The notes below the pieces were generated by a model, which made no database searches, was not told the origin of the DNA, and saw only the letters and a program-made list of their open reading frames with translations. Of a stretch of 64,000 nt of DNA, positions 1 through 64,000 are shown one piece after another. The DNA is taken from NCBI RefSeq assembly GCF_020966775.1, contig NZ_JAJKFV010000030.1:62001-126000 (forward strand), written 5' to 3'. This stretch comes from Rhodopirellula halodulae (lineage in GTDB: Bacteria > Planctomycetota > Planctomycetia > Pirellulales > Pirellulaceae). Both the position numbers and the translations under genes were made by a program. Position 1 is the first letter of the stretch. Every line of letters starts with the position of its first letter.

Positions 1-1044
1 CTACGCAGCGCAGCGGTGCTGATCACAATCGCGGTGGTTTGCTTGTTCGTCGACGCTCGGGTCAGCACTCAGGGCACCGAAGGATTGACGCTGATCCCGT
101 TGCTGTTGTTCTTTGCTTTGGGCACCACGTGGGATATCACTTCGCTGTTGATCCAGTCAGGACGAAATGTTTGGCGAGCGGGTTGCATGATCGCCGTCAC
201 CAGCATGAGTTTGGCCCCGGCCATACCGAACATCGTCAACGCTGTTTCCGATGCGACCAACGGCGCGTTGGATCCTTATCCGGTCGATTGCCCCATTGGT
301 CGATTGGGGTGGGTGGTGACCATGGCGGTTGCATCGCTGTTCGCATTGCTGATTCGCGAAATGTGGACCTATGGGTTGCCAGCTACCAACGACTCGCAAC
401 CCAGCGCTGATACGGCTGCCTCCATTTTGAAAGAAGCGGATCCAATCAAGGACGATGGTCCGTCGCATGGCACCAATTCATCCGCGAACCTTGAGGCTTC
501 GCCTTTCTCCGCCAGCATTGACCGAACCATGCGAGCCGCGTTTGTCTCCATGTACATCGGATTGCCGATGAGCCTTCTGTTCGCGACGCGTTCACTGGGA
601 AGCTCGGTCAGTCCACTGTGGGGCTTGGCAGCTTTGCTAACGTTCATCGCCACGACCAAATCTGCTGACGCCGGTGCTTACTTCTCCGGCAAATCGATTG
701 GGCGAAACAAACTGATTCCGCGGCTGAGTCCTGGCAAAACCTGGGAAGGAGCCATCGGCGGAGTGATCGCGTCGACCTTGGTCGCGATGGCATGTCTTCA
801 CTGGTTGTTCCCGGCGATGTTGCCGAGCGGTTGTGCACCGTCGATCACGTGGGCGTTCGTTCTGGGGCCGGCGTTGTCCATCAGCGGAATGGTGGGTGAT
901 TTGGCCGAATCGATGTTCAAACGCGATTGCGGAGCGAAAGATTCTGGAAATTGGCTCCCCGGTCTAGGGGGCGTCTGGGATGTGACGGATTCGTTGATCG
1001 CCGCAATTTTGCCGGCTTTTCTGTGTTTAGCGGCGGCGGCATGA
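1..1044 (+). CDS. cdsA: phosphatidate cytidylyltransferase, 5' end outside window
   Basis: Integral membrane enzyme that makes CDP-diacylglycerol from phosphatidate and CTP for phospholipid synthesis. The frame is open from base 1, so the gene starts upstream; 347 residues are visible. Several hydrophobic segments are present, with a polar, low-similarity insert near bases 390-510. The C-terminal CdsA signature is clear at about bases 910-990: SMFKRDCGAKDSG, then PGLGG and DVTD. Compared with the usual pattern (PGHGG, DRxD) the His is Leu and the Arg position is Val, while the Lys, Asp and final Asp positions of the signature are kept. The family call is firm; the substitutions may be normal for planctomycetes. 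Confidence 0.9.
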   Translation, partial: LRSAAVLITIAVVCLFVDARVSTQGTEGLTLIPLLLFFALGTTWDITSLLIQSGRNVWRAGCMIAVTSMSLAPAIPNIVNAVSDATNGALDPYPVDCPIGRLGWVVTMAVASLFALLIREMWTYGLPATNDSQPSADTAASILKEADPIKDDGPSHGTNSSANLEASPFSASIDRTMRAAFVSMYIGLPMSLLFATRSLGSSVSPLWGLAALLTFIATTKSADAGAYFSGKSIGRNKLIPRLSPGKTWEGAIGGVIASTLVAMACLHWLFPAMLPSGCAPSITWAFVLGPALSISGMVGDLAESMFKRDCGAKDSGNWLPGLGGVWDVTDSLIAAILPAFLCLAAAA

Positions 1045-1168
1045 CCGCTGTCGCTCCCCCCGTGATTTCTGCCCAAACCGGACTCGCACGATGGTCGGAC
1101 CACGTGTTGGACGGTTAGAATTAGTCACTCAATTTCCAACGCTCAGGCGCATGTCGGTTCCATCTGCA

Positions 1169-2200
1169 ATGAACGAAGCCACGCTGTCGACAGCGGGTCC
1201 CAATGAAGTTTTGACACTGTTCGGTCCTCGCGACCAACACGTGCGAAAACTGCGACGGCTATTCGGCGTCGACATCACCCACCGAGCGGGCAAGATTCGC
1301 GTCGCCGGTGAAGAAGCCGGTGTGGGTGCCGCGATGCGTACGTTGGAACGTCTGCGTTTGCTGTGTCGCAAGAAAGGTTCACTCAGCCTGGGCGACATCG
1401 AAACCATCGCCGCGGAAGAAGGTGCGAAGATCGAGGACGGGCGTCCGCCAACGCCGCGTGCCGAAGCGATCAATCTTCAAAACGCCGGCCGCAAAATCGC
1501 GCCGCGAACGCCCGGCCAAGCTCGCTATGTTGAGGCGATTCGGGAACACGATCTGACGATCGCCACCGGTCCGGCTGGTTGCGGAAAAACTTACTTGGCT
1601 GTGGCAACTGCGGTCGAAGCCCTTCGCGCTGAGTCCATTCGCAAAATTGTTTTGGTGAGACCGGCGGTCGAAGCCGGTGAGAGCCTCGGCTTTCTGCCGG
1701 GCGACCTGCGAGCCAAGCTAAATCCATATTTGCGTCCGTTGCTGGATGCACTTGGCGAAATGGTTGACTTCGACCAAGCCCGCGCGTTGATGGAACAAGA
1801 CGTCATCGAGATCGTGCCGTTGGCCTACATGCGAGGCCGCACGCTCAACGACGCATTCATCATCTTGGACGAAGCCCAGAACACGACCGTGGCTCAGATG
1901 AAAATGTTCCTCACACGGATGGGCGAACGTAGCAAAATGGTCGTCAGCGGCGATGCGACTCAACTGGATTTGCCTCGCGGTGTCCGCAGCGGACTGCACG
2001 ACGCGGTTTATCGATTGGGGAATATCAAAGGCATTGCCCAAGTGCGTTTGAGCGCCGCCGACATCGTGCGTCACCGTTTGGTGCAACGTATTGTGGAAGC
2101 CTACGAAGGTCAGGAAGAAGAATCGGCGACATCGACCAACGCCAAATCCAGCGACGCCAGTCCTAAGAACTCCGATTCAGAAACCACACCGGAAGAATGA
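1169..2200 (+). CDS. phoH: PhoH family P-loop ATPase
   Basis: PhoH-like protein of the YbeZ type, a cytoplasmic ATPase linked to RNA metabolism and partnered with YbeY in many bacteria. With the start used here it is 343 residues. The N-terminal ~100 residues look like the usual KH-like region (LFGPRDQHVRKLRRLFGVDI). Walker A is GPAGCGKT near residue 134 and Walker B is FIILDEAQN near 230, followed by SGDATQLDLP. The C-terminal tail is Ser/Thr/Glu-rich and probably disordered. ATGs at 1169 and 1151 are both possible, and an upstream in-frame start lies at 1091. The next gene overlaps its stop by 4 bp. Confidence 0.93.
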   Translation: MNEATLSTAGPNEVLTLFGPRDQHVRKLRRLFGVDITHRAGKIRVAGEEAGVGAAMRTLERLRLLCRKKGSLSLGDIETIAAEEGAKIEDGRPPTPRAEAINLQNAGRKIAPRTPGQARYVEAIREHDLTIATGPAGCGKTYLAVATAVEALRAESIRKIVLVRPAVEAGESLGFLPGDLRAKLNPYLRPLLDALGEMVDFDQARALMEQDVIEIVPLAYMRGRTLNDAFIILDEAQNTTVAQMKMFLTRMGERSKMVVSGDATQLDLPRGVRSGLHDAVYRLGNIKGIAQVRLSAADIVRHRLVQRIVEAYEGQEEESATSTNAKSSDASPKNSDSETTPEE

Positions 2201-4611
2201 GCGGAACGAACAAGAGCGGTCCCAACAAGAATGGTGCCTCCAAGGGAGGAACCACCAAGGGGAAGCAGCGCGCAGGCAAAGAACGCATTGAGTCGCTGGG
2301 GATCCCCAAATCCAAGTGGGCAACATGGTGGGACCGCAAAGACAAAGCGGAATGGGCGATCCGCGTCGGGCTGACTCTGGTCGCAGCGTTGACCATCCTT
2401 GGTTTGTGCTTCACTTGGAAACCAGCGTTCAGCTACCGCAGCGGAGCGATTCCCGCACGCGATTTGATTTCGCGAGTTGACTTCCAAGTTGCCGATGCGA
2501 TTGCCACTGGCGATTTGAAAGAACGCCGACGTCGCGAAGTGATGACGCTGTATCGGAATTCACCACAGCGTTTGGAACAACTTCGTGCCGCACTCAAGAA
2601 CCGATTGTTCTTGGTGTTGGGTGCCGCCAGCTACGAGCAATTGGGAAAAGAAGAACGCGCGGCGTTGACGGAATTTTACGAAGGCAGCGAGACCGCACCG
2701 GACGACGAATCTCCCGCGGAACGGTTTGCTCTGCTGAAACGTGTCTTCAGCAAAGACAAAGACTTGGCCACGCTGGAGGCTGCCGTCGATTCAGCCATGC
2801 TGAAGCTCTACAAAAACGGGATTCTGCAGGCACCGCAGCACCCGCCTGAAAAAGGCTCGCAGCGGATGATTCGCGTCTTCACGGGCGATCAGACCGACGA
2901 AGCGGTTCCGGTCGAATTGTCACAGGTCATCATTGCCGAGGCGGGCAACCAACTGGTCAAAGAACTTCGCGACCAATTTCGCAGCCGTTTTCCCGGCGAC
3001 GATGGCTTGGTCGCAGCCGACATGATCGGCGATTGGCTGCGTGATCGACTGCCTGAATTTGAAACGCTGAAATACGACGACGAAGCCAGCCAAGCGGTCC
3101 GCGATCAAGCCGCCGCGGCGGTCGAAGACGTGATGATGACCTTCTACGCCGGGCAAACCAAACTGGCCGACGCGGGCAAACCTCTCACCGGTCGTGAACT
3201 TGGTTTGTTGCGAAGCGAGTGGTCCAAGTTGGTCGAGTCCATGTTGTGGTCGGACCGCGTCGCGCGGGTGGCCGCTTACGCTGGCATGATCGCTGCGCTT
3301 TACCTGTTGTGTGGATCGTACATTTGGTTTGTCGATGACCGATCGTTGTTGTTGGACCGAGCCAAGCTGGCCAAGCTGTTGGCGTTGATGGTGGTCACGA
3401 TCGTGTTGTCCTACCACGCTTCGCGAGACGCTTGGCGAGCCGAGTTGGTTCCTTTGGTTTTGGCATCCATCACCGCCGCCGTGGTCTACGGTCGCGAATT
3501 GGCGATTTTGTTGCTGGCGTCGGCGTGTTTGTCGGTCATCCTTTTGCTTGGTGCGGACATACCGAATTTGGTCGTCGTCACCGCGGCCTGCACGACGTGC
3601 ACGTTGCTCACGGGCCGCATTCGTTCGCGAACCCACTTGGTCACGGTCGGGATGATCTCGGCCACCATCACGATGTTCACCGTGGTGGGCGTCGGAATCG
3701 TCACCGGCCAGACGTTGTCCTCTGGCGCACCGGGTGGCAACTTGGAAGGAATGCTCAGCGGAGGATCCCTCGACCACGTGCTCAACGGATTGATTTCCGA
3801 AGCTGGCTGGGCGGGCGTTTGCATTCTGTTTTCTTCGCTTGCAATGACCGGGTTGTTGCCGTTGGTCGAGAAGGGGTTCGGCGTCCAAACGGACTTGAGC
3901 CTTTTGGAACTCGGCGATGCTTCGCACCCATTGCTTCGTCGTTTGGCACAGCGTGCACCGGGGACGTACAACCACTCGATCAACGTGGCCTCCATCGCAG
4001 AAGCCGCCGCCGATGCGATCGGTGCCAACGGATTGCTCGTCCGCGTGGGTGCGTACTTCCATGACATCGGCAAGATGTTCAAACCGGAATACTTCATCGA
4101 GAACCAATCGGCCGGCATCAACCAGCATGATTCGTTGCAACCCGCGATGAGCACGTTGGTGATCATCGCTCATGTCAAAGACGGAGCCGACTTGGCTCGC
4201 AATCACCATTTGCCCGAACCCATCATCGATTTCATCCTGCAGCACCACGGGACCACGCTGGTCGAATACTTCTATCGCGAAGCTGCCAAACGCAGCGAAG
4301 AAGACCCGAATCGCGAAGCCGTCAGCGACAAGGATTTCCGTTACCCCGGACCCAAACCGCAAACGTTGGAAGCGGCCGTGTTGATGCTCTCCGACACGGT
4401 CGAGAGTGCCTCGCGGACGTTGGTGGATCCCACACCCGCGCGAATTCAGGGCTTGGTCGATGCAATCGCACAAAAGAAAGTCGCGGACGGGCAATTCGAC
4501 GACTGCGGCATCACCTTCGCTCAACTGCACCGAGTCCGCCAGAGCTTGGTGAAATCATTGACCGCCATTTACCATGCCCGCGTGAAGTATCCGGGGCAAC
4601 AATCAGCGTGA
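2197..4611 (+). CDS. 7TM HD-domain phosphohydrolase (PgpH/YqfF-like)
   Basis: Large membrane protein (804 aa) with the layout of PgpH-type cyclic-di-AMP phosphodiesterases: a Lys-rich cytoplasmic N-terminus, one membrane segment near residues 50-72, an extracytoplasmic helical domain of about 290 residues, a block of membrane segments at about 365-580, then a cytoplasmic HD domain. HD residues include YNHS near 591 and HDIGK near 621-625, with further His residues in HHLPEPI and LQHHG. Its ATG overlaps the phoH stop (ATGA), and the following ybeY start overlaps its own stop, so translation is probably coupled. The phoH-pgpH-ybeY order is a known conserved cluster in other phyla. The c-di-AMP substrate is inferred from the family. 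Confidence 0.9.
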   Translation: MSGTNKSGPNKNGASKGGTTKGKQRAGKERIESLGIPKSKWATWWDRKDKAEWAIRVGLTLVAALTILGLCFTWKPAFSYRSGAIPARDLISRVDFQVADAIATGDLKERRRREVMTLYRNSPQRLEQLRAALKNRLFLVLGAASYEQLGKEERAALTEFYEGSETAPDDESPAERFALLKRVFSKDKDLATLEAAVDSAMLKLYKNGILQAPQHPPEKGSQRMIRVFTGDQTDEAVPVELSQVIIAEAGNQLVKELRDQFRSRFPGDDGLVAADMIGDWLRDRLPEFETLKYDDEASQAVRDQAAAAVEDVMMTFYAGQTKLADAGKPLTGRELGLLRSEWSKLVESMLWSDRVARVAAYAGMIAALYLLCGSYIWFVDDRSLLLDRAKLAKLLALMVVTIVLSYHASRDAWRAELVPLVLASITAAVVYGRELAILLLASACLSVILLLGADIPNLVVVTAACTTCTLLTGRIRSRTHLVTVGMISATITMFTVVGVGIVTGQTLSSGAPGGNLEGMLSGGSLDHVLNGLISEAGWAGVCILFSSLAMTGLLPLVEKGFGVQTDLSLLELGDASHPLLRRLAQRAPGTYNHSINVASIAEAAADAIGANGLLVRVGAYFHDIGKMFKPEYFIENQSAGINQHDSLQPAMSTLVIIAHVKDGADLARNHHLPEPIIDFILQHHGTTLVEYFYREAAKRSEEDPNREAVSDKDFRYPGPKPQTLEAAVLMLSDTVESASRTLVDPTPARIQGLVDAIAQKKVADGQFDDCGITFAQLHRVRQSLVKSLTAIYHARVKYPGQQSA

Positions 4612-5195
4612 CGCAGCCTTCATCTCCTTTGACGCCTTCCGGCCGAACGTCGTCCAAGTTGACCGTCGATGTCTTGATCGACGAGGAAGCCGAGCCGGAC
4701 TTATCGATCTGGTTTGGCGATCTCGAAACCGCGCGTCGCGCACTGACCGACGCTGCCATCGCAGCCGCCTCGGTCGAACGGTGTTTTGACGGCACGTTGG
4801 GTGTCCGCATTTGTGATGACGCCGCGATCCATCCAATCAATCGTGAATTCTTGAACCATGATTATCCGACGGATGTGATCAGCTTTCCGTATGAGCTTGA
4901 TCCGCCACGAGTCGAGGGCGAATTGGTCGCCAGCTTTGAAACCGCGGTTGAGAACACCAGCGATCCGGCCAATTCGCTGACGCCTCGTGAAGAGTTGTTG
5001 CTGTACGTGGTGCATGGCACGCTGCACATCGTGGGTCACGACGACCAATCCGCCATTCCCCGAGCTGCGATGCGACGTGCCGAGGCAGTTGCGATGAAGC
5101 AGATCGGAATCCATCTGCCCATTGATGAGGAATCCGTCTCCGATTCCACCGACGACCCATCCGCCGAAGACGGCGGTTCGGCGGTGGCACTTTGA
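4608..5195 (+). CDS. ybeY: YbeY endoribonuclease / rRNA maturation factor
   Basis: Single-strand endoribonuclease that acts in 16S rRNA 3' maturation and ribosome quality control. 195 aa, GTG start overlapping the upstream stop (GTGA). The metal-binding region is HGTLHIVGHDD near residues 135-145. Two His ligands are present, but the position of the usual third His (GYDH in E. coli) is Asp, with an extra His two positions earlier. Some other phyla also lack this His, so activity is likely kept. The N-terminal ~25 residues and C-terminal ~25 residues extend beyond the compact family core and are acidic or polar. The neighbouring PhoH and HD genes support the call. Confidence 0.9.
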   Translation: MTQPSSPLTPSGRTSSKLTVDVLIDEEAEPDLSIWFGDLETARRALTDAAIAAASVERCFDGTLGVRICDDAAIHPINREFLNHDYPTDVISFPYELDPPRVEGELVASFETAVENTSDPANSLTPREELLLYVVHGTLHIVGHDDQSAIPRAAMRRAEAVAMKQIGIHLPIDEESVSDSTDDPSAEDGGSAVAL

Positions 5196-5208
5196 AAGGA
5201 GACACACC

Positions 5209-6501
5209 ATGACTGAACTGAGCGAAATCAACGCGTTGCCATTGGCCGGACTGGGGTTCGTGCTTGGTAGTATCGGAGGACTCGGCAGCGAACTACTCGA
5301 CCGATTCGCCGGGCGTTCTTTGGAGATTTACTGTCGCGTCAAAAAGAATCGCGATCGTTTTGGATCGGTGCTCGATCATCAAGACACCGTGATTCGTGCG
5401 GGGGATTACCTACACGTGATCGGTTCGGTCATGTTCGTCATGTTTGGCACGCTCGCTTTGGTCAATCGTGCGGGCGCCGACCGTGGCACCCTGACCGCAT
5501 GGGCCATCGCCGCCGCTGGTTTGACGATGCTGTCGCACACATGGTTGCCCAATGCGGTCACTCGGTTTGCTTCGGCACCACTGCTGTATCACACGTGGCC
5601 ATTTTGGCGGACGATGTCCTTTGTCATGCGACCGCTCCACGCTCCCGGCGAACTGTTGGAGATCATCTCTCGCCGGATTGCTGGCGTGGAGGAGACTGAC
5701 GACGAAGACGAAGAGCAACTCGAAGACGAAATCCGGACGATCGTGGCCGCGGGAACGCGAGAAGGTTTCTTTGCACCGGGAGTTCGCGAAATGATCCAAG
5801 GCGTCATGGAGCTGCACGAAGACACGGTCGGGCACATCATGACGCCAAGGGTGGATGTCAACGCCATCGAAGTCTCAGCGACTTGGCCGGAAGCGATCCA
5901 GTCCATCATCGACACCGGCCGAACGCGCTATCCGGTTTACGAAGAGAACATCGACAACGTTGTTGGTGTGCTCTACGTGAAAGACTTGCTGCCGTATCTT
6001 TCCGGGAATGGTTTGCCGAACAAGTCGCTGTTGGAATTGTGTCGACGTCCTTGGGCGGTTCCCAAGGATCGCAGCGTCGATCTGTTGCTTCGCGAATTTT
6101 TGCACAGCCGGTCTCACATGGCGATCGTGTTGGATGAATTCCAACAAACCGCGGGCGTCGTCACGATCGAAGACGCTTTGGAAGAGATCGTCGGTGAGAT
6201 CGTGGACGAATCAGACGAAGAAGAAGAATTCGAAATTCGCGTGATTGACGACGACACGATCGAAGCCGATGGCCGCGTGATGATTGACGATGTCAATGAC
6301 TTGGTGCACTGGGATCTGCCCGAAAGCGATGACTACGAAACCGTGGCGGGATGGGTGTTGCATCACACGGGAATGATTCCCACGGCGGGTCACTTGCTGA
6401 ACGTCGGGCAGTGGGAAGTCGAAGTCTTGCACGCCACCAATCGCAAAATTGAAAGCATGCGGATTCATCGTCCCAACGGAGAAAGTCAACGTGTTGGCTG
6501 A
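5209..6501 (+). CDS. CNNM/CorC-type transporter-associated CBS protein (hemolysin C family)
   Basis: 430-aa membrane protein. An N-terminal hydrophobic region (about residues 10-140, weakly DUF21-like) is followed by a very acidic linker, a CBS pair (about 205-335, including HIMTPRVDV and VVGVLYVKDLL) and a C-terminal CorC_HlyC domain (about 345-425). Members are implicated in Mg2+/Co2+ export or tolerance. The start is ATG 5209, chosen because AAGGAG at 5196-5201 lies 7 nt upstream; that site directly follows the ybeY stop at 5193-5195, so this is the fourth gene of the phoH operon. A longer frame opens at 5122 but lies inside ybeY. The transported ion cannot be told from sequence. Confidence 0.88.
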   Translation: MTELSEINALPLAGLGFVLGSIGGLGSELLDRFAGRSLEIYCRVKKNRDRFGSVLDHQDTVIRAGDYLHVIGSVMFVMFGTLALVNRAGADRGTLTAWAIAAAGLTMLSHTWLPNAVTRFASAPLLYHTWPFWRTMSFVMRPLHAPGELLEIISRRIAGVEETDDEDEEQLEDEIRTIVAAGTREGFFAPGVREMIQGVMELHEDTVGHIMTPRVDVNAIEVSATWPEAIQSIIDTGRTRYPVYEENIDNVVGVLYVKDLLPYLSGNGLPNKSLLELCRRPWAVPKDRSVDLLLREFLHSRSHMAIVLDEFQQTAGVVTIEDALEEIVGEIVDESDEEEEFEIRVIDDDTIEADGRVMIDDVNDLVHWDLPESDDYETVAGWVLHHTGMIPTAGHLLNVGQWEVEVLHATNRKIESMRIHRPNGESQRVG

Positions 6502-6572
6502 TCCGAACCGTTTGTCTCGTTCAGTGCCGGATGCCTGAACACCATCATCTTGCTCCAGCTACTGTTTGATCT

Positions 6573-8477
6573 ATGTGTGGTTTTACCGGTGGACTTTGGC
6601 AACGCGACGACCAAGCGATCTCGTCCGACTTGCTGACACGGATGACCAACGAGATCGCCCATCGCGGTCCCGACGATGCGCAGATTTGGATGGATCCTGA
6701 GCACCGAGATGCCACTGGGAAAACGCTTGGTGTCGGGCTGGGGTTTCGCCGTCTTTCGATCATCGATGTCGAGGGTGCCCGCCAGCCGCTTTCGAACGAA
6801 GACGGCAAAATCCGGATGGTCTTCAATGGCGAGATCTACAATTACGAAACGCTTCGTCGTCGCTTGCAAGGTGCCGGCCACCAATTCGCGACGCAGGGCG
6901 ACGGTGAGTCAATCATTCACCTGTACGAGGACGTTGGTACCGACTGCTTCGATTCGCTGAACGGGATGTTCGCGATCGCGATTTGGGATGCTCGTCGAAA
7001 CCGTATCGTTCTGGCGAGAGACCGTATTGGTCAAAAGCCGCTCTATTATTCCTACAAGAACGGGAAATTGGTTTTTGCCAGCGAGCTGAAAGCCCTTCGT
7101 TTGGTGCCAGGCATCTGCGAAGAGATCGACCCCAACGCGGTCGATGAATTCCTAACTTATCAGTACATCCCTCACCCGGGGACGATCTTCAAAGGAGTCC
7201 ACAAGCTGCCACCGGGACACTTCGCGGTCTTGGATGAACGCGGCTTGCGGGTCGAACGCTACTGGAACTTCGATCCTTCGATCGAACGCCCGATTTCGCG
7301 CGGAGAAGCCATCGAACGCGTTCGTGAATTGCTCTCGGATTCGGTGCGTCTGCGGATGCGAAGCGATGTTCCGCTGGGAAGCTTTCTTTCCGGCGGGATC
7401 GATTCCTCGTTGATCACGGCGTTGGCGGGCGACCACACCGACACCGCGCTGCGGACGTTCAGCATTGGTTTTCCGGTCGCAGAGTTTGACGAGACCAAGT
7501 ACGCAGCCCAGGTGGCTGAACATTTGAAAACCGATCACACGCGGTTCGAGGTTCAGCCGAGCGGCATTGATATCCTGGAAAAGCTTGTGTGGCACTACGA
7601 CGAACCCTATGGTGATTCGTCCGCGGTTCCAACATGGTATTTGTCCAAATTGACCCGTGAGCGAGTCACGGTTGCTCTATCAGGAGATGGCGGCGACGAG
7701 TTGTTCGCCGGCTACGAACGTTACCGTGCGCTGTGGATGAGCCAAAAGATTGCCCGGTTGTTTCCGCTGCATCGAGTTCCCGGGATTGGGCTGGTTCAGA
7801 AGTTGCCGGATTCCAATCGCCGTCGATCTGTCGTTCGGCGAGCCAAGCGTTTCTTGGAGGCGATCGATCAACCGGTGGTTCGCCGCTACATGAACTGGTT
7901 GCAGATCTTTCCGGAATCCATGCGAGCCGACATGTACAACGACGATTTTGTGCGGTCGTTGCCAGGGCATGACCCGGTCGATTTTCTGGAGTCTGTCTGG
8001 GCCCGCAGTGAAGGTCGCGACGTGGTGACGCGAGCGTCCACGTCCGACATCTTGTCGTATTTGCCGTGTGATCTTTGCACGAAAGTCGACATCGCGTCGA
8101 TGGCTCATGGTTTGGAAGTTCGCCAACCGATGTTGGATCACCGAGTCGTGGAGCTCGCGGCTTCGCTACCCGTGGATGTGAAGTTTCGAGGACGCCGTGG
8201 GAAGTTGATTCTGCAAGACGCATTTGGCGATCGAATTCCGGCGTCGATTTTCACTCGACCGAAAATGGGCTTTGGTATCCCCATTGGTCAGTGGTTCCGT
8301 GAAGATTTCAAACCGCTCGTGCATGACACGATGTTGGCCAACGACGCAAGGATTCGAAACTATTTCCGTCCGGATGCCATCGCGGACTTGGTGCGGTCGC
8401 ATGAGTCCGGTGAGCAGAACCACGGCTATCGGCTTTGGAACTTGCTGGTGCTGGAAACCTGGCTTCGACAACTCTAG
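6573..8477 (+). CDS. asnB: asparagine synthase (glutamine-hydrolysing)
   Basis: 634-aa class II amidotransferase. It begins MCGF, giving the N-terminal Cys2 nucleophile after Met removal, with a glutaminase domain to about residue 210 (RGPDD, FNGEIYN). The C-terminal synthetase domain carries the PP-loop FLSGGIDSS near residues 270-278 and SGDGGDELFAGYERY. Expected reaction: Asp + Gln + ATP to Asn + Glu + AMP + PPi. The length is slightly above classical AsnB, so a role modifying another carboxylate, as in cell-envelope amidotransferases of this family, is possible. It stands alone, 71 bp after the CNNM gene. Confidence 0.9.
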   Translation: MCGFTGGLWQRDDQAISSDLLTRMTNEIAHRGPDDAQIWMDPEHRDATGKTLGVGLGFRRLSIIDVEGARQPLSNEDGKIRMVFNGEIYNYETLRRRLQGAGHQFATQGDGESIIHLYEDVGTDCFDSLNGMFAIAIWDARRNRIVLARDRIGQKPLYYSYKNGKLVFASELKALRLVPGICEEIDPNAVDEFLTYQYIPHPGTIFKGVHKLPPGHFAVLDERGLRVERYWNFDPSIERPISRGEAIERVRELLSDSVRLRMRSDVPLGSFLSGGIDSSLITALAGDHTDTALRTFSIGFPVAEFDETKYAAQVAEHLKTDHTRFEVQPSGIDILEKLVWHYDEPYGDSSAVPTWYLSKLTRERVTVALSGDGGDELFAGYERYRALWMSQKIARLFPLHRVPGIGLVQKLPDSNRRRSVVRRAKRFLEAIDQPVVRRYMNWLQIFPESMRADMYNDDFVRSLPGHDPVDFLESVWARSEGRDVVTRASTSDILSYLPCDLCTKVDIASMAHGLEVRQPMLDHRVVELAASLPVDVKFRGRRGKLILQDAFGDRIPASIFTRPKMGFGIPIGQWFREDFKPLVHDTMLANDARIRNYFRPDAIADLVRSHESGEQNHGYRLWNLLVLETWLRQL

Positions 8478-8601
8478 GGCGTCAGCGTCCCGTTTTGTCT
8501 GGACGCAAATGTTACAAAGCCGCCGCTGCATGCGTGATAAACTGCGGTCGATTTTCCCGACCGAGCCGCCCTGCGGCGATCATCATGAGATTGGCAACCA
8601 A

Positions 8602-10095
8602 ATGACGCGTCTGTTTCTCGCCCACACCTTTGTGCTCGCCTTCGTTGCTTTGACGAGTTGGCTGAGTAGTTCGAGTGCGACTCATGCGAGGGACTATGTG
8701 CTCACGATCGGCGGAGGATATTCGCCTTCGGGAAATCAAGCTTCGCTAGAAAACAATGTTGTGTTCTCGCAGCGTGTGTTGCGTGATCAAACGTTGTCGG
8801 CTGATCAAAACGTTGTGTTCTTTTCCGATGGCACGTCGCCCGGAAAAGACTTGCAAGTCATGGATCCGGACTCGGTTCCCAAGGCGAATCGGCTGATGGC
8901 GGAGTTCTTCGGCAGCACGGATTCATTAGGACTTTCGTATCGCAATCACAACATCGCGGATGTTCGAGAAAGCACCGAGCCGGCCAATATCCGCGAGTAC
9001 TTCCAAGAGTTGAAGACCAAAGTTCGCTCAGGCGACCGGTTGCTGGTGTATGTCACCGCGCACGGCAGTCGCAGCAGCGATCGAAATGATCCGTACAACA
9101 CCTCCATCGCGACTTGGAACAACAGTGCCATTCGCATGAAGGAGTTTGTGAGGATGCTGGATGGTCTGCCAACGGACGTCGAGGTCATTGCGATCATGGT
9201 TCAGTGTCACGCCGGTGGGTTTGCTCGGTTCATCTTTGAAGACGGCGATCCTGACAAAGGGTTGTCCAAACAGAAGCGTGCTGGATTCTTTGCCACCGTC
9301 CACGATCGTCCCGCAGCGGGATGCACTCCGGAGGTCGATGAAGCCAGCTACGTCGAGTACAGCACTTATTTCTGGGCGGCGTTGTCTGGGCATACGCGCA
9401 CCGGGCGAGCGATCGAGCGACCTGACTATGACGGCGACGGTGTGGTGTCGTTCGAAGAAGCCCATGCGTACACGATTCTTTCAGCCGACACGATTGATTT
9501 GCCTGTGCTCTCCTCCGGCGAATATCTCAGCATTCATAGTCGGTTTGACGAGGACGATCCGGAATTGTTGAAAGAAGATGAGTCCTACGAGCTGATTCAT
9601 CAATTCGCGACGCCATCACAACGTGCCATCTTGGATGGTTTGTCTGAACAATTGAACCTTGAAGGCGATGAACGGATTCATGAAGCATGGCGACGGTCTC
9701 AATCGGATCGCTCACGTTCGCGGCGACGTCGTCGTTCGGCTCCTGAGGACGAACTGCGTCGTCGCATTGTTCGCGACTTGGAACGCCGCTGGCCGGAGCT
9801 TGCCAACGTGCTGAATCCAATCGCCATTGACTTGCTGACTTCTCGTGCCGACGAATTTGTGGAGGCCGTCGAAGGCCATCGCGATTACCGACGCTATCGT
9901 GAACTGTTGGAAACGTCCGAATCCGACGCAGACAAAGAGAAGGTCAAGTACGAACGGTTCGTCCGCATCGCCGACAATGTGGCTTTGGCGGAGAATCTGC
10001 GGCGTATTGGTGACGCTCAAAAGATCGCTGAATACGAAGCGATCGTCCGATCTGAACGATCGACTTTGTCAGCGTCGGCGAACCAGAACAAATGA
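8602..10095 (+). CDS. secreted caspase/legumain-like (clan CD) peptidase with EF-hand
   Basis: 497 aa. The chosen ATG 8602 gives a signal peptide (MTRLFLAHTFVLAFVALTSW, cleavage near THARD); the frame is open further upstream but that part lies inside asnB. The core resembles C13/caspase-like clan CD peptidases: a strand ending in TAHGS (His154) and another ending in MVQCHAGG (Cys202), the spacing and context of a His-Cys dyad. A perfect EF-hand loop follows at residues 275-286 (DYDGDGVVSFEE) with Ca2+ ligands at positions 1, 3, 5 and 12. The C-terminal ~170 residues are highly charged, Arg-rich and probably helical, with no recognised domain. The natural substrate is unknown. Confidence 0.75.
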   Translation: MTRLFLAHTFVLAFVALTSWLSSSSATHARDYVLTIGGGYSPSGNQASLENNVVFSQRVLRDQTLSADQNVVFFSDGTSPGKDLQVMDPDSVPKANRLMAEFFGSTDSLGLSYRNHNIADVRESTEPANIREYFQELKTKVRSGDRLLVYVTAHGSRSSDRNDPYNTSIATWNNSAIRMKEFVRMLDGLPTDVEVIAIMVQCHAGGFARFIFEDGDPDKGLSKQKRAGFFATVHDRPAAGCTPEVDEASYVEYSTYFWAALSGHTRTGRAIERPDYDGDGVVSFEEAHAYTILSADTIDLPVLSSGEYLSIHSRFDEDDPELLKEDESYELIHQFATPSQRAILDGLSEQLNLEGDERIHEAWRRSQSDRSRSRRRRRSAPEDELRRRIVRDLERRWPELANVLNPIAIDLLTSRADEFVEAVEGHRDYRRYRELLETSESDADKEKVKYERFVRIADNVALAENLRRIGDAQKIAEYEAIVRSERSTLSASANQNK

Positions 10096-10143
10096 ATCGG
10101 TGGTGGGGTGAAGCATCACACTCGTGCGATTGAGAGCTGGCAA

Positions 10144-11937
10144 TCAGACGTGGCTTGTTTTGTCTACTTTTGTGTTGCCAATCCAACGCAGCGCCATCGC
10201 GGAAAACAGCAGAACGACCAGACTCACAACGAGATGTGTCCACTCGCGATACAACGCATAACCGGTGCTGAACAACACCGAGTAGATCAAGAAGGTCGCG
10301 GCGACCATGGCCATCAAACCGCGGCTGATCGAGTCTTCGATGCGGACCACGATCCCCTCTGCTTCCAAACGTTGCTGCACCGGCTTCCATCCTGATCCAC
10401 CTGGTCGGATCTTTTGATAGAAGGCTCGTAGAGTCGCTTCGTCCGTAGCCGGAGTCACGAATGTCACCGCGACCCAAGCCGCCGTGGTCAAGCCAACGCC
10501 GATCAACAATTCTTGCCATGCCGCAAGTGCAGGTAGCTCCAGTGCAGGGGAGACGAACTGGAAGAACATGGCAACCAGCAACGAAACGACCATTCCTGTG
10601 ATCTCGGTGAACGCGTTGATTCGCCACCACAACCATCGCAGGATGTAGATCAATCCGGTCCCGGCCCCGATTTGCAAGATGATGCTGAAGTTCTGCATGG
10701 CACTTTCCAGCGTCAACGCCACGAATCCTGACAACAACATCAGGCCGACGGTTGCCACACGGCCAATCATCACCAGTCGTTCATCGTTTGCTTCTCGATC
10801 GACAAAGCGTTTGTAAAAGTCGTGAGCGATGTAGGACGCACCCCAATTCAAGTGCGTTGAAATGGTTGACATGAACGCGGCGATCAGGCTGGCGATGACC
10901 AAACCCAGCAACCCCGTCGGGAGAAACGTCAACATCGCGGGGTAAGCCAAATCGTCTTGAACAAACTGGGGGTCGATGTCTGGGAATGCTTTCTGGATGC
11001 TTTCGAGCGTCGGGAACACGACGATCGAAGCAAGGGCGACCACGATCCATGGCCACGGTCGAAGAGCGTAGTGAGTGGCTTGGAACAACAACGTTGCACG
11101 CGTGGCATCGCGTTCGCTCTTGGCACCCAGCATTCGCTGAGCCACGTAGCCACCTCCACCGGGTTCAGCGCCAGGGTACCAACCGCTCCACCACTGCACG
11201 GCAAACGGCATGATGATCAGCGGAATCATCGCGTCCATGTCGGTTAAATCTGGCAACAGATTCATCTTCTGCTGAACCTCAGGATGTTCCAGCAATTGGG
11301 CGAACCCACCGACCTCGGGTCGATTGCACACGACGTAAGCCGCCGCGATCGCGCCAAACATCGCCATGACGAATTGAAAGCAGTCCGTCAAAATCACGCC
11401 TCGCAGTCCGCCCATCAGCGTGTAGATCACTGTCACGGTGCCGGTGATCAAAACCACTTCCAACGGCGAGGCTCCGAGCAACACGCCCCCGAGTTTGATC
11501 CCGGCCAAAATCACATTGGCCATGACCAAACAATTAAACACCACGCCCAGATAAATCGACCGGAAACCTCGCAGAAAGCCGGCTGCCGAACCGCTGTACC
11601 TGAGTTCGTAGAATTCGAGGTCCGTCGCCACGCCACTGCGTTTCCACAGTTTGGCATAGACAAAAACCGTCAACAGACCCGTTAGAAGAAACGCCCACCA
11701 AACCCAGTTGCCGCTCACTCCATCGTTTCGCACGATGCCAGTCACCAGGTTGGGTGTGTCCGCGGCAAACGTGGTGGCGACCATCGAGATACCCAGCATC
11801 CACCAACTCATCTGGCCGCCAGCCAGGAAATACTCTGAGAAACTTTTCCCAGCTCGACGGCTGCTGACAACGCCGATCACCGTGGAGATCAAGAAGAACG
11901 ATCCGATGATCGCATAGTCGATGAAAGAAAGTGCCAT
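10144..11937 (-). CDS. sodium:solute symporter family transporter
   Basis: 597-aa inner-membrane transporter of the SSS family, with more than 12 hydrophobic segments starting at MALSFIDYAIIGSFFLIS. Typical features are the early AGKSFSEYFLAGGQMSWW motif and a core rich in Gly and small residues. It starts with ATG 67 bp downstream of the GH20 hexosaminidase gene on the same strand, so the two are probably co-transcribed and the substrate may be the hexosaminidase product (N-acetylglucosamine or a related sugar). That substrate is inferred from position only; SSS sequence does not reveal it. Confidence 0.88.
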   Translation of the reverse strand: MALSFIDYAIIGSFFLISTVIGVVSSRRAGKSFSEYFLAGGQMSWWMLGISMVATTFAADTPNLVTGIVRNDGVSGNWVWWAFLLTGLLTVFVYAKLWKRSGVATDLEFYELRYSGSAAGFLRGFRSIYLGVVFNCLVMANVILAGIKLGGVLLGASPLEVVLITGTVTVIYTLMGGLRGVILTDCFQFVMAMFGAIAAAYVVCNRPEVGGFAQLLEHPEVQQKMNLLPDLTDMDAMIPLIIMPFAVQWWSGWYPGAEPGGGGYVAQRMLGAKSERDATRATLLFQATHYALRPWPWIVVALASIVVFPTLESIQKAFPDIDPQFVQDDLAYPAMLTFLPTGLLGLVIASLIAAFMSTISTHLNWGASYIAHDFYKRFVDREANDERLVMIGRVATVGLMLLSGFVALTLESAMQNFSIILQIGAGTGLIYILRWLWWRINAFTEITGMVVSLLVAMFFQFVSPALELPALAAWQELLIGVGLTTAAWVAVTFVTPATDEATLRAFYQKIRPGGSGWKPVQQRLEAEGIVVRIEDSISRGLMAMVAATFLIYSVLFSTGYALYREWTHLVVSLVVLLFSAMALRWIGNTKVDKTSHV

Positions 11938-12004
11938 TTGCGGTTTTGGTAGGTACCAATACTCGAGAGTGTGTGAACGCTACAGAGAGAGGCTGAAGCC
12001 TCAA

Positions 12005-14146
12005 TCAGTGAACCTCGACCTCGAGAATTTTCGAAAAGGAATCGAAAACGTACCCCCGATTGCCTTCGCTGAGAATTCGCACATAGCGGACTTGTTGAGG
12101 CTCGAACGCGTGCTCGACCACGGACGTTTCGGTCTCTGGCTTCTCTTTCCGACTACCGACTTCGGTAAAGTGTTCGCCGTCCAAGGAAACTTCGACGGAG
12201 TACTTCTCAAACGAGCCTTGGACCGTGAAGGCATGGACCAACACTCGCTGGATTGTTTGAGGGGTTTCGAGGTCGATGGTGATCGCAATCGGCTCGGGCA
12301 CGGCGGGGTACCCAAGATAGAAATCAAGTGGGCCCGTCCCGCCATCCGTCACTCGTTCCACGGAAAACGGTGCTGCGGAGGAAACGCTGGAGGTGACTGG
12401 TTTTCCCAATGCCAAGTTCTCTTTCGGTTGGACGCGAATCAACTTCAACTGGCTTTCCGCTCCCATAGGTGAGCCCTTCACGAACAGTCGTGCTCGAACA
12501 TCCACGGTTTCGTCGACCTCAAACGGTTGTTCGTAGCGTTGTGAGTCAGCGTTGACCGCAGAACCGTCGGTCGTGAATCGAATCAGCCAGTCATCGTTGT
12601 CCGCTGGCAAATTGTTGCGACCGGCGATGGAGACGGTTGTCTGGTCGTGAAAGACTCCATCGGCCGGAACCGCCAACGCATCGGCTTCGATCTTGACCGG
12701 ATAGAAAGCTCGCAGACGAATTGCTTCCGCTTGTTGCGACCTCGCTTCGAACGACGTGAAGTCTCGTTCGATCTCAGGATTCCAAGCCACTTCGGCAAAC
12801 GGGATCGCTCGCGGGAAGACTTGGTCATAGTAATTCTCTTCGCGGCCTTCCCACCATGGCATGCAGAAACCGATCAGTTGATCGGAAGGTTCCACCTCGA
12901 TCGGATTGGCATAGGTATGAATGCCTGGATTGACGTGTTTGAAGGTGGTCAACGATGTCTTCTCATAGATCCGTTGTGGAGAAGTCATCGTGAAGTTCGT
13001 TCGTGGATAGTGATCGACCAAGTACAACGGGTCCCACGCCGCGTTCACGACTCGGTAACCATCCTTCAGCATTTGATCCGCGGGATAGTTGATCGTTCGC
13101 CAATTGATGTGGATGACTTCTGTGTTCACACGATTTTCGCCCTTGCCAGGGGCCGGGCCTTCCCAAACCAGAGTCTGCTTTCCTTTGGACTTCAGAAACT
13201 GATGCAGCTTGTTGATCAGGTCCCGCTGTAAATCCTCGGGGACACCAAACGCTTCATCACCACCGATGTGGATGTAGGGTGTTGATTGGAAGACGGACAT
13301 CAAATCGTCCAGCATCGTTTGGATGCCTTCCAAAGCCTTCGGGCTGCTCGCCAGTTCCGTTCCGGTCTCGCCGAACACTTCGGGATAAACGCGGCGAATC
13401 ATTCCGGAGTGCCCGGGGACTTCCAGTTCAGGGATCAACGTCACGCCACGAACAACGGCGTAGGCTTCCAGTTCGTGAAAGTCGTCCAGCGAGATCAGTC
13501 CGTCTGATAGCTTCGGAAACGATTCGAACGGGAAAGCAATCCGCTGATCATCCGTCAGGTGCAATTGAACCGAGTCAATTTTATAGAACCAGCAGAAATC
13601 GATGGTCTGTTTCAGCAGCTCCACGCTGTGTGGATTGCGGCCCATGTCGATCATCAAATTTCGATAGCTCAGTTTCGGTTCGTCACGGATGGTGCCGACC
13701 AACAACTCGCCTTCGTTCGCTCCACCAACCAACTGCAAAAGAGTCGCCGTGGCATAGGAGAGTCCTTTGATTCCGCCGGCCTTCACGCCGACGCCTTCGG
13801 TGGTGATATCGATGGCATACGCACTGGCTGCAAGCGATTCGTCCAGCGAAAAGGTCCAACCAGCTTTGTCATCGATGGCTTTCACCAGCGTGCAATTTTC
13901 ACCGGTCAGACGCTGGATGGTTTTTGCGAAGACGGTCAGATGAGCGTCCCAGTCGCCGCTGGATGGTGAGCTGTAAGTGATGGTTGGCGGCAACGAATAC
14001 GTTTCACCGTTTCCAAACTCCGCTTTGACTGGCAATGGAACCATGGCGGAGGTCGCGTCGCCGCCAACGAGCTTGGTTTCCGTAAGAACGAGGGCAACGA
14101 CGGGCAAGACAACTGTGAGAGCAAGGTGCAAAAACTTGGTGTGCAT
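12005..14146 (-). CDS. GH20 beta-N-acetylhexosaminidase with C-terminal F5/8C-like domain
   Basis: 713-aa exported glycosidase that removes terminal beta-linked GlcNAc or GalNAc. ATG 14146 is chosen because it opens a signal peptide (MHTKFLHLALTVVLPVVALV); an upstream in-frame start at 14236 adds 30 polar residues. Domain order: GH20b-like N-terminal domain (~40-155), TIM barrel (~160-500) with HIGGDE giving the catalytic Asp297-Glu298 pair, an Ig-like chitobiase C-terminal region (PADGVFHDQTTVSIAG), then a coagulation factor 5/8 type C-like carbohydrate-binding domain (from NLALGKPVTSS). It precedes a sodium symporter gene by 67 bp, suggesting a hydrolysis-and-uptake pair. Confidence 0.9.
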   Translation of the reverse strand: MHTKFLHLALTVVLPVVALVLTETKLVGGDATSAMVPLPVKAEFGNGETYSLPPTITYSSPSSGDWDAHLTVFAKTIQRLTGENCTLVKAIDDKAGWTFSLDESLAASAYAIDITTEGVGVKAGGIKGLSYATATLLQLVGGANEGELLVGTIRDEPKLSYRNLMIDMGRNPHSVELLKQTIDFCWFYKIDSVQLHLTDDQRIAFPFESFPKLSDGLISLDDFHELEAYAVVRGVTLIPELEVPGHSGMIRRVYPEVFGETGTELASSPKALEGIQTMLDDLMSVFQSTPYIHIGGDEAFGVPEDLQRDLINKLHQFLKSKGKQTLVWEGPAPGKGENRVNTEVIHINWRTINYPADQMLKDGYRVVNAAWDPLYLVDHYPRTNFTMTSPQRIYEKTSLTTFKHVNPGIHTYANPIEVEPSDQLIGFCMPWWEGREENYYDQVFPRAIPFAEVAWNPEIERDFTSFEARSQQAEAIRLRAFYPVKIEADALAVPADGVFHDQTTVSIAGRNNLPADNDDWLIRFTTDGSAVNADSQRYEQPFEVDETVDVRARLFVKGSPMGAESQLKLIRVQPKENLALGKPVTSSVSSAAPFSVERVTDGGTGPLDFYLGYPAVPEPIAITIDLETPQTIQRVLVHAFTVQGSFEKYSVEVSLDGEHFTEVGSRKEKPETETSVVEHAFEPQQVRYVRILSEGNRGYVFDSFSKILEVEVH

Positions 14147-14380
14147 CAGCAAAACAGGCGGAGTTGGAGGGCGAGTCAAAGAAGAAAGCACACCACGGCA
14201 TGCTTTGGCACAGACAAAATAGCCTCCCGGAGCCACGACGCTTGCGGCGCGGAGGCCATAACTGCGGAGGACTTGCGAGTCGATCAGAAAGATCGTTCGA
14301 TCTCAAAAGGAAAGCGACGGGACTTGGATGAGCCTTGTCCCGCCGCGTATCTCGCATGAACAGATGACAATCGTCTTGAT

Positions 14381-14836
14381 TCAGCTTTTGTCGCTGCGTG
14401 AGAAGTTCAGTGCCAGATCGTCCAAGGAACCAGTCACGTCCAATTCGCTAGTGAAGTTCTCTTCGGCTGGCGGGGCGTCTTTCAGTGCTTTGCTGAGAGC
14501 TTTGCCAACGGACTTTTTGTCTCCGCCTCCCAGGAAAGTCAATTCTTGACGAGGTGCACGGTCGGCGGTGATGCTCACCCGAACCTCAAATTCACCTTCA
14601 CGAAGTTGAGCGTCGGCGGGGATGGTGAATTCACCATCGAGGATCGGTGCCATCGCCGTGGGCGAATCAACGTTCGGCTTTGGAACGAGACTGATCTTGC
14701 CTTTGGAGATCGGAACACCATCCACTGCGGCAGTGCCCGAGAGCGAGATGCCGGACGGTCCGCAGCCAACCATCGTGCTGAGAAAAGCAACAGCGAGACC
14801 GAAGGACAGGACGAATGATTTTGCGTTGGTAGACAT
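14381..14836 (-). CDS. small putative lipoprotein, transthyretin-like fold
   Basis: 151 aa, ATG start. The N-terminus is a lipoprotein signal with lipobox MVGC around residue 25, then CGPSGISLSGTAAVDGVPIS and a beta-rich domain whose motif (G-x-V-x-D-G-x-P-I-x-x-G-x-I) is common in planctomycete carboxypeptidase-regulatory-like lipoproteins. No catalytic residues are visible. It lies downstream of a DUF1559 gene on the same strand with 219 bp between, a common planctomycete pairing. Its start codon is immediately preceded by a tandem 21-bp repeat (separate entry). Function unknown. Confidence 0.75.
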   Translation of the reverse strand: MSTNAKSFVLSFGLAVAFLSTMVGCGPSGISLSGTAAVDGVPISKGKISLVPKPNVDSPTAMAPILDGEFTIPADAQLREGEFEVRVSITADRAPRQELTFLGGGDKKSVGKALSKALKDAPPAEENFTSELDVTGSLDDLALNFSRSDKS

Positions 14837-14837
14837 T

Positions 14838-14879
14838 TTGCCTGAGAATTGTTCTGAGTTGCCTGAGGATTGTTCTGGG
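14838..14879. repeat. tandem 21-bp repeat, two copies, abutting a start codon
   Basis: Two 21-bp units (14838-14858 and 14859-14879) differ at two positions. On the minus strand they lie directly before the ATG of the lipoprotein gene (14836), covering the space where a ribosome-binding site and leader would be. A 21-bp period is two helical turns, as expected for a dimeric regulator binding one face of the DNA, but a chance slippage duplication is equally possible. Confidence 0.6.
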
Positions 14880-14901
14880 AGATTCGCGTCTGAATGGCGT
14901 T

Positions 14902-14930
14902 GTCACATCGCCGACGCGGGGCGATGTGAC
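14902..14930. terminator. perfect 11-bp stem hairpin between DUF1559 and lipoprotein genes
   Basis: GTCACATCGCC at 14902-14912 pairs perfectly with GGCGATGTGAC at 14920-14930 around a 7-nt loop. It is 125 bp after the DUF1559 stop and 65 bp before the lipoprotein ATG, both on the minus strand. No T-run follows on the minus strand, so it may be a processing or mRNA-stabilising stem instead of a classical intrinsic terminator. Confidence 0.55.
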
Positions 14931-15055
14931 GTTCAATGCGGATCGAACGTTGATGGCACTTGGCTCTGTCAAACGGTTCGAAACTGCGCGGGGACGAGCG
15001 ATTCGACAGGTGTCGAGCCGACGTCGTCCCCGGATGGAAACAAGCGAGCGGAGGC

Positions 15056-16087
15056 TCAGTTCTCAAAATTGTTGACTTCGTGCCCGGCTTTCGTCAGGAA
15101 CGCGGTCAGCACGTCTTGGGCGATCGAGTAGGTGACGAATTTTGTCGAGCCGTCGGCCAGCACAAAGTGCGATCCACCAGGGTGGTAGCTGAAGAAGAAG
15201 TGCTCATCGTTGTCGGGCAGGTTGCCCAATCCACCGGTGAGGTCTTCGTCGTCCATGGCACCGCCGATGCCGTCGGAGTTCACGGGGAATCCGTAGTAAG
15301 GCACAAAACCGCCACCGGCTTCATCCGGCGAGTCGTAGCACAGCACCGAGTGACCGACACCGAACGGAGCACCGGTGTAGGTCGTCAACCATCCACCCGT
15401 TTGAACCGAGCCGGCTTTCGCGGGGAACAATCCTCGCTCACCAACCAACAATGTGTTGCTGGTTCCGTCCAACACCGACGCGAATCGCACGGGGCCGAAG
15501 GCGGACCCTTGACTGTGGAACATGCCGTCGGCTTTGTACTTGAACGCGGCGGGGAAGTTGTTCCAACCCGACGCGTCGGTTCCATGATATTGGTTGGACG
15601 AACGTCCGTAGTGCCCGGCATTGCCGAAGTAGTTTGTGCCCGCACTCGTCGCGATCACGGTGCTTCCGAAACCGACGTTGACCGGAACATCCGACAATGG
15701 ATCGCTCGGGCAATTCAGCAAGTTGACTTCGGTCAAAATGGCGTCGGCATCGAACGTCGGGCCGTACAGCATCAGGTCATCGGTGTCCAAAGCCGACTGT
15801 TCCACATACGGCAGAATGGCTCGCAACCATGTGCGACCGACTCCGACGAAATCGCGGTTGTCCGCGGATGCGGGGAACTGTTTGTAAGTGCTTTCGTAGT
15901 TGTGGCAGGCCAAAGCCAATTGCCGCATGTTGTTGCTGCACTGCATTCGGCGAGCGGCTTCACGAGCCGACTGGACCGCGGGCAGAAGCAAGCCAACTAG
16001 AACGCCGATGATGGCGATCACCACCAGCAGTTCAACCAAAGTGAAGCCGCGTCGATTCAATGGAATGGCGGTTCGAGTAACAGTCAC
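15056..16087 (-). CDS. DUF1559 prepilin-like protein
   Basis: 343 aa. The N-terminus has a type IV prepilin/pseudopilin signal (RRGFTLVELLVVIAIIGVLV) followed by LLPAVQSAREAARRMQCSNN, the hallmark of the expanded planctomycete DUF1559 family. The C-terminus has the usual SYHPGGSHFVLADGS motif. I place the start at GTG 16087 because AAGGA lies 7 nt upstream; a TTG at 16102 would add five residues and has no ribosome site. The protein should be processed by a prepilin peptidase and sit in the envelope. The cellular role of the family is not established. It is followed by a small lipoprotein gene on the same strand. Confidence 0.9.
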   Translation of the reverse strand: MTVTRTAIPLNRRGFTLVELLVVIAIIGVLVGLLLPAVQSAREAARRMQCSNNMRQLALACHNYESTYKQFPASADNRDFVGVGRTWLRAILPYVEQSALDTDDLMLYGPTFDADAILTEVNLLNCPSDPLSDVPVNVGFGSTVIATSAGTNYFGNAGHYGRSSNQYHGTDASGWNNFPAAFKYKADGMFHSQGSAFGPVRFASVLDGTSNTLLVGERGLFPAKAGSVQTGGWLTTYTGAPFGVGHSVLCYDSPDEAGGGFVPYYGFPVNSDGIGGAMDDEDLTGGLGNLPDNDEHFFFSYHPGGSHFVLADGSTKFVTYSIAQDVLTAFLTKAGHEVNNFEN

Positions 16088-16395
16088 GAATGTGTCCTTC
16101 AAAAATGCGTGTGAGTTGAATGCGCGATGCTTTCATCGCGTCCCCTGCTCATGACTGCTTCTGAGATATTTCATATCGAGGTGGTCCCTCGGCGGAGGTG
16201 CCGACTGATCATCTCAACAAACAGATGTGCGATTCGATGGTTGCGAATTGCAAGGACTGGACCGATTCAGGTAGGTCTTCGAATCGGCCCACAGTCCAGA
16301 ACGAGCGATAAATCGCTACGGGGGCGGGAAGTCACATAGTGTTTAATTTTGGAATGCGACTTTCGCCACCACCTAGTCTCAAAAAACAATCTATA

Positions 16396-16426
16396 TTTTG
16401 CGCAACCGTCTAAAAGTTTTGCGCAA
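16396..16426. promoter_or_regulatory. pair of TTTTGCGCAA sites in 600-bp leader of DUF1559 gene
   Basis: The 600-bp non-coding stretch 16088-16687 separates the DUF1559 gene from the next gene; both are on the minus strand. Within it TTTTGCGCAA occurs twice, at 16396-16405 and 16417-16426, exactly 21 bp apart, and its core TTGCGCAA is a perfect palindrome. TGCGCA recurs at 16448-16453 and 16481-16486. The surroundings are the most AT-rich part of the stretch. This suggests an operator cluster upstream of the DUF1559 gene. I see no convincing gene in the remainder; short open frames there lack start signals. Confidence 0.4.
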
Positions 16427-16687
16427 TGTGTCTATAGAATTCAATGGTGCGCAGAGGGTTAGCAGGCCGTGCCAAAATCGTGCGCAGTGACTGCCTCCAA
16501 ACAGCATGTCCTCTATAGGGATTCTCCCTCCGTAGAATTTTGAGGGGCCTCCTGTAGAGTCGGCGTATGCAACATGACTATGTTGAGTCGGCAATTGACG
16601 ATCAAAAATGCCGGTGGCGGGATGGGCAATGGATCCGGTTGCAATTGAGCTTGCGAAAGTTCATTCGCGGCAATTTGACGACGCTCG

Positions 16688-17770
16688 TCATTTTTCCACC
16701 AACGGCACCGTTCGATTTTCGACTGAACTTCGAATGGCGGTCTCGATGATTTGCTGACCGATGCGAGCAACTTCGGGCGAAAGGGGCCCCTCGATCGGCT
16801 CATTCGCGTTGAATTTCGCAATGGCGTATTCAATGCCATTCGATAAGCCTGTCGGGAGTGGCGAAACAGGATGCGAGTAGCCCTCCGGGCACTCCAGCGT
16901 CTGAACCGTCAAGGCTTCCGCGTAGTCGTCGCTGCGAATCGTGCCGTGCGTGCCGCGGATGACATAGCCGCACGCGGGCTGCGGTTGGTGGACCCAAGGG
17001 TCGGTGAACGTTCCCCAGCGGGTTTCGAATTTCGACATGCCGTCGCTGTAGCGAGCGACGGTGATGCTGTGTTCGTCCACTTCCAAACCGGGCGTGCTCG
17101 TTGTGACGCAAGTCACGTCGATGGGTTTTTTGCCTCCGTTGAACCACGTGCCCATCGTGGCGCCGTAACCAAGGTAGTCGCGAAGAGACCCTCCCCCGGC
17201 ATCGAGCTTGTACCACCAACTATTCTGTTTTTGCTCCGGTGTCGGTTCGAATTCAACCTTGTCTGCTCCATGGTACAGAGGCCCGCGATTGCCACCGTAG
17301 TGATGGACCTCCAGCACATCGCCAATCAGTCCGTCTTGGATCAGCTTCCAAGTGTTGTAGTGCGACGCCTGCCAACGCGACGGCCAATTGATCATGAGTT
17401 GCTTGCCCGTCACCCGCATGGCTTCGATCATGCGATCGGCGTCCGCCAGGGTTGCAGCGAATGGCTTTTCGACCAAAACATGGCAATCAAAAGGAGCCAC
17501 CCGCTCCACCCATTCCGCGTGCTCCCCCGTTGGCGGACAGAGAACGACGAAGTCGGGTTGCGTCTGCGTCAGGCAAGCTTGCTCGTCCGTGAACACGATG
17601 TCTTCCGCCAAACCCAAGGCATCGATCGTTGGTTGCATCGAATCGCGGTTGTGATCACACACGCCAACCAAGTCGGCATCGGGATGCTCGCTGACTTGCC
17701 GCAGCAAGTCTCCCATGTGCATGTGCGAAAAGTTAATTCCAGCAATCCGCCAACGTTTGGTCATCGCCAT
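16688..17770 (-). CDS. Gfo/Idh/MocA family oxidoreductase
   Basis: 360 aa from ATG 17770; alternatives are ATG 17764, ATG 17800 and GTG 17809. It has an N-terminal Rossmann domain starting WRIAGINFSHMHMG, a degenerate dinucleotide-binding motif without the classical GxGxxG, then VGVCDHNRD and VLVEKPFA containing the conserved Lys-Pro of the family. No export signal is seen, so it is probably cytoplasmic, unlike two of its relatives in this window. It is the last gene of a likely operon with the DUF1501 and DUF1553 genes (gap of about 75 bp). Substrate unknown, presumably a sugar or sugar acid. Confidence 0.85.
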   Translation of the reverse strand: MAMTKRWRIAGINFSHMHMGDLLRQVSEHPDADLVGVCDHNRDSMQPTIDALGLAEDIVFTDEQACLTQTQPDFVVLCPPTGEHAEWVERVAPFDCHVLVEKPFAATLADADRMIEAMRVTGKQLMINWPSRWQASHYNTWKLIQDGLIGDVLEVHHYGGNRGPLYHGADKVEFEPTPEQKQNSWWYKLDAGGGSLRDYLGYGATMGTWFNGGKKPIDVTCVTTSTPGLEVDEHSITVARYSDGMSKFETRWGTFTDPWVHQPQPACGYVIRGTHGTIRSDDYAEALTVQTLECPEGYSHPVSPLPTGLSNGIEYAIAKFNANEPIEGPLSPEVARIGQQIIETAIRSSVENRTVPLVEK

Positions 17771-17845
17771 CGGCTCGGTGTGAGGTCTGATTCGCGGCAT
17801 CGGTCGCACGCTTCCGCGACCGCCCGTAGTTGAGAAAACCGAATC

Positions 17846-19279
17846 TTAGCTGACCAAGTTCTTCACCACATGACCGTGAACATCCGTCAAACGGAAGTGG
17901 CGGCCTTGGTACTTGAACGTCAGACGTTCGTGGTTGATGCCGAGCAAATGCAAGATGGTCGCGTGCAGGTCATGGATGTGCACTCCGTCACTGGCGACGT
18001 TGTAGCTGAATTCATCCGTTTCGCCGTGCGTCACGCCACCACGAACACCGCCGCCCGCCATCCACATCGTGAAGCATCGCGGATGGTGGTCACGACCAAA
18101 CTTTTCGCCTTCGATCTTCCCTTGCGAATAGGCCGTGCGTCCGAACTCGCCACCCCAAATCACCAGCGTGTCATCGAGCATGCCGTGATCCTTCAAGTCT
18201 TGCAGAAGTGCCGCCGTGGCTTGGTCCGTTCGTTTGGTCGAACGGCGAATCCCCCACGGCAAACCGTTGTGATGATCCCAACCGGGCTGATAAAGCTGAA
18301 TGAACCGAACGCCTTTCTGTGCCAATCGCCGGGCCCGCAAGCAATTCGCTGCATACGTCCCCGGTGTGTTCACGCTGTCGCCGTAACGCTTCAACGTTTC
18401 CTCGGTTTCATCAGAAATATCAGTGACATCAGGCACGGATGCTTGCATTCGAAACGCCATCTCGTATTGAGCAATGTGCGTTTCCAAGACCGGGTCGCTG
18501 GTCATCGCCAATTGCTTCTGATGCAGTGCTTGCATGTGGTCCAAAGCCCGACGACGTCCCTCTCTCGAAATGCCGTTTGGATTGTTGAGATAAAGCACAG
18601 CATCTTCGCTCGCTCGGAAACGCACACCGTCGTACTTGCCAGGCAAGAACCCACTGCCCCACAAGCGTGATACCAAGGGTTGCCCGCTGCGTTCGGTCGA
18701 AACCATGACCACGAAAGCCGGCAAGTCCTCGTTGTCGCTGCCCAGTCCGTACCACATCCACGATCCCATGCTGGGACGACCGGGGAACTGAGATCCGGTC
18801 TGCATCATCGTGACACCAGGACCATGGTTGATGGCTTCGGTGTTCATGGTTTTGATGACGCAGAGATCATCCGCGAATTTCGCGGTGTGCGGCATCAGTT
18901 CGCTCATCCACATCCCGCTTTCGCCATGTTGTTGAAACTTGAATGGCGAACCCACCATCGGCAAACTGGATTGGTGAGCGCTCATGCCCGTCAGACGTTG
19001 TCCCATCCGCACGGACGCAGGCAACTCCTGGCCGTGCATCTTGTTCAACATGGGTTTGTTGTCGAATAAATCAATCTGCGAGGGGCCGCCGGATTGGAAT
19101 AGGAAAATGACACGCTTGGCTTTGGGAGCGTGATGCAGCCCCAACGTGGACGCGTCGGCGGTCGCCGGATTCAGCAAACTGCCCAACGCAATCCCGCCCA
19201 AGCCGTAGCCGAATTTGGCGAGCATTTCGCGGCGAGAGATGTGATTGGCGTCAAAGCCGGTGCAAAGTGATGGATTCAT
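17846..19279 (-). CDS. DUF1501 (sulfatase-like fold) Tat-exported protein
   Basis: 477 aa. The N-terminus SRREMLAKFGYGLGGIALG resembles a twin-arginine signal. The body is a typical DUF1501 protein, which shares the alkaline-phosphatase/sulfatase fold (FLFQSGGPSQIDLFD, VIWGGEFGRTAYSQG, GRDHHPRCFTMWMAGGGVRGG) but without a formylglycine motif. It lies 62 bp downstream of the DUF1553 gene; DUF1549/DUF1553-DUF1501 pairing is a recurrent planctomycete arrangement. Function is unproven and usually assumed to be extracytoplasmic polysaccharide processing. Confidence 0.9.
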   Translation of the reverse strand: MNPSLCTGFDANHISRREMLAKFGYGLGGIALGSLLNPATADASTLGLHHAPKAKRVIFLFQSGGPSQIDLFDNKPMLNKMHGQELPASVRMGQRLTGMSAHQSSLPMVGSPFKFQQHGESGMWMSELMPHTAKFADDLCVIKTMNTEAINHGPGVTMMQTGSQFPGRPSMGSWMWYGLGSDNEDLPAFVVMVSTERSGQPLVSRLWGSGFLPGKYDGVRFRASEDAVLYLNNPNGISREGRRRALDHMQALHQKQLAMTSDPVLETHIAQYEMAFRMQASVPDVTDISDETEETLKRYGDSVNTPGTYAANCLRARRLAQKGVRFIQLYQPGWDHHNGLPWGIRRSTKRTDQATAALLQDLKDHGMLDDTLVIWGGEFGRTAYSQGKIEGEKFGRDHHPRCFTMWMAGGGVRGGVTHGETDEFSYNVASDGVHIHDLHATILHLLGINHERLTFKYQGRHFRLTDVHGHVVKNLVS

Positions 19280-19341
19280 CGTAGGACTCCGATCATTCGG
19301 AAGTGGATATGTGTTGTGAGGAACTCAAGTCGCAAACACGA

Positions 19342-22300
19342 TCACTGATGGTGCAGCGATTCGTTCAAATTTAGGATGGAGCTGACCAAGATCGTTGCTG
19401 CTGCCAACTCGTCGTCCGCAATTTCCGCGTCGTGTTTGGTTTGCCCAACGGCAAGCAACTCTTTCGCCTCATCAGGAGATTCGCGGAACAGTTCAAGTTG
19501 TTCCTCATAGAGATCTCGCAGAATTTCGATCTCGTCCGCATCGGGATGCCGCGACGTCAACATGCGAAAGGCGTTGGTCACCATCTCGGAGGTATCGCTG
19601 GCGTGTTTCTTGATCAGACGTTGGCCCAAGACACGTGACGCTTCGATGAATTGCGGCCCATTGAGCAAAGCCAAGGACTGCAGCGGTGACTGAGTCAGTT
19701 CGCGACGCACCCGGCACACTTCGCGTTTGCCGGAGTTCATTGTGACCATGATGGGAGCCGGAGCGGTTCGTTTCCAAAACGTGTACAGACTGCGCCGGTA
19801 TTGCCCTTTGCCTTCGTCCGCATCCAGCGGATAGTAGGCCATTTCCAAATCGTAGGGCTTCGTCGGTGGGCCACCCACGGTTGGTACCAGCAATCCACTG
19901 ACCGCCAAGGCATTGTCACGGATCATCTCGGCGGTCAAACGGTTGCCTCCCGATCGAGCCAGATACAGATTGTCCGGATCGCGATCACGTTTCTCCGGTG
20001 GCACGATGGGACTTTGTCGATAGGTGCTGGACAGAACCATTTGCCTCAACAAACGACGAACGTCCCACCCCGAGTCGATGAAGTCTCGCGACAACCAATC
20101 CAGCAACTCGGGATGCGTTGGCAGCGAGCCTTGGTTGCCGAAGTCTTCGGGCGTGCGGACCAACCCGTCGCCGAACACCATTTGCCAGTAACGATTCACG
20201 GTCACTCGCGAAACCAATGGGTGGTCGGGTGAAGTCAGCCACTGTGCCAATCCCAGTCGATTTCGTGGTGCGTTTTCGGGGAACTCCGGCAGAAACTCGG
20301 GCGTGTCGGCCGTCACCGGATCAGCAGGTTGGTCATAGACGCCTCGCGAGAGAATGTAGGCGGGGCGCGGTTCCGATTGTTCACGCATGACGGTGATTGC
20401 TGGCGTGGCATCCATCGCGTCGTTCCAACGCTGGCGTGCCAGCGTGACTTTCGCATGTTGCTGCTTCGTCGGTTGGTGCACTCGTTTGAAATAGAATTCT
20501 TGTAGGTCAGTGACTTCCTGGTCGCTCAGCAAAGCGGTTTCTTTGGCGAGGATCTGCTCCAAGGACTTGCCGTCGAATAATTGGCGAGTCTCCAAAGCCG
20601 ACAATGTTTCGTCGAACAGTTGAACCTCGTCGATCATCCCATCTTTGAAACCACGGTCTCGATAACGAGAGCCTAGTGCGAAGTCTTGATAGCCTTCTCG
20701 CCACTGCGTGATGTTGCGAGTCAGGTGGTCTGCCGTGACTTGGGTGCTGGCCAATTCGCCGTCCAGGTAAACCTTCAGTCCGGACGCACGGCTGGAACCA
20801 TCGTAAGTTACCGTCACGTGAGTCCAACGATTGGCTTTCAAAGGCTGAGTCGTTTCGACCGCGATGGCATTGCCGGGCCAGAAGTGAACCAGCCTCGCGG
20901 TCAATCGATCCGCTTTCTTCGTCAGCTCGTACCCGACGGAACCGGCATCGTCCCAGCCGCGAGAGCGACGGAAAAGCACCGCTCGTTCGGTCAGTTCCGG
21001 CGTGTTGAACCACATCGATACGGAGAACGGTTGATCGCGTCGGAAACGTCCCATGCCGGGGAACACCACCGCGTCATCGCCCGTCATCTTCAACGCTTGG
21101 CCAAAACGTCCTGGAGTTGGCTGATTGGATTGGTGCGTGATGGCTCGGAAGCCATGTTCTCCTACCACGGCACGCATGCTTTCGGCAGCAACCTCTCTGT
21201 CGCGTTCATCAACTGCTTCTTCCTTCGTCGCCGCATCAATCGTTTCAAAAGACAGGCGAGCAAGCGGCTTCACCATGGCAACTCGTGTGCGAGCGGTTGC
21301 TTCGATGGTAGACGGGTGGGGTTCGGCCTCCGAGGTTCCGTAGGCTGCTTTCAATTCTTCAGCCAGTCTTTTTCGTTCGTCTCCGGCCAGCCATGCCTTC
21401 CATCGATCTTCGCTGTTTTCTTGGATCCGTTGCAACTTCTGCTCAGCGGATCGCAGCGCGTCGTCCGCAGCGTTCAGTTCCGCATGTTGCTCTTCGGATG
21501 GCAATGGCATCGCTGGAGTTGGTACCGCGTCGGTGAAGTACGAGATCAAGCCTCGTTCATCAACGTTGGCAAAGAACGAACTCAGTGAGTAATAGTCACG
21601 TTGCGTGATGGGGTCGTACTTGTGGTCGTGACAGCGACTGCATTCCATGGTCAGACCCATGAATGCGGTGCCCACGGTGTGCGTACGATCCGCGACGTTC
21701 TCTACGCGAAATTCCTCAATCGCGACGCCGCCTTCTTTCTTGTGCGAGTGCAAGCGATTGAATGTTGTCGCCAAGACCTGCTCGGTCGTCGGATCTGGCA
21801 ATAGGTCACCCGCCAATTGCCATGTGATGAAATCGTCGTAGGGCAAGTTCCTCGCGAATGCGTCGATCACCCAATCACGGTAGGGCCAGACGAATCGCTC
21901 GTCGTCGCGTTGATAGCCGTAGGTATCCGAATACCGAGCCACGTCCAACCACTCGCTTGCCAAACGTTCCGCGCAAGCGTCACTGGTCAGCAGTCGGTCC
22001 ACCACAGTTTCATAGGCGTGCCGCGAGGTATCCTTCAGAAAGGCATCCAGCTCAGCCAGGGTTGGCGGCAATCCGGTCAAATCAAAGGTCACCCGGCGAA
22101 GCCATTTCTCTCGAGTCGATTCATCGTTGGGCGACAGGCCGGCTTGTTCCATTTGAGCCGCCACAAATCGATCGATATCGTTCTTTGCCCAATCACCATG
22201 TTGGGCAGGGTCAGGCACCGATACGATTTCTGGAATCGGTTCGAATGCCCAGTGCTTGTCAAACGGGGCTCCCTCTTCAATCCAGCGATCGAGAATTTCG

Positions 22301-22626
22301 ATCTCTTGGTCGTTCAGGTGTCGCACCGCGTCCAAGGGAGGCATCTTCGAATCGTCGTCCGCATGGATGCGAAGGTGAAGCTCCGAAGATTCGAGGTCGC
22401 CCGGCACGATCCCGAAGTACCCACCGAGATCCTCCGTGGCATGTTCGCGAGAATCCAAGCGAAACGCGGAATCTTGGTTCTCCGCATCGGGGCCGTGGCA
22501 ATGAAAGCATCGATCCGAAAGGATCGGTCGGACGTCTCGATTGAACGAGATCGTCGACTCATCGGCAGCGAAGACGCCACAAAATGGGAGAGCGGCAAAT
22601 GAAGCGATCAGCGTCGGGATACGCAT
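19342..22626 (-). CDS. PSCyt1-DUF1549-LamG-DUF1553 planctomycete cytochrome-like protein
   Basis: 1094-aa exported protein with a signal peptide (MRIPTLIASFAALPFCGVFA). Domain order: PSCyt1 with heme motif CFHCH at residues 40-44 (~25-140); DUF1549/PSCyt2 (~150-360) with a second motif CSRCHDHKYDP; a coiled-coil stretch (~385-420); a concanavalin/LamG-like domain (~490-700); and DUF1553/PSD1 (~790-1060). The LamG-like insert could bind a glycan. It is the first gene of a minus-strand operon with the DUF1501 and Gfo/Idh/MocA genes, and a PAS-AraC regulator gene is transcribed divergently 175 bp away. The redox or hydrolytic activity of this family is not established. Confidence 0.9.
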   Translation of the reverse strand: MRIPTLIASFAALPFCGVFAADESTISFNRDVRPILSDRCFHCHGPDAENQDSAFRLDSREHATEDLGGYFGIVPGDLESSELHLRIHADDDSKMPPLDAVRHLNDQEIEILDRWIEEGAPFDKHWAFEPIPEIVSVPDPAQHGDWAKNDIDRFVAAQMEQAGLSPNDESTREKWLRRVTFDLTGLPPTLAELDAFLKDTSRHAYETVVDRLLTSDACAERLASEWLDVARYSDTYGYQRDDERFVWPYRDWVIDAFARNLPYDDFITWQLAGDLLPDPTTEQVLATTFNRLHSHKKEGGVAIEEFRVENVADRTHTVGTAFMGLTMECSRCHDHKYDPITQRDYYSLSSFFANVDERGLISYFTDAVPTPAMPLPSEEQHAELNAADDALRSAEQKLQRIQENSEDRWKAWLAGDERKRLAEELKAAYGTSEAEPHPSTIEATARTRVAMVKPLARLSFETIDAATKEEAVDERDREVAAESMRAVVGEHGFRAITHQSNQPTPGRFGQALKMTGDDAVVFPGMGRFRRDQPFSVSMWFNTPELTERAVLFRRSRGWDDAGSVGYELTKKADRLTARLVHFWPGNAIAVETTQPLKANRWTHVTVTYDGSSRASGLKVYLDGELASTQVTADHLTRNITQWREGYQDFALGSRYRDRGFKDGMIDEVQLFDETLSALETRQLFDGKSLEQILAKETALLSDQEVTDLQEFYFKRVHQPTKQQHAKVTLARQRWNDAMDATPAITVMREQSEPRPAYILSRGVYDQPADPVTADTPEFLPEFPENAPRNRLGLAQWLTSPDHPLVSRVTVNRYWQMVFGDGLVRTPEDFGNQGSLPTHPELLDWLSRDFIDSGWDVRRLLRQMVLSSTYRQSPIVPPEKRDRDPDNLYLARSGGNRLTAEMIRDNALAVSGLLVPTVGGPPTKPYDLEMAYYPLDADEGKGQYRRSLYTFWKRTAPAPIMVTMNSGKREVCRVRRELTQSPLQSLALLNGPQFIEASRVLGQRLIKKHASDTSEMVTNAFRMLTSRHPDADEIEILRDLYEEQLELFRESPDEAKELLAVGQTKHDAEIADDELAAATILVSSILNLNESLHHQ

Positions 22627-22801
22627 GGGCGGGACTATCTGTCAGATCGATTGAAGGTGGGAGTTCTTTTGCAAACCGAGGCTCCGACGCCGTAGCGAAC
22701 GCTTGGTGGCGGGGAGTTTTCCGTTGCGAAGCGTCTATCATGCACTCGAAATGGTGATCCGTCTTGTACAGTGCGACCTTGGTTTTGGTACGTTTTGCCA
22801 C

Positions 22802-23569
22802 ATGATGCATTCGCAAGTAGAACAAGCTGCCTCGTTTTTCTCGCAATTTCGTGATGCGAAGTCGATCGTTCAATTGTTCGATTTTCTTCCGAATGTCTGT
22901 TTCTACGCGAAGGACGCCGAGCATCGTTACATCGCGGTGAACCGCGCGACGCTGGCGGCGGTGTTCAACTTGACCGAGAAGTCAGAGTTGTTGGGGCGAA
23001 CGGACCGAGAGTTCCAGCCGCCCGCACTGGCGGAGGCGTACCACGCGGAAGATCGCCGGGTGATGGACGGACGAACCACGATCGCCAACCAAGTTTGGCT
23101 GGTGCCTCACGTGCACGGGATGCCGCGATGGTATGTCTCCACCAAGACGCCCTTGTTCGACGACGAGAGTTCGGTCGTAGGGATTGCTGGCGTGATGTAC
23201 CCGATTGAGACGCCGGAGGACCAAGCGGCAATGTTTCAAGAGTTGGGGCCGGTGGTTCAGTTCATCGGTGAGCACTACACCGACACGATTTCGATGAAAG
23301 ACATGGCGGAGATGGCCGAGTTATCGTCGTCCCAATTCAATCAACGTTTTCAAACGCTGTTGCGAATGTCGCCGTCTGAGTTCGTGTTGTCACTGCGAGT
23401 CGACCAAGCCCGACAGTTGTTGATCGAGACCGAGCAACCTCTGGCCGAGGTCGCCGCCGCAGTGGGATTCTATGACCAAAGCCACTTCACCAAACGATTC
23501 CGCCGCGTGACTGGCATGACGCCACGAGCCTATCGCAAACGGTTCCGAGAACAAAAAGGAAGTTCGTAA
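22802..23569 (+). CDS. PAS-sensor AraC-family transcriptional regulator
   Basis: 255 aa from ATG 22802, chosen because the PAS homology begins soon after; a longer frame opens at 22703. The N-terminal PAS domain spans about residues 20-140 (FLPNVCFYAKDAEHRYIAVN, then DDESSVVGIAGVMYPI). The C-terminal AraC double helix-turn-helix spans about 155-250 (ADQARQLL-type first helix pair, VAAAVGFYDQSHFTKRFRRV and TPRAYRKRF). PAS-AraC architecture occurs in planctomycetes and verrucomicrobia. The gene diverges from the DUF1553 operon, so local control of that operon is likely. The ligand of the PAS domain is unknown. Confidence 0.87.
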   Translation: MMHSQVEQAASFFSQFRDAKSIVQLFDFLPNVCFYAKDAEHRYIAVNRATLAAVFNLTEKSELLGRTDREFQPPALAEAYHAEDRRVMDGRTTIANQVWLVPHVHGMPRWYVSTKTPLFDDESSVVGIAGVMYPIETPEDQAAMFQELGPVVQFIGEHYTDTISMKDMAEMAELSSSQFNQRFQTLLRMSPSEFVLSLRVDQARQLLIETEQPLAEVAAAVGFYDQSHFTKRFRRVTGMTPRAYRKRFREQKGSS

Positions 23570-23592
23570 CTCCAATCACCGGCCGGCGGTTC

Positions 23593-23628
23593 GTAGGCCG
23601 GACCGAAGCGAAGCGGAGCTCCGGCAAC
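23593..23628. repeat. 36-bp dispersed hairpin repeat, copy 1
   Basis: This element lies between the convergent AraC and pseudouridine synthase genes. It begins GTAGGCCGGACCGAAGCG and ends GGAGCTCCGGCAAC; the outer GCCGGA and TCCGGC arms can pair. A perfect 36/36 copy in inverted orientation lies at 30184-30219. Both copies sit between convergent genes, which fits a mobile or amplified element used as a bidirectional terminator. Confidence 0.8.
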
Positions 23629-23640
23629 CGCACTTCACGT

Positions 23641-24594
23641 TCAACGTTGGCTTCTCGCCCCGGCGATGAACTTTTCCATGATGCTTGGAAGCGGTGATTC
23701 GAACTGCACTAACTCGCCTGACACCGGGTGATAGAACCCAAGCGTGCTGGCGTGCAACGCGATCCGTTTGCGATTCCATCGCGGGTGTTTCGCTTCGTTG
23801 GGTTGGTACCTCGGGTCGCCCAGCACTGGATGTCCGGCGTTGGCAAACTGCACTCGGACTTGGTTGCGTTGGCTGGTTTCTAGAGTGGCCTCGATCAACG
23901 TCGTGTCACTTCCAAGACTCGATTCGTGCTCGCTCAATCGTCGAAGAACCTTGTAGTGCGTGATGGCTTGTTCGGTGTGCTTGCCCGGTGAGGTTTCGTA
24001 CCGGTTCAAACGCCGACCCGTGGCCAAGTGAGAATCAAACGTTCCCTCCGTTTCTGGCACTTGTCCGAGCACGATCGCATGAAACAAGCGATCCGGTCGG
24101 CGGTCCTTGAATTGTTCAATCAACAGCTCTGCGATCGGTTCGTGTTTTCCGAACACCAGCAGGCCAGAAATTTGACGTTCCAATCGGTGAACGACAAAGG
24201 CTTCTTTCTTCGTCTTGGAATGACTCAGATAGATCGACAGGCGATCAACCAAACTGTTGGGTTCGCCGCGATCGGTCGGCACCGTCAATGTGCCGGCCGA
24301 CTTGTTCACGACCACGATGTGCGGGTCTTCGAAAACAATTTGAAACGTGCGGTCGGACCACTGACGCTTTTTCTCGCGATACCGCTGGTTCTTGTCGAAT
24401 TTGACCGCCACCAAATCGCCGCTCTTCACGGTGGTGCCAACGCTGCGGCATGGATTGCCGTTGATCGTCACGCAGCCGTGATCAATCAGCCCGCGGGCCT
24501 GGGCACGCGAAGTTTCAGAAAGTTCTCGGACGATGACGTCGACGCGTCCTTCGGTGGTTTCGTCGACGGTGGTCGACACGCTGGTGAGCGGCAT
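23641..24594 (-). CDS. RluA/RluD-family pseudouridine synthase with HRLE motif
   Basis: 317 aa from ATG 24594 (a TTG at 24603 is less likely). An N-terminal S4 RNA-binding domain covers about residues 10-65 (DHGCVTINGNPCRSVGTTVK), then the catalytic domain begins with IVFEDPHIVVVNKSAGTLTV. The usual active-site motif HRLDxxTSG reads HRLERQISG, so the catalytic Asp is replaced by Glu139 (GAA codon checked on the minus strand). The downstream motifs RNQVRVQFANAGHPVLGD and LHASTLGFYHP are intact. It may be an altered-activity or RNA-binding-only paralog. Target RNA unknown. Confidence 0.88.
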   Translation of the reverse strand: MPLTSVSTTVDETTEGRVDVIVRELSETSRAQARGLIDHGCVTINGNPCRSVGTTVKSGDLVAVKFDKNQRYREKKRQWSDRTFQIVFEDPHIVVVNKSAGTLTVPTDRGEPNSLVDRLSIYLSHSKTKKEAFVVHRLERQISGLLVFGKHEPIAELLIEQFKDRRPDRLFHAIVLGQVPETEGTFDSHLATGRRLNRYETSPGKHTEQAITHYKVLRRLSEHESSLGSDTTLIEATLETSQRNQVRVQFANAGHPVLGDPRYQPNEAKHPRWNRKRIALHASTLGFYHPVSGELVQFESPLPSIMEKFIAGARSQR

Positions 24595-24672
24595 GAATGG
24601 CAATCAACGGAGGTGCAAATTCGCAAATCGTCCGCCCAGCGAAAGTGCTGAGCGGCGATCGAAACCGCCAGT

Positions 24673-26052
24673 CTATTTCAAATCCGCTGAAAATTGGATG
24701 GCCTGGTTGGGCAAGATGGCATCGCTGACAATCTTCAGATTGTCCGAGGTCGGGCGTGACGCGATCCGGTCGATCGTGCAGGTGCGAGTTTCTCCTGGCA
24801 ACAATCCACGCAAGCTCTGATTGGACCGGACCCCCTCCATCTCGAAATAGGCGTTGCGATAGATGGGGGCGACGCCTTCGTTGGTCACCTGCAACTCCAG
24901 ACTCACTTGGCCGTTCTGTTTGATCGCTTCCGCCTTGGTGACGCGAAAGCGATAGCCCATCGACATGCTGACGTCCTGAATTCGCGGCATCGTTTGATAG
25001 CTGGGTTGGTCGTTCCCGATCATGAAAGAAATGTGGAACTGCCGAACCGCATCCTCGACCGAAACACCGTGAGGCCCGTTGGGCGAAAGGGCCAATTTCT
25101 GGTCGCGGCGAGTGTAATAGTTGAACTCGCCGCCACCCGCTTGCCGCTGCCAACGATCACTTCCGAAGGCGCGCCAGTTCTCTGCATTCCACTTGGAGTG
25201 TTCTTTGGACAGAAACGAATCATCGAACAAGCCGTATTCGAGGGCCAGCAGGTCATCTGAATTCGCGATGGGAGTCGCCTCATCGTCCGCCGCATCAATG
25301 CTGATCATCCAAGGCAGACTGTCAAATTGCTGATCAAGGTGCTTCAGAAATTTGGATTGGAAGTCTTTGGAGGGGAACGTGTCGCCAAGCTTCATCGGTC
25401 CATCGTAGATGTGATACTCGGACCACAGCCCGAAACCGGTTTGCAGGTAGGCGATGCGAGGATCGTTGTCGTAGCGTGACGCGAACTCGGTGTAGAAATC
25501 CAACACGAACTGTTGAAAGCCCTCGTGGGACCAATCGCAGAAGTGAGTTTTCTTGCCCTCGCTTTTGGCAACCGTCTCGTTGTAACCCGGTAAGTCCAGT
25601 ATGAATTGAGGAACCGTGGTTTTCTTGCCTGGGTAGACAAAGCGAAATCGCAGCACCGCCTGATGAGAACGTGACGCGATCTCGTCCAGCAGCTTTTCAA
25701 TCGCGGTGAAATCCCATTGGCCGGGACCGACCGCGACCTCGTCGTAACCGCAATAACGAAATTCCAGCGAGATCGCATCGGTCGCCACGTCTTCGTGGTC
25801 GTGCCAGAGCACCACTCCGGTCATTGGCTGGACCGAGTCGATTTCCGCCTGCAACGGAACCGATCGACGGATCTCAGCCGACGGTTCGGCAGCACTCGCG
25901 GTGACGCAAACCAAAACGATTGCGACTTGCACCGACGACCAAATCGCAAACGCACGCGATCCGTTGCCGGCCCATCGCGAATGAAATTGCGAAGTCAGTT
26001 GTGAAGTCTGTGTCAGTCGGGAAGTCGATCGAGAAACGCATGAGTTCTTCAT
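24673..26052 (-). CDS. exported TIM-barrel glycoside-hydrolase-like protein (DUF4832-like)
   Basis: 459 aa, ATG start. A hydrophobic segment near residues 35-55 (ending ASA) probably serves as signal peptide after a polar N-terminus. The body resembles a (beta/alpha)8 glycosidase-like fold: SLEFRYCGYDEV, a helix LLDEIASRSHQAVLRFRFVYP, then FASRYDNDPRIAYLQTGFGLWSEYH, where the Glu of LWSE sits like a barrel acid residue. The C-terminal ~120 residues form a beta-sandwich (GYRFRVTKAEAIKQNGQVSL, LLPGETRTC). This is most like DUF4832-type proteins; the family assignment is tentative and no substrate can be named. It overlaps the preceding small gene by 4 bp. Confidence 0.6.
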   Translation of the reverse strand: MKNSCVSRSTSRLTQTSQLTSQFHSRWAGNGSRAFAIWSSVQVAIVLVCVTASAAEPSAEIRRSVPLQAEIDSVQPMTGVVLWHDHEDVATDAISLEFRYCGYDEVAVGPGQWDFTAIEKLLDEIASRSHQAVLRFRFVYPGKKTTVPQFILDLPGYNETVAKSEGKKTHFCDWSHEGFQQFVLDFYTEFASRYDNDPRIAYLQTGFGLWSEYHIYDGPMKLGDTFPSKDFQSKFLKHLDQQFDSLPWMISIDAADDEATPIANSDDLLALEYGLFDDSFLSKEHSKWNAENWRAFGSDRWQRQAGGGEFNYYTRRDQKLALSPNGPHGVSVEDAVRQFHISFMIGNDQPSYQTMPRIQDVSMSMGYRFRVTKAEAIKQNGQVSLELQVTNEGVAPIYRNAYFEMEGVRSNQSLRGLLPGETRTCTIDRIASRPTSDNLKIVSDAILPNQAIQFSADLK

Positions 26053-26339
26053 TCAAAGTCCGCCGGTTCTTGTTTAATTTGTGCGATGATCCGTTTGGCT
26101 TCCTCCGCATCGCGTTCCAGGGTTTTGACCTGGACCCAACCCGGTGCTTCAGCTCGGAAACCAGCGGTGAAACCACCGACCGCAACCGCGCGGATGCCCG
26201 CGTCTGCCAAAATGCTGACCAGCACGGTTGCAGCGGGCTCGTTGGAGCGTTCCGCAACGGTGACCAAGGTGGCATCGTCCAGATCCAACTTCGGATCGGC
26301 CGGTTGATTCGGGTCATGCGGTGGAATCGATTGAGTCAT
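26049..26339 (-). CDS. small DUF2007-like protein
   Basis: 96 aa from ATG 26339. The N-terminal ~22 residues are Pro/Asp-rich and the rest forms a compact alpha/beta unit: TLVTVAERSNEPAATVLVSI, GIRAVAVGG and VQVKTLERDAEEAKRIIAQI. This matches the pattern of DUF2007 putative signal-transducing proteins, which are small ferredoxin-like folds. Its stop overlaps the next start (ATGA at 26049-26052), so it is probably translationally coupled to the glycosidase-like gene. Specific function unknown. The 290 bp upstream (26340-26629) separate it from the divergent kinase gene and hold no evident gene. Confidence 0.75.
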   Translation of the reverse strand: MTQSIPPHDPNQPADPKLDLDDATLVTVAERSNEPAATVLVSILADAGIRAVAVGGFTAGFRAEAPGWVQVKTLERDAEEAKRIIAQIKQEPADFE

Positions 26340-26629
26340 TGTGAATTTCCTGGTGAAAAGCGATTGCCATCGGAAAGGCCCGCCCACGCCGGTTCTCGGA
26401 ATGATGCGAGCCGCCTTGCGATCGCAGTCACCAGGATACAACAACGGGAAGCGATGTTTGCTAAAAGCTTCGCTTTACGCATTCCTTGACCGATGAATGG
26501 CTTGGCACCTACTTCGATGAAGCAGATTGCGGCTCTAAGAAATACATTGGTTGACGAAGCTTTTTGCGAGTCGATGAGACGACGTTTCTGCAGTGGTCGC
26601 GAGGACAATCTTCGCGATACAATCTCGGC

Positions 26630-27613
26630 ATGAACAACGAATCCACCATCATCCTCGCGGGCACTGACAACGACATCCCTTCGCCTCCACCACATGGGCT
26701 GAAGCGATACACAGGGCTTCGTGAGATGGCGCGCGGGGCCACCGCCGTGTTGCAATCGGGCGTGGATTCAGTCATCGGTCGCACGGTCGCCATCAAAAAG
26801 TTGCTGCCCGAAATTCGCACCGATCGGTACGAGCGTCGACGCTTGCTTCGCGAAGCCCGCGTGACGGCTCAGTTGCAGCACCCCAACACCGTTCCGGTCT
26901 ATGAGATTGGCGACGATGATTTGCAAGGTGTTTACTTCACGATGAAGCGAATCTCAGGGGAAAACCTGTTTGAATCGCTGAAACGAATTGCTCGCAAGGA
27001 TGAACAGGCCGTCGCCGCGTTTCCGCTGCAACGTCGGCTCGAAATCGTTGCCGATGCTTGCCAAGCGTTGGCGTACGCGCATGCTCGCGGAGTGATTCAT
27101 CGTGACGTGAAGCCCGAAAACATCTGGGTGGGGAACTTCGGCGAAGTCATCTTGTTGGACTGGGGCGTGGCGAAGGTTTGGGGACACGCCGATGACGCGC
27201 AAGCCCTGCACCGCCAGCAAATGCAGCCTGAACACGAAACCAAAACCGAAAGCCAACTGCAGACACTGACCGGCGGCGGTCAGCGACCAGGCACGCCGCT
27301 GTACATGTCACCGGAACAGGTCAACGGCAATCGCGGGATTGATGAACGCACGGATATCTTCAGCGCTGGCGTCGTGCTCTACGAAGCCTTGGCAATCCGT
27401 GAACCGTTTCGAGGTCGCACGATCGACGAAACGTTCGACAACATCAAGCACGCCGACGTTCCGCCACCCAGTGAGAAGTCGCCTCAATACGAAATCCCCA
27501 AAGAAGTCGATCGCGTGGTGATGAAAGCAATCGCGAAGAAGCCAGCCGATCGGTATCAATCCATGCGAGAGTTGATTGCCGAAATTCGTTCGGTCTCCGT
27601 CACGGTCGCGTGA
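26630..27613 (+). CDS. serine/threonine protein kinase
   Basis: 327 aa from ATG 26630; the frame opens at 26564, but the kinase homology begins later. It is a Hanks-type kinase with the VAIKK lysine, the catalytic loop HRDVKPEN (Asp159), a DWG motif instead of DFG (Asp177), and GTPLYMSPEQ in the activation segment. The Gly-rich loop is degenerate (MARGATAVLQSG). There is no transmembrane segment, PASTA or repeat domain, so this is a minimal soluble kinase. Its stop overlaps the GTG start of a stand-alone GyrB-type TOPRIM gene (GTGA at 27610-27613), so the TOPRIM protein is a candidate partner or substrate. Confidence 0.92.
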   Translation: MNNESTIILAGTDNDIPSPPPHGLKRYTGLREMARGATAVLQSGVDSVIGRTVAIKKLLPEIRTDRYERRRLLREARVTAQLQHPNTVPVYEIGDDDLQGVYFTMKRISGENLFESLKRIARKDEQAVAAFPLQRRLEIVADACQALAYAHARGVIHRDVKPENIWVGNFGEVILLDWGVAKVWGHADDAQALHRQQMQPEHETKTESQLQTLTGGGQRPGTPLYMSPEQVNGNRGIDERTDIFSAGVVLYEALAIREPFRGRTIDETFDNIKHADVPPPSEKSPQYEIPKEVDRVVMKAIAKKPADRYQSMRELIAEIRSVSVTVA

Positions 27614-28332
27614 GTCAGCGGTACTTTGCACCGTATGGTCGGGCCCCGGTGCACTATCCGCTGGAATCGACACAGCGAACCGGGGTGGCACTGGCGGATA
27701 CGGAACTGATCATCGTCGAAGGCGATAGCGCGGCCAAGTCGGTCAACCAAGTCCGAGATGCAACTCGTCAGTCGGTGTTGGCGCTCCAAGGTAAACCGAT
27801 GAACGTCGGGAAAGCTTGCCATTCGGTGCTGCTCAAAAACGACATCCTTCGGCGTTTTGCTTGCACGTTGCTCGGGCGAAAAATTACGCCGATCGAAGAT
27901 TGGAGCGTTCCGCTAGCTCAGGCCGAATCTTGTCGGTACGGGCGAGTGGCGATCTTGATGGACCCCGATGCGGATGGGATTCACTGCGGCGTGTTGGCGT
28001 TGGGGATTCTGCTGCGATTCACGCCGGAGCTGCTTCGCCAGGGTCGTGTGAGTGTGGTTCGGCCGCCAATGATTCTGTTTCGTGTTGAAACGGCATCGGA
28101 AGAAAACCCGGTGCGAACGTTTGTCGCTTCGAATCCCGAACATGCAAAACGCGTCGAGCAAAAACTCCGCGAAGCCGGTGTCCAGCGATTCGAACGTTTT
28201 CGACATCGCGGACTTGGTAGCATCCCTTCAGAGATCCTGAGGCATCACTGCGTGCAGCCCAACACCCGTGCGGCGGATGTGATGAGTTTTGAAGAGGCTC
28301 AAACCGCTGTCGCGATGTTCGGTGGTCGCTGA
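27610..28332 (+). CDS. stand-alone GyrB/ParE-type TOPRIM protein lacking the ATPase domain
   Basis: 240 aa, GTG start overlapping the kinase stop. The whole protein matches the C-terminal part of type IIA topoisomerase B subunits. TOPRIM metal residues are intact: VEGDSAAKS (Glu37) and DPDADG (Asp118, Asp120, Asp122). LQGKPMNVGKA matches GyrB GKxLNVxKA, and the tail FRHRGLGSIPSEIL, followed by an LRxxC..NTR-like end, matches the GyrB YKGLGEM region. The GHKL ATPase and transducer domains are absent, and the preceding gene is a kinase instead. Intact metal ligands argue against decay. It could cap or regulate a topoisomerase complex or act as a nuclease-like TOPRIM. Confidence 0.85.
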   Translation: MSQRYFAPYGRAPVHYPLESTQRTGVALADTELIIVEGDSAAKSVNQVRDATRQSVLALQGKPMNVGKACHSVLLKNDILRRFACTLLGRKITPIEDWSVPLAQAESCRYGRVAILMDPDADGIHCGVLALGILLRFTPELLRQGRVSVVRPPMILFRVETASEENPVRTFVASNPEHAKRVEQKLREAGVQRFERFRHRGLGSIPSEILRHHCVQPNTRAADVMSFEEAQTAVAMFGGR

Positions 28333-28391
28333 TCGCTTCGTGCTTGCATCCGAACACGAATGGAGAACGTTGAGGTTCGGTGAATCGGAAC

Positions 28392-29381
28392 TCAGGGTGT
28401 AGCGGGCTGCGTCGTTGAGGTAGCGATCCCGAATGCTTCCTCTCGCATTGCTTTCAACCTCTGTCCCGCCAAGTCCAATGTGCTCTTGGGCAATCGATCG
28501 TTGTGGAACATCCCCGGCAGTTCCAACCATTGTTTGTGCCGCGTTGGAATGGACTCGTGCAAAGCATGTCCATTGCTGCGAGGAACGATCCGGTCGGGAG
28601 TGCCGTGGATCTGGACCAACGCGCCATTGAAATCGCTCAGCGCCTCAACGCTGTCATAGTGGTTCCGCATCAGCAGGCGAACGGGAAGAAAGAAGAAGCG
28701 TTGAGCTCCGACGTTGACGGCACTGTCAAACGTGCGATCCAAACACAAAGCCTGGACCGAGTCGCCTCGTTCTTGCAGCACGCGCACCAACCCAGATGCG
28801 ACGCCGCCACCGAGCGAACGGCCATAGATGATGATCTCGTGGACTGGTTTTCCAGTGAGTTCCGAAAGAGCATCGATCGCTGATACCGCGTCCTCGATCG
28901 TGCTTTCCTCGCTCGGGGTGAATCCGTCGTCTTGAAAGCCTCGATATTCGGCGGTCAGCACCGTGCCACCCCAACTGTCGGACAAGCGCCGAGTCCATCC
29001 GTCCATTTCATCCGCATGGATTCCATTGCCATGCAGGAACAGGATCACTTCGTCGGATTCACGCAGCAGCAATCGTCCATCGAGTTGGGATCCATCGACG
29101 GCGGGGTAACCGAATGTCTGTACCTTTCCGGGACTGGGCGCATCTGGCTCAAAACGATTCGGGTCCATCAAAATGCTGGTTTTCATGTAGGCACCCGGAA
29201 ACAAGAGCCGCGTTTCCATCAGGACCAAACCGATGCAGACGCCGACGTATATCATGGCCAGCAATCCACCAGTCCGCAGCACGCGACGTCGCACGCTGGG
29301 CTTGGCCCTGCGAGCAGCGGTTTGCGATGCGGCTTCCGGTTCTACGGTTGATGAGGATTCTTCCGAGGATTGATCGGGCAT
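28392..29381 (-). CDS. membrane-anchored alpha/beta hydrolase
   Basis: 329 aa from ATG 29381; a longer frame opens at 29435. The N-terminus is polar, followed by one membrane segment (TGGLLAMIYVGVCIGLVLME, residues ~37-56), then an alpha/beta hydrolase domain facing the periplasm or paryphoplasm. The nucleophile elbow is IIYGRSLGGG, the acid is probably in HGTPDRIVP, and the His in MFHNDRL. This resembles BEM46/ABHD13-type serine hydrolases. Substrate unknown. It converges with the TOPRIM gene, with 59 bp between. Confidence 0.87.
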   Translation of the reverse strand: MPDQSSEESSSTVEPEAASQTAARRAKPSVRRRVLRTGGLLAMIYVGVCIGLVLMETRLLFPGAYMKTSILMDPNRFEPDAPSPGKVQTFGYPAVDGSQLDGRLLLRESDEVILFLHGNGIHADEMDGWTRRLSDSWGGTVLTAEYRGFQDDGFTPSEESTIEDAVSAIDALSELTGKPVHEIIIYGRSLGGGVASGLVRVLQERGDSVQALCLDRTFDSAVNVGAQRFFFLPVRLLMRNHYDSVEALSDFNGALVQIHGTPDRIVPRSNGHALHESIPTRHKQWLELPGMFHNDRLPKSTLDLAGQRLKAMREEAFGIATSTTQPATP

Positions 29382-29636
29382 GGATTGTTCGGTCGTCAGA
29401 ATTGAAACGAAAAGCCATCGGCGGTTGGCTCTCATGCTAACGTTTCAAAGTCTTCGCGGGATCCCAGCTCGTCGCGGGATGCCTGCATGAAATGGCTCGT
29501 CAATCGCGACGTTGTCCCTGCGGTGTCGTTCGCTTGAGCCCCCGAAGCTAGAACTGAATTCGGGCGGCTTACTTTCGCGTCACAAATCACCACGCTTCTT
29601 CATCGACCCTTACCCTTTCGCGTCCTTGATACGCAC

Positions 29637-30113
29637 ATGTTTGTTCGCCGCGTTCATTCATCGATCGAAGCCAACGCTTCCGCCATTTCGCGGATTCGCT
29701 GCGGTCGGATCGTGACTCGCGAGGGCCAACTGGAACGGATCGAGCAGCATTGGTTTGCCAACCATGTTTCGGTCGCTCAGGTCTGGTGGCAGAACCAACG
29801 CAACTCACTCGACGGCGACGTTTGTCAGTTGGACTTTCATGTGCCATGGGGCATGAAAGCCTTTGTGACGCTCGACTACATTCGCACGGGGAATCAAGCT
29901 CGCTACGCGACGTTCATCGGTGCCTGCAATGTGCTCAACGAGGTCGCTCGATTGAAGAACGCCTATGCGATCGTCGCCCACGTCACCAACTCGAACATCA
30001 GCGATCGATTTCTGAAACGCGCGGGCTGGGAAAGACACCTGGAAGATTGGCCCGGACGGCATTTCATTCGCCGGATGCAACCGAGCGTGCGGATTGCCGA
30101 CGCCTTCGGGTGA
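29637..30113 (+). CDS. hypothetical protein with GNAT-like C-terminal motif
   Basis: 158 aa, ATG start. The central part is beta-rich (DGDVCQLDFHVPWGMKAFVT) and the C-terminal region VAHVTNSNISDRFLKRAGWE resembles the acetyl-CoA-binding end of GNAT folds, where a similar N-x-x-x-x-x-F-x-x-x-G-W/F pattern occurs. The usual RxxGxG/A pyrophosphate loop is not evident, so acetyltransferase activity is doubtful. Probably a conserved planctomycete protein; function unknown. It is isolated, with 255 bp upstream showing no gene. Confidence 0.6.
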   Translation: MFVRRVHSSIEANASAISRIRCGRIVTREGQLERIEQHWFANHVSVAQVWWQNQRNSLDGDVCQLDFHVPWGMKAFVTLDYIRTGNQARYATFIGACNVLNEVARLKNAYAIVAHVTNSNISDRFLKRAGWERHLEDWPGRHFIRRMQPSVRIADAFG

Positions 30114-30183
30114 GGGTGGAGTCTTCAGATCCGGTCGTCAGTGGGTGACCGTAAGGCACGGGTTGGTGTTGGCTAGAGACGCA

Positions 30184-30219
30184 GTTGCCGGAGCTCCGCT
30201 TCGCTTCGGTCCGGCCTAC
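30184..30219. repeat. 36-bp dispersed hairpin repeat, copy 2 (inverted)
   Basis: Exact reverse complement of the element at 23593-23628, all 36 bases. It lies between convergent genes (GNAT-like protein and the small lipoprotein), as does copy 1. The perfect identity at 6.6 kb distance outside genes points to recent copying or strong constraint. Confidence 0.8.
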
Positions 30220-30240
30220 ACTGCACCGCGCATGACAAAA

Positions 30241-30265
30241 CCGGAGCACGTTGCACGTGTTCCGG
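30241..30265. terminator. bidirectional terminator-like hairpin
   Basis: Arms CCGGAGCACGT (30241-30251) and ACGTGTTCCGG (30255-30265) form an 11-bp stem with one G-T mismatch around a 3-nt loop. It sits between convergent genes ending at 30113 and 30294. Its CCGGA end resembles that of the adjacent 36-bp repeat. Confidence 0.55.
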
Positions 30266-30293
30266 TGAGTCGTTCAAACGATTTTGATTGCGA

Positions 30294-30578
30294 TCAAAGA
30301 ACGCCGCCGTGAGTCCGGATAGGCGTCATGTGCGAGGGCGAATCCAGGAACCAGAAACGTTCCCACTCATCCACCAACGAACGCAAATCTTCCGAGGTGT
30401 ACAGCAACTGCTGGACGCGGCGTTCGGGACGGCTGGAGTAGATCGGCACAAAGCAACCGACGGAGGTGGCCAAGCCTGCCATCAAAACACATCCCAGAAC
30501 CAAACGGCTCATCAAAGAACGTTGGATGCCAGGGCGGGATGCTGCAGTGGTGTTCGAGTCGGCTTGCGAACGTTTCAT
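30294..30578 (-). CDS. small putative lipoprotein
   Basis: 94 aa from ATG 30578; an upstream frame at 30620 would overlap the HU gene. A polar N-terminus is followed by a hydrophobic segment ending in a lipobox-like LATSVGC near residue 46, then a short soluble part (PERRVQQLLYTSEDLRSLVD). The signal is longer than typical for a lipoprotein. It starts 32 bp downstream of the HU-like gene on the same strand and may share its transcript. Function unknown; no domain recognised. Confidence 0.6.
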   Translation of the reverse strand: MKRSQADSNTTAASRPGIQRSLMSRLVLGCVLMAGLATSVGCFVPIYSSRPERRVQQLLYTSEDLRSLVDEWERFWFLDSPSHMTPIRTHGGVL

Positions 30579-30610
30579 CGTCAGTTCCTCCGTGAACTGG
30601 GCGGTTGGGA

Positions 30611-31030
30611 CTACTGCCAACTGCCCGATGGGCTGTTGGGGGGGCTGTTTGGCGGTTGGTTCGAGTCGTCGGATTCGCTCGTGGACTCAACGGATCCCGT
30701 CGGAGGCACGTGATCCAATGGCATGACCCAGGTGTCCGGCAGGTTGTCGCTGGACAACTCCCGAACACGTTGCTCCATCACCTTGCCGGGTTTGAACGTG
30801 ACGACGTATTTCTCAGGCACGTCGACTTGTTGGCCCGTCTTTGGATTGCGTGCTTTGCGTGCGGCTCGCGGTTTGACTTCGAAAACGCCGAAGTTCCTCA
30901 GTTCAATGCGGCCTTCCCGCACCAAGGTATCGACGATCGAGTCAAAGGTTCGCTGCACGACCTCTTTGGTTTCCTGCTGAGTCAGCCCGAGTTCTTCGGA
31001 AATGACGCGCACGATTTCTTTTTTTGTCAC
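30611..31030 (-). CDS. HU/IHF-family DNA-binding protein with acidic Pro/Ser tail
   Basis: 139 aa, GTG start. Residues 1-92 are a complete HU/IHF fold: [37 protein letters not shown] and ARNPKTGQ, including the beta-arm with the minor-groove-intercalating Pro region. After the HU core there is a non-HU tail of about 45 residues rich in Ser, Pro, Asp and Asn ([18 protein letters not shown]), probably disordered. Such tails could modulate DNA binding or protein contacts. It is nucleoid-associated; which HU or IHF role it fills cannot be told. Confidence 0.9.
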
Positions 31031-31172
31031 CCCGTCTGGCTCCGCAAACCATTGTGATTGATGGACTTACAAAGACAGCTTAGGTTTCAGGTCGGGGCCG
31101 GTCAAGTCGCCGGGGCGAGCTTAGAACGGTCCACGCAATACCGTATCGACCGTCACAACCGTTACACTCCAA

Positions 31173-31712
31173 TCAAACCGACTTTTCTTTCCGGCGAATT
31201 TCGATTTCTTCGAAGCTGTACATTTTTCCCTTCCCGGCCCCGGGGCACGCTTCACAGGTCTCTTTCCAATCCGTGGGACCGGCCAGCGTGCTGTCCCAGA
31301 ACGGCCACGTTCGGCACTGAATGGGCCGAGCGTTGTAGACCAGGCATCGACGCGACTTCGGGTCCAAGAAAATGCAGTCGCCGTCCGGGTATTCCTTCAG
31401 ACTGTAGTCTCGGCCGACCCGCCGGAGGAATTTTTTCTCAAAATCCTCGCGTTCCAGCTTGGTCTCGACCAGCAACGCCTCGATTTCGGATTCATCGACA
31501 AATACATAGCCGGGTTCGCCGCTGCAGCAATCGCCGCATTGGCTGCACTCGAATTGCAGCCCGTCCGCGTACCAAGGCAACTCTTTCGCGGCCTTCTTGC
31601 TCTTTCCGGATTTTTTCGAGCTCGACTTCGCTAGCTTCGTCTCCGATTTCGTCTTTTCAGATCGAGATTTCTTGGGTTTCGACGATTGAGAGCGAGCAGA
31701 GTCTTTGGCCAC
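31173..31712 (-). CDS. YkgJ-family cysteine cluster protein
   Basis: 179 aa from GTG 31712; a TTG at 31802 would add 30 residues including a hydrophobic run, so the start is uncertain. The N-terminal ~45 residues are a Lys/Ser-rich disordered stretch. The core has the UPF0153/YkgJ cysteine pattern: CSQCGDCCSG, CIFLDPKSRRCLVYNARPIQC and a final CEAC, which likely binds Zn or an Fe-S cluster. The biochemical role of the family is unknown. Its upstream region (31803-31966) holds only a short tandem repeat. Confidence 0.85.
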   Translation of the reverse strand: MAKDSARSQSSKPKKSRSEKTKSETKLAKSSSKKSGKSKKAAKELPWYADGLQFECSQCGDCCSGEPGYVFVDESEIEALLVETKLEREDFEKKFLRRVGRDYSLKEYPDGDCIFLDPKSRRCLVYNARPIQCRTWPFWDSTLAGPTDWKETCEACPGAGKGKMYSFEEIEIRRKEKSV

Positions 31713-31835
31713 GGGTCTGGTGAAATCGAGCGAATGAAACAAGGGAAGGAAAACGGATAGGAAGCTTACCGCGTTCAACGCCGCTTCGCCAAGTTTGGCC
31801 AAGTGTTGCTGATCAATTCAATTGCTAAACTCGTG

Positions 31836-31868
31836 GCCAGTTCTCCGCCAGTTCTCCGCCAGTTCACC
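31836..31868. repeat. short tandem repeat, 11-bp unit
   Basis: GCCAGTTCTCC repeats twice perfectly (31836-31846 and 31847-31857), with a diverged third unit starting at 31858. It lies in the non-coding space between the divergent YkgJ-like and ABC transporter genes. The low copy number suggests slippage; regulatory meaning is unknown. Confidence 0.6.
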
Positions 31869-31966
31869 TCCGGTTCGACTCGGCGACATGACATCGCGAT
31901 GCTGATGCCGCGTCCGGTGGAACTGGATCCACGGGGATAACAACTCTTTTCTCTTTTTCGAAGCAT

Positions 31967-33580
31967 TTGATTTGGCGGTTCGCTTTGACTGACGCACTGA
32001 CCTTGGAACATCTCTGCGTTCAGGCGGGCAATCGCACGTTGCTGGACGACGCGAAACTGTCATTCCCGGATGGGAAGATCACCGTGTTGGTGGGTGGCAG
32101 TGGCGCTGGAAAAAGTGTCTTGCTGCGGGTGCTGGCAGGGATTCTGCCACGCCACGGTGCGTCCATCCAATGGAGCGGTGATCTTCACTGGAAAGGCAAT
32201 CCCGTCGACCCGTCGTCGATGCCAAGGACGGGGATCGTCTTTCAGCAGTTTGCCTTGTTTGACGAACTGTCGCCTTCGGCCAACGTGCAATTTGCCATCG
32301 ATCATCGCAACGGTTTGGGCGAGTCGCCTCAACACAGCCCCTCAGAATGGTTGGACTTCCTTGGGGTTCCCGCGACGACGCCGGTGTCCGCGTTGAGCGG
32401 TGGGCAAAAGCAACGATTGGCGATCGCTCGGACACTGGCGTCCTCCCCCGAGGTCATTCTTTACGACGAACCAACGTCGGGTTTGGATGCGGCAACCGGT
32501 CGGCGGGTCGCCGACCTCATTCGTGAGACGCAGTCTCGGTTTGGCCGGACCAGCATCGTTGTGACCCATGACTACGAAACCCTGCTGCCGATCGCGGATG
32601 AAGTCTTGCTGTTCGATTCCGCGGGACAAACGATACGTCGGGTTGAACGTGAAGATTGGGCGGAGGTGCCGGAGCAGATGCAAGCCGTTGCACTCGCGCC
32701 TTCGCAAACTCAATCCAGTCGCGAAACAACCGCGTCCAGTCCGCTTGCGATGTTTCGACGCGGTGCCGAACGGTTCTTTGACTCGACTGGCAAGAGCGTG
32801 ATTGCCGCGGTTCGATTGCCGTGGGATGCTCGCCCCGTGGTCCCCAGTTGGAAATGGGCGGGTCGGTTTCTGGCTCACTATCTGCGATTGGTCGGCGGAC
32901 CTTCCGCTTGGCTTTACCTGATCATCGCCGGACTGATCGCGGGATTCACCACCACCTATTTCACGCTGCGGTTCCTGCCGTTTCGTTTGTATACCCAGCC
33001 GTTGTTGATCGATGAATTGCTGTCCAGCATCGGCTTTGCTCTGTACCGGATTCTGGTTCCCGTCTTGGCAACGGTCCTGATCGCGGCACGATGTGGGGCG
33101 GCGGTCGCGGCTGACGTTGGTGTGAAACAATATGGCGGGCAAGTCGACGCGTTGCGGACGCTTGGTGTACGAGCCCCCGCGTATTTGTTGATTCCGATCT
33201 TGGCCGCATTCTTGATCGCGACGCCAATCTTGGAATGGATCGCTTTCACCGCGTCGCATTGGATCAGCCGTGTGACCTTCGCGTTTTCGCATCCCGAGAT
33301 CGGCGTGCACTTTTGGCAGCAGCATTTCTTTCGTGCGATCACTCCGAAAAACGGTGCCGGAAACTTGAGTTCGCTCGGCCTCACAACCTGGAAAGGCTGG
33401 GATTGGGTGCTCGCAAAGAATTTGCTCTGCGGTTTCGGGACCGCCGCGATTGGTTACCATCAGGGGATCACTCCGAAACACTCGGCAAGCGATGTCAGTC
33501 ACTGCATCACGACGACGGTGCTTTGGACCACGCTTTATGTGTTGGTCGTGCACTTCATCATTGCCTTGCTCGAGTTTTGA
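31967..33580 (+). CDS. fused ABC transporter, MlaF-like ATPase plus MlaE-like permease
   Basis: 537 aa in a single chain. Residues ~8-240 form an ABC ATPase: Walker A GGSGAGKS, signature LSGGQKQR, Walker B VILYDEPTSGLD and the H-loop VVTHD. Residues ~290-537 form an MlaE/YrbE-type permease: RFLPFRLYTQPLLID, AARCGAAVAADVGV and DALRTLGV. In most bacteria these are separate mlaF and mlaE genes, serving phospholipid traffic between the membranes. The linker (~240-290) is Ser/Gln-rich. There is no ATG: TTG 31967 or TTG 31985 is the likely start. No MlaD (MCE) gene is adjacent. Confidence 0.88.
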   Translation: MIWRFALTDALTLEHLCVQAGNRTLLDDAKLSFPDGKITVLVGGSGAGKSVLLRVLAGILPRHGASIQWSGDLHWKGNPVDPSSMPRTGIVFQQFALFDELSPSANVQFAIDHRNGLGESPQHSPSEWLDFLGVPATTPVSALSGGQKQRLAIARTLASSPEVILYDEPTSGLDAATGRRVADLIRETQSRFGRTSIVVTHDYETLLPIADEVLLFDSAGQTIRRVEREDWAEVPEQMQAVALAPSQTQSSRETTASSPLAMFRRGAERFFDSTGKSVIAAVRLPWDARPVVPSWKWAGRFLAHYLRLVGGPSAWLYLIIAGLIAGFTTTYFTLRFLPFRLYTQPLLIDELLSSIGFALYRILVPVLATVLIAARCGAAVAADVGVKQYGGQVDALRTLGVRAPAYLLIPILAAFLIATPILEWIAFTASHWISRVTFAFSHPEIGVHFWQQHFFRAITPKNGAGNLSSLGLTTWKGWDWVLAKNLLCGFGTAAIGYHQGITPKHSASDVSHCITTTVLWTTLYVLVVHFIIALLEF

Positions 33581-33601
33581 ATCATCCCCGCAGGAAACAC
33601 C

Positions 33602-33775
33602 ATGGATAAAAAAGCCAAGAAGCGACTGGACGTCATCAACAAAAAACTTCAAACCCTGCGTCCGCGTTTGGCGGGTTCAAAAGAACAAGCCGATGACCTG
33701 GATGAATTGAAAGAGCTTGAAGACGAAATCAAAGCCCTCGAGGACGAAGCCGCCAAGCTCCGCGCCTCCAAGTAG
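33602..33775 (+). CDS. 57-aa charged coiled-coil protein
   Basis: A small gene with ATG 33602, 22 bp after the ABC transporter stop, with a CAGGAAA ribosome site 7 nt upstream. The protein is Lys/Glu/Asp-rich with leucines in heptad positions (LDELKELEDEIKALEDEAAK) and no membrane segment. Its position and ribosome site suggest real translation as the last gene of the ABC operon. Its TAG stop abuts the first palindrome of the repeat array. Function unknown. Confidence 0.7.
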   Translation: MDKKAKKRLDVINKKLQTLRPRLAGSKEQADDLDELKELEDEIKALEDEAAKLRASK

Positions 33776-33935
33776 GTCAAGTCTTACCTGACGTTCGTAT
33801 AGTCGTTCATACGGCCCTTGTCCGGTGGAACCGGACCTACTGTCTGGCTTGTCCGGTGGAACCGGACCTACGTGTTTGAACTGTCCGGTGGAACCGGACC
33901 TACGGGTGAGCAATGTCCGGTGGAACCGGACCTAC
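33776..33935. repeat. array of short palindromes (four core copies, 31-32 bp spacing)
   Basis: The first element is a 7+3+7 palindrome at 33776-33792 (GTCAAGTCTTACCTGAC, one arm mismatch). Four copies of a 20-bp unit beginning TCCGGTGGAACCGGA follow at 33821-33840, 33852-33871, 33884-33903 and 33916-33935, each ending CCTAC. Gaps of 11-13 bp differ in sequence. It is not CRISPR: the spacers are too short and the repeats are palindromic cores shared with the array at 47.3 kb. It lies between the 57-aa gene and bioA, both on the plus strand; 33936-33981 hold nothing else. Confidence 0.85.
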
Positions 33936-33981
33936 GGACTAGGATTCTTTGGTGAAACGGGATGCACGGCGATAGAAACTC

Positions 33982-35241
33982 ATGACTCGTTCGGTGTGGC
34001 GACCTTATTGCCAAATGAAGACCGCTCCGCCGCCGATGCCGATCAGTGCAACGGAAGGTTGTGAACTCATTGGACCAAACGGCGAACGCTGGATCGACGG
34101 CATGGCGTCGTGGTGGTCCGCGTGTCATGGCTACAATCATCCGCATGTTCGATCCGCCGTCACCCGGCAACTGGAACGAATGCCGCATGTGATGTTTGGC
34201 GGGATCACTCACGAACCCGCGGAAAGACTGGCTGATCGACTCGCCGCGTTGGCCCCCGGCGATCTGAATCACGTTTTCTTTTCCGACAGTGGATCTGTGG
34301 CTGTCGAAGTCGCGATGAAGATGGCGATTGGTCATTGGCGTCGCCGCGGCCGGACCTCCCGGACGAAGTTCTTGGCCTTCCACAATGCCTATCACGGCGA
34401 CACGACCGGAGCGATGTCGCTCTGCGATCCTCAACGAAGCATGCACGCGAGATACAGCGACGCGATCACGCAGCAATATCACACGCCGTTGCCTAGGGAC
34501 ACCGACTCCATTGAGGTATTCCATCGGACGCTGGAGCAACATGCGAATTGCATCGCGGGGGTGTTCGTTGAGCCTTTGGTGCAAGGCGCGGGAGGCATGC
34601 GTTTTCACAATGTGGACACGCTCGTGCGAATTCGCGACGCATGCCGTCAGCACGATGTGCTGTTGATCGCGGACGAAATTGCCACTGGGTTCCAACGCAC
34701 CGGCAAAATGTTCGCGGTGGACCACACCGTCGATCTTGCGGACCCCGTGGTGCCGGACATCCTTTGCTTGGGCAAAGCGTTGACGGCGGGGACGATGTCC
34801 ATGGCGGTGACGATCGCTCGCAGCCATGTCTTTGAATCGTTCTACGACGACGATCCGTCCGCGGCATTGATGCACGGTCCGACGTTCATGGCCAATCCGC
34901 TTGCGTGTTCAGCAGCCAACGCATCGCTCGATCTGTTCGAGCAAAACGAATATGACCTGACCGGGATAGAGAGTGTGCTGCGCGAGCGATTGTCGCCGCT
35001 ACAGAAACACGACAACATCGTTGAGGTGCGGTGCATGGGGGCTGTCGGCGTGATCCAGTTCCGTGATCCTCCCAACATGCAACAGGTGCAAGACGAGTTG
35101 GTGCAGCGAGGCGTCTGGATGCGGCCCTTTGGCGACTGTCTTTACACCACGCCACCGCTGTGCATTTCCAAGGAACAACTTAGCACTGTTTGCGATGCGA
35201 TGGTGCATGCCGCTCTCGCGACTCAGCCCATCGGTGCGTGA
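33982..35241 (+). CDS. bioA: adenosylmethionine-8-amino-7-oxononanoate aminotransferase
   Basis: 419 aa, ATG start. Class III PLP aminotransferase of biotin synthesis that converts KAPA to DAPA using S-adenosylmethionine as amino donor. BioA-specific residues are visible: WIDGMASWWSACHGY near residue 33, HVMFGGITHEPA, LIADEIATGFQRTGKMFA with the PLP-binding Asp, and the Schiff-base Lys in CLGKALTAG. It is monocistronic here; no other biotin gene is in the window. 206 bp upstream contain the palindromic repeat array. Confidence 0.92.
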   Translation: MTRSVWRPYCQMKTAPPPMPISATEGCELIGPNGERWIDGMASWWSACHGYNHPHVRSAVTRQLERMPHVMFGGITHEPAERLADRLAALAPGDLNHVFFSDSGSVAVEVAMKMAIGHWRRRGRTSRTKFLAFHNAYHGDTTGAMSLCDPQRSMHARYSDAITQQYHTPLPRDTDSIEVFHRTLEQHANCIAGVFVEPLVQGAGGMRFHNVDTLVRIRDACRQHDVLLIADEIATGFQRTGKMFAVDHTVDLADPVVPDILCLGKALTAGTMSMAVTIARSHVFESFYDDDPSAALMHGPTFMANPLACSAANASLDLFEQNEYDLTGIESVLRERLSPLQKHDNIVEVRCMGAVGVIQFRDPPNMQQVQDELVQRGVWMRPFGDCLYTTPPLCISKEQLSTVCDAMVHAALATQPIGA

Positions 35242-35256
35242 AATTCACGCGATTGC

Positions 35257-36150
35257 TCAGTTGCGGTGACGCGTGTGGCACTGATTGCAGGCTTCTTTCA
35301 GTCTGGCCATTGATTGCCGAAGCTCTTCCATGTCGCCTCGCGTGACTTGAGCTTCCATGGAATGGACCAGTTCTGCTGACTTCATCATCGCGGGACGCAT
35401 CTCTTCGTTGCAAACCCGATGCGATTCACGAAGTGCCTCCTGCAGCAATCTCACGTCACTGACGTTCCAATCGCCGGACTTCATGGCGTCCACCAAGACT
35501 TCATAACGCACGGACGTATCGACCATGTGCGACGCCAGCGTGCTGACTTCGGCGATCTCGACCAACTCGGGTAATTCGGTCCCTGCGGGCAGCGGTTGAA
35601 AACCGTCGACGTCTCGCCACAAACCAGAATACTGAGTTCCCGTGCCAGCTTGTCGCAGCAAGTCAACGGCTTCTTTGCGATTCATCCATCCGGCCGATTG
35701 AGCAATCACCGCTGCCATCGCCGGGCCTCGGTGTTTCCCGTGATGGCAGTGAACGTACATCGGTTCGTCGATGGAACGTGTCAGTGCGAGGGCTGATCGG
35801 CAAGCTTCTTCGCCCACGCCGTCGTACCCAATCGGAATGTGAATGTAACGCAGGCCATGCTTGCGAGCGGCTTCCACATCTGGACGTTGCCCATCCACGC
35901 TGACAATCACGCGAACGCCGCGACGCTGAAGCTCTGCGTACGCTTCGTCGCCAACCGGTGCCGCACCTGACATCAACTTGGGATGAATCTCCAAGCGGTT
36001 GTGAAGCACAGATTGCTGCGAGGATGTCTCGTCTGATGCCGCGGGTTCATCGGCATTTGCCCTGGAAGTCGCCAGAAAAGATGCCGCAACCAAGGCTGCT
36101 GAAAACAACAAACAGGGCATCACCGAAGTCGGAGAAATTCGTGAGTTCAT
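35257..36150 (-). CDS. secreted dual-specificity-phosphatase-like domain fused to C-terminal CxxCH domain
   Basis: 297 aa from ATG 36150; the frame also opens at 36168. A signal peptide ends near ANA (residue ~34). Residues ~50-190 resemble a cysteine-based protein tyrosine phosphatase: GVRVIVSVDGQRPD, IHIPIGYDGV and the P-loop HCHHGKHR with Cys135 and Arg141 in the C(x)5R arrangement. Residues ~200-297 are helical and end in CNQCHTRHRN, a heme c motif (Cys288, Cys291, His292) at the very C-terminus, as in cytochrome c'-type four-helix bundles. This combination in one exported protein is unusual. Substrate and redox role unknown. It converges with bioA. Confidence 0.75.
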   Translation of the reverse strand: MNSRISPTSVMPCLLFSAALVAASFLATSRANADEPAASDETSSQQSVLHNRLEIHPKLMSGAAPVGDEAYAELQRRGVRVIVSVDGQRPDVEAARKHGLRYIHIPIGYDGVGEEACRSALALTRSIDEPMYVHCHHGKHRGPAMAAVIAQSAGWMNRKEAVDLLRQAGTGTQYSGLWRDVDGFQPLPAGTELPELVEIAEVSTLASHMVDTSVRYEVLVDAMKSGDWNVSDVRLLQEALRESHRVCNEEMRPAMMKSAELVHSMEAQVTRGDMEELRQSMARLKEACNQCHTRHRN

Positions 36151-36277
36151 GCCGCCACTATACTGCATTTTGGAGCAGGAAAACTGAACCGTTGAAGCGA
36201 TCTCCTCCCCTGCCTGCGTTGGCCAGTCCCATGAGGGTGACTCATGAGAATCAGTGGGCTGCTAGCGGCATGTTGCC

Positions 36278-37540
36278 TCACACCTGTCCAGTCGCGGCGG
36301 ATTCCAGCGCGTCAAAGAGACTGAGCTGCACGTTCTTGGGCTTCAGCCGATCTCGCAGTCCAACGCTGTCGAGTGTCAACGGTTCGGCGTGACGATCAGC
36401 GGTGATCAAGAACGGCCTGGCTTTCTTGTAGACAATCCCAATCCTCACCAAGTCTTCGTCTCGAATCGCGTGGTGTCGTCGTGTTCGAAGAATTCGTTTT
36501 GCCCCACGTTCACCAATCCCTGGAACCCGCAGCAACATCTCACGAGGTGCAAGATTGACGTCGATCGGGAATTGCTCGCGGTTGCGAAGTGCCCACGCGA
36601 GTTTGGGATCGATCTCCAGATCCAAGTTTTTCGCTTCGCCCGTGGTCAGCTCTTCCGCATCAAAACCGTAAAAGCGAATCAACCAGTCGGCTTGGTACAA
36701 ACGATGTTCGCGGACCAATGGAGGTGACTTGCCAGGTAGCCGTGCGTCCGCGTGAGGGATGGGACTGTACGCCGAATAGTAAACGCGGCGAAGCTGGTGA
36801 GCGTCGTACAGAGTCGATGCCGTGTCCAGAATGTCCGCGTCGGTCGATGGTGTCGCACCGACAATCATCTGTGTGCTTTGTCCCGCAGGCACGAACGCAC
36901 TGGCTTTCATGCCGCGTTTGCGATCGGCCAGTGTTTCATCTCGCTTGACGCGAATTCGATCCATGGATCGTTCGATCGTCGGGCGTTTTTTCTCCGGTGC
37001 CAACGTTTTCAAATCGCCGACCGTTGGAAGCTCAATGTTGATGCTCAGCCGGTCGGCAAACTTCCCGGCGGTCTCGATCAAATCATCCGCGGCGTTGGGG
37101 ATCGTTTTAAGGTGAATGTAGCCGCGAAAGTTTTCGTCTTCTCGAAGCTTGCGTGCGACCTCGATCATTTGCCCCATCGTGTAGTCGGAATCTTGAATGA
37201 TTCCGCTGCTGAGGAACAAACCCTCGATGTAGTTGCGACGGTAAAAATCCATCGTCAACTTCACGACCTGGTCCGGAGTGAAACGGGCTCGCGGGGTGTC
37301 ACTGCTGATGCGATTGACGCAGTATTGGCAATCGTAGATGCAGTGATTGGTGAGCAGGATTTTTAGCAGCGAAACGCATCGGCCATCGGGGGTGTAGGAG
37401 TGGCAAATTCCCATCCCCTCCGTGCTGCCCAAGCCACCTTTGGATTCGCGTTTGGAGCCACTGCTGGCGCACGACGCGTCGTATTTCGCTGCATCAGCGA
37501 GAATGGCCAATTTTCCATGAATGTCCGATTGGGTGGGCAT
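36278..37540 (-). CDS. radical SAM protein, putative DNA modification/repair type
   Basis: 420 aa, ATG start. The radical SAM cluster motif is CIYDCQYC (CxxxCxxC) near residue 68. RRNYIEGLFLSSGI and IHLKTIPNAADDLI are typical of the family annotated as putative DNA modification/repair radical SAM proteins. The C-terminus holds a helix-hairpin-helix-like segment (LLRVPGIGERGAKRIL). In other genomes this family sits beside a uracil-DNA-glycosylase-like gene; none is adjacent here. Substrate unproven. The 269 bp to the divergent M48 gene hold no gene. Confidence 0.85.
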   Translation of the reverse strand: MPTQSDIHGKLAILADAAKYDASCASSGSKRESKGGLGSTEGMGICHSYTPDGRCVSLLKILLTNHCIYDCQYCVNRISSDTPRARFTPDQVVKLTMDFYRRNYIEGLFLSSGIIQDSDYTMGQMIEVARKLREDENFRGYIHLKTIPNAADDLIETAGKFADRLSINIELPTVGDLKTLAPEKKRPTIERSMDRIRVKRDETLADRKRGMKASAFVPAGQSTQMIVGATPSTDADILDTASTLYDAHQLRRVYYSAYSPIPHADARLPGKSPPLVREHRLYQADWLIRFYGFDAEELTTGEAKNLDLEIDPKLAWALRNREQFPIDVNLAPREMLLRVPGIGERGAKRILRTRRHHAIRDEDLVRIGIVYKKARPFLITADRHAEPLTLDSVGLRDRLKPKNVQLSLFDALESAATGQV

Positions 37541-37809
37541 GAAGTCCTTTTTTCTCTGACCAAGATTCCTGGCCCTGATCGTTTGTCCGCGAAAGCCGCC
37601 GACGCCTTTCTTTCGCCGTGACCACGATTGTCGCGACCACTATTGCCGAGTGGCCAGTTGTGGCGGTATCCCGCAAGCCTGGCGGATATCCCATCAACAC
37701 AGTGTGGATAGATGGGGGTGTACCGTTAAAACCGTCAGAAGTGGACCAGACCTAACTGCAAAGAAGTTCGAGTCGCACCTTTTTCTCGGATTGCTTTGAC
37801 GGCGGCGAA

Positions 37810-39138
37810 ATGATTGGGTTTGCTGGGTGGACTCCCCGCGACTTCGCGAACGAATGCGTCACTCACACGAGAATCCCTTTGTCGTTCTACGTTTTCTTGC
37901 TGGTGCTGGTTTCACTCTGCTGCGGATCCGCTCCCGGTTGGGCTGAACCTTCGTTCCGTTCGGTGATTGCCAGCGTCGCTCTGATCGCCGGATGGACGAT
38001 TCTCTGTCACACCGCGTCGCGAATGATGGTGTTGCAGGTGCGGCGAGGTTATATGCGTCTGCGTGATGCGGCGCGAATGTTGGAGATCCAATTGGACGTG
38101 TTTCGCTGGCTGGGGTTGCCGGTGATCCTGATCTGCCTGGGGGCGTTTTCCCTCGCCGCTTGGGCCGAATCGCATCCGATTTTTGGAACCAGCATGGCGT
38201 TGCAGGCCATCGTTTTGTTGGCCCCGGGAATCACCATCTTGCTAGCGACGTGGTCGGCCGAACATGTGTTTGGTGCCCGTTTGGGGCTGACCGATCCATC
38301 GCTTCGCAACTACTTCGCCTCGCTGTTGTCTGGTTTGCGAAGTGGACCCGCGTGGTTGATCCTTCCGACCATGTTGTTCTTGTTGCTAGGTGACCTGGCG
38401 GAAACCGTTGAACCTTTCACGTCGAACCGGGCGTTGCCGATTTGCATCGGGATCGGGATCGTCGCCGTGGCGTTTGCGCTGCCGTGGTTGGTTTCCAAGG
38501 TTGTTCGTCAGCAACCGATGCGGGCGGAACAACGCGATGACATCATGAATTGGCTCGGGCGTGTCGGCATGCCGACGTCCGGTTGGTCAGCGACGCGAGT
38601 GGTTCGATGGGACACGAACAGCCGAGTCTTCAACGCGTTGGTGGCTGGCATCTTTCGGCCGGGCCGGTTGCTGTTGCTTTCCGACCGAGTGCTGGATGAA
38701 CTGACGCGAGGCCAACTGATGATGGTCGTGATGCACGAAGTCGCTCACGTCCGCCGTTGGCACGTCCCGATTCGCATGGCAGCGGTGGCTCCGGCGTGGT
38801 TCGTTTCCATTTGGGTTGGATCGCTGTTCCAAAATGAAGCCTGGGGGGCCACCGTCGGTGGGCTCGCAGGATTGCTGTTGACCGTTGGCACCCTGAGCTT
38901 GGTCGCATACATCACCGAATGGGACGCGGATGCGGTGGCTTGCCGGTTGGCTGTCAAAGCCTCCGCTGGTGAAGAGGGGTTGCCCGCGACGGAAGAAGAA
39001 GCGGCGGGCATGATGGCGACGGCTCTGGGACGCGTTACCGCGGGGCACCCGGCAGCACGACGAGCCAGTTGGCTGCATCCAAGCTTGGCAATGCGAGTCA
39101 AACGATTGGCCAAACCGCCTCGCATGACACTGGCGTGA
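37810..39138 (+). CDS. M48 family membrane zinc metalloprotease
   Basis: 442 aa, ATG start. Several membrane segments occupy the first ~235 residues, then the catalytic domain: HEVAH (zinc ligands and catalytic Glu) near residues 309-313 and a further ligand in TEWDADAVA about 60 residues later, separated by hydrophobic segments. Arrangement and length are those of HtpX/Ste24-type M48 proteases involved in membrane protein quality control. The C-terminal tail contains HPAARRASWLHPS, typical of the family. No partner gene is adjacent. Confidence 0.87.
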   Translation: MIGFAGWTPRDFANECVTHTRIPLSFYVFLLVLVSLCCGSAPGWAEPSFRSVIASVALIAGWTILCHTASRMMVLQVRRGYMRLRDAARMLEIQLDVFRWLGLPVILICLGAFSLAAWAESHPIFGTSMALQAIVLLAPGITILLATWSAEHVFGARLGLTDPSLRNYFASLLSGLRSGPAWLILPTMLFLLLGDLAETVEPFTSNRALPICIGIGIVAVAFALPWLVSKVVRQQPMRAEQRDDIMNWLGRVGMPTSGWSATRVVRWDTNSRVFNALVAGIFRPGRLLLLSDRVLDELTRGQLMMVVMHEVAHVRRWHVPIRMAAVAPAWFVSIWVGSLFQNEAWGATVGGLAGLLLTVGTLSLVAYITEWDADAVACRLAVKASAGEEGLPATEEEAAGMMATALGRVTAGHPAARRASWLHPSLAMRVKRLAKPPRMTLA

Positions 39139-39307
39139 TCTCGGCGTCGCTGGGAAGATCCGGCGGCATTCTGCTTTCGAAATGGGGCGCCTTTCCCGGT
39201 GAAGAAAGCTGCGCGTGGTCGAGTTACGCACAGTGAAGCAAGCTGCATCGACTTCAGATAGAATGCTCGTCCCCTCAGCAGCCTCTCCTTCTGAAGACGA
39301 GCCCTCC

Positions 39308-41347
39308 ATGCGTCCCACCTTTGCACTTGCGTCTGTCCTTGCGTTTCTGGCTTGGACCGTATCAGCCCCGCTGAACGATGTCCAAGCATCGGACTCTCAG
39401 CCCAACATCATTTTCGTCTTGTACGACGATTTGGGGTGGGGCGATTTGGGTTGCTACTACCAGAATGAATCGAAGCACGACCGAACGCATCAAACGCCGC
39501 ATTGGGACGCGATGGCCGCAGAAGGTTTGCAGATGCGCAATCACTACTGTCCCGCGCCGGTCTGTGCTCCTAGTCGAGCTTCTTTGTTGACCGGTGTTCA
39601 CCAAGGCCACGCCGCCATTCGTGACAACCAATTCGACAAAGCACTTCCCAATGTGCCGACGATCGCTTCCGTGTTGAAGTCGGCCGGTTACAAAACCGCA
39701 TTGATCGGCAAATACGGGCTGCAAGGAAATGGCAAGAGCGCGGAGACATGGCCCGCGTATCCCACCAAGCGAGGTTTTGACGAATTCTTCGGCTACGTGC
39801 GTCACCGCGATGGTCACGTTCATTATCCAGCCGACAAATGGCCGATCGCCAACAGCGAGGGGCACGCCAACCCCGTCGAACTATGGCACAACGGCGAGGA
39901 AATCTCGTCTCAATTGAAGGGCTGTTACACGGCCGATTTGTTCACGGCGAAGTCCAAACAGTATCTGGTCGATCACCAAGCCAACTCGGCTGACCAGCCG
40001 TTCTTTTTGTATCTGGCCTACGACACACCGCACGCCGCGATCCAATATCCCGCGGCACCGTATCCCAAGGGGATGGGCGTCGAAGGAGGCGTGCAGTGGC
40101 TGGGTGAACCCGGCAACATGATCAACACGGTTGGACCAATCGACTCGTATCAACATCCGGACTATGCCAACCAAGGCTGGACCGACGCGGAAATCCGTTT
40201 TGCCACCAGCGTCCGACGGTTGGACGATTTGATGGGCGATCTGCTTCAGACCCTTCGTGATTTGGAAATGGACAAGGATACGCTGGTCGTGTTCAGCAGC
40301 GACAACGGCCCGCACAGCGAATCATACATTCGCAACGTGAACTACGACCCGACCTCGTTTCAATCGTATGGGCCGTTTGATGGCATGAAACGCGATTGCT
40401 TCGAAGGTGGAATTCGCGTTCCCACGATCGCTTGGTGGCCTGGGAAGATCGCCGCGGGGATCGATCGCAACCCAAGTCAATTTCATGACTGGCTGACCAC
40501 CTTTGCCGATCTCGCCGGTGCATCCGTTCCAGCCCGAGCCGATGGCGTATCATTGGTGCCTACGTTGACGGGTGAAGGCGAGCAGACCCCGCCGACGACC
40601 TATGTCGAATATTTCAACGGTGGCAAAACACCGAACTACGACGATTACGAACCAGCTCGTCGAGGAGCCCGTCGAGGGCAAATGCAAGCGATCTTCATGG
40701 ACGGTTACAAAGGCGTTCGGCACAACATTCAGTCGCACGCGGATGCGTTTGAGATTTACGACTTGGAAAACGATCCTGGTGAAGCGAACAACCTGGCTGG
40801 CACGTCGCCGAAATTCGTTCAGTTGCAACAGCGGATGCACGATCGAGTGCTGCAATTGCGATCGGTCAATGGATCCGCCCAACGTCCGTACGACAAAGAG
40901 CCCATTCCTTCCGATGATTCGCTGAACGCCGACGCGTCGATGCGGGTGACTTACAGTCCAACCAAAACGCGGGTTGTCTCGCGTTTGGACGACAGCCAAT
41001 CAGTCAACGTCGACGTGGATGAAATTGATGTTGAACAGGCTTTGCGATCCGCTCGGCAAGGCAATGTGCGTGTGCAAACCGTGGTCTCGGTGGAAGAGAC
41101 CGGTCGCTACGCATTGCATTTGACGGCATCGTCGGACGCGGTTCTGAGATTGCACGACGCGGCGTTGATCGACACCACCGGACAATCGAAAACCGATGTG
41201 ACCGTGGAGGCCTATCTGGAAGCGGGAACTCACCCGGTTGACATGATCGTTCGTTTGGCGGGCAATGATGCCATTCCGGCATTGGGACTGACACCGTTGC
41301 CGAATGAGCCTGCTCGCAAAACATCCAAGAGAAAGAAAGCCAAATGA
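39308..41347 (+). CDS. arylsulfatase-family sulfatase with C-terminal beta-domain
   Basis: 679 aa from ATG 39308, which begins a signal peptide (MRPTFALASVLAFLAWTVSA); an upstream frame opens at 39215. The formylglycine motif is CAPSRASLLTG (Cys-x-Pro-Ser-Arg), so it needs a sulfatase-modifying enzyme encoded elsewhere. Metal-site residues include VLYDDLGWGDLG and SSDNGPHSES. After the sulfatase fold (~540 residues) a ~100-residue beta-rich C-terminal domain (YALHLTASSDAVLRLHDAAL) looks PA14-like and may bind carbohydrate; that is tentative. It likely acts on sulfated polysaccharides outside the cytoplasm. It is followed by panE with a 4-bp overlap. Confidence 0.9.
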   Translation: MRPTFALASVLAFLAWTVSAPLNDVQASDSQPNIIFVLYDDLGWGDLGCYYQNESKHDRTHQTPHWDAMAAEGLQMRNHYCPAPVCAPSRASLLTGVHQGHAAIRDNQFDKALPNVPTIASVLKSAGYKTALIGKYGLQGNGKSAETWPAYPTKRGFDEFFGYVRHRDGHVHYPADKWPIANSEGHANPVELWHNGEEISSQLKGCYTADLFTAKSKQYLVDHQANSADQPFFLYLAYDTPHAAIQYPAAPYPKGMGVEGGVQWLGEPGNMINTVGPIDSYQHPDYANQGWTDAEIRFATSVRRLDDLMGDLLQTLRDLEMDKDTLVVFSSDNGPHSESYIRNVNYDPTSFQSYGPFDGMKRDCFEGGIRVPTIAWWPGKIAAGIDRNPSQFHDWLTTFADLAGASVPARADGVSLVPTLTGEGEQTPPTTYVEYFNGGKTPNYDDYEPARRGARRGQMQAIFMDGYKGVRHNIQSHADAFEIYDLENDPGEANNLAGTSPKFVQLQQRMHDRVLQLRSVNGSAQRPYDKEPIPSDDSLNADASMRVTYSPTKTRVVSRLDDSQSVNVDVDEIDVEQALRSARQGNVRVQTVVSVEETGRYALHLTASSDAVLRLHDAALIDTTGQSKTDVTVEAYLEAGTHPVDMIVRLAGNDAIPALGLTPLPNEPARKTSKRKKAK

Positions 41348-42306
41348 ACGCTGACGCCGCACCACTTCGTTACGCAATTTTGGGAAGTGGTGCTGTTGGC
41401 GGTTTGTACGGTGCAATGTTAACGCGTTCCGGATGCGAAGTCCACTTCCTTTTGCATTCGGACTACGACCATGTCGTCGCCAATGGAATGAGAATCGACA
41501 GTGTGCAGGGGGATTTCATTTTGGAATCACCCCACGTGCACGCGTCGGTTGATTCGATGCCGGTTTGCGATGTGGTCATCATCGCGTTGAAGTCGACTCG
41601 CAATGCGTTGCTGGACGATTGGCTACCGAAGTTGGTCGCGGATGATGGTGTCGTGTTGACACTGCAAAACGGATTGGATGTCGAGGCCGACGTCCGCCGG
41701 ACCGTTCCAGCTGGCCGCGTCCTGGGTGGCTGTTGTTTCTTGTGCAGCAACAAAGTCGGCCCCGGCCACATTCATCATCTCGATTACGGCCGCATCGCGT
41801 TTGGTGCCTACCAAGAGACCGGCGTCGATGCAATTGTTGCGGAGACGATGGGCAAGCGAATCGAAGCCGACATGCAAAACGCCGGCATCGATGCCAATTG
41901 GAGCGATGATCTGGCGAAGACACGCTGGCGAAAATTGATGTGGAACATTCCCTTCAACGGATTGTCGGTCGTGTTGGATGCGTCCACGGATCAGATCATC
42001 GGTTCGGAACCGGGGCGAGCCTTGGCGAATCGTTTGATCACCGAGGTCCACGCGGGGGCCGCCGCTTGCGGTGTGGAAATTGATTCCAAAGCGATCCGTG
42101 CGACGATGGAACACACCGAAACGATGGTGCCCTACGACAGCAGCATGCGGTTGGATTTCCTCGCCAAACGCCCCATGGAAGTCGAAGCAATTTTTGGGAA
42201 CCCGTTGCGAGCCATCGGCGACCGAGCGTCCGAAATTGCTCCGTCTGTTTGCATGCTGTACGAGCAACTCGCGTTTTACAACGAGACCATTTGCCAATCC
42301 GCATGA
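41344..42306 (+). CDS. panE: 2-dehydropantoate 2-reductase (ketopantoate reductase)
   Basis: 320 aa, ATG overlapping the sulfatase stop (ATGA). An N-terminal NADP-binding Rossmann domain begins YAILGSGAVGGLYGAML, ALKSTRNALL follows, and a C-terminal helical domain contains KTRWRKLMWNIPFNGLS with the catalytic Lys. It reduces ketopantoate to pantoate in coenzyme A synthesis, or acts on another 2-oxo acid, since ApbA/PanE paralogs vary. Overlap with a sulfatase gene is unexpected for a housekeeping enzyme and may be incidental read-through. A 159-bp tandem repeat array follows the gene. Confidence 0.85.
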   Translation: MNADAAPLRYAILGSGAVGGLYGAMLTRSGCEVHFLLHSDYDHVVANGMRIDSVQGDFILESPHVHASVDSMPVCDVVIIALKSTRNALLDDWLPKLVADDGVVLTLQNGLDVEADVRRTVPAGRVLGGCCFLCSNKVGPGHIHHLDYGRIAFGAYQETGVDAIVAETMGKRIEADMQNAGIDANWSDDLAKTRWRKLMWNIPFNGLSVVLDASTDQIIGSEPGRALANRLITEVHAGAAACGVEIDSKAIRATMEHTETMVPYDSSMRLDFLAKRPMEVEAIFGNPLRAIGDRASEIAPSVCMLYEQLAFYNETICQSA

Positions 42307-42311
42307 GCGGT

Positions 42312-42966
42312 GATTCTGAAGTCACGAACAAGCTCAACTCCCTCGATCCACTTCCTAGCCGATCGGCGTTAGCCGCGGTTGGCACTCGAGAACCGTGGCT
42401 AACGCCAAAACGGCTACGGGGTGTTCTCGCCTGCCGAACGCGACACGAACGCGATGTGATTCGAATTGTTGATTCTCAATTCGTTAGCCACCCCAACTCC
42501 CTCGAGCCGCTACCTAGCCGATCGGCGTTAGCCGCGGTTGGTGCTCGAGAACCGTGGCTAACGCCAAAACGGCTACGGGGTGTTCTCGCCTGCCGAACGT
42601 GACACGAGCGCGATGTGATTCGAATTGTTGATTCTCAATTCGTTAGCCACCCCAACTCCCTCGAGCCGCTACCTAGCCGATCGGCGTTAGCCGCGGTTGG
42701 CGCTCGAGAACCGTGGCTAACGCCAAAACGGCTACGGGGTGTTCTCGCATGCCGAACGTGACACGAACGCGATGTGATTTGAATTGTTGATTCTCAATTC
42801 GTTAGCCACCCCAAATCCCTCGAGCCACCAAGTAGCCGATCGGCGTTAGCCGCGGTTGGCGCTCGGAAACCGTGGCTAACGCCAAAACGGCTGTTTGATG
42901 TTCATGCCTGCTGAATGACACACGAGCGCGACGTGTTTCAGCTTGGTGACTCTCAACTCACCAAAC
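42312..42966. repeat. tandem array of four 159-bp hairpin-bearing units
   Basis: GATCGGCGTTAGCCGCGGTT recurs at 42361, 42520, 42679 and 42838, exactly 159 bp apart, and most of each unit is conserved between copies; the fourth decays at its 3' side. Each unit holds a strong hairpin: GGCGTTAGCCGCGGTT pairs with AACCGTGGCTAACGCC (one G-T pair) around a 10-nt loop, first copy at 42365-42406. As 159 is a multiple of 3, open frames read through, but none has coding character. The array fills the space between the convergent panE and tex genes, so it may terminate transcription from both sides. Origin unknown. Confidence 0.93.
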
Positions 42967-42981
42967 CGACCCAAACGTCGC

Positions 42982-45117
42982 TTATCCGATCGCCTTCTTC
43001 GATACAGCAATCCGCTTGCGATCCAGATCGACTTCGAGCACTTTGACTTTCACCACATCGCCGACGGAAACCACATCGGCCGGATCGTTGACAAATTGGT
43101 TCGCCAGTTGCGACACGTGAATCAATCCATCTTGGTGCACGCCTAAATCAATGAACGCCCCGAAATGGGTCACATTGGTGATCACTCCCTCCAGCACCAT
43201 TCCTTCTCGAAGATCTTCCATCGACTGAACGGAGTCATCAAATTTCGCGACTTTGAATTCACTGCGCGGGTCGCGTCCCGGTTTGCCCAACTCCGCAATG
43301 ATGTCTCGGATGGTCGGAATCCCAAAACGGTCATCAACGAACGCCTCCGGACTCAGCTTTTGACTCAATGTTGCGTTGCCAACCAAACTGTTCACATCGG
43401 CGTGCAGCTCTTTGGCCATGCGGCTGACCAACGTGTAGCTTTCCGGGTGAACAGCGGAGTTGTCCAGCGGCTCATCACCTCCGCGGATGCGAAGGAACCC
43501 AGCCGCCTGTTCGAACGCCTTTTTGCCCAGCTTCGGAACCTTGGTCAACTGTTTGCGATTTGAAAATCGACCGTTGGAGTCACGGTACTGCACGATGTTC
43601 TCCGCCAACTTCGGTCCGATGCCGGCGACACGAGACAACAGTGGGACACTCGCCATGTTCAGATCCACGCCGACATGGTTCACACAGCTTTCCACCGTGC
43701 GGTCCAAGCACTTCCGCAATTGAGTCTGGTTCACATCGTGTTGGTATTGTCCGACCCCGATGGACTTGGGATCGGTTTTCACCAACTCGGCCAGCGGATC
43801 TTGCAAACGCCGCGCGATGCTGATCGCCCCTCGGACCGTGACATCCAAATCGGGGAACTCTTTGCCCGCCAATTCGCTGGCGGAATAGATCGACGCGCCC
43901 GATTCGCTGACCATCACCTTGGTCACGTTCAATGCGTGTTCGCGGATCAGTTTGCCGACGAATGCATCCGTCTCTCGGGATGCCGTGCCGTTGCCAATTG
44001 CGATCAATTCCACGTTGTGTTTTTGGATCAATGACAACAACTGTTTTTCGGCGCCCGCGGTGTCTTCCTTCGGTGGCGTGGGATAGATGGTGGTGTTGGT
44101 CAGAAATTTTCCGGTGCCGTCCACGATGACCACTTTGCAACCGGTTCGAAAACCAGGGTCGATGCCAATGGTGACTCGCGGACCCGCGGGTGGCGACATC
44201 AACAATTCGTGCAGGTTTTTTCCGAACACTTCGATCGCCTCAGCATCGGCCTTCTCCTTCAACATTTGCAACACGGTTGACTGAGTCGCCGGTTGCAACA
44301 AACGTTCAAAGCAATCCTCCGCCGCCGCGGACAATTCGCGAGCGAACTCGAACGACCGATTGCGCAGAAATGTCGACTTCAGATACCCAATCGCCCGGTC
44401 ATCTTCCATCTGCAAACCAATCCGTAGGACTCCTTCAGCCTCACCTCGCAACATCGCCAGCAGACGGTGACCTGGAATTCGAGACGCGGACTCGGAACGG
44501 TCCAAATAGCTTTCATACTTCTCTGCTTCGTCCTTCTTCCCACGTTTCACGGTGGACGTGATCTGCCCGAACTTCGTGCCCTTTTCGACCATCCATTCGC
44601 GGACCGCTGCGTCCTCGCTCCATTGCTCCGCGATGATGTCCAGAGCACCCGCCAGCGCCGCATCCGCATCGGGGACGTCTTTTTCGTCGCTGACGAAATC
44701 CGCCAGCACCTGCGATTTGGACTTCGGCAGCTTGGTTTGCTTCAGCAAAAGATCAGCCAGCGGTTGCAAGCCTTTTTCACGAGCGATGGTCGCTCGCGTT
44801 CGGCGTTTGGGTTTGTAGGGCAGGTACAAAGCCTCCAACGATCGCATGTCCGTGCATGCTTCAATTTGCTTTCGAAGCTCCGCGGTCAATGCTCCTTGTT
44901 CCTCGATCGTTTTCAGAACCGTTGCCTTTCTCGCGACCAAGGCATTGTGCTTTTCCAACGCATCTTCGATGGCTCGCAAAGCGATCTCATCCAGCCCACC
45001 CGTGACTTCTTTTCGATAGCGAGCGATGAAGGGGATCGTGTTGCCGGCTTCCAGCAACTCAATCACGGCGGCCACTTGTTTTTCAGGAAGATTTAGTTCG
45101 CGAGCGATGGATTGCAT
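42982..45117 (-). CDS. tex: Tex-family RNA-binding transcription accessory protein
   Basis: 711 aa from ATG 45117; a TTG at 45150 would add 11 residues. Layout of Tex/Spt6-like proteins: an N-terminal helical region (IARELNLPEKQVAAVIELLE, IPFIARYRKEVTGGLDE), a YqgF/RNase H-like domain in the middle (TIGIDPGFRTGCKVVIVD), helix-hairpin-helix motifs (ASVPLLSRVAGIGPKLA), and a C-terminal S1 RNA-binding domain (GMVLEGVITNVTHFGAFIDL). Cytoplasmic; involved in transcription or RNA turnover. It lies 64 bp downstream of the FtsH-like peptidase gene on the same strand and converges with panE across the repeat array. Confidence 0.93.
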   Translation of the reverse strand: MQSIARELNLPEKQVAAVIELLEAGNTIPFIARYRKEVTGGLDEIALRAIEDALEKHNALVARKATVLKTIEEQGALTAELRKQIEACTDMRSLEALYLPYKPKRRTRATIAREKGLQPLADLLLKQTKLPKSKSQVLADFVSDEKDVPDADAALAGALDIIAEQWSEDAAVREWMVEKGTKFGQITSTVKRGKKDEAEKYESYLDRSESASRIPGHRLLAMLRGEAEGVLRIGLQMEDDRAIGYLKSTFLRNRSFEFARELSAAAEDCFERLLQPATQSTVLQMLKEKADAEAIEVFGKNLHELLMSPPAGPRVTIGIDPGFRTGCKVVIVDGTGKFLTNTTIYPTPPKEDTAGAEKQLLSLIQKHNVELIAIGNGTASRETDAFVGKLIREHALNVTKVMVSESGASIYSASELAGKEFPDLDVTVRGAISIARRLQDPLAELVKTDPKSIGVGQYQHDVNQTQLRKCLDRTVESCVNHVGVDLNMASVPLLSRVAGIGPKLAENIVQYRDSNGRFSNRKQLTKVPKLGKKAFEQAAGFLRIRGGDEPLDNSAVHPESYTLVSRMAKELHADVNSLVGNATLSQKLSPEAFVDDRFGIPTIRDIIAELGKPGRDPRSEFKVAKFDDSVQSMEDLREGMVLEGVITNVTHFGAFIDLGVHQDGLIHVSQLANQFVNDPADVVSVGDVVKVKVLEVDLDRKRIAVSKKAIG

Positions 45118-45180
45118 GGACAGATAAGACGGATCAGCAGGAGGAAACAATCAGGACACCGAAACGATCGGCTGTCATAC

Positions 45181-45723
45181 TCAAGCGTGACGTTTCTGTG
45201 CCATCTCAAAATGGTGTTTCACAGCACGTCCGCTGATGGTGGTGTTGTTGAGTAGTTCTTTCGCGACGGCTTGGATGGCTTCCACATTCGCGTCGTCATT
45301 CAGAATGTGTTCGGTCTTGGCCAGCATTCGTTTGAGCAACGTTTCATGTTGTCGCTGCGACGCCGCCCGGGTGCAGAGTCTCGCCGAGACTTCCCGCAGA
45401 TCCTGGGAAGCTCCCTGTTGGCAGTAGACTCCTGTGAAACGCGATTCGGAAACCATCCCGGCCAACAACACCAACACGTCGTCTTCCAGGTGGTCTTTGC
45501 TGCCCTTGGATTTGCCTTTTTTGATTTCGCAAGTTCCCAATCGTGAACCGCCAAATTGAAGTTTGCCGGGGGCGATGGTGACTTTTTGAATCTGCCGGCC
45601 CACCGCCAATGCCATCACCGCGTGGCCGGCTTCGTGAAAAGCCGTCGCGATGGTTTCCGCCGAGGGAGCGTTTGATTCGTCGGCATCACGCGAATTGGCG
45701 GGAGATGGTTTTGGGGCGTTCAT
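45181..45723 (-). CDS. stand-alone M41 (FtsH-type) peptidase-like protein
   Basis: 180 aa from ATG 45723; the frame upstream runs on in non-coding-looking sequence. The zinc motif HEAGH lies at residues 30-34 and the third ligand Asp108 in GASQDLREVS, matching the FtsH GASxDLxxAT region. ILNDDANVEAIQAVAKELL and TTISG follow as in FtsH, but there is no AAA+ ATPase or membrane segment. Thus the proteolytic module of an FtsH-type protease is encoded alone. It could act on small or unfolded substrates or pair with a separate ATPase. Upstream 45724-45890 is the divergent promoter space towards the oxidoreductase gene. Confidence 0.8.
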   Translation of the reverse strand: MNAPKPSPANSRDADESNAPSAETIATAFHEAGHAVMALAVGRQIQKVTIAPGKLQFGGSRLGTCEIKKGKSKGSKDHLEDDVLVLLAGMVSESRFTGVYCQQGASQDLREVSARLCTRAASQRQHETLLKRMLAKTEHILNDDANVEAIQAVAKELLNNTTISGRAVKHHFEMAQKRHA

Positions 45724-45890
45724 TGCCAAAGTATACGCGTGTCGCTCGAAATCATCGATCACACCGATGGGTATCTCCGGTGTTAGAATATCACGCGTGA
45801 TAGACGCCCTGAATCGCATGCTGAATCGGCTGTTTGGGCTCTTCCATCGCATCCCCACACCGCACCTCATCCCCATCGAAGTGAATCGCC

Positions 45891-47255
45891 ATGCAACGTC
45901 GTTCGTTCCTCGCCGCCGGAGCTGCGGCCGCCACCCTCGCTGCCGCTCAGTCCAATCCCGCGTCTGCGGATGAAAAGAAACGTCCTCGCCGAGTCGCATT
46001 GATCGGGTGTGGCTGGTATGGCAAATGTGACTTGTTGCAACTTCTGAATGTTGAGCCGGTGGAAGTCGTCTCGCTGTGCGATGTTGACCAAAAACTGTTG
46101 GACGAGTGCGCGGACTTGATCGCCGACCGACAAGCATCCGGCAAACGCCCCGAAACCTTTGGCGACTACAAGGATCTCCTGGCGAAGAAGAACGTGGACA
46201 TCGTTCTGATTGACACGCCGGACCACTGGCACGCGTTGCCGATGATTGCCGCGGTGGAAGCCGGTGCTGATGTTTACGTGCAAAAACCGACGGGCGTCGA
46301 CACGTTGGAAAGCAAAGCAATGCTTGATGCGGCGCGTCGAACCGGTCGGGTGGTCCAAGTGGGAACGCAACGCCGCAGCACACCACACTTGATCGAAGCC
46401 AAGCAAAAGGTTGTTGACGCTGGTTTGCTGGGCAAGGTGGCGTTTGCAGAAGTCTGCTGCTACTACCACATGCGAGCCAACTCAAATCCGCCTGCGATCG
46501 CACCGCCGGAACACTTGGACTACGAAACCTGGACCGGCCCCGCACCGATGCGTCCCTACACCGAGCTCACTCATCCACGAAAATGGCGGGCGTTCATGGA
46601 GTACGGCAATGGGATCGTCGGCGACATGTGCGTTCACATGTTGGACTTGGTGCGTTGGCAATTGGATCTCGGTTGGCCGAAACGGATCAGCAGCGCGGGC
46701 GGCATCATGGTCCAGAAAGACTCGCTGGCCAACATCACCGACACGCAAACAGCCACCTTTGATTTTGATGGGTTGGATGTGGTTTGGACGCACCGAAGTT
46801 GGGGCAACGCTCCCGATCCCGAGTATCCCTGGGCAGCCAAAATCTATGGCGACAAAGGAACGCTGAAACTGAGCGTCAACAAATACGAATTTGAACCTCG
46901 CGGAGGCGGACCAAAGCTGTCCGGCGAAGCCGTGATTGAGCTGGATGAATACCCAACCGATGCGTCTGACAAGAAAGACTGGGCCTTGGAGCTGCATGTT
47001 GCCTCCGCGATTCGAGGGCACATGCGTGACTTCCTTCAAGCCATCGATCAACGTTCACGTTCGGTGGCGGACATCGAACAAGGCCACATCAGCAGTGCGT
47101 CTTGCTTCATGGCGAACGTCGCGATGGAATTGGGACGAACGCTGGAGTTTGATCCCGACACGCACACGATCGTCGGCGACGAAGAGGCCACGAAGAAATT
47201 GGCCCGCACCTACCGCGCCCCCTACCAACACCCCGCGACCGGCAAGTCCTCCTGA
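45891..47255 (+). CDS. Tat-exported Gfo/Idh/MocA family oxidoreductase
   Basis: 454 aa, ATG start. The N-terminus MQRRSFLAAGAAAATLAAAQ is an RR signal, so the enzyme is probably exported with its cofactor via Tat. The Rossmann domain begins VALIGCGWYGKCD; the catalytic-region Lys-Pro lies in VYVQKPTG, followed by QVGTQRRS. The C-terminal domain contains GDMCVHMLDLVRW, the family's His/Asp pattern. Likely a sugar oxidoreductase, or a glycosidase-like NAD-dependent member; substrate unknown. It precedes the 47.3 kb repeat array. Confidence 0.87.
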   Translation: MQRRSFLAAGAAAATLAAAQSNPASADEKKRPRRVALIGCGWYGKCDLLQLLNVEPVEVVSLCDVDQKLLDECADLIADRQASGKRPETFGDYKDLLAKKNVDIVLIDTPDHWHALPMIAAVEAGADVYVQKPTGVDTLESKAMLDAARRTGRVVQVGTQRRSTPHLIEAKQKVVDAGLLGKVAFAEVCCYYHMRANSNPPAIAPPEHLDYETWTGPAPMRPYTELTHPRKWRAFMEYGNGIVGDMCVHMLDLVRWQLDLGWPKRISSAGGIMVQKDSLANITDTQTATFDFDGLDVVWTHRSWGNAPDPEYPWAAKIYGDKGTLKLSVNKYEFEPRGGGPKLSGEAVIELDEYPTDASDKKDWALELHVASAIRGHMRDFLQAIDQRSRSVADIEQGHISSASCFMANVAMELGRTLEFDPDTHTIVGDEEATKKLARTYRAPYQHPATGKSS

Positions 47256-47898
47256 TCACCGTTCGTCCAACATGCTGTTCCCGTAGGTCCGGTTCCACCG
47301 GACGTTTCATCGTCGGTGGAACCTGAATGTCCTCATCGTCAGGTAAGACCTGACCTACCGCACTGGTGCGATCACAACCCAAGCGGATCGGCCCAAGCCG
47401 ACCGGTGGTGAGCGATGCCATTCCACCGGAAGTTCCCGTAGGTCCGGTTCCACCGGACGTTTGAGCTGTTCCTGTACATCCGGTTTCATCGTCGGTGGAA
47501 CCTGAATGTCCTCATCGTCAGGTAAGACCTGACCTACTGCACTGGTGCGATCACAACCCAAGCGGATCGGCGCAAGCCGACCGGTGGTGTGCGATGCCAT
47601 TCCCCCGGAAGTTCCCGTAGGTCCGGTTCCACCGGACGTTTGAGCTGTTCCTGTAGGTCCTGTTTCATCGTCGGTGGAACCTGAATGTCCTCATCGTCAG
47701 GTAAGACCTGACCTACTGCACTGGTGCGATCACAATCCAAGCGGATCGGCGCAAGCCGACCGGTGGTGTGCGATGCCATTCCCCCGGAAGTTACAGTAGG
47801 TCCGGTTCCACCGGACGTTTTATCGTCGGCGAAACCCGCAATTTTTGTCGTCAGGTGGAACCTGACCTACCGCGTGTCACAACGCGAATGCGTTGGGA
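47256..47898. repeat. long-period repeat array with two kinds of 7+3+7 palindrome
   Basis: 643 non-coding bases between the convergent oxidoreductase and VOC genes. Equivalent points of the units begin at 47281, 47436, 47615 and 47794, giving periods of 155, 179 and 179 bp; the longer units contain an extra 24-bp block. Each unit carries GTCCGGT-TCC-ACCGGAC (within 47283-47303, 47438-47458, 47617-47637 and 47796-47816), and the first three carry GTCAGGT-AAG-ACCTGAC (first at 47338-47354). The last unit has GTCAGGT-GGA-ACCTGAC at 47849-47865. Open frames of about 80 codons recur on the minus strand but only mirror the repeats. The first palindrome is also the core of the array at 33.8 kb. Confidence 0.92.
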
Positions 47899-48267
47899 TC
47901 ACGACAAACCTTTGTCCGACCAAACGGCGAATTCACTACCGCTGGGTTCTTTGAATTGAAAACGCCGTCCACCGGGAAACGAAAAGATCTCCTGGTGTAC
48001 GACTCCGCCGCAAGCCTCAATCTTCGCTTGGGTGGCTTCCAAGTCTTCGCTGTAGAAGATGATCAAAGCCGCACCACTTTCGGTCGTCGATGCTTTTTCG
48101 GCGCGATAGATCCCACCATCCAGACCGCAGTCGGGATCAATGGCGGTGTAGTCGGGCCCATAGTCCGTGAACTTCCAACCAAAGGCCGATTCAAAGAACA
48201 CTTTCGTGCGCCCCAGATCATGGGCGGGGAACTCGAAGTAGTTGACTTTGCCGTGAGCGTATGACAT
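47899..48267 (-). CDS. VOC (glyoxalase/bleomycin-resistance fold) family protein
   Basis: 122 aa from ATG 48267; the frame continues upstream to 48330 without better signals. It is a single VOC module pair: YFEFPAHDLGRTKVFFESAF at the N-terminus and FSFPGGRRFQFKEPSGSEF at the C-terminus, with the betaalphabetabetabeta pattern of this superfamily. Members include lyases, dioxygenases and binding proteins; the metal-binding His/Glu set is incomplete here, so function is open. It converges on the repeat array. Upstream (48268-48339) is non-coding. Confidence 0.82.
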   Translation of the reverse strand: MSYAHGKVNYFEFPAHDLGRTKVFFESAFGWKFTDYGPDYTAIDPDCGLDGGIYRAEKASTTESGAALIIFYSEDLEATQAKIEACGGVVHQEIFSFPGGRRFQFKEPSGSEFAVWSDKGLS

Positions 48268-48339
48268 GGAGAATTTGTCGATGCGGGAAGGGTGTTTAGT
48301 GCGGTGAACTCCGTGGGAAGGATACCGCAATTTTGCTCG

Positions 48340-51297
48340 CTACTCGACCTGCATCAAATACGCAATCAGATCCGCCATTGCTTGCGGGGAGAGTTGCTGT
48401 TCCAAACCCTCGGGCATGATGGATTGACCGGTGCTCTTGAGTTGTTCCAGATTCGTTCGCAACAAACTGTCTTTGGCGGATTCCGCACGTTGTAAGGTGA
48501 TCGAGGCCGCTGTTTCGTTCGCAATCACTCCCGAATAAGTCCGACCGTCCAAATCGATGGCCGCATAGTTTAGAAATTCCGGATTCACCTCGCGGTTGGG
48601 ATCCAGGACATTTGTCAGTATGAAAGCCGGGCCTCTCGAACGAACGGTTGCGAGGTTGGGCCCCAATTCGTGGCCGACGCCCTCCACGCGATGACAATTG
48701 GCACAATGTTTTCGAAACAATCCTCGACCTCGGTCAACACGACCATCCATGCTCAGGCTTTTTTGGTACGCCTTCAACACCGCCCCACGGTTCTGATTGC
48801 CGGAACGTTTCAACAACCGAGACGCCAGTTCACGGATCGAATCGTTCTGTGACGTCGCCGCCACTTGCAAACGTGTTCGAGACACCTCGCTGAGAGCGAT
48901 TCGTTCATCATCGATGGCTGACAGCAACAACAGGGTGCGACTTGGCCGGGCGAACATGATCTCCGCCGCAGTCTCACGCAGCTGGGGACTGAGCGTACTC
49001 CATTGCTCGACCAGCGTTTGGCCGATTTCCGCATCGGCGAACGCGCCCAGCGTCCTCATCGCAGAACGCTGGAGTCCGACGGGGTGTTCCGCTGAGATCA
49101 ACTCCGCAATCGGTTGCACGCTTTCTCGATCCGCGAATTGCAACGATTCGATGGCTGCAATACGAGTGTTGAGCGATGCGTCTTCATCCAAGGCGATCGC
49201 CACCGCATCATGAGCCAGTCGTCTTATCTGTTTGTCCAAATTCGCCAACTGATTGGACTGGTCCAGTTGATATACCGAATGCTGCTTGTCGTTTCGCGAC
49301 TGAAGAACACGTCCCAACGCAGACATCGCGAAACCGGCATCGTCGCCGTCGAGGGCTTCGAGCGTTTGAACCATTTTGGCGACTTCGCTGGGCTCATTCC
49401 GCTGCAGGACTTGCTCGACGATACGCTGCAGAAACTCGCTCGGTACGGTGCGATTCTGTTTTGACAGGAGCTTTGCAAGGACCTTTCCGCCATCGTCGGC
49501 GATCGAGCTCTGCACTGCGGTTTGAATCCAGCGGTCCGTTGGGTTTTGTAAAAGGATCTCGATCAGCGAGTCCGTGGTGTCTTGGCTCTCCATCCAACCC
49601 AACGTGAACGCCAACTGGTAACGCACCTCGATCGATGGATCGGCGGTCATCCGCTGGAGTGCCAAGCCCAACTGGGAATTGCGTGGGAAATGTTTCGCCA
49701 TCCGAATCGCGAATCGCCGCACGGCGGGATGTTGATCTTGGAAACGCTCCAAGATGATTTCCGGACGCAGGGCATCCAACGCGAAGAGTACCGAGATGGC
49801 ATGCAGACGTCCCAGTGCCGAGTCGGATTGTCGACCGAGTTCCTGCAACGCGGAGGCCTCAGTTGTATCTCTTTCCACCAGCAATCGGCTTGCTGTCTCA
49901 CGATGCCAAGCGTTGGGATGTGACAGCAGGCTCACGAGTTCAACGTCCGTCATTTGTGAAAGGTTGGGTGTTGGTCGATCGCGATGATTCGTTGGCGCCA
50001 AACGATACAGACGCCCACGGTCGCGACCCGATGTCAGATCCAGATGCTTCTTAAGGTCGGGCGGCAGGCTCTTGGGGTGCTCGATGACTTCCCGGCAAAC
50101 GTCGATCACGTGCAAGCTTCCGTCCGGTGCGTTTGCGAACTGTGCCGGTCGGAACCAGATGTCGTCGGAGGTCGCCCATTCGGTTTGGTCGTCGATTCGC
50201 CGTCCGATGCGGGCGATGCCGTCGGCATCCAAACGTTTGCGGTGAATCAAGTTGCTTCCCACGTCGCCAATGATTGACAATCCGCGATCTTTATCCGACC
50301 AAGCGTCACCACGAAGGATGGTCACACCGGTGGCTCCGGTGAAGTAACCCGCCGCTCGCCCGCCGCCTTCGATCGGTCCGCCGACTTGCCCGCTGACTCT
50401 CAAACGAGTTCGCACAATTCGCCAAGGCTCGACGGGACTGGTTCGATAGACCGGTGCTTGCGGCCCGTCTTCGGCGATGGAGATTCTGGCCGGGGCCGGC
50501 TGCATCCATGGATTGCGAGCGATGTCTTCCTCTTCATACATGACCTGTTGCAAATGATCGCTATTGGACGAAACGTACTTTCGCCCCCAATCGTCAAAAC
50601 ACATGCCATGCTGAGCTGCGCCACTGGTCAATTCAAAGGTCTCTGATCTTGGATCCAAAGCGATGTCGCGACCGCGAACGTTCACGGCTGACTCGGCAGG
50701 TTTGTCCGGATCTCGAACCTGTCCGCCAGTGCTGCTGGTCGCGATGTGAATTCGCCCATCGAGTCCCCACCGAAACGAATTCAACAGTCCCTGAACATTG
50801 GACGTTCCAAATCCCGTGAGGACGATTCGTTTTTCGTCCGCCACACCGTCGCCGTCCGCATCGCGGAAAAAGTACAGGTGTGGGGCATCGCCTACGAACA
50901 ACCCGTCTTTCCAAGGAAACAAACCGGTTGGCCACATCAGTCCGTCCGCGAAGACAATGCTGCGGTCATAGGTTCCGTCTTGGTCGTCATCCCACAAATG
51001 CGTGATGCGTGAAATGCCTCGTTCGCGATCTTCGCTGTAGCCTCTCATTTCGCAAACAAACAGGCTTCCATCCGCCGCCCATTCGATGGCCACGGGGCTG
51101 GTCACCAACGGCTCGCTCGCCACCAGTTCCATCTTGTACCCATCCGCAATCTCAAATCTCGAAAGGGTTTGCTCCGCCGGCGTGGGTGGGATTCGAGGCA
51201 ACTCGTCCGCGAAGTCCTCCTGTCCATTGCAACACTGGTTTGTAAAGGCCACCAGCACCAAAACCAGAGCTGTCGCTGACATGCATGCTGTTTTCAC
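48340..51297 (-). CDS. PVC-type CxxCH heme-binding protein with beta-propeller and HEAT-like repeats
   Basis: 985 aa with GTG start 51297, overlapping the stop of the ceramidase-like gene (GTGA). A signal peptide is present (MSATALVLVLVAF). Domain order: sorbosone-dehydrogenase-like propeller (~40-400; VASEPLVTSPVAIEWAADGS, GLFVGDAPHLYFFRD), HEAT-like helical repeats (~440-830; RLLVERDTTEASALQELGR and similar), and a terminal cytochrome c-like domain with FRKHCANCHRVEGVGHELGP near residue 860 and a distal Met in SIMPEG. This is the typical planctomycete membrane-bound dehydrogenase-like family. Redox partner and substrate unknown. Confidence 0.9.
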   Translation of the reverse strand: MKTACMSATALVLVLVAFTNQCCNGQEDFADELPRIPPTPAEQTLSRFEIADGYKMELVASEPLVTSPVAIEWAADGSLFVCEMRGYSEDRERGISRITHLWDDDQDGTYDRSIVFADGLMWPTGLFPWKDGLFVGDAPHLYFFRDADGDGVADEKRIVLTGFGTSNVQGLLNSFRWGLDGRIHIATSSTGGQVRDPDKPAESAVNVRGRDIALDPRSETFELTSGAAQHGMCFDDWGRKYVSSNSDHLQQVMYEEEDIARNPWMQPAPARISIAEDGPQAPVYRTSPVEPWRIVRTRLRVSGQVGGPIEGGGRAAGYFTGATGVTILRGDAWSDKDRGLSIIGDVGSNLIHRKRLDADGIARIGRRIDDQTEWATSDDIWFRPAQFANAPDGSLHVIDVCREVIEHPKSLPPDLKKHLDLTSGRDRGRLYRLAPTNHRDRPTPNLSQMTDVELVSLLSHPNAWHRETASRLLVERDTTEASALQELGRQSDSALGRLHAISVLFALDALRPEIILERFQDQHPAVRRFAIRMAKHFPRNSQLGLALQRMTADPSIEVRYQLAFTLGWMESQDTTDSLIEILLQNPTDRWIQTAVQSSIADDGGKVLAKLLSKQNRTVPSEFLQRIVEQVLQRNEPSEVAKMVQTLEALDGDDAGFAMSALGRVLQSRNDKQHSVYQLDQSNQLANLDKQIRRLAHDAVAIALDEDASLNTRIAAIESLQFADRESVQPIAELISAEHPVGLQRSAMRTLGAFADAEIGQTLVEQWSTLSPQLRETAAEIMFARPSRTLLLLSAIDDERIALSEVSRTRLQVAATSQNDSIRELASRLLKRSGNQNRGAVLKAYQKSLSMDGRVDRGRGLFRKHCANCHRVEGVGHELGPNLATVRSRGPAFILTNVLDPNREVNPEFLNYAAIDLDGRTYSGVIANETAASITLQRAESAKDSLLRTNLEQLKSTGQSIMPEGLEQQLSPQAMADLIAYLMQVE

Positions 51298-52811
51298 CGC
51301 GTCACCTCCAGTTGGGTTGCCTCGCTGATGTCACTGCCGGTTTCATCACCCATTGATTCGCCAGTTGCCTCGATCTTGACGTCGAGCAGACTCCTCATGC
51401 CGTTCATCAAGACGGCCTCCACTTCAGGAGCCACCTTGGACGCGCGGGCACTCGTTTCGTATCCCCCCTGACCATAAGCTTCTTGGGTTCCGATGTAGCC
51501 CGGCCCGTAATCGCCATAAGCCGCCAGCGTCACTTTTAAATCCGGACGCATCGCTTTGGCGGCGAGTTGGTATTCAACAAACAGTTCCCCGGGTAGATGC
51601 AGCAACCGCACGTCCCCGACGGACAGACAACTCAGTTCAATTGCATGACCGTCGCGGCAACGGAGCAACCAAGCCAAGTCATCTGGACTGCCCCAGTAGT
51701 CGGTTGTGTTCCAGCTATTGAGCTTCTCTCGCAGAGCAGCTTCGTCCAGGTGTTCAGCAGCGGGAAGCTTCGCAGGTGTCGTATTCCACTGCACATTGTC
51801 CATGTTGATTGCAAAACGCTGGGTTGACTCCGCCGCGACACGCATTGCGTCCGCCAATCGTTGTGCCAGGATCATGCGATTTTCGGGGGAGCCGTCGTTG
51901 TACTTTCCCGCACCGATGTTGCCACCTGCACCGTTGAAGTGTACGTGCAGCACACCGGGACGATCCTGTCCTCGGATGAACCGGGCCAGTCCCGGAAAGT
52001 CTGGACTGGGGATACCCGTTCGGTAGTAGCTCTGCGGATGGCAGGCGTAATGAGTGAGAACCGCGATCGCTCGATCGTCTTGAAAGAACGTCAGCGAGGT
52101 TAGTTCCGGGTCGATCACACCTTCTGGTGCTTCTCGCAACTTCGGGTCACGGCAAGCGGTGTATCTGGTCGCAACGACTTGACCCGACTCGTCTTGCAGG
52201 CGGCGATTGGATGCGATGTCCTTCACCGTCGCGGTTCCCCAACCCGCGTGGGTGATTTCAATCGCGTGCTGAAGGCTCTCTTCAACTGCGTTGGAAAGTC
52301 GCGAGAGAACCTCTCGAGCAAACGAACTGTCGTAGGGTCCGAGGTCCGATTTGCCAACGTCGTGTAGGAATCGCTCTGCCGAAAAGTCACACCTCGGAGC
52401 GTCGTGTTGATGCAACGTGTGCAATGCGACGCGAGAAGCTGTGGTTCCCGCCGCATTGGCAATTCGCTGGCGAAATTGGTCGTAGCCTTCGTTTCCAATC
52501 CCGATCCAGTCCACGGCGCACAGCACAATGGGATCACCCGCGCCGATCAGCACCAACCCTCGGGCACGCAGCGTCATCTCGTCATGACGTCGGACTCGAT
52601 CGTACGCCATCATCGATCCGATGGGCGGCGTTGCATCGATGTCGAAGGTCGCCAACTTCAACGGACGCGATGGTTTGGACTCGATCGTTTGGCCGACTGA
52701 TCGCTGCGTCGTGGCTTCATCGTCCGCGAAAATCGGCGGGGCCACGAGAGTGGAGACCGCGAACAGAGCCATCCAGAAGAACTGAACTGAAACCGTCGGC
52801 AGCGTCTTCAT
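51294..52811 (-). CDS. exported neutral/alkaline ceramidase-like (N-terminal domain) protein
   Basis: 505 aa from ATG 52811 (a TTG at 52814 adds one residue). A signal peptide ends at IFADDEA. The body resembles the N-terminal domain of neutral/alkaline non-lysosomal ceramidases: ATFDIDATPPIGSMMAYDR, LRARGLVLIGAGDPIVLCAV and TLHQHDAPRCD with zinc-type His. Planctomycetes carry several such proteins without the C-terminal ceramidase domain; some may act on other amides or glycans. Its stop overlaps the start of the PVC cytochrome gene by 4 bp, so the two are co-expressed. Confidence 0.82.
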   Translation of the reverse strand: MKTLPTVSVQFFWMALFAVSTLVAPPIFADDEATTQRSVGQTIESKPSRPLKLATFDIDATPPIGSMMAYDRVRRHDEMTLRARGLVLIGAGDPIVLCAVDWIGIGNEGYDQFRQRIANAAGTTASRVALHTLHQHDAPRCDFSAERFLHDVGKSDLGPYDSSFAREVLSRLSNAVEESLQHAIEITHAGWGTATVKDIASNRRLQDESGQVVATRYTACRDPKLREAPEGVIDPELTSLTFFQDDRAIAVLTHYACHPQSYYRTGIPSPDFPGLARFIRGQDRPGVLHVHFNGAGGNIGAGKYNDGSPENRMILAQRLADAMRVAAESTQRFAINMDNVQWNTTPAKLPAAEHLDEAALREKLNSWNTTDYWGSPDDLAWLLRCRDGHAIELSCLSVGDVRLLHLPGELFVEYQLAAKAMRPDLKVTLAAYGDYGPGYIGTQEAYGQGGYETSARASKVAPEVEAVLMNGMRSLLDVKIEATGESMGDETGSDISEATQLEVTR

Positions 52812-53257
52812 CAAACGTCTCCGGAAGTGGTGTCATCACGTGTGTTGCTGGTTCTGCCCACCGAGCGGGTGGCGCAGATGTCCTGGTGTTGGAACTGAAA
52901 CGAAGACGTCAGCAAACAAATGTGATAGGCAGGATTTAAGGCGGGAGCTGAAGGCTGAGTGATTCACCATCCTGAGATAGCGAACTCGAATGCTCAGATT
53001 TCAGCTTCTCCAAGTCTATCAGAACGGAAGCCGACATTGGGCAAGCTTCGAGGCTTCCACGAAGCCGGAAAGGTGCAATCGCGAGTCGATGCGAATCAGA
53101 CTCAAGAATGTGCCCTTTGCGTATAAGCGATTGGAAAAGCCGAGATTCTTGGAATGATTCGTTGAGCACCATCGAGTCGACGTCTTTCGGGTCACGTGAT
53201 TGTTTCCAATTTGGCGTCGCCGTCCTCCTCCGAAACCATTCGCAAATCTGAAATTTT
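52812..53257. other. 446-bp divergent intergenic region, no gene supported
   Basis: It separates the minus-strand ceramidase-like gene from the plus-strand sulfatase gene and must hold both promoters. A minus-strand frame runs from inside the sulfatase gene to 52936, but its first part is antisense to that gene and the rest has no recognised motif. I see no clear palindrome or RNA gene. Confidence 0.5.
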
Positions 53258-54811
53258 ATGATGAAGCTGACTCCATTGACGACGGCGTTTTGCTTGTTAG
53301 TGACCATCTTGGACAACGGTGGATTGGTGGCGGACGAGACATCCACGCTGCGTCCCAACATCGTGTTCATTCTCTGTGACGATTTGGGATACGCGGACGT
53401 TGGCTTCAATGCGAAGGAATTTGGCGTTTCGACCGATGCGGTCACGCCCGAGTTGGATGAGTTGGCTCGGCGCGGCATGATCTTCCGTCAGGCTTACGTG
53501 TCACATCCTTTTTGTGGACCGAGCCGGATGGCGCTTCTATCCGGACGAATGCCACATTGCTTTGGCGGTCAGAAAAACTTGCCCAACCAAGCCCTGAATC
53601 TTCGCGATTACAACCAGAAAGGCATTCCGGTTTCTGAGACTCTGATCAGCACCGTGCTGCAAAACTCTGGCTATCGAACAGCCTGCATTGGCAAGTGGCA
53701 TTTGGGACACGACCGTCCCTTCCACCCGAATCGGAGAGGGTTCGATGAGTTCTACGGCTTTCTGGGCGGCGGGCATCAGTACTTCCCGTCGGTGACCGAC
53801 AAAGTGGAGCCCAAGGTCAACGACTACCAGTATTTCTTGGAACGCAATGGCGAGAAGACGCTTTCCCCGGAAGGTGAGTACCTGACGGACATGCTGTCCG
53901 GTGATGCGGTGCGGTTCATCCGCGAATCGGCCAGTCTTGAATCGGGCAGCCTCGAATCGGGCGATCGTCAGCCATTTTTTCTATACCTTGCTTACAACGC
54001 ACCTCATGCTCCTCTGCAAGCCAAGACAGCCGACCTTCAATCGTTGTTTCCTGAACATGTTCCGACACAACCCGCCAACGGAGTCGACTTTCGTGACTAC
54101 ACCAAACGCCAAAACTATGTTGCGATGATGGTTGCGGTCGATCGCGGAGTGGGGCAGATCGTGGACACCCTGCACGACCCGAACGCGGATGGTGACGATT
54201 CAGATTCCATTGCGGAAGAAACTTTGATCGTGTTTTTGAGCGACAATGGAGGAAAGGTCTCACAAGCGGGCAACAATGCACCGCTGACCGACGACAAAGG
54301 CAGCACTCGCGAAGGCGGAATCCGTGTGCCAATGTTGATGGTTTGGCCTGGAAAGTTGGCTGCTGGGGCGGTTTTTCCACACCCGGTTACTGCTCTGGAT
54401 TTCTACCCCACGTTCGCTTCGCTGGCGGGAGCGGAAGTGCCTGCGGAGAAGCAGCTTGACGGCAAGGACATTTGGGCCAGCCTTCAATCCGGTGTGGCTC
54501 CCCACGCGAATGAAACGTTGTTCTGGCTACGTCACCACGGGGGCGGCAACGAGGTCGCGATCCGCCGGGGTGATCTGAAAGCGTATCGCAAACAGTTTGG
54601 CAAATGGCAGGTTTACGACGCAAAGAACGATCCGGCCGAGACCGCGGACATAGCAAGGGAACATGCTGACTTCGTCGAGTCGAGCGTGAACGCGGGTGCT
54701 TCGTGGTCCAAGACGCACCTCGATCCCCAATGGCACGACACCGAAGCCGGCCGAACAACGAGGCTTGAGAATCAAATGCCACGCTATGAGAGAACGTTTC
54801 AATCGCGGTGA
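53258..54811 (+). CDS. sulfatase (formylglycine-dependent)
   Basis: 517 aa, ATG 53258 (or 53261). A short signal-like N-terminus (TPLTTAFCLLVTILDNGGLV) precedes NIVFILCDDLGYADVGF. The formylglycine motif is CGPSRMALLSG (Cys-x-Pro-Ser-Arg). Other active-site parts are GKWHLGH and LSDNGG. An 18-bp in-frame duplication (LESGSLESG) occurs near bases 53935-53960. It has the size of a secreted carbohydrate sulfatase. The gene is isolated: divergent from the ceramidase-like gene and convergent with the following oxidoreductase gene. Substrate unknown; modification by a formylglycine-generating enzyme is assumed. Confidence 0.9.
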   Translation: MMKLTPLTTAFCLLVTILDNGGLVADETSTLRPNIVFILCDDLGYADVGFNAKEFGVSTDAVTPELDELARRGMIFRQAYVSHPFCGPSRMALLSGRMPHCFGGQKNLPNQALNLRDYNQKGIPVSETLISTVLQNSGYRTACIGKWHLGHDRPFHPNRRGFDEFYGFLGGGHQYFPSVTDKVEPKVNDYQYFLERNGEKTLSPEGEYLTDMLSGDAVRFIRESASLESGSLESGDRQPFFLYLAYNAPHAPLQAKTADLQSLFPEHVPTQPANGVDFRDYTKRQNYVAMMVAVDRGVGQIVDTLHDPNADGDDSDSIAEETLIVFLSDNGGKVSQAGNNAPLTDDKGSTREGGIRVPMLMVWPGKLAAGAVFPHPVTALDFYPTFASLAGAEVPAEKQLDGKDIWASLQSGVAPHANETLFWLRHHGGGNEVAIRRGDLKAYRKQFGKWQVYDAKNDPAETADIAREHADFVESSVNAGASWSKTHLDPQWHDTEAGRTTRLENQMPRYERTFQSR

Positions 54812-54836
54812 ACATCAGGAACGTTCGCAGCCCAGT

Positions 54837-54866
54837 CAATCGAGCGTTCTGTTGACCGCTCGATTG
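54837..54866. terminator. bidirectional terminator-like hairpin
   Basis: CAATCGAGCG (54837-54846) pairs perfectly with CGCTCGATTG (54857-54866) around a 10-nt loop. It lies between the convergent sulfatase (ends 54811) and oxidoreductase (ends 54907) genes, the expected place for a shared terminator. Confidence 0.6.
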
Positions 54867-54906
54867 TTCGCGACTGCGAGTGGTTGTAACTGATCCTCCG
54901 CGTTGA

Positions 54907-56238
54907 TCAGATCAACTTGGTTTTGCCTGGTATCGCGAAGCTGGGTTCCGGGCGGCTGCCGTCCCACTGCAAGTCTTTGGGGAACAGGTCGAGCTGCGAC
55001 TCTTTGGTGACGAAGTCCCATGTGACTTCTTTGCCGGTGTAGGCAGCCAGTCGTCCCATCACGGCGGTCAACGAACTGTTGGCGGTTTCGATCAGCTCGA
55101 CAATCGGCTCGCCGGCACGGATGGAATCGATCAAGTCCTTGTGTTCTTGACGGTAAGCATCCGCGATGCTGCCTTCCAACTTCAACGTTTCGTTCCCATC
55201 TCGGTCCAGGAATCGCGAACCGCTGCTGCCGGCACCAATGATCGCGAAGCCTTTCGTTCCGCGGACGGTGCTGCCGTTTTCTGCCTTGGTTCCGGGGATC
55301 TGGCGACACATGAAGGACACGGGACGTTCGTCCGAATACAGATAGTCAATCGACATGCTGTCCCACATTTCGCTGTCATCGGGGCGAGTGAAGCGACCAC
55401 CGGAGCCGTAAGCTTTGACGGGCGGACCTTGCATGACCCAGTTCATCAAATCAATGTTGTGAACCGCTTGTTCGGCGATTTGGTCACCGGACAACCAGAT
55501 GAAGTGCATCCAATTGTTCAGTTGGTACTGAGTGTCGCTCACGCCTTCACCACGGTTCTTGTACCAAATGCCGTTGCTGCAATACCGCGAAGTCATACCA
55601 ATCACGTCGCCGATCTCGCCATCATGGATACGTTTGATGGCCTCGACATAGTTGGTTTGTCGACGGTACTGAGTTCCGGTGACAATCGCCGTGCCGTTCT
55701 TTTCGGCTTGCTTGTGAGCTTCCACACACACACGGTATCCGGCCGGATCGACGCAGGTCGGCTTCTCTGCGAACACGTGTTTGCCGGCGGCAACGGCTTC
55801 GGCGATGTGAGCCGGACGGAAGCCGGGCGATGTGGTCAGGAAGACCAATTCGACTTCGGGATCTTCGAGGACTTTTTTGTACGCGTCCAAGCCCACGTGA
55901 ATGCGATCATCGGCGATGTTGATCTTGTCGCCGTGTCGACGTTGCATGCCGGTGCGTAGGCGTTCGGCGTTGCCTTGATCGAGATCGGCAACGGTCACCA
56001 GTTCGATGTTCTCGTTGATCGTGAAGGAGTCATTGACGGCGCCCGTTCCGCGGCCACCCGCGCCAACGATGCCGATCTTGATTTTGCGATTAGGGTCTTG
56101 CGATGCAGCATTGCCGTGCACCATGGGATGAGCGGCCATGGCGGCGGCGGTTGCTGCGGTCACGGTTGCTCCGCGACGCAGGACGTCACGACGCGATGCG
56201 GTGGGAGTTTGTGGATTGGTGTTCGACGAAGCAGTCAT
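54907..56238 (-). CDS. Tat-exported Gfo/Idh/MocA family oxidoreductase
   Basis: 443 aa, ATG start. The N-terminus has a twin-arginine leader (SRRDVLRRGATVTAATAAAM) and AHPMVHGNAA at the likely cleavage region. The NAD-binding motif is GIVGAGGRGTGAV and the conserved Lys-Pro lies in VFAEKPTCVD. Long C-terminal part with TSRYCSNGIWYKN and HNIDLMNWVM, as in the large planctomycete exported subfamily. Probably acts on a sugar or on a glycan end in the periplasm. 257 bp upstream to the next gene on the same strand hold no gene, so it has its own promoter. Confidence 0.87.
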   Translation of the reverse strand: MTASSNTNPQTPTASRRDVLRRGATVTAATAAAMAAHPMVHGNAASQDPNRKIKIGIVGAGGRGTGAVNDSFTINENIELVTVADLDQGNAERLRTGMQRRHGDKINIADDRIHVGLDAYKKVLEDPEVELVFLTTSPGFRPAHIAEAVAAGKHVFAEKPTCVDPAGYRVCVEAHKQAEKNGTAIVTGTQYRRQTNYVEAIKRIHDGEIGDVIGMTSRYCSNGIWYKNRGEGVSDTQYQLNNWMHFIWLSGDQIAEQAVHNIDLMNWVMQGPPVKAYGSGGRFTRPDDSEMWDSMSIDYLYSDERPVSFMCRQIPGTKAENGSTVRGTKGFAIIGAGSSGSRFLDRDGNETLKLEGSIADAYRQEHKDLIDSIRAGEPIVELIETANSSLTAVMGRLAAYTGKEVTWDFVTKESQLDLFPKDLQWDGSRPEPSFAIPGKTKLI

Positions 56239-56495
56239 GGCGAGTCTCTCAAGAACGATGAAATGAGTGGCGAAAGTTCTGAGGTCAGAACGATTACCAA
56301 ATCACAAACGTGAAATGATCAAACAGAAGGAGGCGGGAAGGTGGGTGGGAAAGGAGGTTGTGTCCCAAGGGACAATCACTTGCGTTGCGTGCGGAAGCGT
56401 CCGTTTGCGAGTGATTCAAGTGTTGCGAAAAAATTGGACGGGGCCACGTTTCATCAGGAGGCGAAACAAGTTGAATTCCGTGACCCCGTCCGTGA

Positions 56496-57617
56496 TCAAG
56501 TTCCGACGGGCTCCGCCGCATTCAGTTCGATTGTTTTTCCAGTGCGGAAAGATTCGTCCGCCGCAGCGACGATCTTCATGGAGTTGATCGCGTCACTGAG
56601 GTGATCTGTGAGATCGTTGTCGTCTCGGATCGCATCTAGAAAGAACTGCTGTTCGCGGTGACAGAGACCGTCGTGATCAGGCTCGTCGTCCAAGTGAATC
56701 CACTCGTCTACCTTCGCGAATTTGCCATCGGTAGCGAGTTCCGCATGATGAACGCGAATGGATTCGGTTTTGGTGTGAGCGTCGACATTGTCGCTTTGCC
56801 CCGCCGACGAGGCCGACTCGGCAACAATTGAAACGGCTCCCTTGGGGCCGACGACGTCTTTGACGAAGAAAGCCGTTTCGCTCATCATCGGGCCCCAGCC
56901 GGCTTCGTACCAACCAACGCTGCCGTCTTCGAACGTCACTTGCAGTTGGCCATAGTTGACCATGCCGTCCGGCAATTCATCCGTCAATCGAGCGCCGATG
57001 CCGGACACTCGGATCGGACGCGAACGAGTCATTTGGCACATCACATCGACGTAGTGGACGCCGCAATCAACGACTGGTGAGACCGTGGACATCAATCGTT
57101 TATGAGTTTCCCAGGCGTCTCCGGAAGACGATTGGTTCAGGTTCATACGCATCACGAGAGGTTTGCCCAACGTTTGAGCAACTTCGATGAAGCGATTCCA
57201 ACTCGGGTGATGCCGCAGGATGTAACCCACGACAACTTTGCGCTGCGTTGCGATCGCTTTGGCCACGATTTCTTCGGCGGCTTCAACAGAATCGGCCAAG
57301 GGTTTTTCCACGAACACATGGCAACCGGCATCCAATGCCGCCGTGACAAATTGGGCATGCGTATCCGGCCAAGTCGACACACACACCGCGTCGGGTTGAG
57401 TCTCTTTCAAAGCATGATCGAAGTCTTGGAACGTTGGGTAGTTCGCATTCAGCTCTTCGTTCAGCTTCGCACCGGAAGCTTCCGACCGAGTACAGATGCC
57501 AACGATCTCGAAACCGGGAATGGCCTGGTAAGCCAAGGCGTGCGAACGCCCCATGTTGCCCGCTCCGACGCATAGAATTCGAACGCGATCAGTGGTTGAT
57601 TGGTCGCTGGCTGTCAC
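56496..57617 (-). CDS. Gfo/Idh/MocA family oxidoreductase of the PIG-L/NagB operon
   Basis: 373 aa. The start is taken as GTG 57617 because it overlaps the nagB stop (GTGA), continuing the pattern of 4-bp overlaps; a longer frame opens at 57662 inside nagB. The Rossmann motif is RILCVGAGNMGRSHA and the Lys-Pro is in VFVEKPLAD. No signal peptide, so cytoplasmic, matching its intracellular partners. The C-terminal half contains VSPVVDCGVHYVDVM. The context suggests it oxidises or reduces a sugar or amino sugar in a catabolic route. Third gene of the operon PIG-L - nagB - this gene. Confidence 0.87.
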   Translation of the reverse strand: MTASDQSTTDRVRILCVGAGNMGRSHALAYQAIPGFEIVGICTRSEASGAKLNEELNANYPTFQDFDHALKETQPDAVCVSTWPDTHAQFVTAALDAGCHVFVEKPLADSVEAAEEIVAKAIATQRKVVVGYILRHHPSWNRFIEVAQTLGKPLVMRMNLNQSSSGDAWETHKRLMSTVSPVVDCGVHYVDVMCQMTRSRPIRVSGIGARLTDELPDGMVNYGQLQVTFEDGSVGWYEAGWGPMMSETAFFVKDVVGPKGAVSIVAESASSAGQSDNVDAHTKTESIRVHHAELATDGKFAKVDEWIHLDDEPDHDGLCHREQQFFLDAIRDDNDLTDHLSDAINSMKIVAAADESFRTGKTIELNAAEPVGT

Positions 57618-58489
57618 TGCAAGTTTTCTCCGTTCAAATTGTTTCCGGCGGCGGTGAGGCATTCCGCCGCGTCTTCGTCTAACAGATATTGCACGTCCCG
57701 ATGGGCCTGCAAAAACGTTGCGGGAACCGTTGCATTCATGCGAGATTCGATCGCTCGCTGAACGATATCAGCTTTGTGTTCACCGAGCGCCAGCAGGCGA
57801 ATGCGTTTGGCCTGCAAGATCGTGTCGACGCCCATCGTGATCGCCAACAACGGCACATACTCGATGCCGCCGAAGTCGCTGACCGCGTCGATGCGAGTCA
57901 GGGTGTCTAGCTTCACCAAACGAGTTCGGGTGTCGCGAGTGGCTCCCGGTTCGTTGAAACCGATGTGTCCCGTGCGGCCGATTCCCAGCAACTGCAAATC
58001 GATTCCGCCGCACGATGCGATCAGTTCGTCGTAGTCGCGGCAATAACCCGGCACCGATTCCAATTCGATGGTTCCATTGGGAATGTGCACGTTGCTGCGA
58101 ACGATGTCGATGTGGTCGAACAGATGCTCGTTCATGAACCGCACATAACTTTGCGGTGCGGTGGGCTGCATCGGAAAGTATTCGTCGAGGTTGAACGTTA
58201 CCACGTTGTGGAACGACAAGCCTTCTTCCCGGTGCATTCGAACCAATTCGCGATACACGCGAATGGGCGTGGAGCCCGTGGCCAATCCAAGAACACAATT
58301 GCGATTTTCGGCTGCACGGTGTCGGATCAGCGATCCAATCTCTCGAGCGACTCGCTTGCACGCGTCGCTCTTCTCTTTGAATTTCAGGACCGACAAGCCC
58401 GAATTGGAATGACCAGTTCCAATTGCATTCGAGGGGTTGGCGGCGAGGGCATCTTCCGAGGCGGGGTTTTCCAATGTACTTCTCATCAT
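57614..58489 (-). CDS. nagB: glucosamine-6-phosphate deaminase-like protein
   Basis: 291 aa, ATG overlapping the PIG-L stop (ATGA). The NagB fold is clear: LGLATGSTPIRVYREL, VVTFNLDEYF (Asp102, the E. coli Asp72 position) and LLGIGRTGHIGFNEPGA. In that last motif His175 and Glu180 match E. coli His143 and Glu148, but the E. coli Asp141 position is Thr173. This RTGHIGFNEP variant is, from memory, the form found in Bacteroidetes proteins that fuse NagB to a PIG-L domain. An N-terminal ~35-residue polar extension is present. Its substrate may differ from free glucosamine-6-phosphate. Confidence 0.85.
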   Translation of the reverse strand: MMRSTLENPASEDALAANPSNAIGTGHSNSGLSVLKFKEKSDACKRVAREIGSLIRHRAAENRNCVLGLATGSTPIRVYRELVRMHREEGLSFHNVVTFNLDEYFPMQPTAPQSYVRFMNEHLFDHIDIVRSNVHIPNGTIELESVPGYCRDYDELIASCGGIDLQLLGIGRTGHIGFNEPGATRDTRTRLVKLDTLTRIDAVSDFGGIEYVPLLAITMGVDTILQAKRIRLLALGEHKADIVQRAIESRMNATVPATFLQAHRDVQYLLDEDAAECLTAAGNNLNGENLQ

Positions 58490-59295
58490 TGTGTCACTTG
58501 CAATGCAGAGGTCGTCGAGTGAGTGGACGTTTCAACCGGAAATAGAATCGAAAGCAAGTCGCTACTGGGGTGTCCGTGTCCCCGGTGTTGAACAAACGCT
58601 TCCGCCGCCTTTGTGTGGATGTCTTCGCCGCGTGCGATGCTGTGGTCACGCATGGCCGTCAAGTATTCATCAATGCCGTTGTGGGATCGCAACCATTCCA
58701 ATTGGCTTTTGTGACAAGCCAACATTTGTGTCTTGGTTTCGAGTTCGTTGCTGATGTCGACGTAGGTTGTCGGCCGAATCGCTGCGCCCATTCGGTCCTG
58801 ACCGTCATGCCCGTCGGTGTAGTACAAGTACGGAACTTGCGAACCAGGTTTGACTGGCAGGGAGGAGGCGTTGGGAGCCGCGTAAACAAAGCTGGCTGCT
58901 CGGCCCAATTGACCTGACACCTCGTGGTCCGCGTGGTAGTCCGACATGGGCATCGTGATCACCAACGTGGGAGCGATCTGGCGAAACAGATCGATTGTTT
59001 TTTGCAGCGACACCCGGTCGTAAACGACTCGCCCATCGGGTTCACCCAACGTGTGATAGGTCGCGCCGATCAATGTTGCTGCGTCGGTGCCTTCTTGAAC
59101 TCGAATGGCCGCAATCTCATCAGCCTTCAATTCCATCGAACCGCAATCGCCGGAGGTGGCGGTTGCGATATGAACTTCCCAGCCCGCTTCCTTCAACCGA
59201 ACCAATGTGCCGCCGCAGGAAATCTCCGCGTCGTCCGGGTGCGCCATGAATGCGAGGGCAACCTTTCGATCCGGCACAGTCGAAGGATTCGGCAT
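58486..59295 (-). CDS. PIG-L (LmbE) family N-acetyl sugar deacetylase
   Basis: 269 aa from ATG 59295, chosen because the family homology starts directly after; the frame extends to 59463 through the promoter region. The zinc motif is FMAHPDDAE (His19, Asp21, Asp22) and the downstream ligand motif DYHADHEVSG. Related enzymes remove acetyl groups from GlcNAc-containing substrates (MshB, BshB, GlcNAc-PI deacetylase, archaeal chitobiose deacetylase). With NagB and an oxidoreductase encoded downstream by 4-bp overlaps, this one likely deacetylates an amino sugar that NagB then deaminates. First gene of that operon. Confidence 0.87.
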   Translation of the reverse strand: MPNPSTVPDRKVALAFMAHPDDAEISCGGTLVRLKEAGWEVHIATATSGDCGSMELKADEIAAIRVQEGTDAATLIGATYHTLGEPDGRVVYDRVSLQKTIDLFRQIAPTLVITMPMSDYHADHEVSGQLGRAASFVYAAPNASSLPVKPGSQVPYLYYTDGHDGQDRMGAAIRPTTYVDISNELETKTQMLACHKSQLEWLRSHNGIDEYLTAMRDHSIARGEDIHTKAAEAFVQHRGHGHPSSDLLSILFPVETSTHSTTSALQVTQ

Positions 59296-59533
59296 AGCAA
59301 CAATGACCCGTTTGCGAGGAAGCGACGACGGCGAACGAATCACCGGGGTGTCGATGTGTGCGAAGCATTCTGCGAGCTTCCCGCGGGGAATTCTCCACAA
59401 ATGTTGCCCTCTTGTGGTACTCTGTTTGCGCGTGCTCGCTTTCCAAACACGAACCTCGCGCATATTTCATGGAAATGATACTTTTTGTGCGCAGTAGGTT
59501 TCCGGCACCTCCGAATTTCATTCACCGCCAATC
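59296..59533. promoter_or_regulatory. divergent promoter region, PIG-L operon and AraC gene
   Basis: 238 bp shared between the minus-strand amino-sugar operon and the plus-strand AraC regulator gene. An inverted repeat ATTTC-ATG-GAAAT lies at 59464-59476, 58 bp before the regulator ATG, and the flanks are AT-rich. It is a plausible operator for auto-regulation and operon control; no experiment or conserved comparison supports it here. Confidence 0.4.
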
Positions 59534-60403
59534 ATGAAAGCCTCCTACGAAAAACTGGTGCCCGTCGAAGGCCACTCCTTTCGTTGTTTCAACCGGGCTT
59601 CGTTGCAGTCGCCGGTCAAGTGGCACCGTCATCCCGAGATTGAGTTGACCTACATTCCTTCGGGCGCCGGGTCACGCATGGTGGGCGATCACATTGGAAG
59701 CTACACCGATCACGACTTGGTGTTGTTGGGATCGGAATTGCCGCACACTTGGGCGTCGGATGAGTACCGAGGGGAGCTCTATGACCTGCACTCGGCCATG
59801 GTGTTGCAGTTCCACCCGGAGTTCCTCGGGCCCGACTTTTTTCGGCTCAACGAAATGTTTGAGATCTTGGCGTTGTTGCAACGTTCCAGCCGAGGATTGT
59901 GGTTTCCCGCGGAAGTCGCATCGCGTGTTGGAAGCCAGATGACCGAACTCGAGGAACAACGAGGCGCGATTCGACTCGTGACCTTTCTTTCGATTCTCCA
60001 TTCGCTTGCTCAATGCGAGTCGGTGGAACCGCTTGCATCCGAACTTTATCGAGCGACCAACAACGAAGAAGTCGAGACACGCATCCAAGTCATTTGCGAT
60101 CACATCACGCATCATTTGACTGACCCGGAGCTATCGCACGCGGAGCTCGCTTCGTTGGCAGAGATGAATGCTTCCGCCTTCAGCCGATTCTTCAAACAAT
60201 CGACCGGTCGCACGGTGTCCGCTTACATCAATGAATTGAGAATTGGCTTCGCTTGTCGATTGTTGACCGACACGGACGACTCGATCTTGTCGATCAGCCA
60301 CCAAAGCGGCTACCAGAATCTGTCGAACTTCAATCGGCGTTTTCAACAACACCGCAAAATGACACCTCGGGAATACCGCAATCGTTTTCGCAGTGCGGTA
60401 TGA
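59534..60403 (+). CDS. AraC-family regulator with cupin sensor domain
   Basis: 289 aa, ATG start. The N-terminal cupin (~15-100) begins with VKWHRHPEIELTYIPSGAGS, containing the His pair common in sugar-sensing AraC proteins. A helical linker follows. The C-terminal AraC double helix-turn-helix covers ~190-285: ASLAEMNASAFSRFFKQSTG and ISHQSGYQNLSNFNRRF, ending TPREYRNRF. It is divergent from the PIG-L/NagB/oxidoreductase operon with 238 bp between, so it probably activates that operon in response to a sugar. Ligand unknown. Confidence 0.88.
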   Translation: MKASYEKLVPVEGHSFRCFNRASLQSPVKWHRHPEIELTYIPSGAGSRMVGDHIGSYTDHDLVLLGSELPHTWASDEYRGELYDLHSAMVLQFHPEFLGPDFFRLNEMFEILALLQRSSRGLWFPAEVASRVGSQMTELEEQRGAIRLVTFLSILHSLAQCESVEPLASELYRATNNEEVETRIQVICDHITHHLTDPELSHAELASLAEMNASAFSRFFKQSTGRTVSAYINELRIGFACRLLTDTDDSILSISHQSGYQNLSNFNRRFQQHRKMTPREYRNRFRSAV

Positions 60404-60422
60404 ACCATCGCAGCGGACGCAT

Positions 60423-62117
60423 TCACTTCGCCGCGGCTTTGATTTTCATCGCTGCTGATTTCTCTCGCCATTTGGCTGCTTCCGCGGGATCATTGGCATT
60501 CTCGAAAGCTTCGGCGACAAACGCGAACGCCTCCGCCAGGATGCTTGGATCATTTGGATCCTTTGCATTCTGAATTCGCTCAACGAACTGAATCATTTTT
60601 TCGCGAACTCCTGGCAGTGCACAGATTCGCTGGCCTTCGCGGGTAGAGCAGCCAAAGACCACACCCGCCAACTTGTCATAGTCACCCAGCAAGTCCGTGC
60701 CGATTGGAATCAATCGAATGGAAGTGGAGTTCGGCTGAGATTTCCCGACGCTGATTTTGTGGTTGCGTCTTCCTAAGATCACTGGCAACGCGTGAGTCTT
60801 GGATTCGACGTACAGATCCCATTCTCCCGAAGGAAGTCGCAGTTCCACTTCACCTTCCTCATTCACCGGCCCCATGAAACGATTGGGGAAGGCAGGATTC
60901 TCTAACTGTTCGTTGATCTCTTCCATCAACTTTGCGTTGCCGAAGAACTCGGTGGACTGCATCAGAGGCAACCCGTAGAGCTGAGATCCCCAGTTTTTCC
61001 AGTAGACGTTGGGATACGCGGCGACCTTGGCTCCCGCGACCGGACGACCATCCAGATCGACCAACCGAATTTCGCAACGATGCAGTTGTTCTGTGTCCAG
61101 TTCGATGGGGTGCGTGAATGGGGGATCGATCACGACGGGCGAACCTTCGGCTGGTGCTGCTTGGTTTGGTAGCTTCCGCCCCTGAGCGTCCACCATCAGC
61201 GATCGAATACGGTGGCCGTTCGTCAATCCAATCAACTGCATGGTTTCTCCCTTTGGCCAGTGAGGGATTTCAAAGGTGCCATCAGTGCGAATGGGGCCCC
61301 AAGTGGACCACGTCAGACGATTGCGATTCGATTGAGGTGGAACGGTCATCGCCAAGACGCGTCCCTCACGAATGGGACGAGGCACTTGATCCGAGATCCG
61401 GCCGCTAAGGCTGGTTGATGGAGCAAGCTCCACGACTTGTGGATCATTTGCACCTGATTGCAAATCCACCGTGAAAATCTCGCTGAAGTGCGTCGGTTGT
61501 TCGTCGACCAAACGTACCAGCATGAAATCGCACTGTTCGGGTGCCAAACGTCGCACGATGACGTGCTCGTCTTCGATATGTCGCGCGTAACCATCTGTGA
61601 ACGAGGAGATGTCGGACCGCATCACCTGAATCTCACTCGGTCGAACGGGATTTCCGTCAATGGTCGGCAAAAAGCGAATGCTTGCCGACAGTTTCATCTG
61701 GATGATTTCGGGTGTATCGCTGGCGATCGGGACGTCCAGGTGCACCGAGTCCTCAATGGAGTATTCAGGATGTTTTAAGAACAGCGAAACCGAAGTTGTG
61801 CGTGTTTGCTCCTGGACATCACGGAAGAACGGATAGATGACTTTTGCAATGCCATCGCTGTTCGTGGTTACGGCAGCCGGATTCAATTCAGACGGATCAT
61901 TCCCGTTGTTCGCCCAACGGCCGTGCCCCTGAGACGAACGCAATGCCCACGGCGAAACCTCCACACCCTTGATTGGATTGCCATTCGAATCCACGACCTT
62001 CACCGGCAACGTTTGCGGCAACTGCCCACCGACGATGGGGACGACGGAATCCTGTCCAGCGGTCCGTGAAGCAACCAGCGACAGGATCACAATTGAGGCG
62101 ACACGCATTCGGTTCAT
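60423..62117 (-). CDS. exported carboxypeptidase-regulatory-like protein
   Basis: 564 aa from ATG 62117, which opens a good signal peptide (MNRMRVASIVILSLVASRTA); the frame runs to 62174 upstream. The mature part starts with a CarboxypepD_reg-like repeat (LPVKVVDSNGNPIKGVEVSP) and has further beta-rich segments of the same kind (IRLVDLDGRPVAGAKVAAYP, GPVNEEGEVELRLPSGEWDL). The C-terminal ~60 residues are helical. No catalytic residues are recognised; likely a structural or adhesion protein of the envelope. It is convergent with the AraC gene across only 19 bp. Confidence 0.7.
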   Translation of the reverse strand: MNRMRVASIVILSLVASRTAGQDSVVPIVGGQLPQTLPVKVVDSNGNPIKGVEVSPWALRSSQGHGRWANNGNDPSELNPAAVTTNSDGIAKVIYPFFRDVQEQTRTTSVSLFLKHPEYSIEDSVHLDVPIASDTPEIIQMKLSASIRFLPTIDGNPVRPSEIQVMRSDISSFTDGYARHIEDEHVIVRRLAPEQCDFMLVRLVDEQPTHFSEIFTVDLQSGANDPQVVELAPSTSLSGRISDQVPRPIREGRVLAMTVPPQSNRNRLTWSTWGPIRTDGTFEIPHWPKGETMQLIGLTNGHRIRSLMVDAQGRKLPNQAAPAEGSPVVIDPPFTHPIELDTEQLHRCEIRLVDLDGRPVAGAKVAAYPNVYWKNWGSQLYGLPLMQSTEFFGNAKLMEEINEQLENPAFPNRFMGPVNEEGEVELRLPSGEWDLYVESKTHALPVILGRRNHKISVGKSQPNSTSIRLIPIGTDLLGDYDKLAGVVFGCSTREGQRICALPGVREKMIQFVERIQNAKDPNDPSILAEAFAFVAEAFENANDPAEAAKWREKSAAMKIKAAAK

Positions 62118-62256
62118 CGGGTCCACCGTACTACGGACTGAGAAGATGAGAAGAGCACCTAGAGCAACAAGCAAGGTGCCAATCAGTTGACAACGGATGC
62201 CCGTTAGTTTGAGGGGGCCAAGACCCTCGCGTCAAGCAATTAAGCGACAGTTGAAA

Positions 62257-62277
62257 GCAACCTTCGCTGTAGGTTGC
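62257..62277. terminator. hairpin downstream of symporter gene
   Basis: GCAACCT (62257-62263) pairs with AGGTTGC (62271-62277) around a 7-nt loop, 21 bp after the minus-strand symporter stop. On the minus strand the stem is followed by TTTC. A weak but well-placed intrinsic terminator candidate. The rest of 62118-62297 shows nothing else. Confidence 0.45.
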
Positions 62278-62297
62278 ACTATGCATTGCGTGGGTGA

Positions 62298-64000
62298 TTA
62301 GCTGCTCTGGTGCTTGGGCTTCGCTGTGATTGTGTGAATCGTCAACCCATCCAGGTCGCAATCAGGCCGCCCTGTCCAGACACTCACCAAATACCCGATC
62401 GCAACGCAACTGACGATTCCACACGTCGTGTAAAGAAAGCCGTGCACGATCCCCGTTGCCCAAAGCGTGTACATGATCACGGCTCCGCAAACGGCGCCAG
62501 TCATTGCACCGATGGAATTCGCTCGCTCGGTCACGCCACCCAGCACGAACAGGCCTCCTAGCACACCCATGAACAACCCCAGCACCACCAAAAACGTATC
62601 AAACAGGGAGCGGATGTCTGGATCGACGAAGAACAAGGCCAGCGAAGTTCCTGCCATTCCGATGACCATCGTCAAAACCTTCGCGGCGCGTAGCAGCCCA
62701 CGTTCAGATTGACACCAGTGCAGCGGACGAACGAAGTCCGTAACCAGAGCCGTCGCGGTGGAATTCATGCTGGTCGAGACAGTGGACTGAGCCGCCGCGA
62801 AAACGCCTGCGACGATCAAACCCGCCAATCCAACCGGCATCTCTTTCGCAATGAACAGTGGAAAAATTTGATCGGTGGTGATCGAAGGAGAAATCCTTTC
62901 GGGGTGCGAGTGGTAATAGCCATGAAGAGCTGTCCCGATGCCAAAGAACAACAGGGTGGCGGGAATGACCAAGATCGCGTTCGTCCAAATGGATCGCGCG
63001 GCGAGTTCTCGCGTTGGCGTCGTCATGTAACGCTGAACCACGGCTTGGTCCGCGGTGTAGGACGATAGATTCTGGCCAATCGCACCCACCACGATGACCC
63101 AGAATGCAATCTGAGCGTCATCAGGACGCAGATGCCAGTTGGCCCAACGAAGCTTGTCTGCGTTCAAAGCATGTTGGTAACTTCCCGTGATGCCACCATC
63201 CGTTTCGATCAACATCAACGTCAGTGCAACCAAGGCTCCGCCAAGCAAGATCACCGTTTGCAACGTGTCCGTCCATATCACCGCTTCGATTCCGCCGATG
63301 GTGCAGTACGCGATGCTGAGAACGCCCATCAGCAACACGGACTGCGTCGGCGTCATCGGCGTCGCCACCGCCAAGGCAAGGCCGGTCAGCGACATCACGA
63401 CGGCCATCCGAAACAAATGAAACAGTGAGAAGCTCAAGCTTCCGAACCAGCGAACCGGTCGGCTGAATCGTTTTTCCAGGTATTCGTAAGCACTGGTCGC
63501 ATCGATGCGTCGAAAGAATGGTATCGCCACAAAGACGGCCACAACAGCCACCAGCGGAATGGTGAAATTGCCGATGGCGTATGTCCAGTCTTGAGCATAC
63601 GCCTTAGATGGGATTCCAGTGAAGGTGACGGAACTCAACATCGTCGCGAAAATGCTGCAGCCTGCTGCCCACCAAGGAATCTGGCTACCGCCGCGAAAAT
63701 AGTCGTTGGTGTTCTTGTTCTTTCGCGAAAAATAGACACCGATTCCGAGCACCGCGACGAGGTAACCCACCAGCACACCAGTATTCCAACCGCCAAACGC
63801 TGCGTGGGGCTCGCTCAGATGAATACGATAGATCGCCGGTGTCCGAACTCGCGGACGGATCTCGCCGCTCGGCAACCAAAGCTCGTCCTGCCAACGAACG
63901 ACTTGCGTGGTGACTTGATTCAGCGGTGGTGCGGGCAGTTCCACCCAACGATCTGTGATCGTGTGATAGGCGAAATTGCGTTTGGGAAAGCCCGGATGGT
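62298..64000 (-). CDS. kelch/NanM-like domain fused to sodium:solute symporter, 5' end outside window
   Basis: At least 567 codons; the frame is open to the window edge, so the gene starts beyond 64000. Residues encoded by ~63990-63820 ([38 protein letters not shown]) resemble a kelch blade of N-acetylneuraminate epimerase (NanM) proteins, including its GExxPxxRT ending. Then follows an SSS transporter with more than 12 membrane segments ([44 protein letters not shown]). A sialic acid or related amino sugar is a plausible substrate. A GTG at 63944 could be taken as a start, but the upstream kelch-like sequence argues against it. Confidence 0.82.

Follow-up and report, generated by a model that had tools for sequence, protein, structure and literature searches.

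The 64,000-nucleotide stretch of the Rhodopirellula halodulae genome analysed here (hereafter the window) carries a gene for a minimal Hanks-type Ser/Thr kinase and, overlapping it, a gene for a 240-amino acid (aa) protein that comprises the TOPRIM domain and part of the tail of the type II topoisomerase subunits GyrB and ParE. Sequence comparisons place this protein in an old, separate and widespread family derived from the C-terminal half of GyrB/ParE. The stand-alone family is the larger finding, and the coupling to a kinase is a genus-level addition to it. Gyrase is usually viewed as an ATP-driven machine of two subunits. A family of GyrB cleavage halves that is old, under selection and present in planctomycetes and proteobacteria would imply one of two things: GyrA has a second mode of use that needs no ATP, or the catalytic site of GyrB serves a new purpose. 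The kinase overlap would provide a direct handle on phospho-control of DNA topology in planctomycetes. The family also carries a warning for annotation: stand-alone TOPRIM genes resemble gyrB and are not gyrB.

The kinase-TOPRIM gene pair

A preliminary description of the locus had proposed that a minimal kinase gene shares four base-pairs, GTGA, with a 240-codon TOPRIM gene. This arrangement is confirmed by the reading frames (Table 1). The combined stop and start signals suggest that translation of the two genes is coupled.

Table 1. Positions in the window of the gene pair, its upstream neighbour and residues of the TOPRIM protein
Feature	Position	Strand	Remarks
Divergent DUF2007-like gene, upstream of kinase	26049..26444	-	PF09413 E=1.7e-5, just under cut-off
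Minimal Hanks-type Ser/Thr kinase gene, 327 aa	26630..27613	+	ATG start, TGA stop; Pfam Pkinase
Stand-alone GyrB/ParE-type TOPRIM + partial tail gene, 240 aa	27610..28332	+	GTG start
GTGA stop/start overlap of the two frames	27610..27613	+	4 bp common to both
N-terminal motif Yx[KR]xP[VT]HY[PA], residues 9-17	27634..27660	+	both Tyr invariant in 13 kinase-coupled members
Catalytic-site Glu37 of EGDSA	27718..27720	+	invariant in 90/90 members
Asp118-Pro-Asp120-Ala-Asp122 metal motif	27961..27975	+	P and A family-specific
Ser204, replacing Glu of GyrB/ParE GLGEM	28219..28221	+	Ser in 13/13 genus members, 64/90 family members

At E<=1 the 240-aa protein has a single Pfam match, Toprim (E=6e-11). 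HATPase_c (PF02518), the PF00204 transducer and PF00986 give no match at this threshold, in line with the earlier claim that the GHKL ATPase and the transducer are absent; for comparison, the ParE protein of genome G272 matches PF00986 at 2.9e-25. NCBIfam scores lie far under the cut-offs of PRK05644 (101.5 against 740 bits), gyrB (90.4 against 882.4) and parE_Gneg (87.9 against 723.35). Type II topoisomerases rank first among sequence and structure matches alike, the best ones being the type IIA B subunits ParE and GyrB, and the predicted fold retains the cleavage core formed by TOPRIM and tail. As to kinship with the TOPRIM nucleases (OLD, RNase M5, RecR, DnaG), type II topoisomerases head the match lists, although a family that such a list omits need not be more distant. 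The metal residues E37, D118, D120 and D122 are intact and occupy the positions previously assigned to them. The wording "TOPRIM plus C-terminal tail" stands only in part: the GLGEM-like stretch and the helix that follows are present, but the terminal end of GyrB/ParE, which lies beyond R220, is missing.

The kinase matches Pfam Pkinase (E=2e-35) and no other domain was found in it. It retains the VAIKK lysine, HRDVKPEN, DWG (not DFG) and GTPxYMSPEQ, with a degenerate Gly-rich loop; K56, H157-N164, D177-G179 and T222-E229 are invariant in all 13 genomes of the genus. It thus has the full set of motifs of a Hanks-type Ser/Thr kinase (Lys, HRD, D(F/W)G, APE-type), and both domain and motifs are like those of minimal Hanks-type kinases. 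The top NCBIfam match is the chlamydial-type PknD model PRK13184, yet the score is 221.9 bits against a cut-off of 839. The window genome encodes a second, paralogous minimal kinase (G000:C4:326622-327590, minus strand; E=1.9e-129 to the kinase profile), also found in several related genomes.

All 12 other genus genomes contain a close TOPRIM homologue, with the kinase directly upstream. The four-base-pair overlap, GTGA or TTGA, occurs in 12 of the 13 genomes (11 relatives and the window); the exception, L047, has a 12-bp gap between the genes and an ATG start for TOPRIM. Median dN/dS, calculated in two subgroups of 6 and 5 genomes (11 of the 13), is 0.09 and 0.12 for TOPRIM and 0.02 and 0.05 for the kinase, rough figures with dS near saturation. 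For the kinase, mean pairwise amino-acid identity in these subgroups reaches 0.96 and 0.88; for TOPRIM the values are 0.79 and 0.69. By these measures both genes are under purifying selection.

Such conservation bears on the idea that the TOPRIM gene is a gyrB that is broken or in decay, or else a product of misassembly; the preliminary description had already argued against a decayed gyrB. Neither frame is interrupted in any of the 13 genus genomes, no broken full-length GyrB frame exists at the locus, and the window genome also encodes a long GyrB (frame of 896 aa) and a ParE-like protein (667 aa), along with two A subunits. Together with the low dN/dS and the separate clade described below, these observations refute the idea, to which we assign virtually no chance.

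The surroundings of the pair were compared over at most 18 kb per locus. The five closest genomes have the complete set of six flanking genes tested, each in its place. At the seven other genus loci the DUF2007-like gene alone among the six adjoins the kinase (6 of 7 loci), and a DUF4832 match lies 5 kb off in one of them. In L048 the pair is present alone, with none of the six flanking genes found. The DUF2007-like gene occupies the same place in 11 of the 12 other genus loci, more widely than the other five genes, and possibly belongs to the kinase-TOPRIM unit.

The stand-alone TOPRIM family

Stand-alone copies were found in 17 of 60 genomes searched, the window genome included. A profile of these 17 members retrieved 129 relatives from the genome collection; the 80 that were kept come from planctomycetes and from Proteobacteria such as Ottowia, Lysobacter and Brachymonas. 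Five proteobacterial genomes with a stand-alone copy each have a ParE-level and a GyrB-level match as well. In an order-level survey, counted by hand with only 5-7 candidates scored per genome, 75 of 396 genomes have a stand-alone copy (E <= 5.4e-55), one of them (G307) with an in-frame stop, and three more have partial or stop-bearing copies. Matches at the next level in the order (E about 1e-35 to 1e-42) are otherwise ParE-like frames of ~630-720 aa. In a 78-row tree, made by a quick method and without AU test, a single branch separates the 54 stand-alone rows from the GyrB and ParE sequences of both phyla. This branch has an SH-aLRT value of 100 and a length, summed over the two sides of the drawn root, of about 1.3 changes per column.

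Alignment of 90 members revealed seven invariant residues: E37, K62, N65, D118, D120, D122 and H125. Other letters set the family apart from the GyrB/ParE rows, namely Q60, P63 and A121 (90/90), P119 (89/90) and C214. Several changes fall at positions invariant, or nearly so, in GyrB/ParE: R/K to Q60, I/V to P63, and the GLGEM Glu to S, G or A. A median of 22 residues follows R220, compared with 44-48 in the 22 GyrB/ParE rows that extend to the C terminus. By motif, the EPRRxFIE-like end of GyrB/ParE is found in 0 of 90 members; three of the 90 have long tails of other sequence. Towards the N terminus, part of the family (50/90) shows a GyrB-like KLxDC/S-type motif before EGxSA, as in GyrB after the transducer, and the tyrosine-containing motif of Table 1 is specific to the genus, being present (as Yx[KR]xP[VT]HY) in all 13 kinase-coupled members.

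These patterns bear on whether the protein acts by chemistry at all. Conceivably, it could be a decoy or inhibitor that sits on the GyrB site of GyrA and blocks supercoiling without chemistry, the kinase serving as its switch. Retention of the cleavage-core fold would suit such a role, as would the coexistence of a long GyrB in 17 of 17 genomes bearing the stand-alone gene among the 60 searched. A decoy need not keep its metal residues, yet E37 and the three aspartates are the same in every member. The invariant metal site thus argues against a pure decoy, which we consider quite unlikely.

Long open frames (332-597 aa) at 16 loci, considered as domain fusions, look instead like open-frame run-through; in 14 of the 16, an ATG stands 25-33 codons ahead of EGxSA. 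A phage origin was rejected as well, a scan of viral contigs having yielded two weak relatives (27% and 25%) among 85 pattern matches. The 1639 phage and 173 plasmid records matched are all <60% identical. Among the best 15 of each, those with names are mostly topoisomerase or gyrase B genes; these best matches include two "toprim domain-containing" bacillus plasmid genes and a copy from Thiodictyon. The latter, a 226-aa member on Thiodictyon syntrophicum plasmid pTs417 (L266:3947-4627), is annotated only as toprim domain-containing protein and starts 30 bp after an RNB ribonuclease gene. TOPRIM genes are also carried by metagenome-assembled contigs titled Klebsiella pneumoniae or Candidatus Kuenenia (L120, L097, L111, L119, L121). 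The title of L119, at least, looks wrong, as this contig equals in length contig C52 of G043, which belongs to the same order as the window genome. Titles, abstract openings and passages from the open-licence literature contained no report of a stand-alone GyrB-type TOPRIM family or of its kinase.

Genomic contexts of TOPRIM and kinase genes

The preliminary description had raised the question of whether the kinase-TOPRIM adjacency is conserved. It is so in all 13 genus genomes, but the TOPRIM family goes back much further and is far more widespread than the pairing. Scanning 89 distinct loci (96 minus 7 duplicates) identified a coupled kinase at 12, all genus loci. At two more, which are close relatives, a different kinase precedes the TOPRIM match by 135-182 bp. 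At the other 75 no kinase adjoins TOPRIM in the flank (at most about 6-9 kb, and less where a contig ends), although three of them have one 0.6-2.5 kb downstream. A conserved partner outside the genus was rejected: of 146 neighbour proteins listed, 75 were scanned, and no Pfam family recurs in more than 4 of them.

Three of the 75 proteins scanned correspond to a dnaX-type clamp-loader gene (370 aa) on the opposite strand beside TOPRIM (L109:4575-5684, L114:4558-5667 and L126:3131-4240, minus strand). Separately, four of the 90 members (the related L077, L099 and L120, plus L105) have QLPLF or QLQLF near the C-terminal end. This QLxLF motif resembles the sliding-clamp-binding pattern; it is found neither in the tail of the window protein nor in those of 48 further loci.

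The kinase has a history of its own. Homologues at E<=1e-80 occur in 60 of 149 genomes of the taxonomic family, six of them genus members, and their loci were read in 20 of the 54 non-genus genomes. At 12 of the 20 (L207-L213, L216-L218, L221 and L222) asnB follows on the same strand, an assignment made from the protein start and confirmed by Pfam for L210 only. A glutamine-synthetase-type gene precedes the homologue at six (Pfam-confirmed for two), and TOPRIM is beside it at none of the 20. The window's own asnB, at about 6573-8471, is 18 kb away from the kinase. Since the homologue sits elsewhere in other genera, kinase and TOPRIM appear to have joined in this genus. Judging from the gene order, the homologue near asnB is possibly a nitrogen-related kinase, and this usual context suggests other substrates.

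Two further adjacencies deserve mention. Three genomes of genus g14 (G025, G451 and G438) have a different, larger kinase a short way upstream of TOPRIM (L049:9795-12946 in G025; also L226 and L225), preceded in G025 by an ECF sigma gene. In a single genome, G272, parC, parE and the kinase homologue stand in a row on one strand (L205:6625-12176), with about 80 bp between parE and the kinase. With kinases beside TOPRIM in two pairings and beside ParE in one genome, there is a hint of a functional link. Neither the g14 nor the G272 adjacency could be shown to exceed chance: genomes of this kind have many kinases, so that a single kinase neighbour among tens of contexts is unsurprising, and these cases were noticed after the fact.

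The pair could accordingly be an operon of convenience, in which the two genes are co-expressed without phosphorylation of the TOPRIM protein. This reading, which is compatible with the others, we regard as a doubtful but serious possibility. It fits with the location of the kinase homologue in other genera, with the lack of a kinase neighbour for most TOPRIM members, and with the far better conservation of the kinase, itself suggestive of other substrates. It is harder to reconcile with the persistence of the overlap in all but one of the genus genomes despite near-saturated dS, with the survival of the pair by itself in L048, and with the coincidence between the genus-specific N-terminal motif and kinase pairing.

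Possible function and comparison with known systems

The explanation that we prefer, tentatively and at somewhat less than even chances, is that the 240-aa protein is an ATPase-less B' subunit of a type IIA topoisomerase which acts with GyrA and, in Rhodopirellula-type genomes, is controlled by the kinase. The protein would dock on GyrA, or on ParC where present, and supply the metal site for cleavage by the A-subunit tyrosine; the resulting gyrase variant would relax or modulate DNA without ATP. In Rhodopirellula-type genomes the overlapping upstream kinase would be co-made with the TOPRIM protein and probably regulate it by phosphorylation. GyrA binding, relaxation and phosphorylation are all steps that we infer. 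A more specific version, in which a whole family of ATP-free subunits swaps with GyrB on GyrA so as to relax or re-tune supercoiling, with the overlapping kinase as the switch in Rhodopirellula, seems unlikely. The preliminary description had pictured the pair as a phospho-controlled modulator of gyrase or a new nuclease-like module; this interpretation is partly supported.

ParC seems unneeded in some genomes: G022 and G043 combine the stand-alone gene with a single A subunit found in each, and no genome of family f8 has a ParE-level match (5-7 candidates scored per genome). The single-subunit argument is weak, as G020 has ParE and yet showed one A subunit, and a draft assembly can miss the second. 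Ser204 is a candidate phosphorylation site. GyrB and ParE carry the GLGEM Glu at this position, so phosphorylation would restore the negative charge; Ser204 is also common in kinase-less members and is therefore a putative site rather than evidence. GyrB itself figures in bacterial phosphoproteome tables, B. subtilis S400 included (PMC4754617).

Against a B' subunit under kinase control stand the restriction of the kinase partner to one genus, the prevalence of asnB as the commonest context of its homologues and the absence of a recurring TOPRIM neighbour outside that genus. Furthermore, with the last ~22 residues missing and GyrB/ParE-invariant positions changed, contacts with GyrA or DNA may be altered or lost, and GyrA may no longer be the partner. 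The protein could instead be a nuclease, a nickase or some other phosphotransfer enzyme that depends on metal and works either by itself or with a partner other than a topoisomerase, perhaps at the replisome. The intact DxDxD + Glu site, the lost GyrB end and the family-specific Q60, P63, P119, A121 and C214 are consistent with such an activity, as are the ribonuclease gene before the plasmid copy and, for the replisome, the QLxLF tails and the divergent dnaX-type genes. We nonetheless find it rather unlikely, for the protein retains a larger part of the GyrB fold than a TOPRIM core by itself would, and an RNB ribonuclease was found at none of the 80 kept family loci.

The TOPRIM protein differs from its closest relatives in what it lacks: fold and metal site are like those of ParE/GyrB, without the GHKL ATPase, the transducer or a PF00986 match. 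In T4-type phages (gp39/gp60; T6 8ylu, T4 8yo3) the large topoisomerase subunit is divided and a partner ATPase part exists. A comparable division was rejected here. A PF00204 search of 14 genomes gave 26 matches, all at GyrB or ParE places, one or two places per genome (the GyrB frame of G412 is in two pieces); with no orphan transducer in the 14 genomes, the TOPRIM protein is not half of a divided subunit.

The nearest parallels are fragments of GyrB. GyrB47, an artificial C-terminal fragment, relaxes DNA with GyrA without ATP, and older work described the proteolytic C-terminal half of gyrase B as the nu fragment, or topoisomerase II prime. Both span nearly the same part as the TOPRIM protein (TOPRIM and tail after the transducer, no ATPase), and it is because a natural protein covers nearly the same part as GyrB47 that we offer the B' mechanism. 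Unlike GyrB47, the TOPRIM protein lacks the insert found in GyrB of proteobacteria and planctomycetes as well as the final ~22 residues, and it is naturally encoded as a gene of its own, within an old and separate clade.
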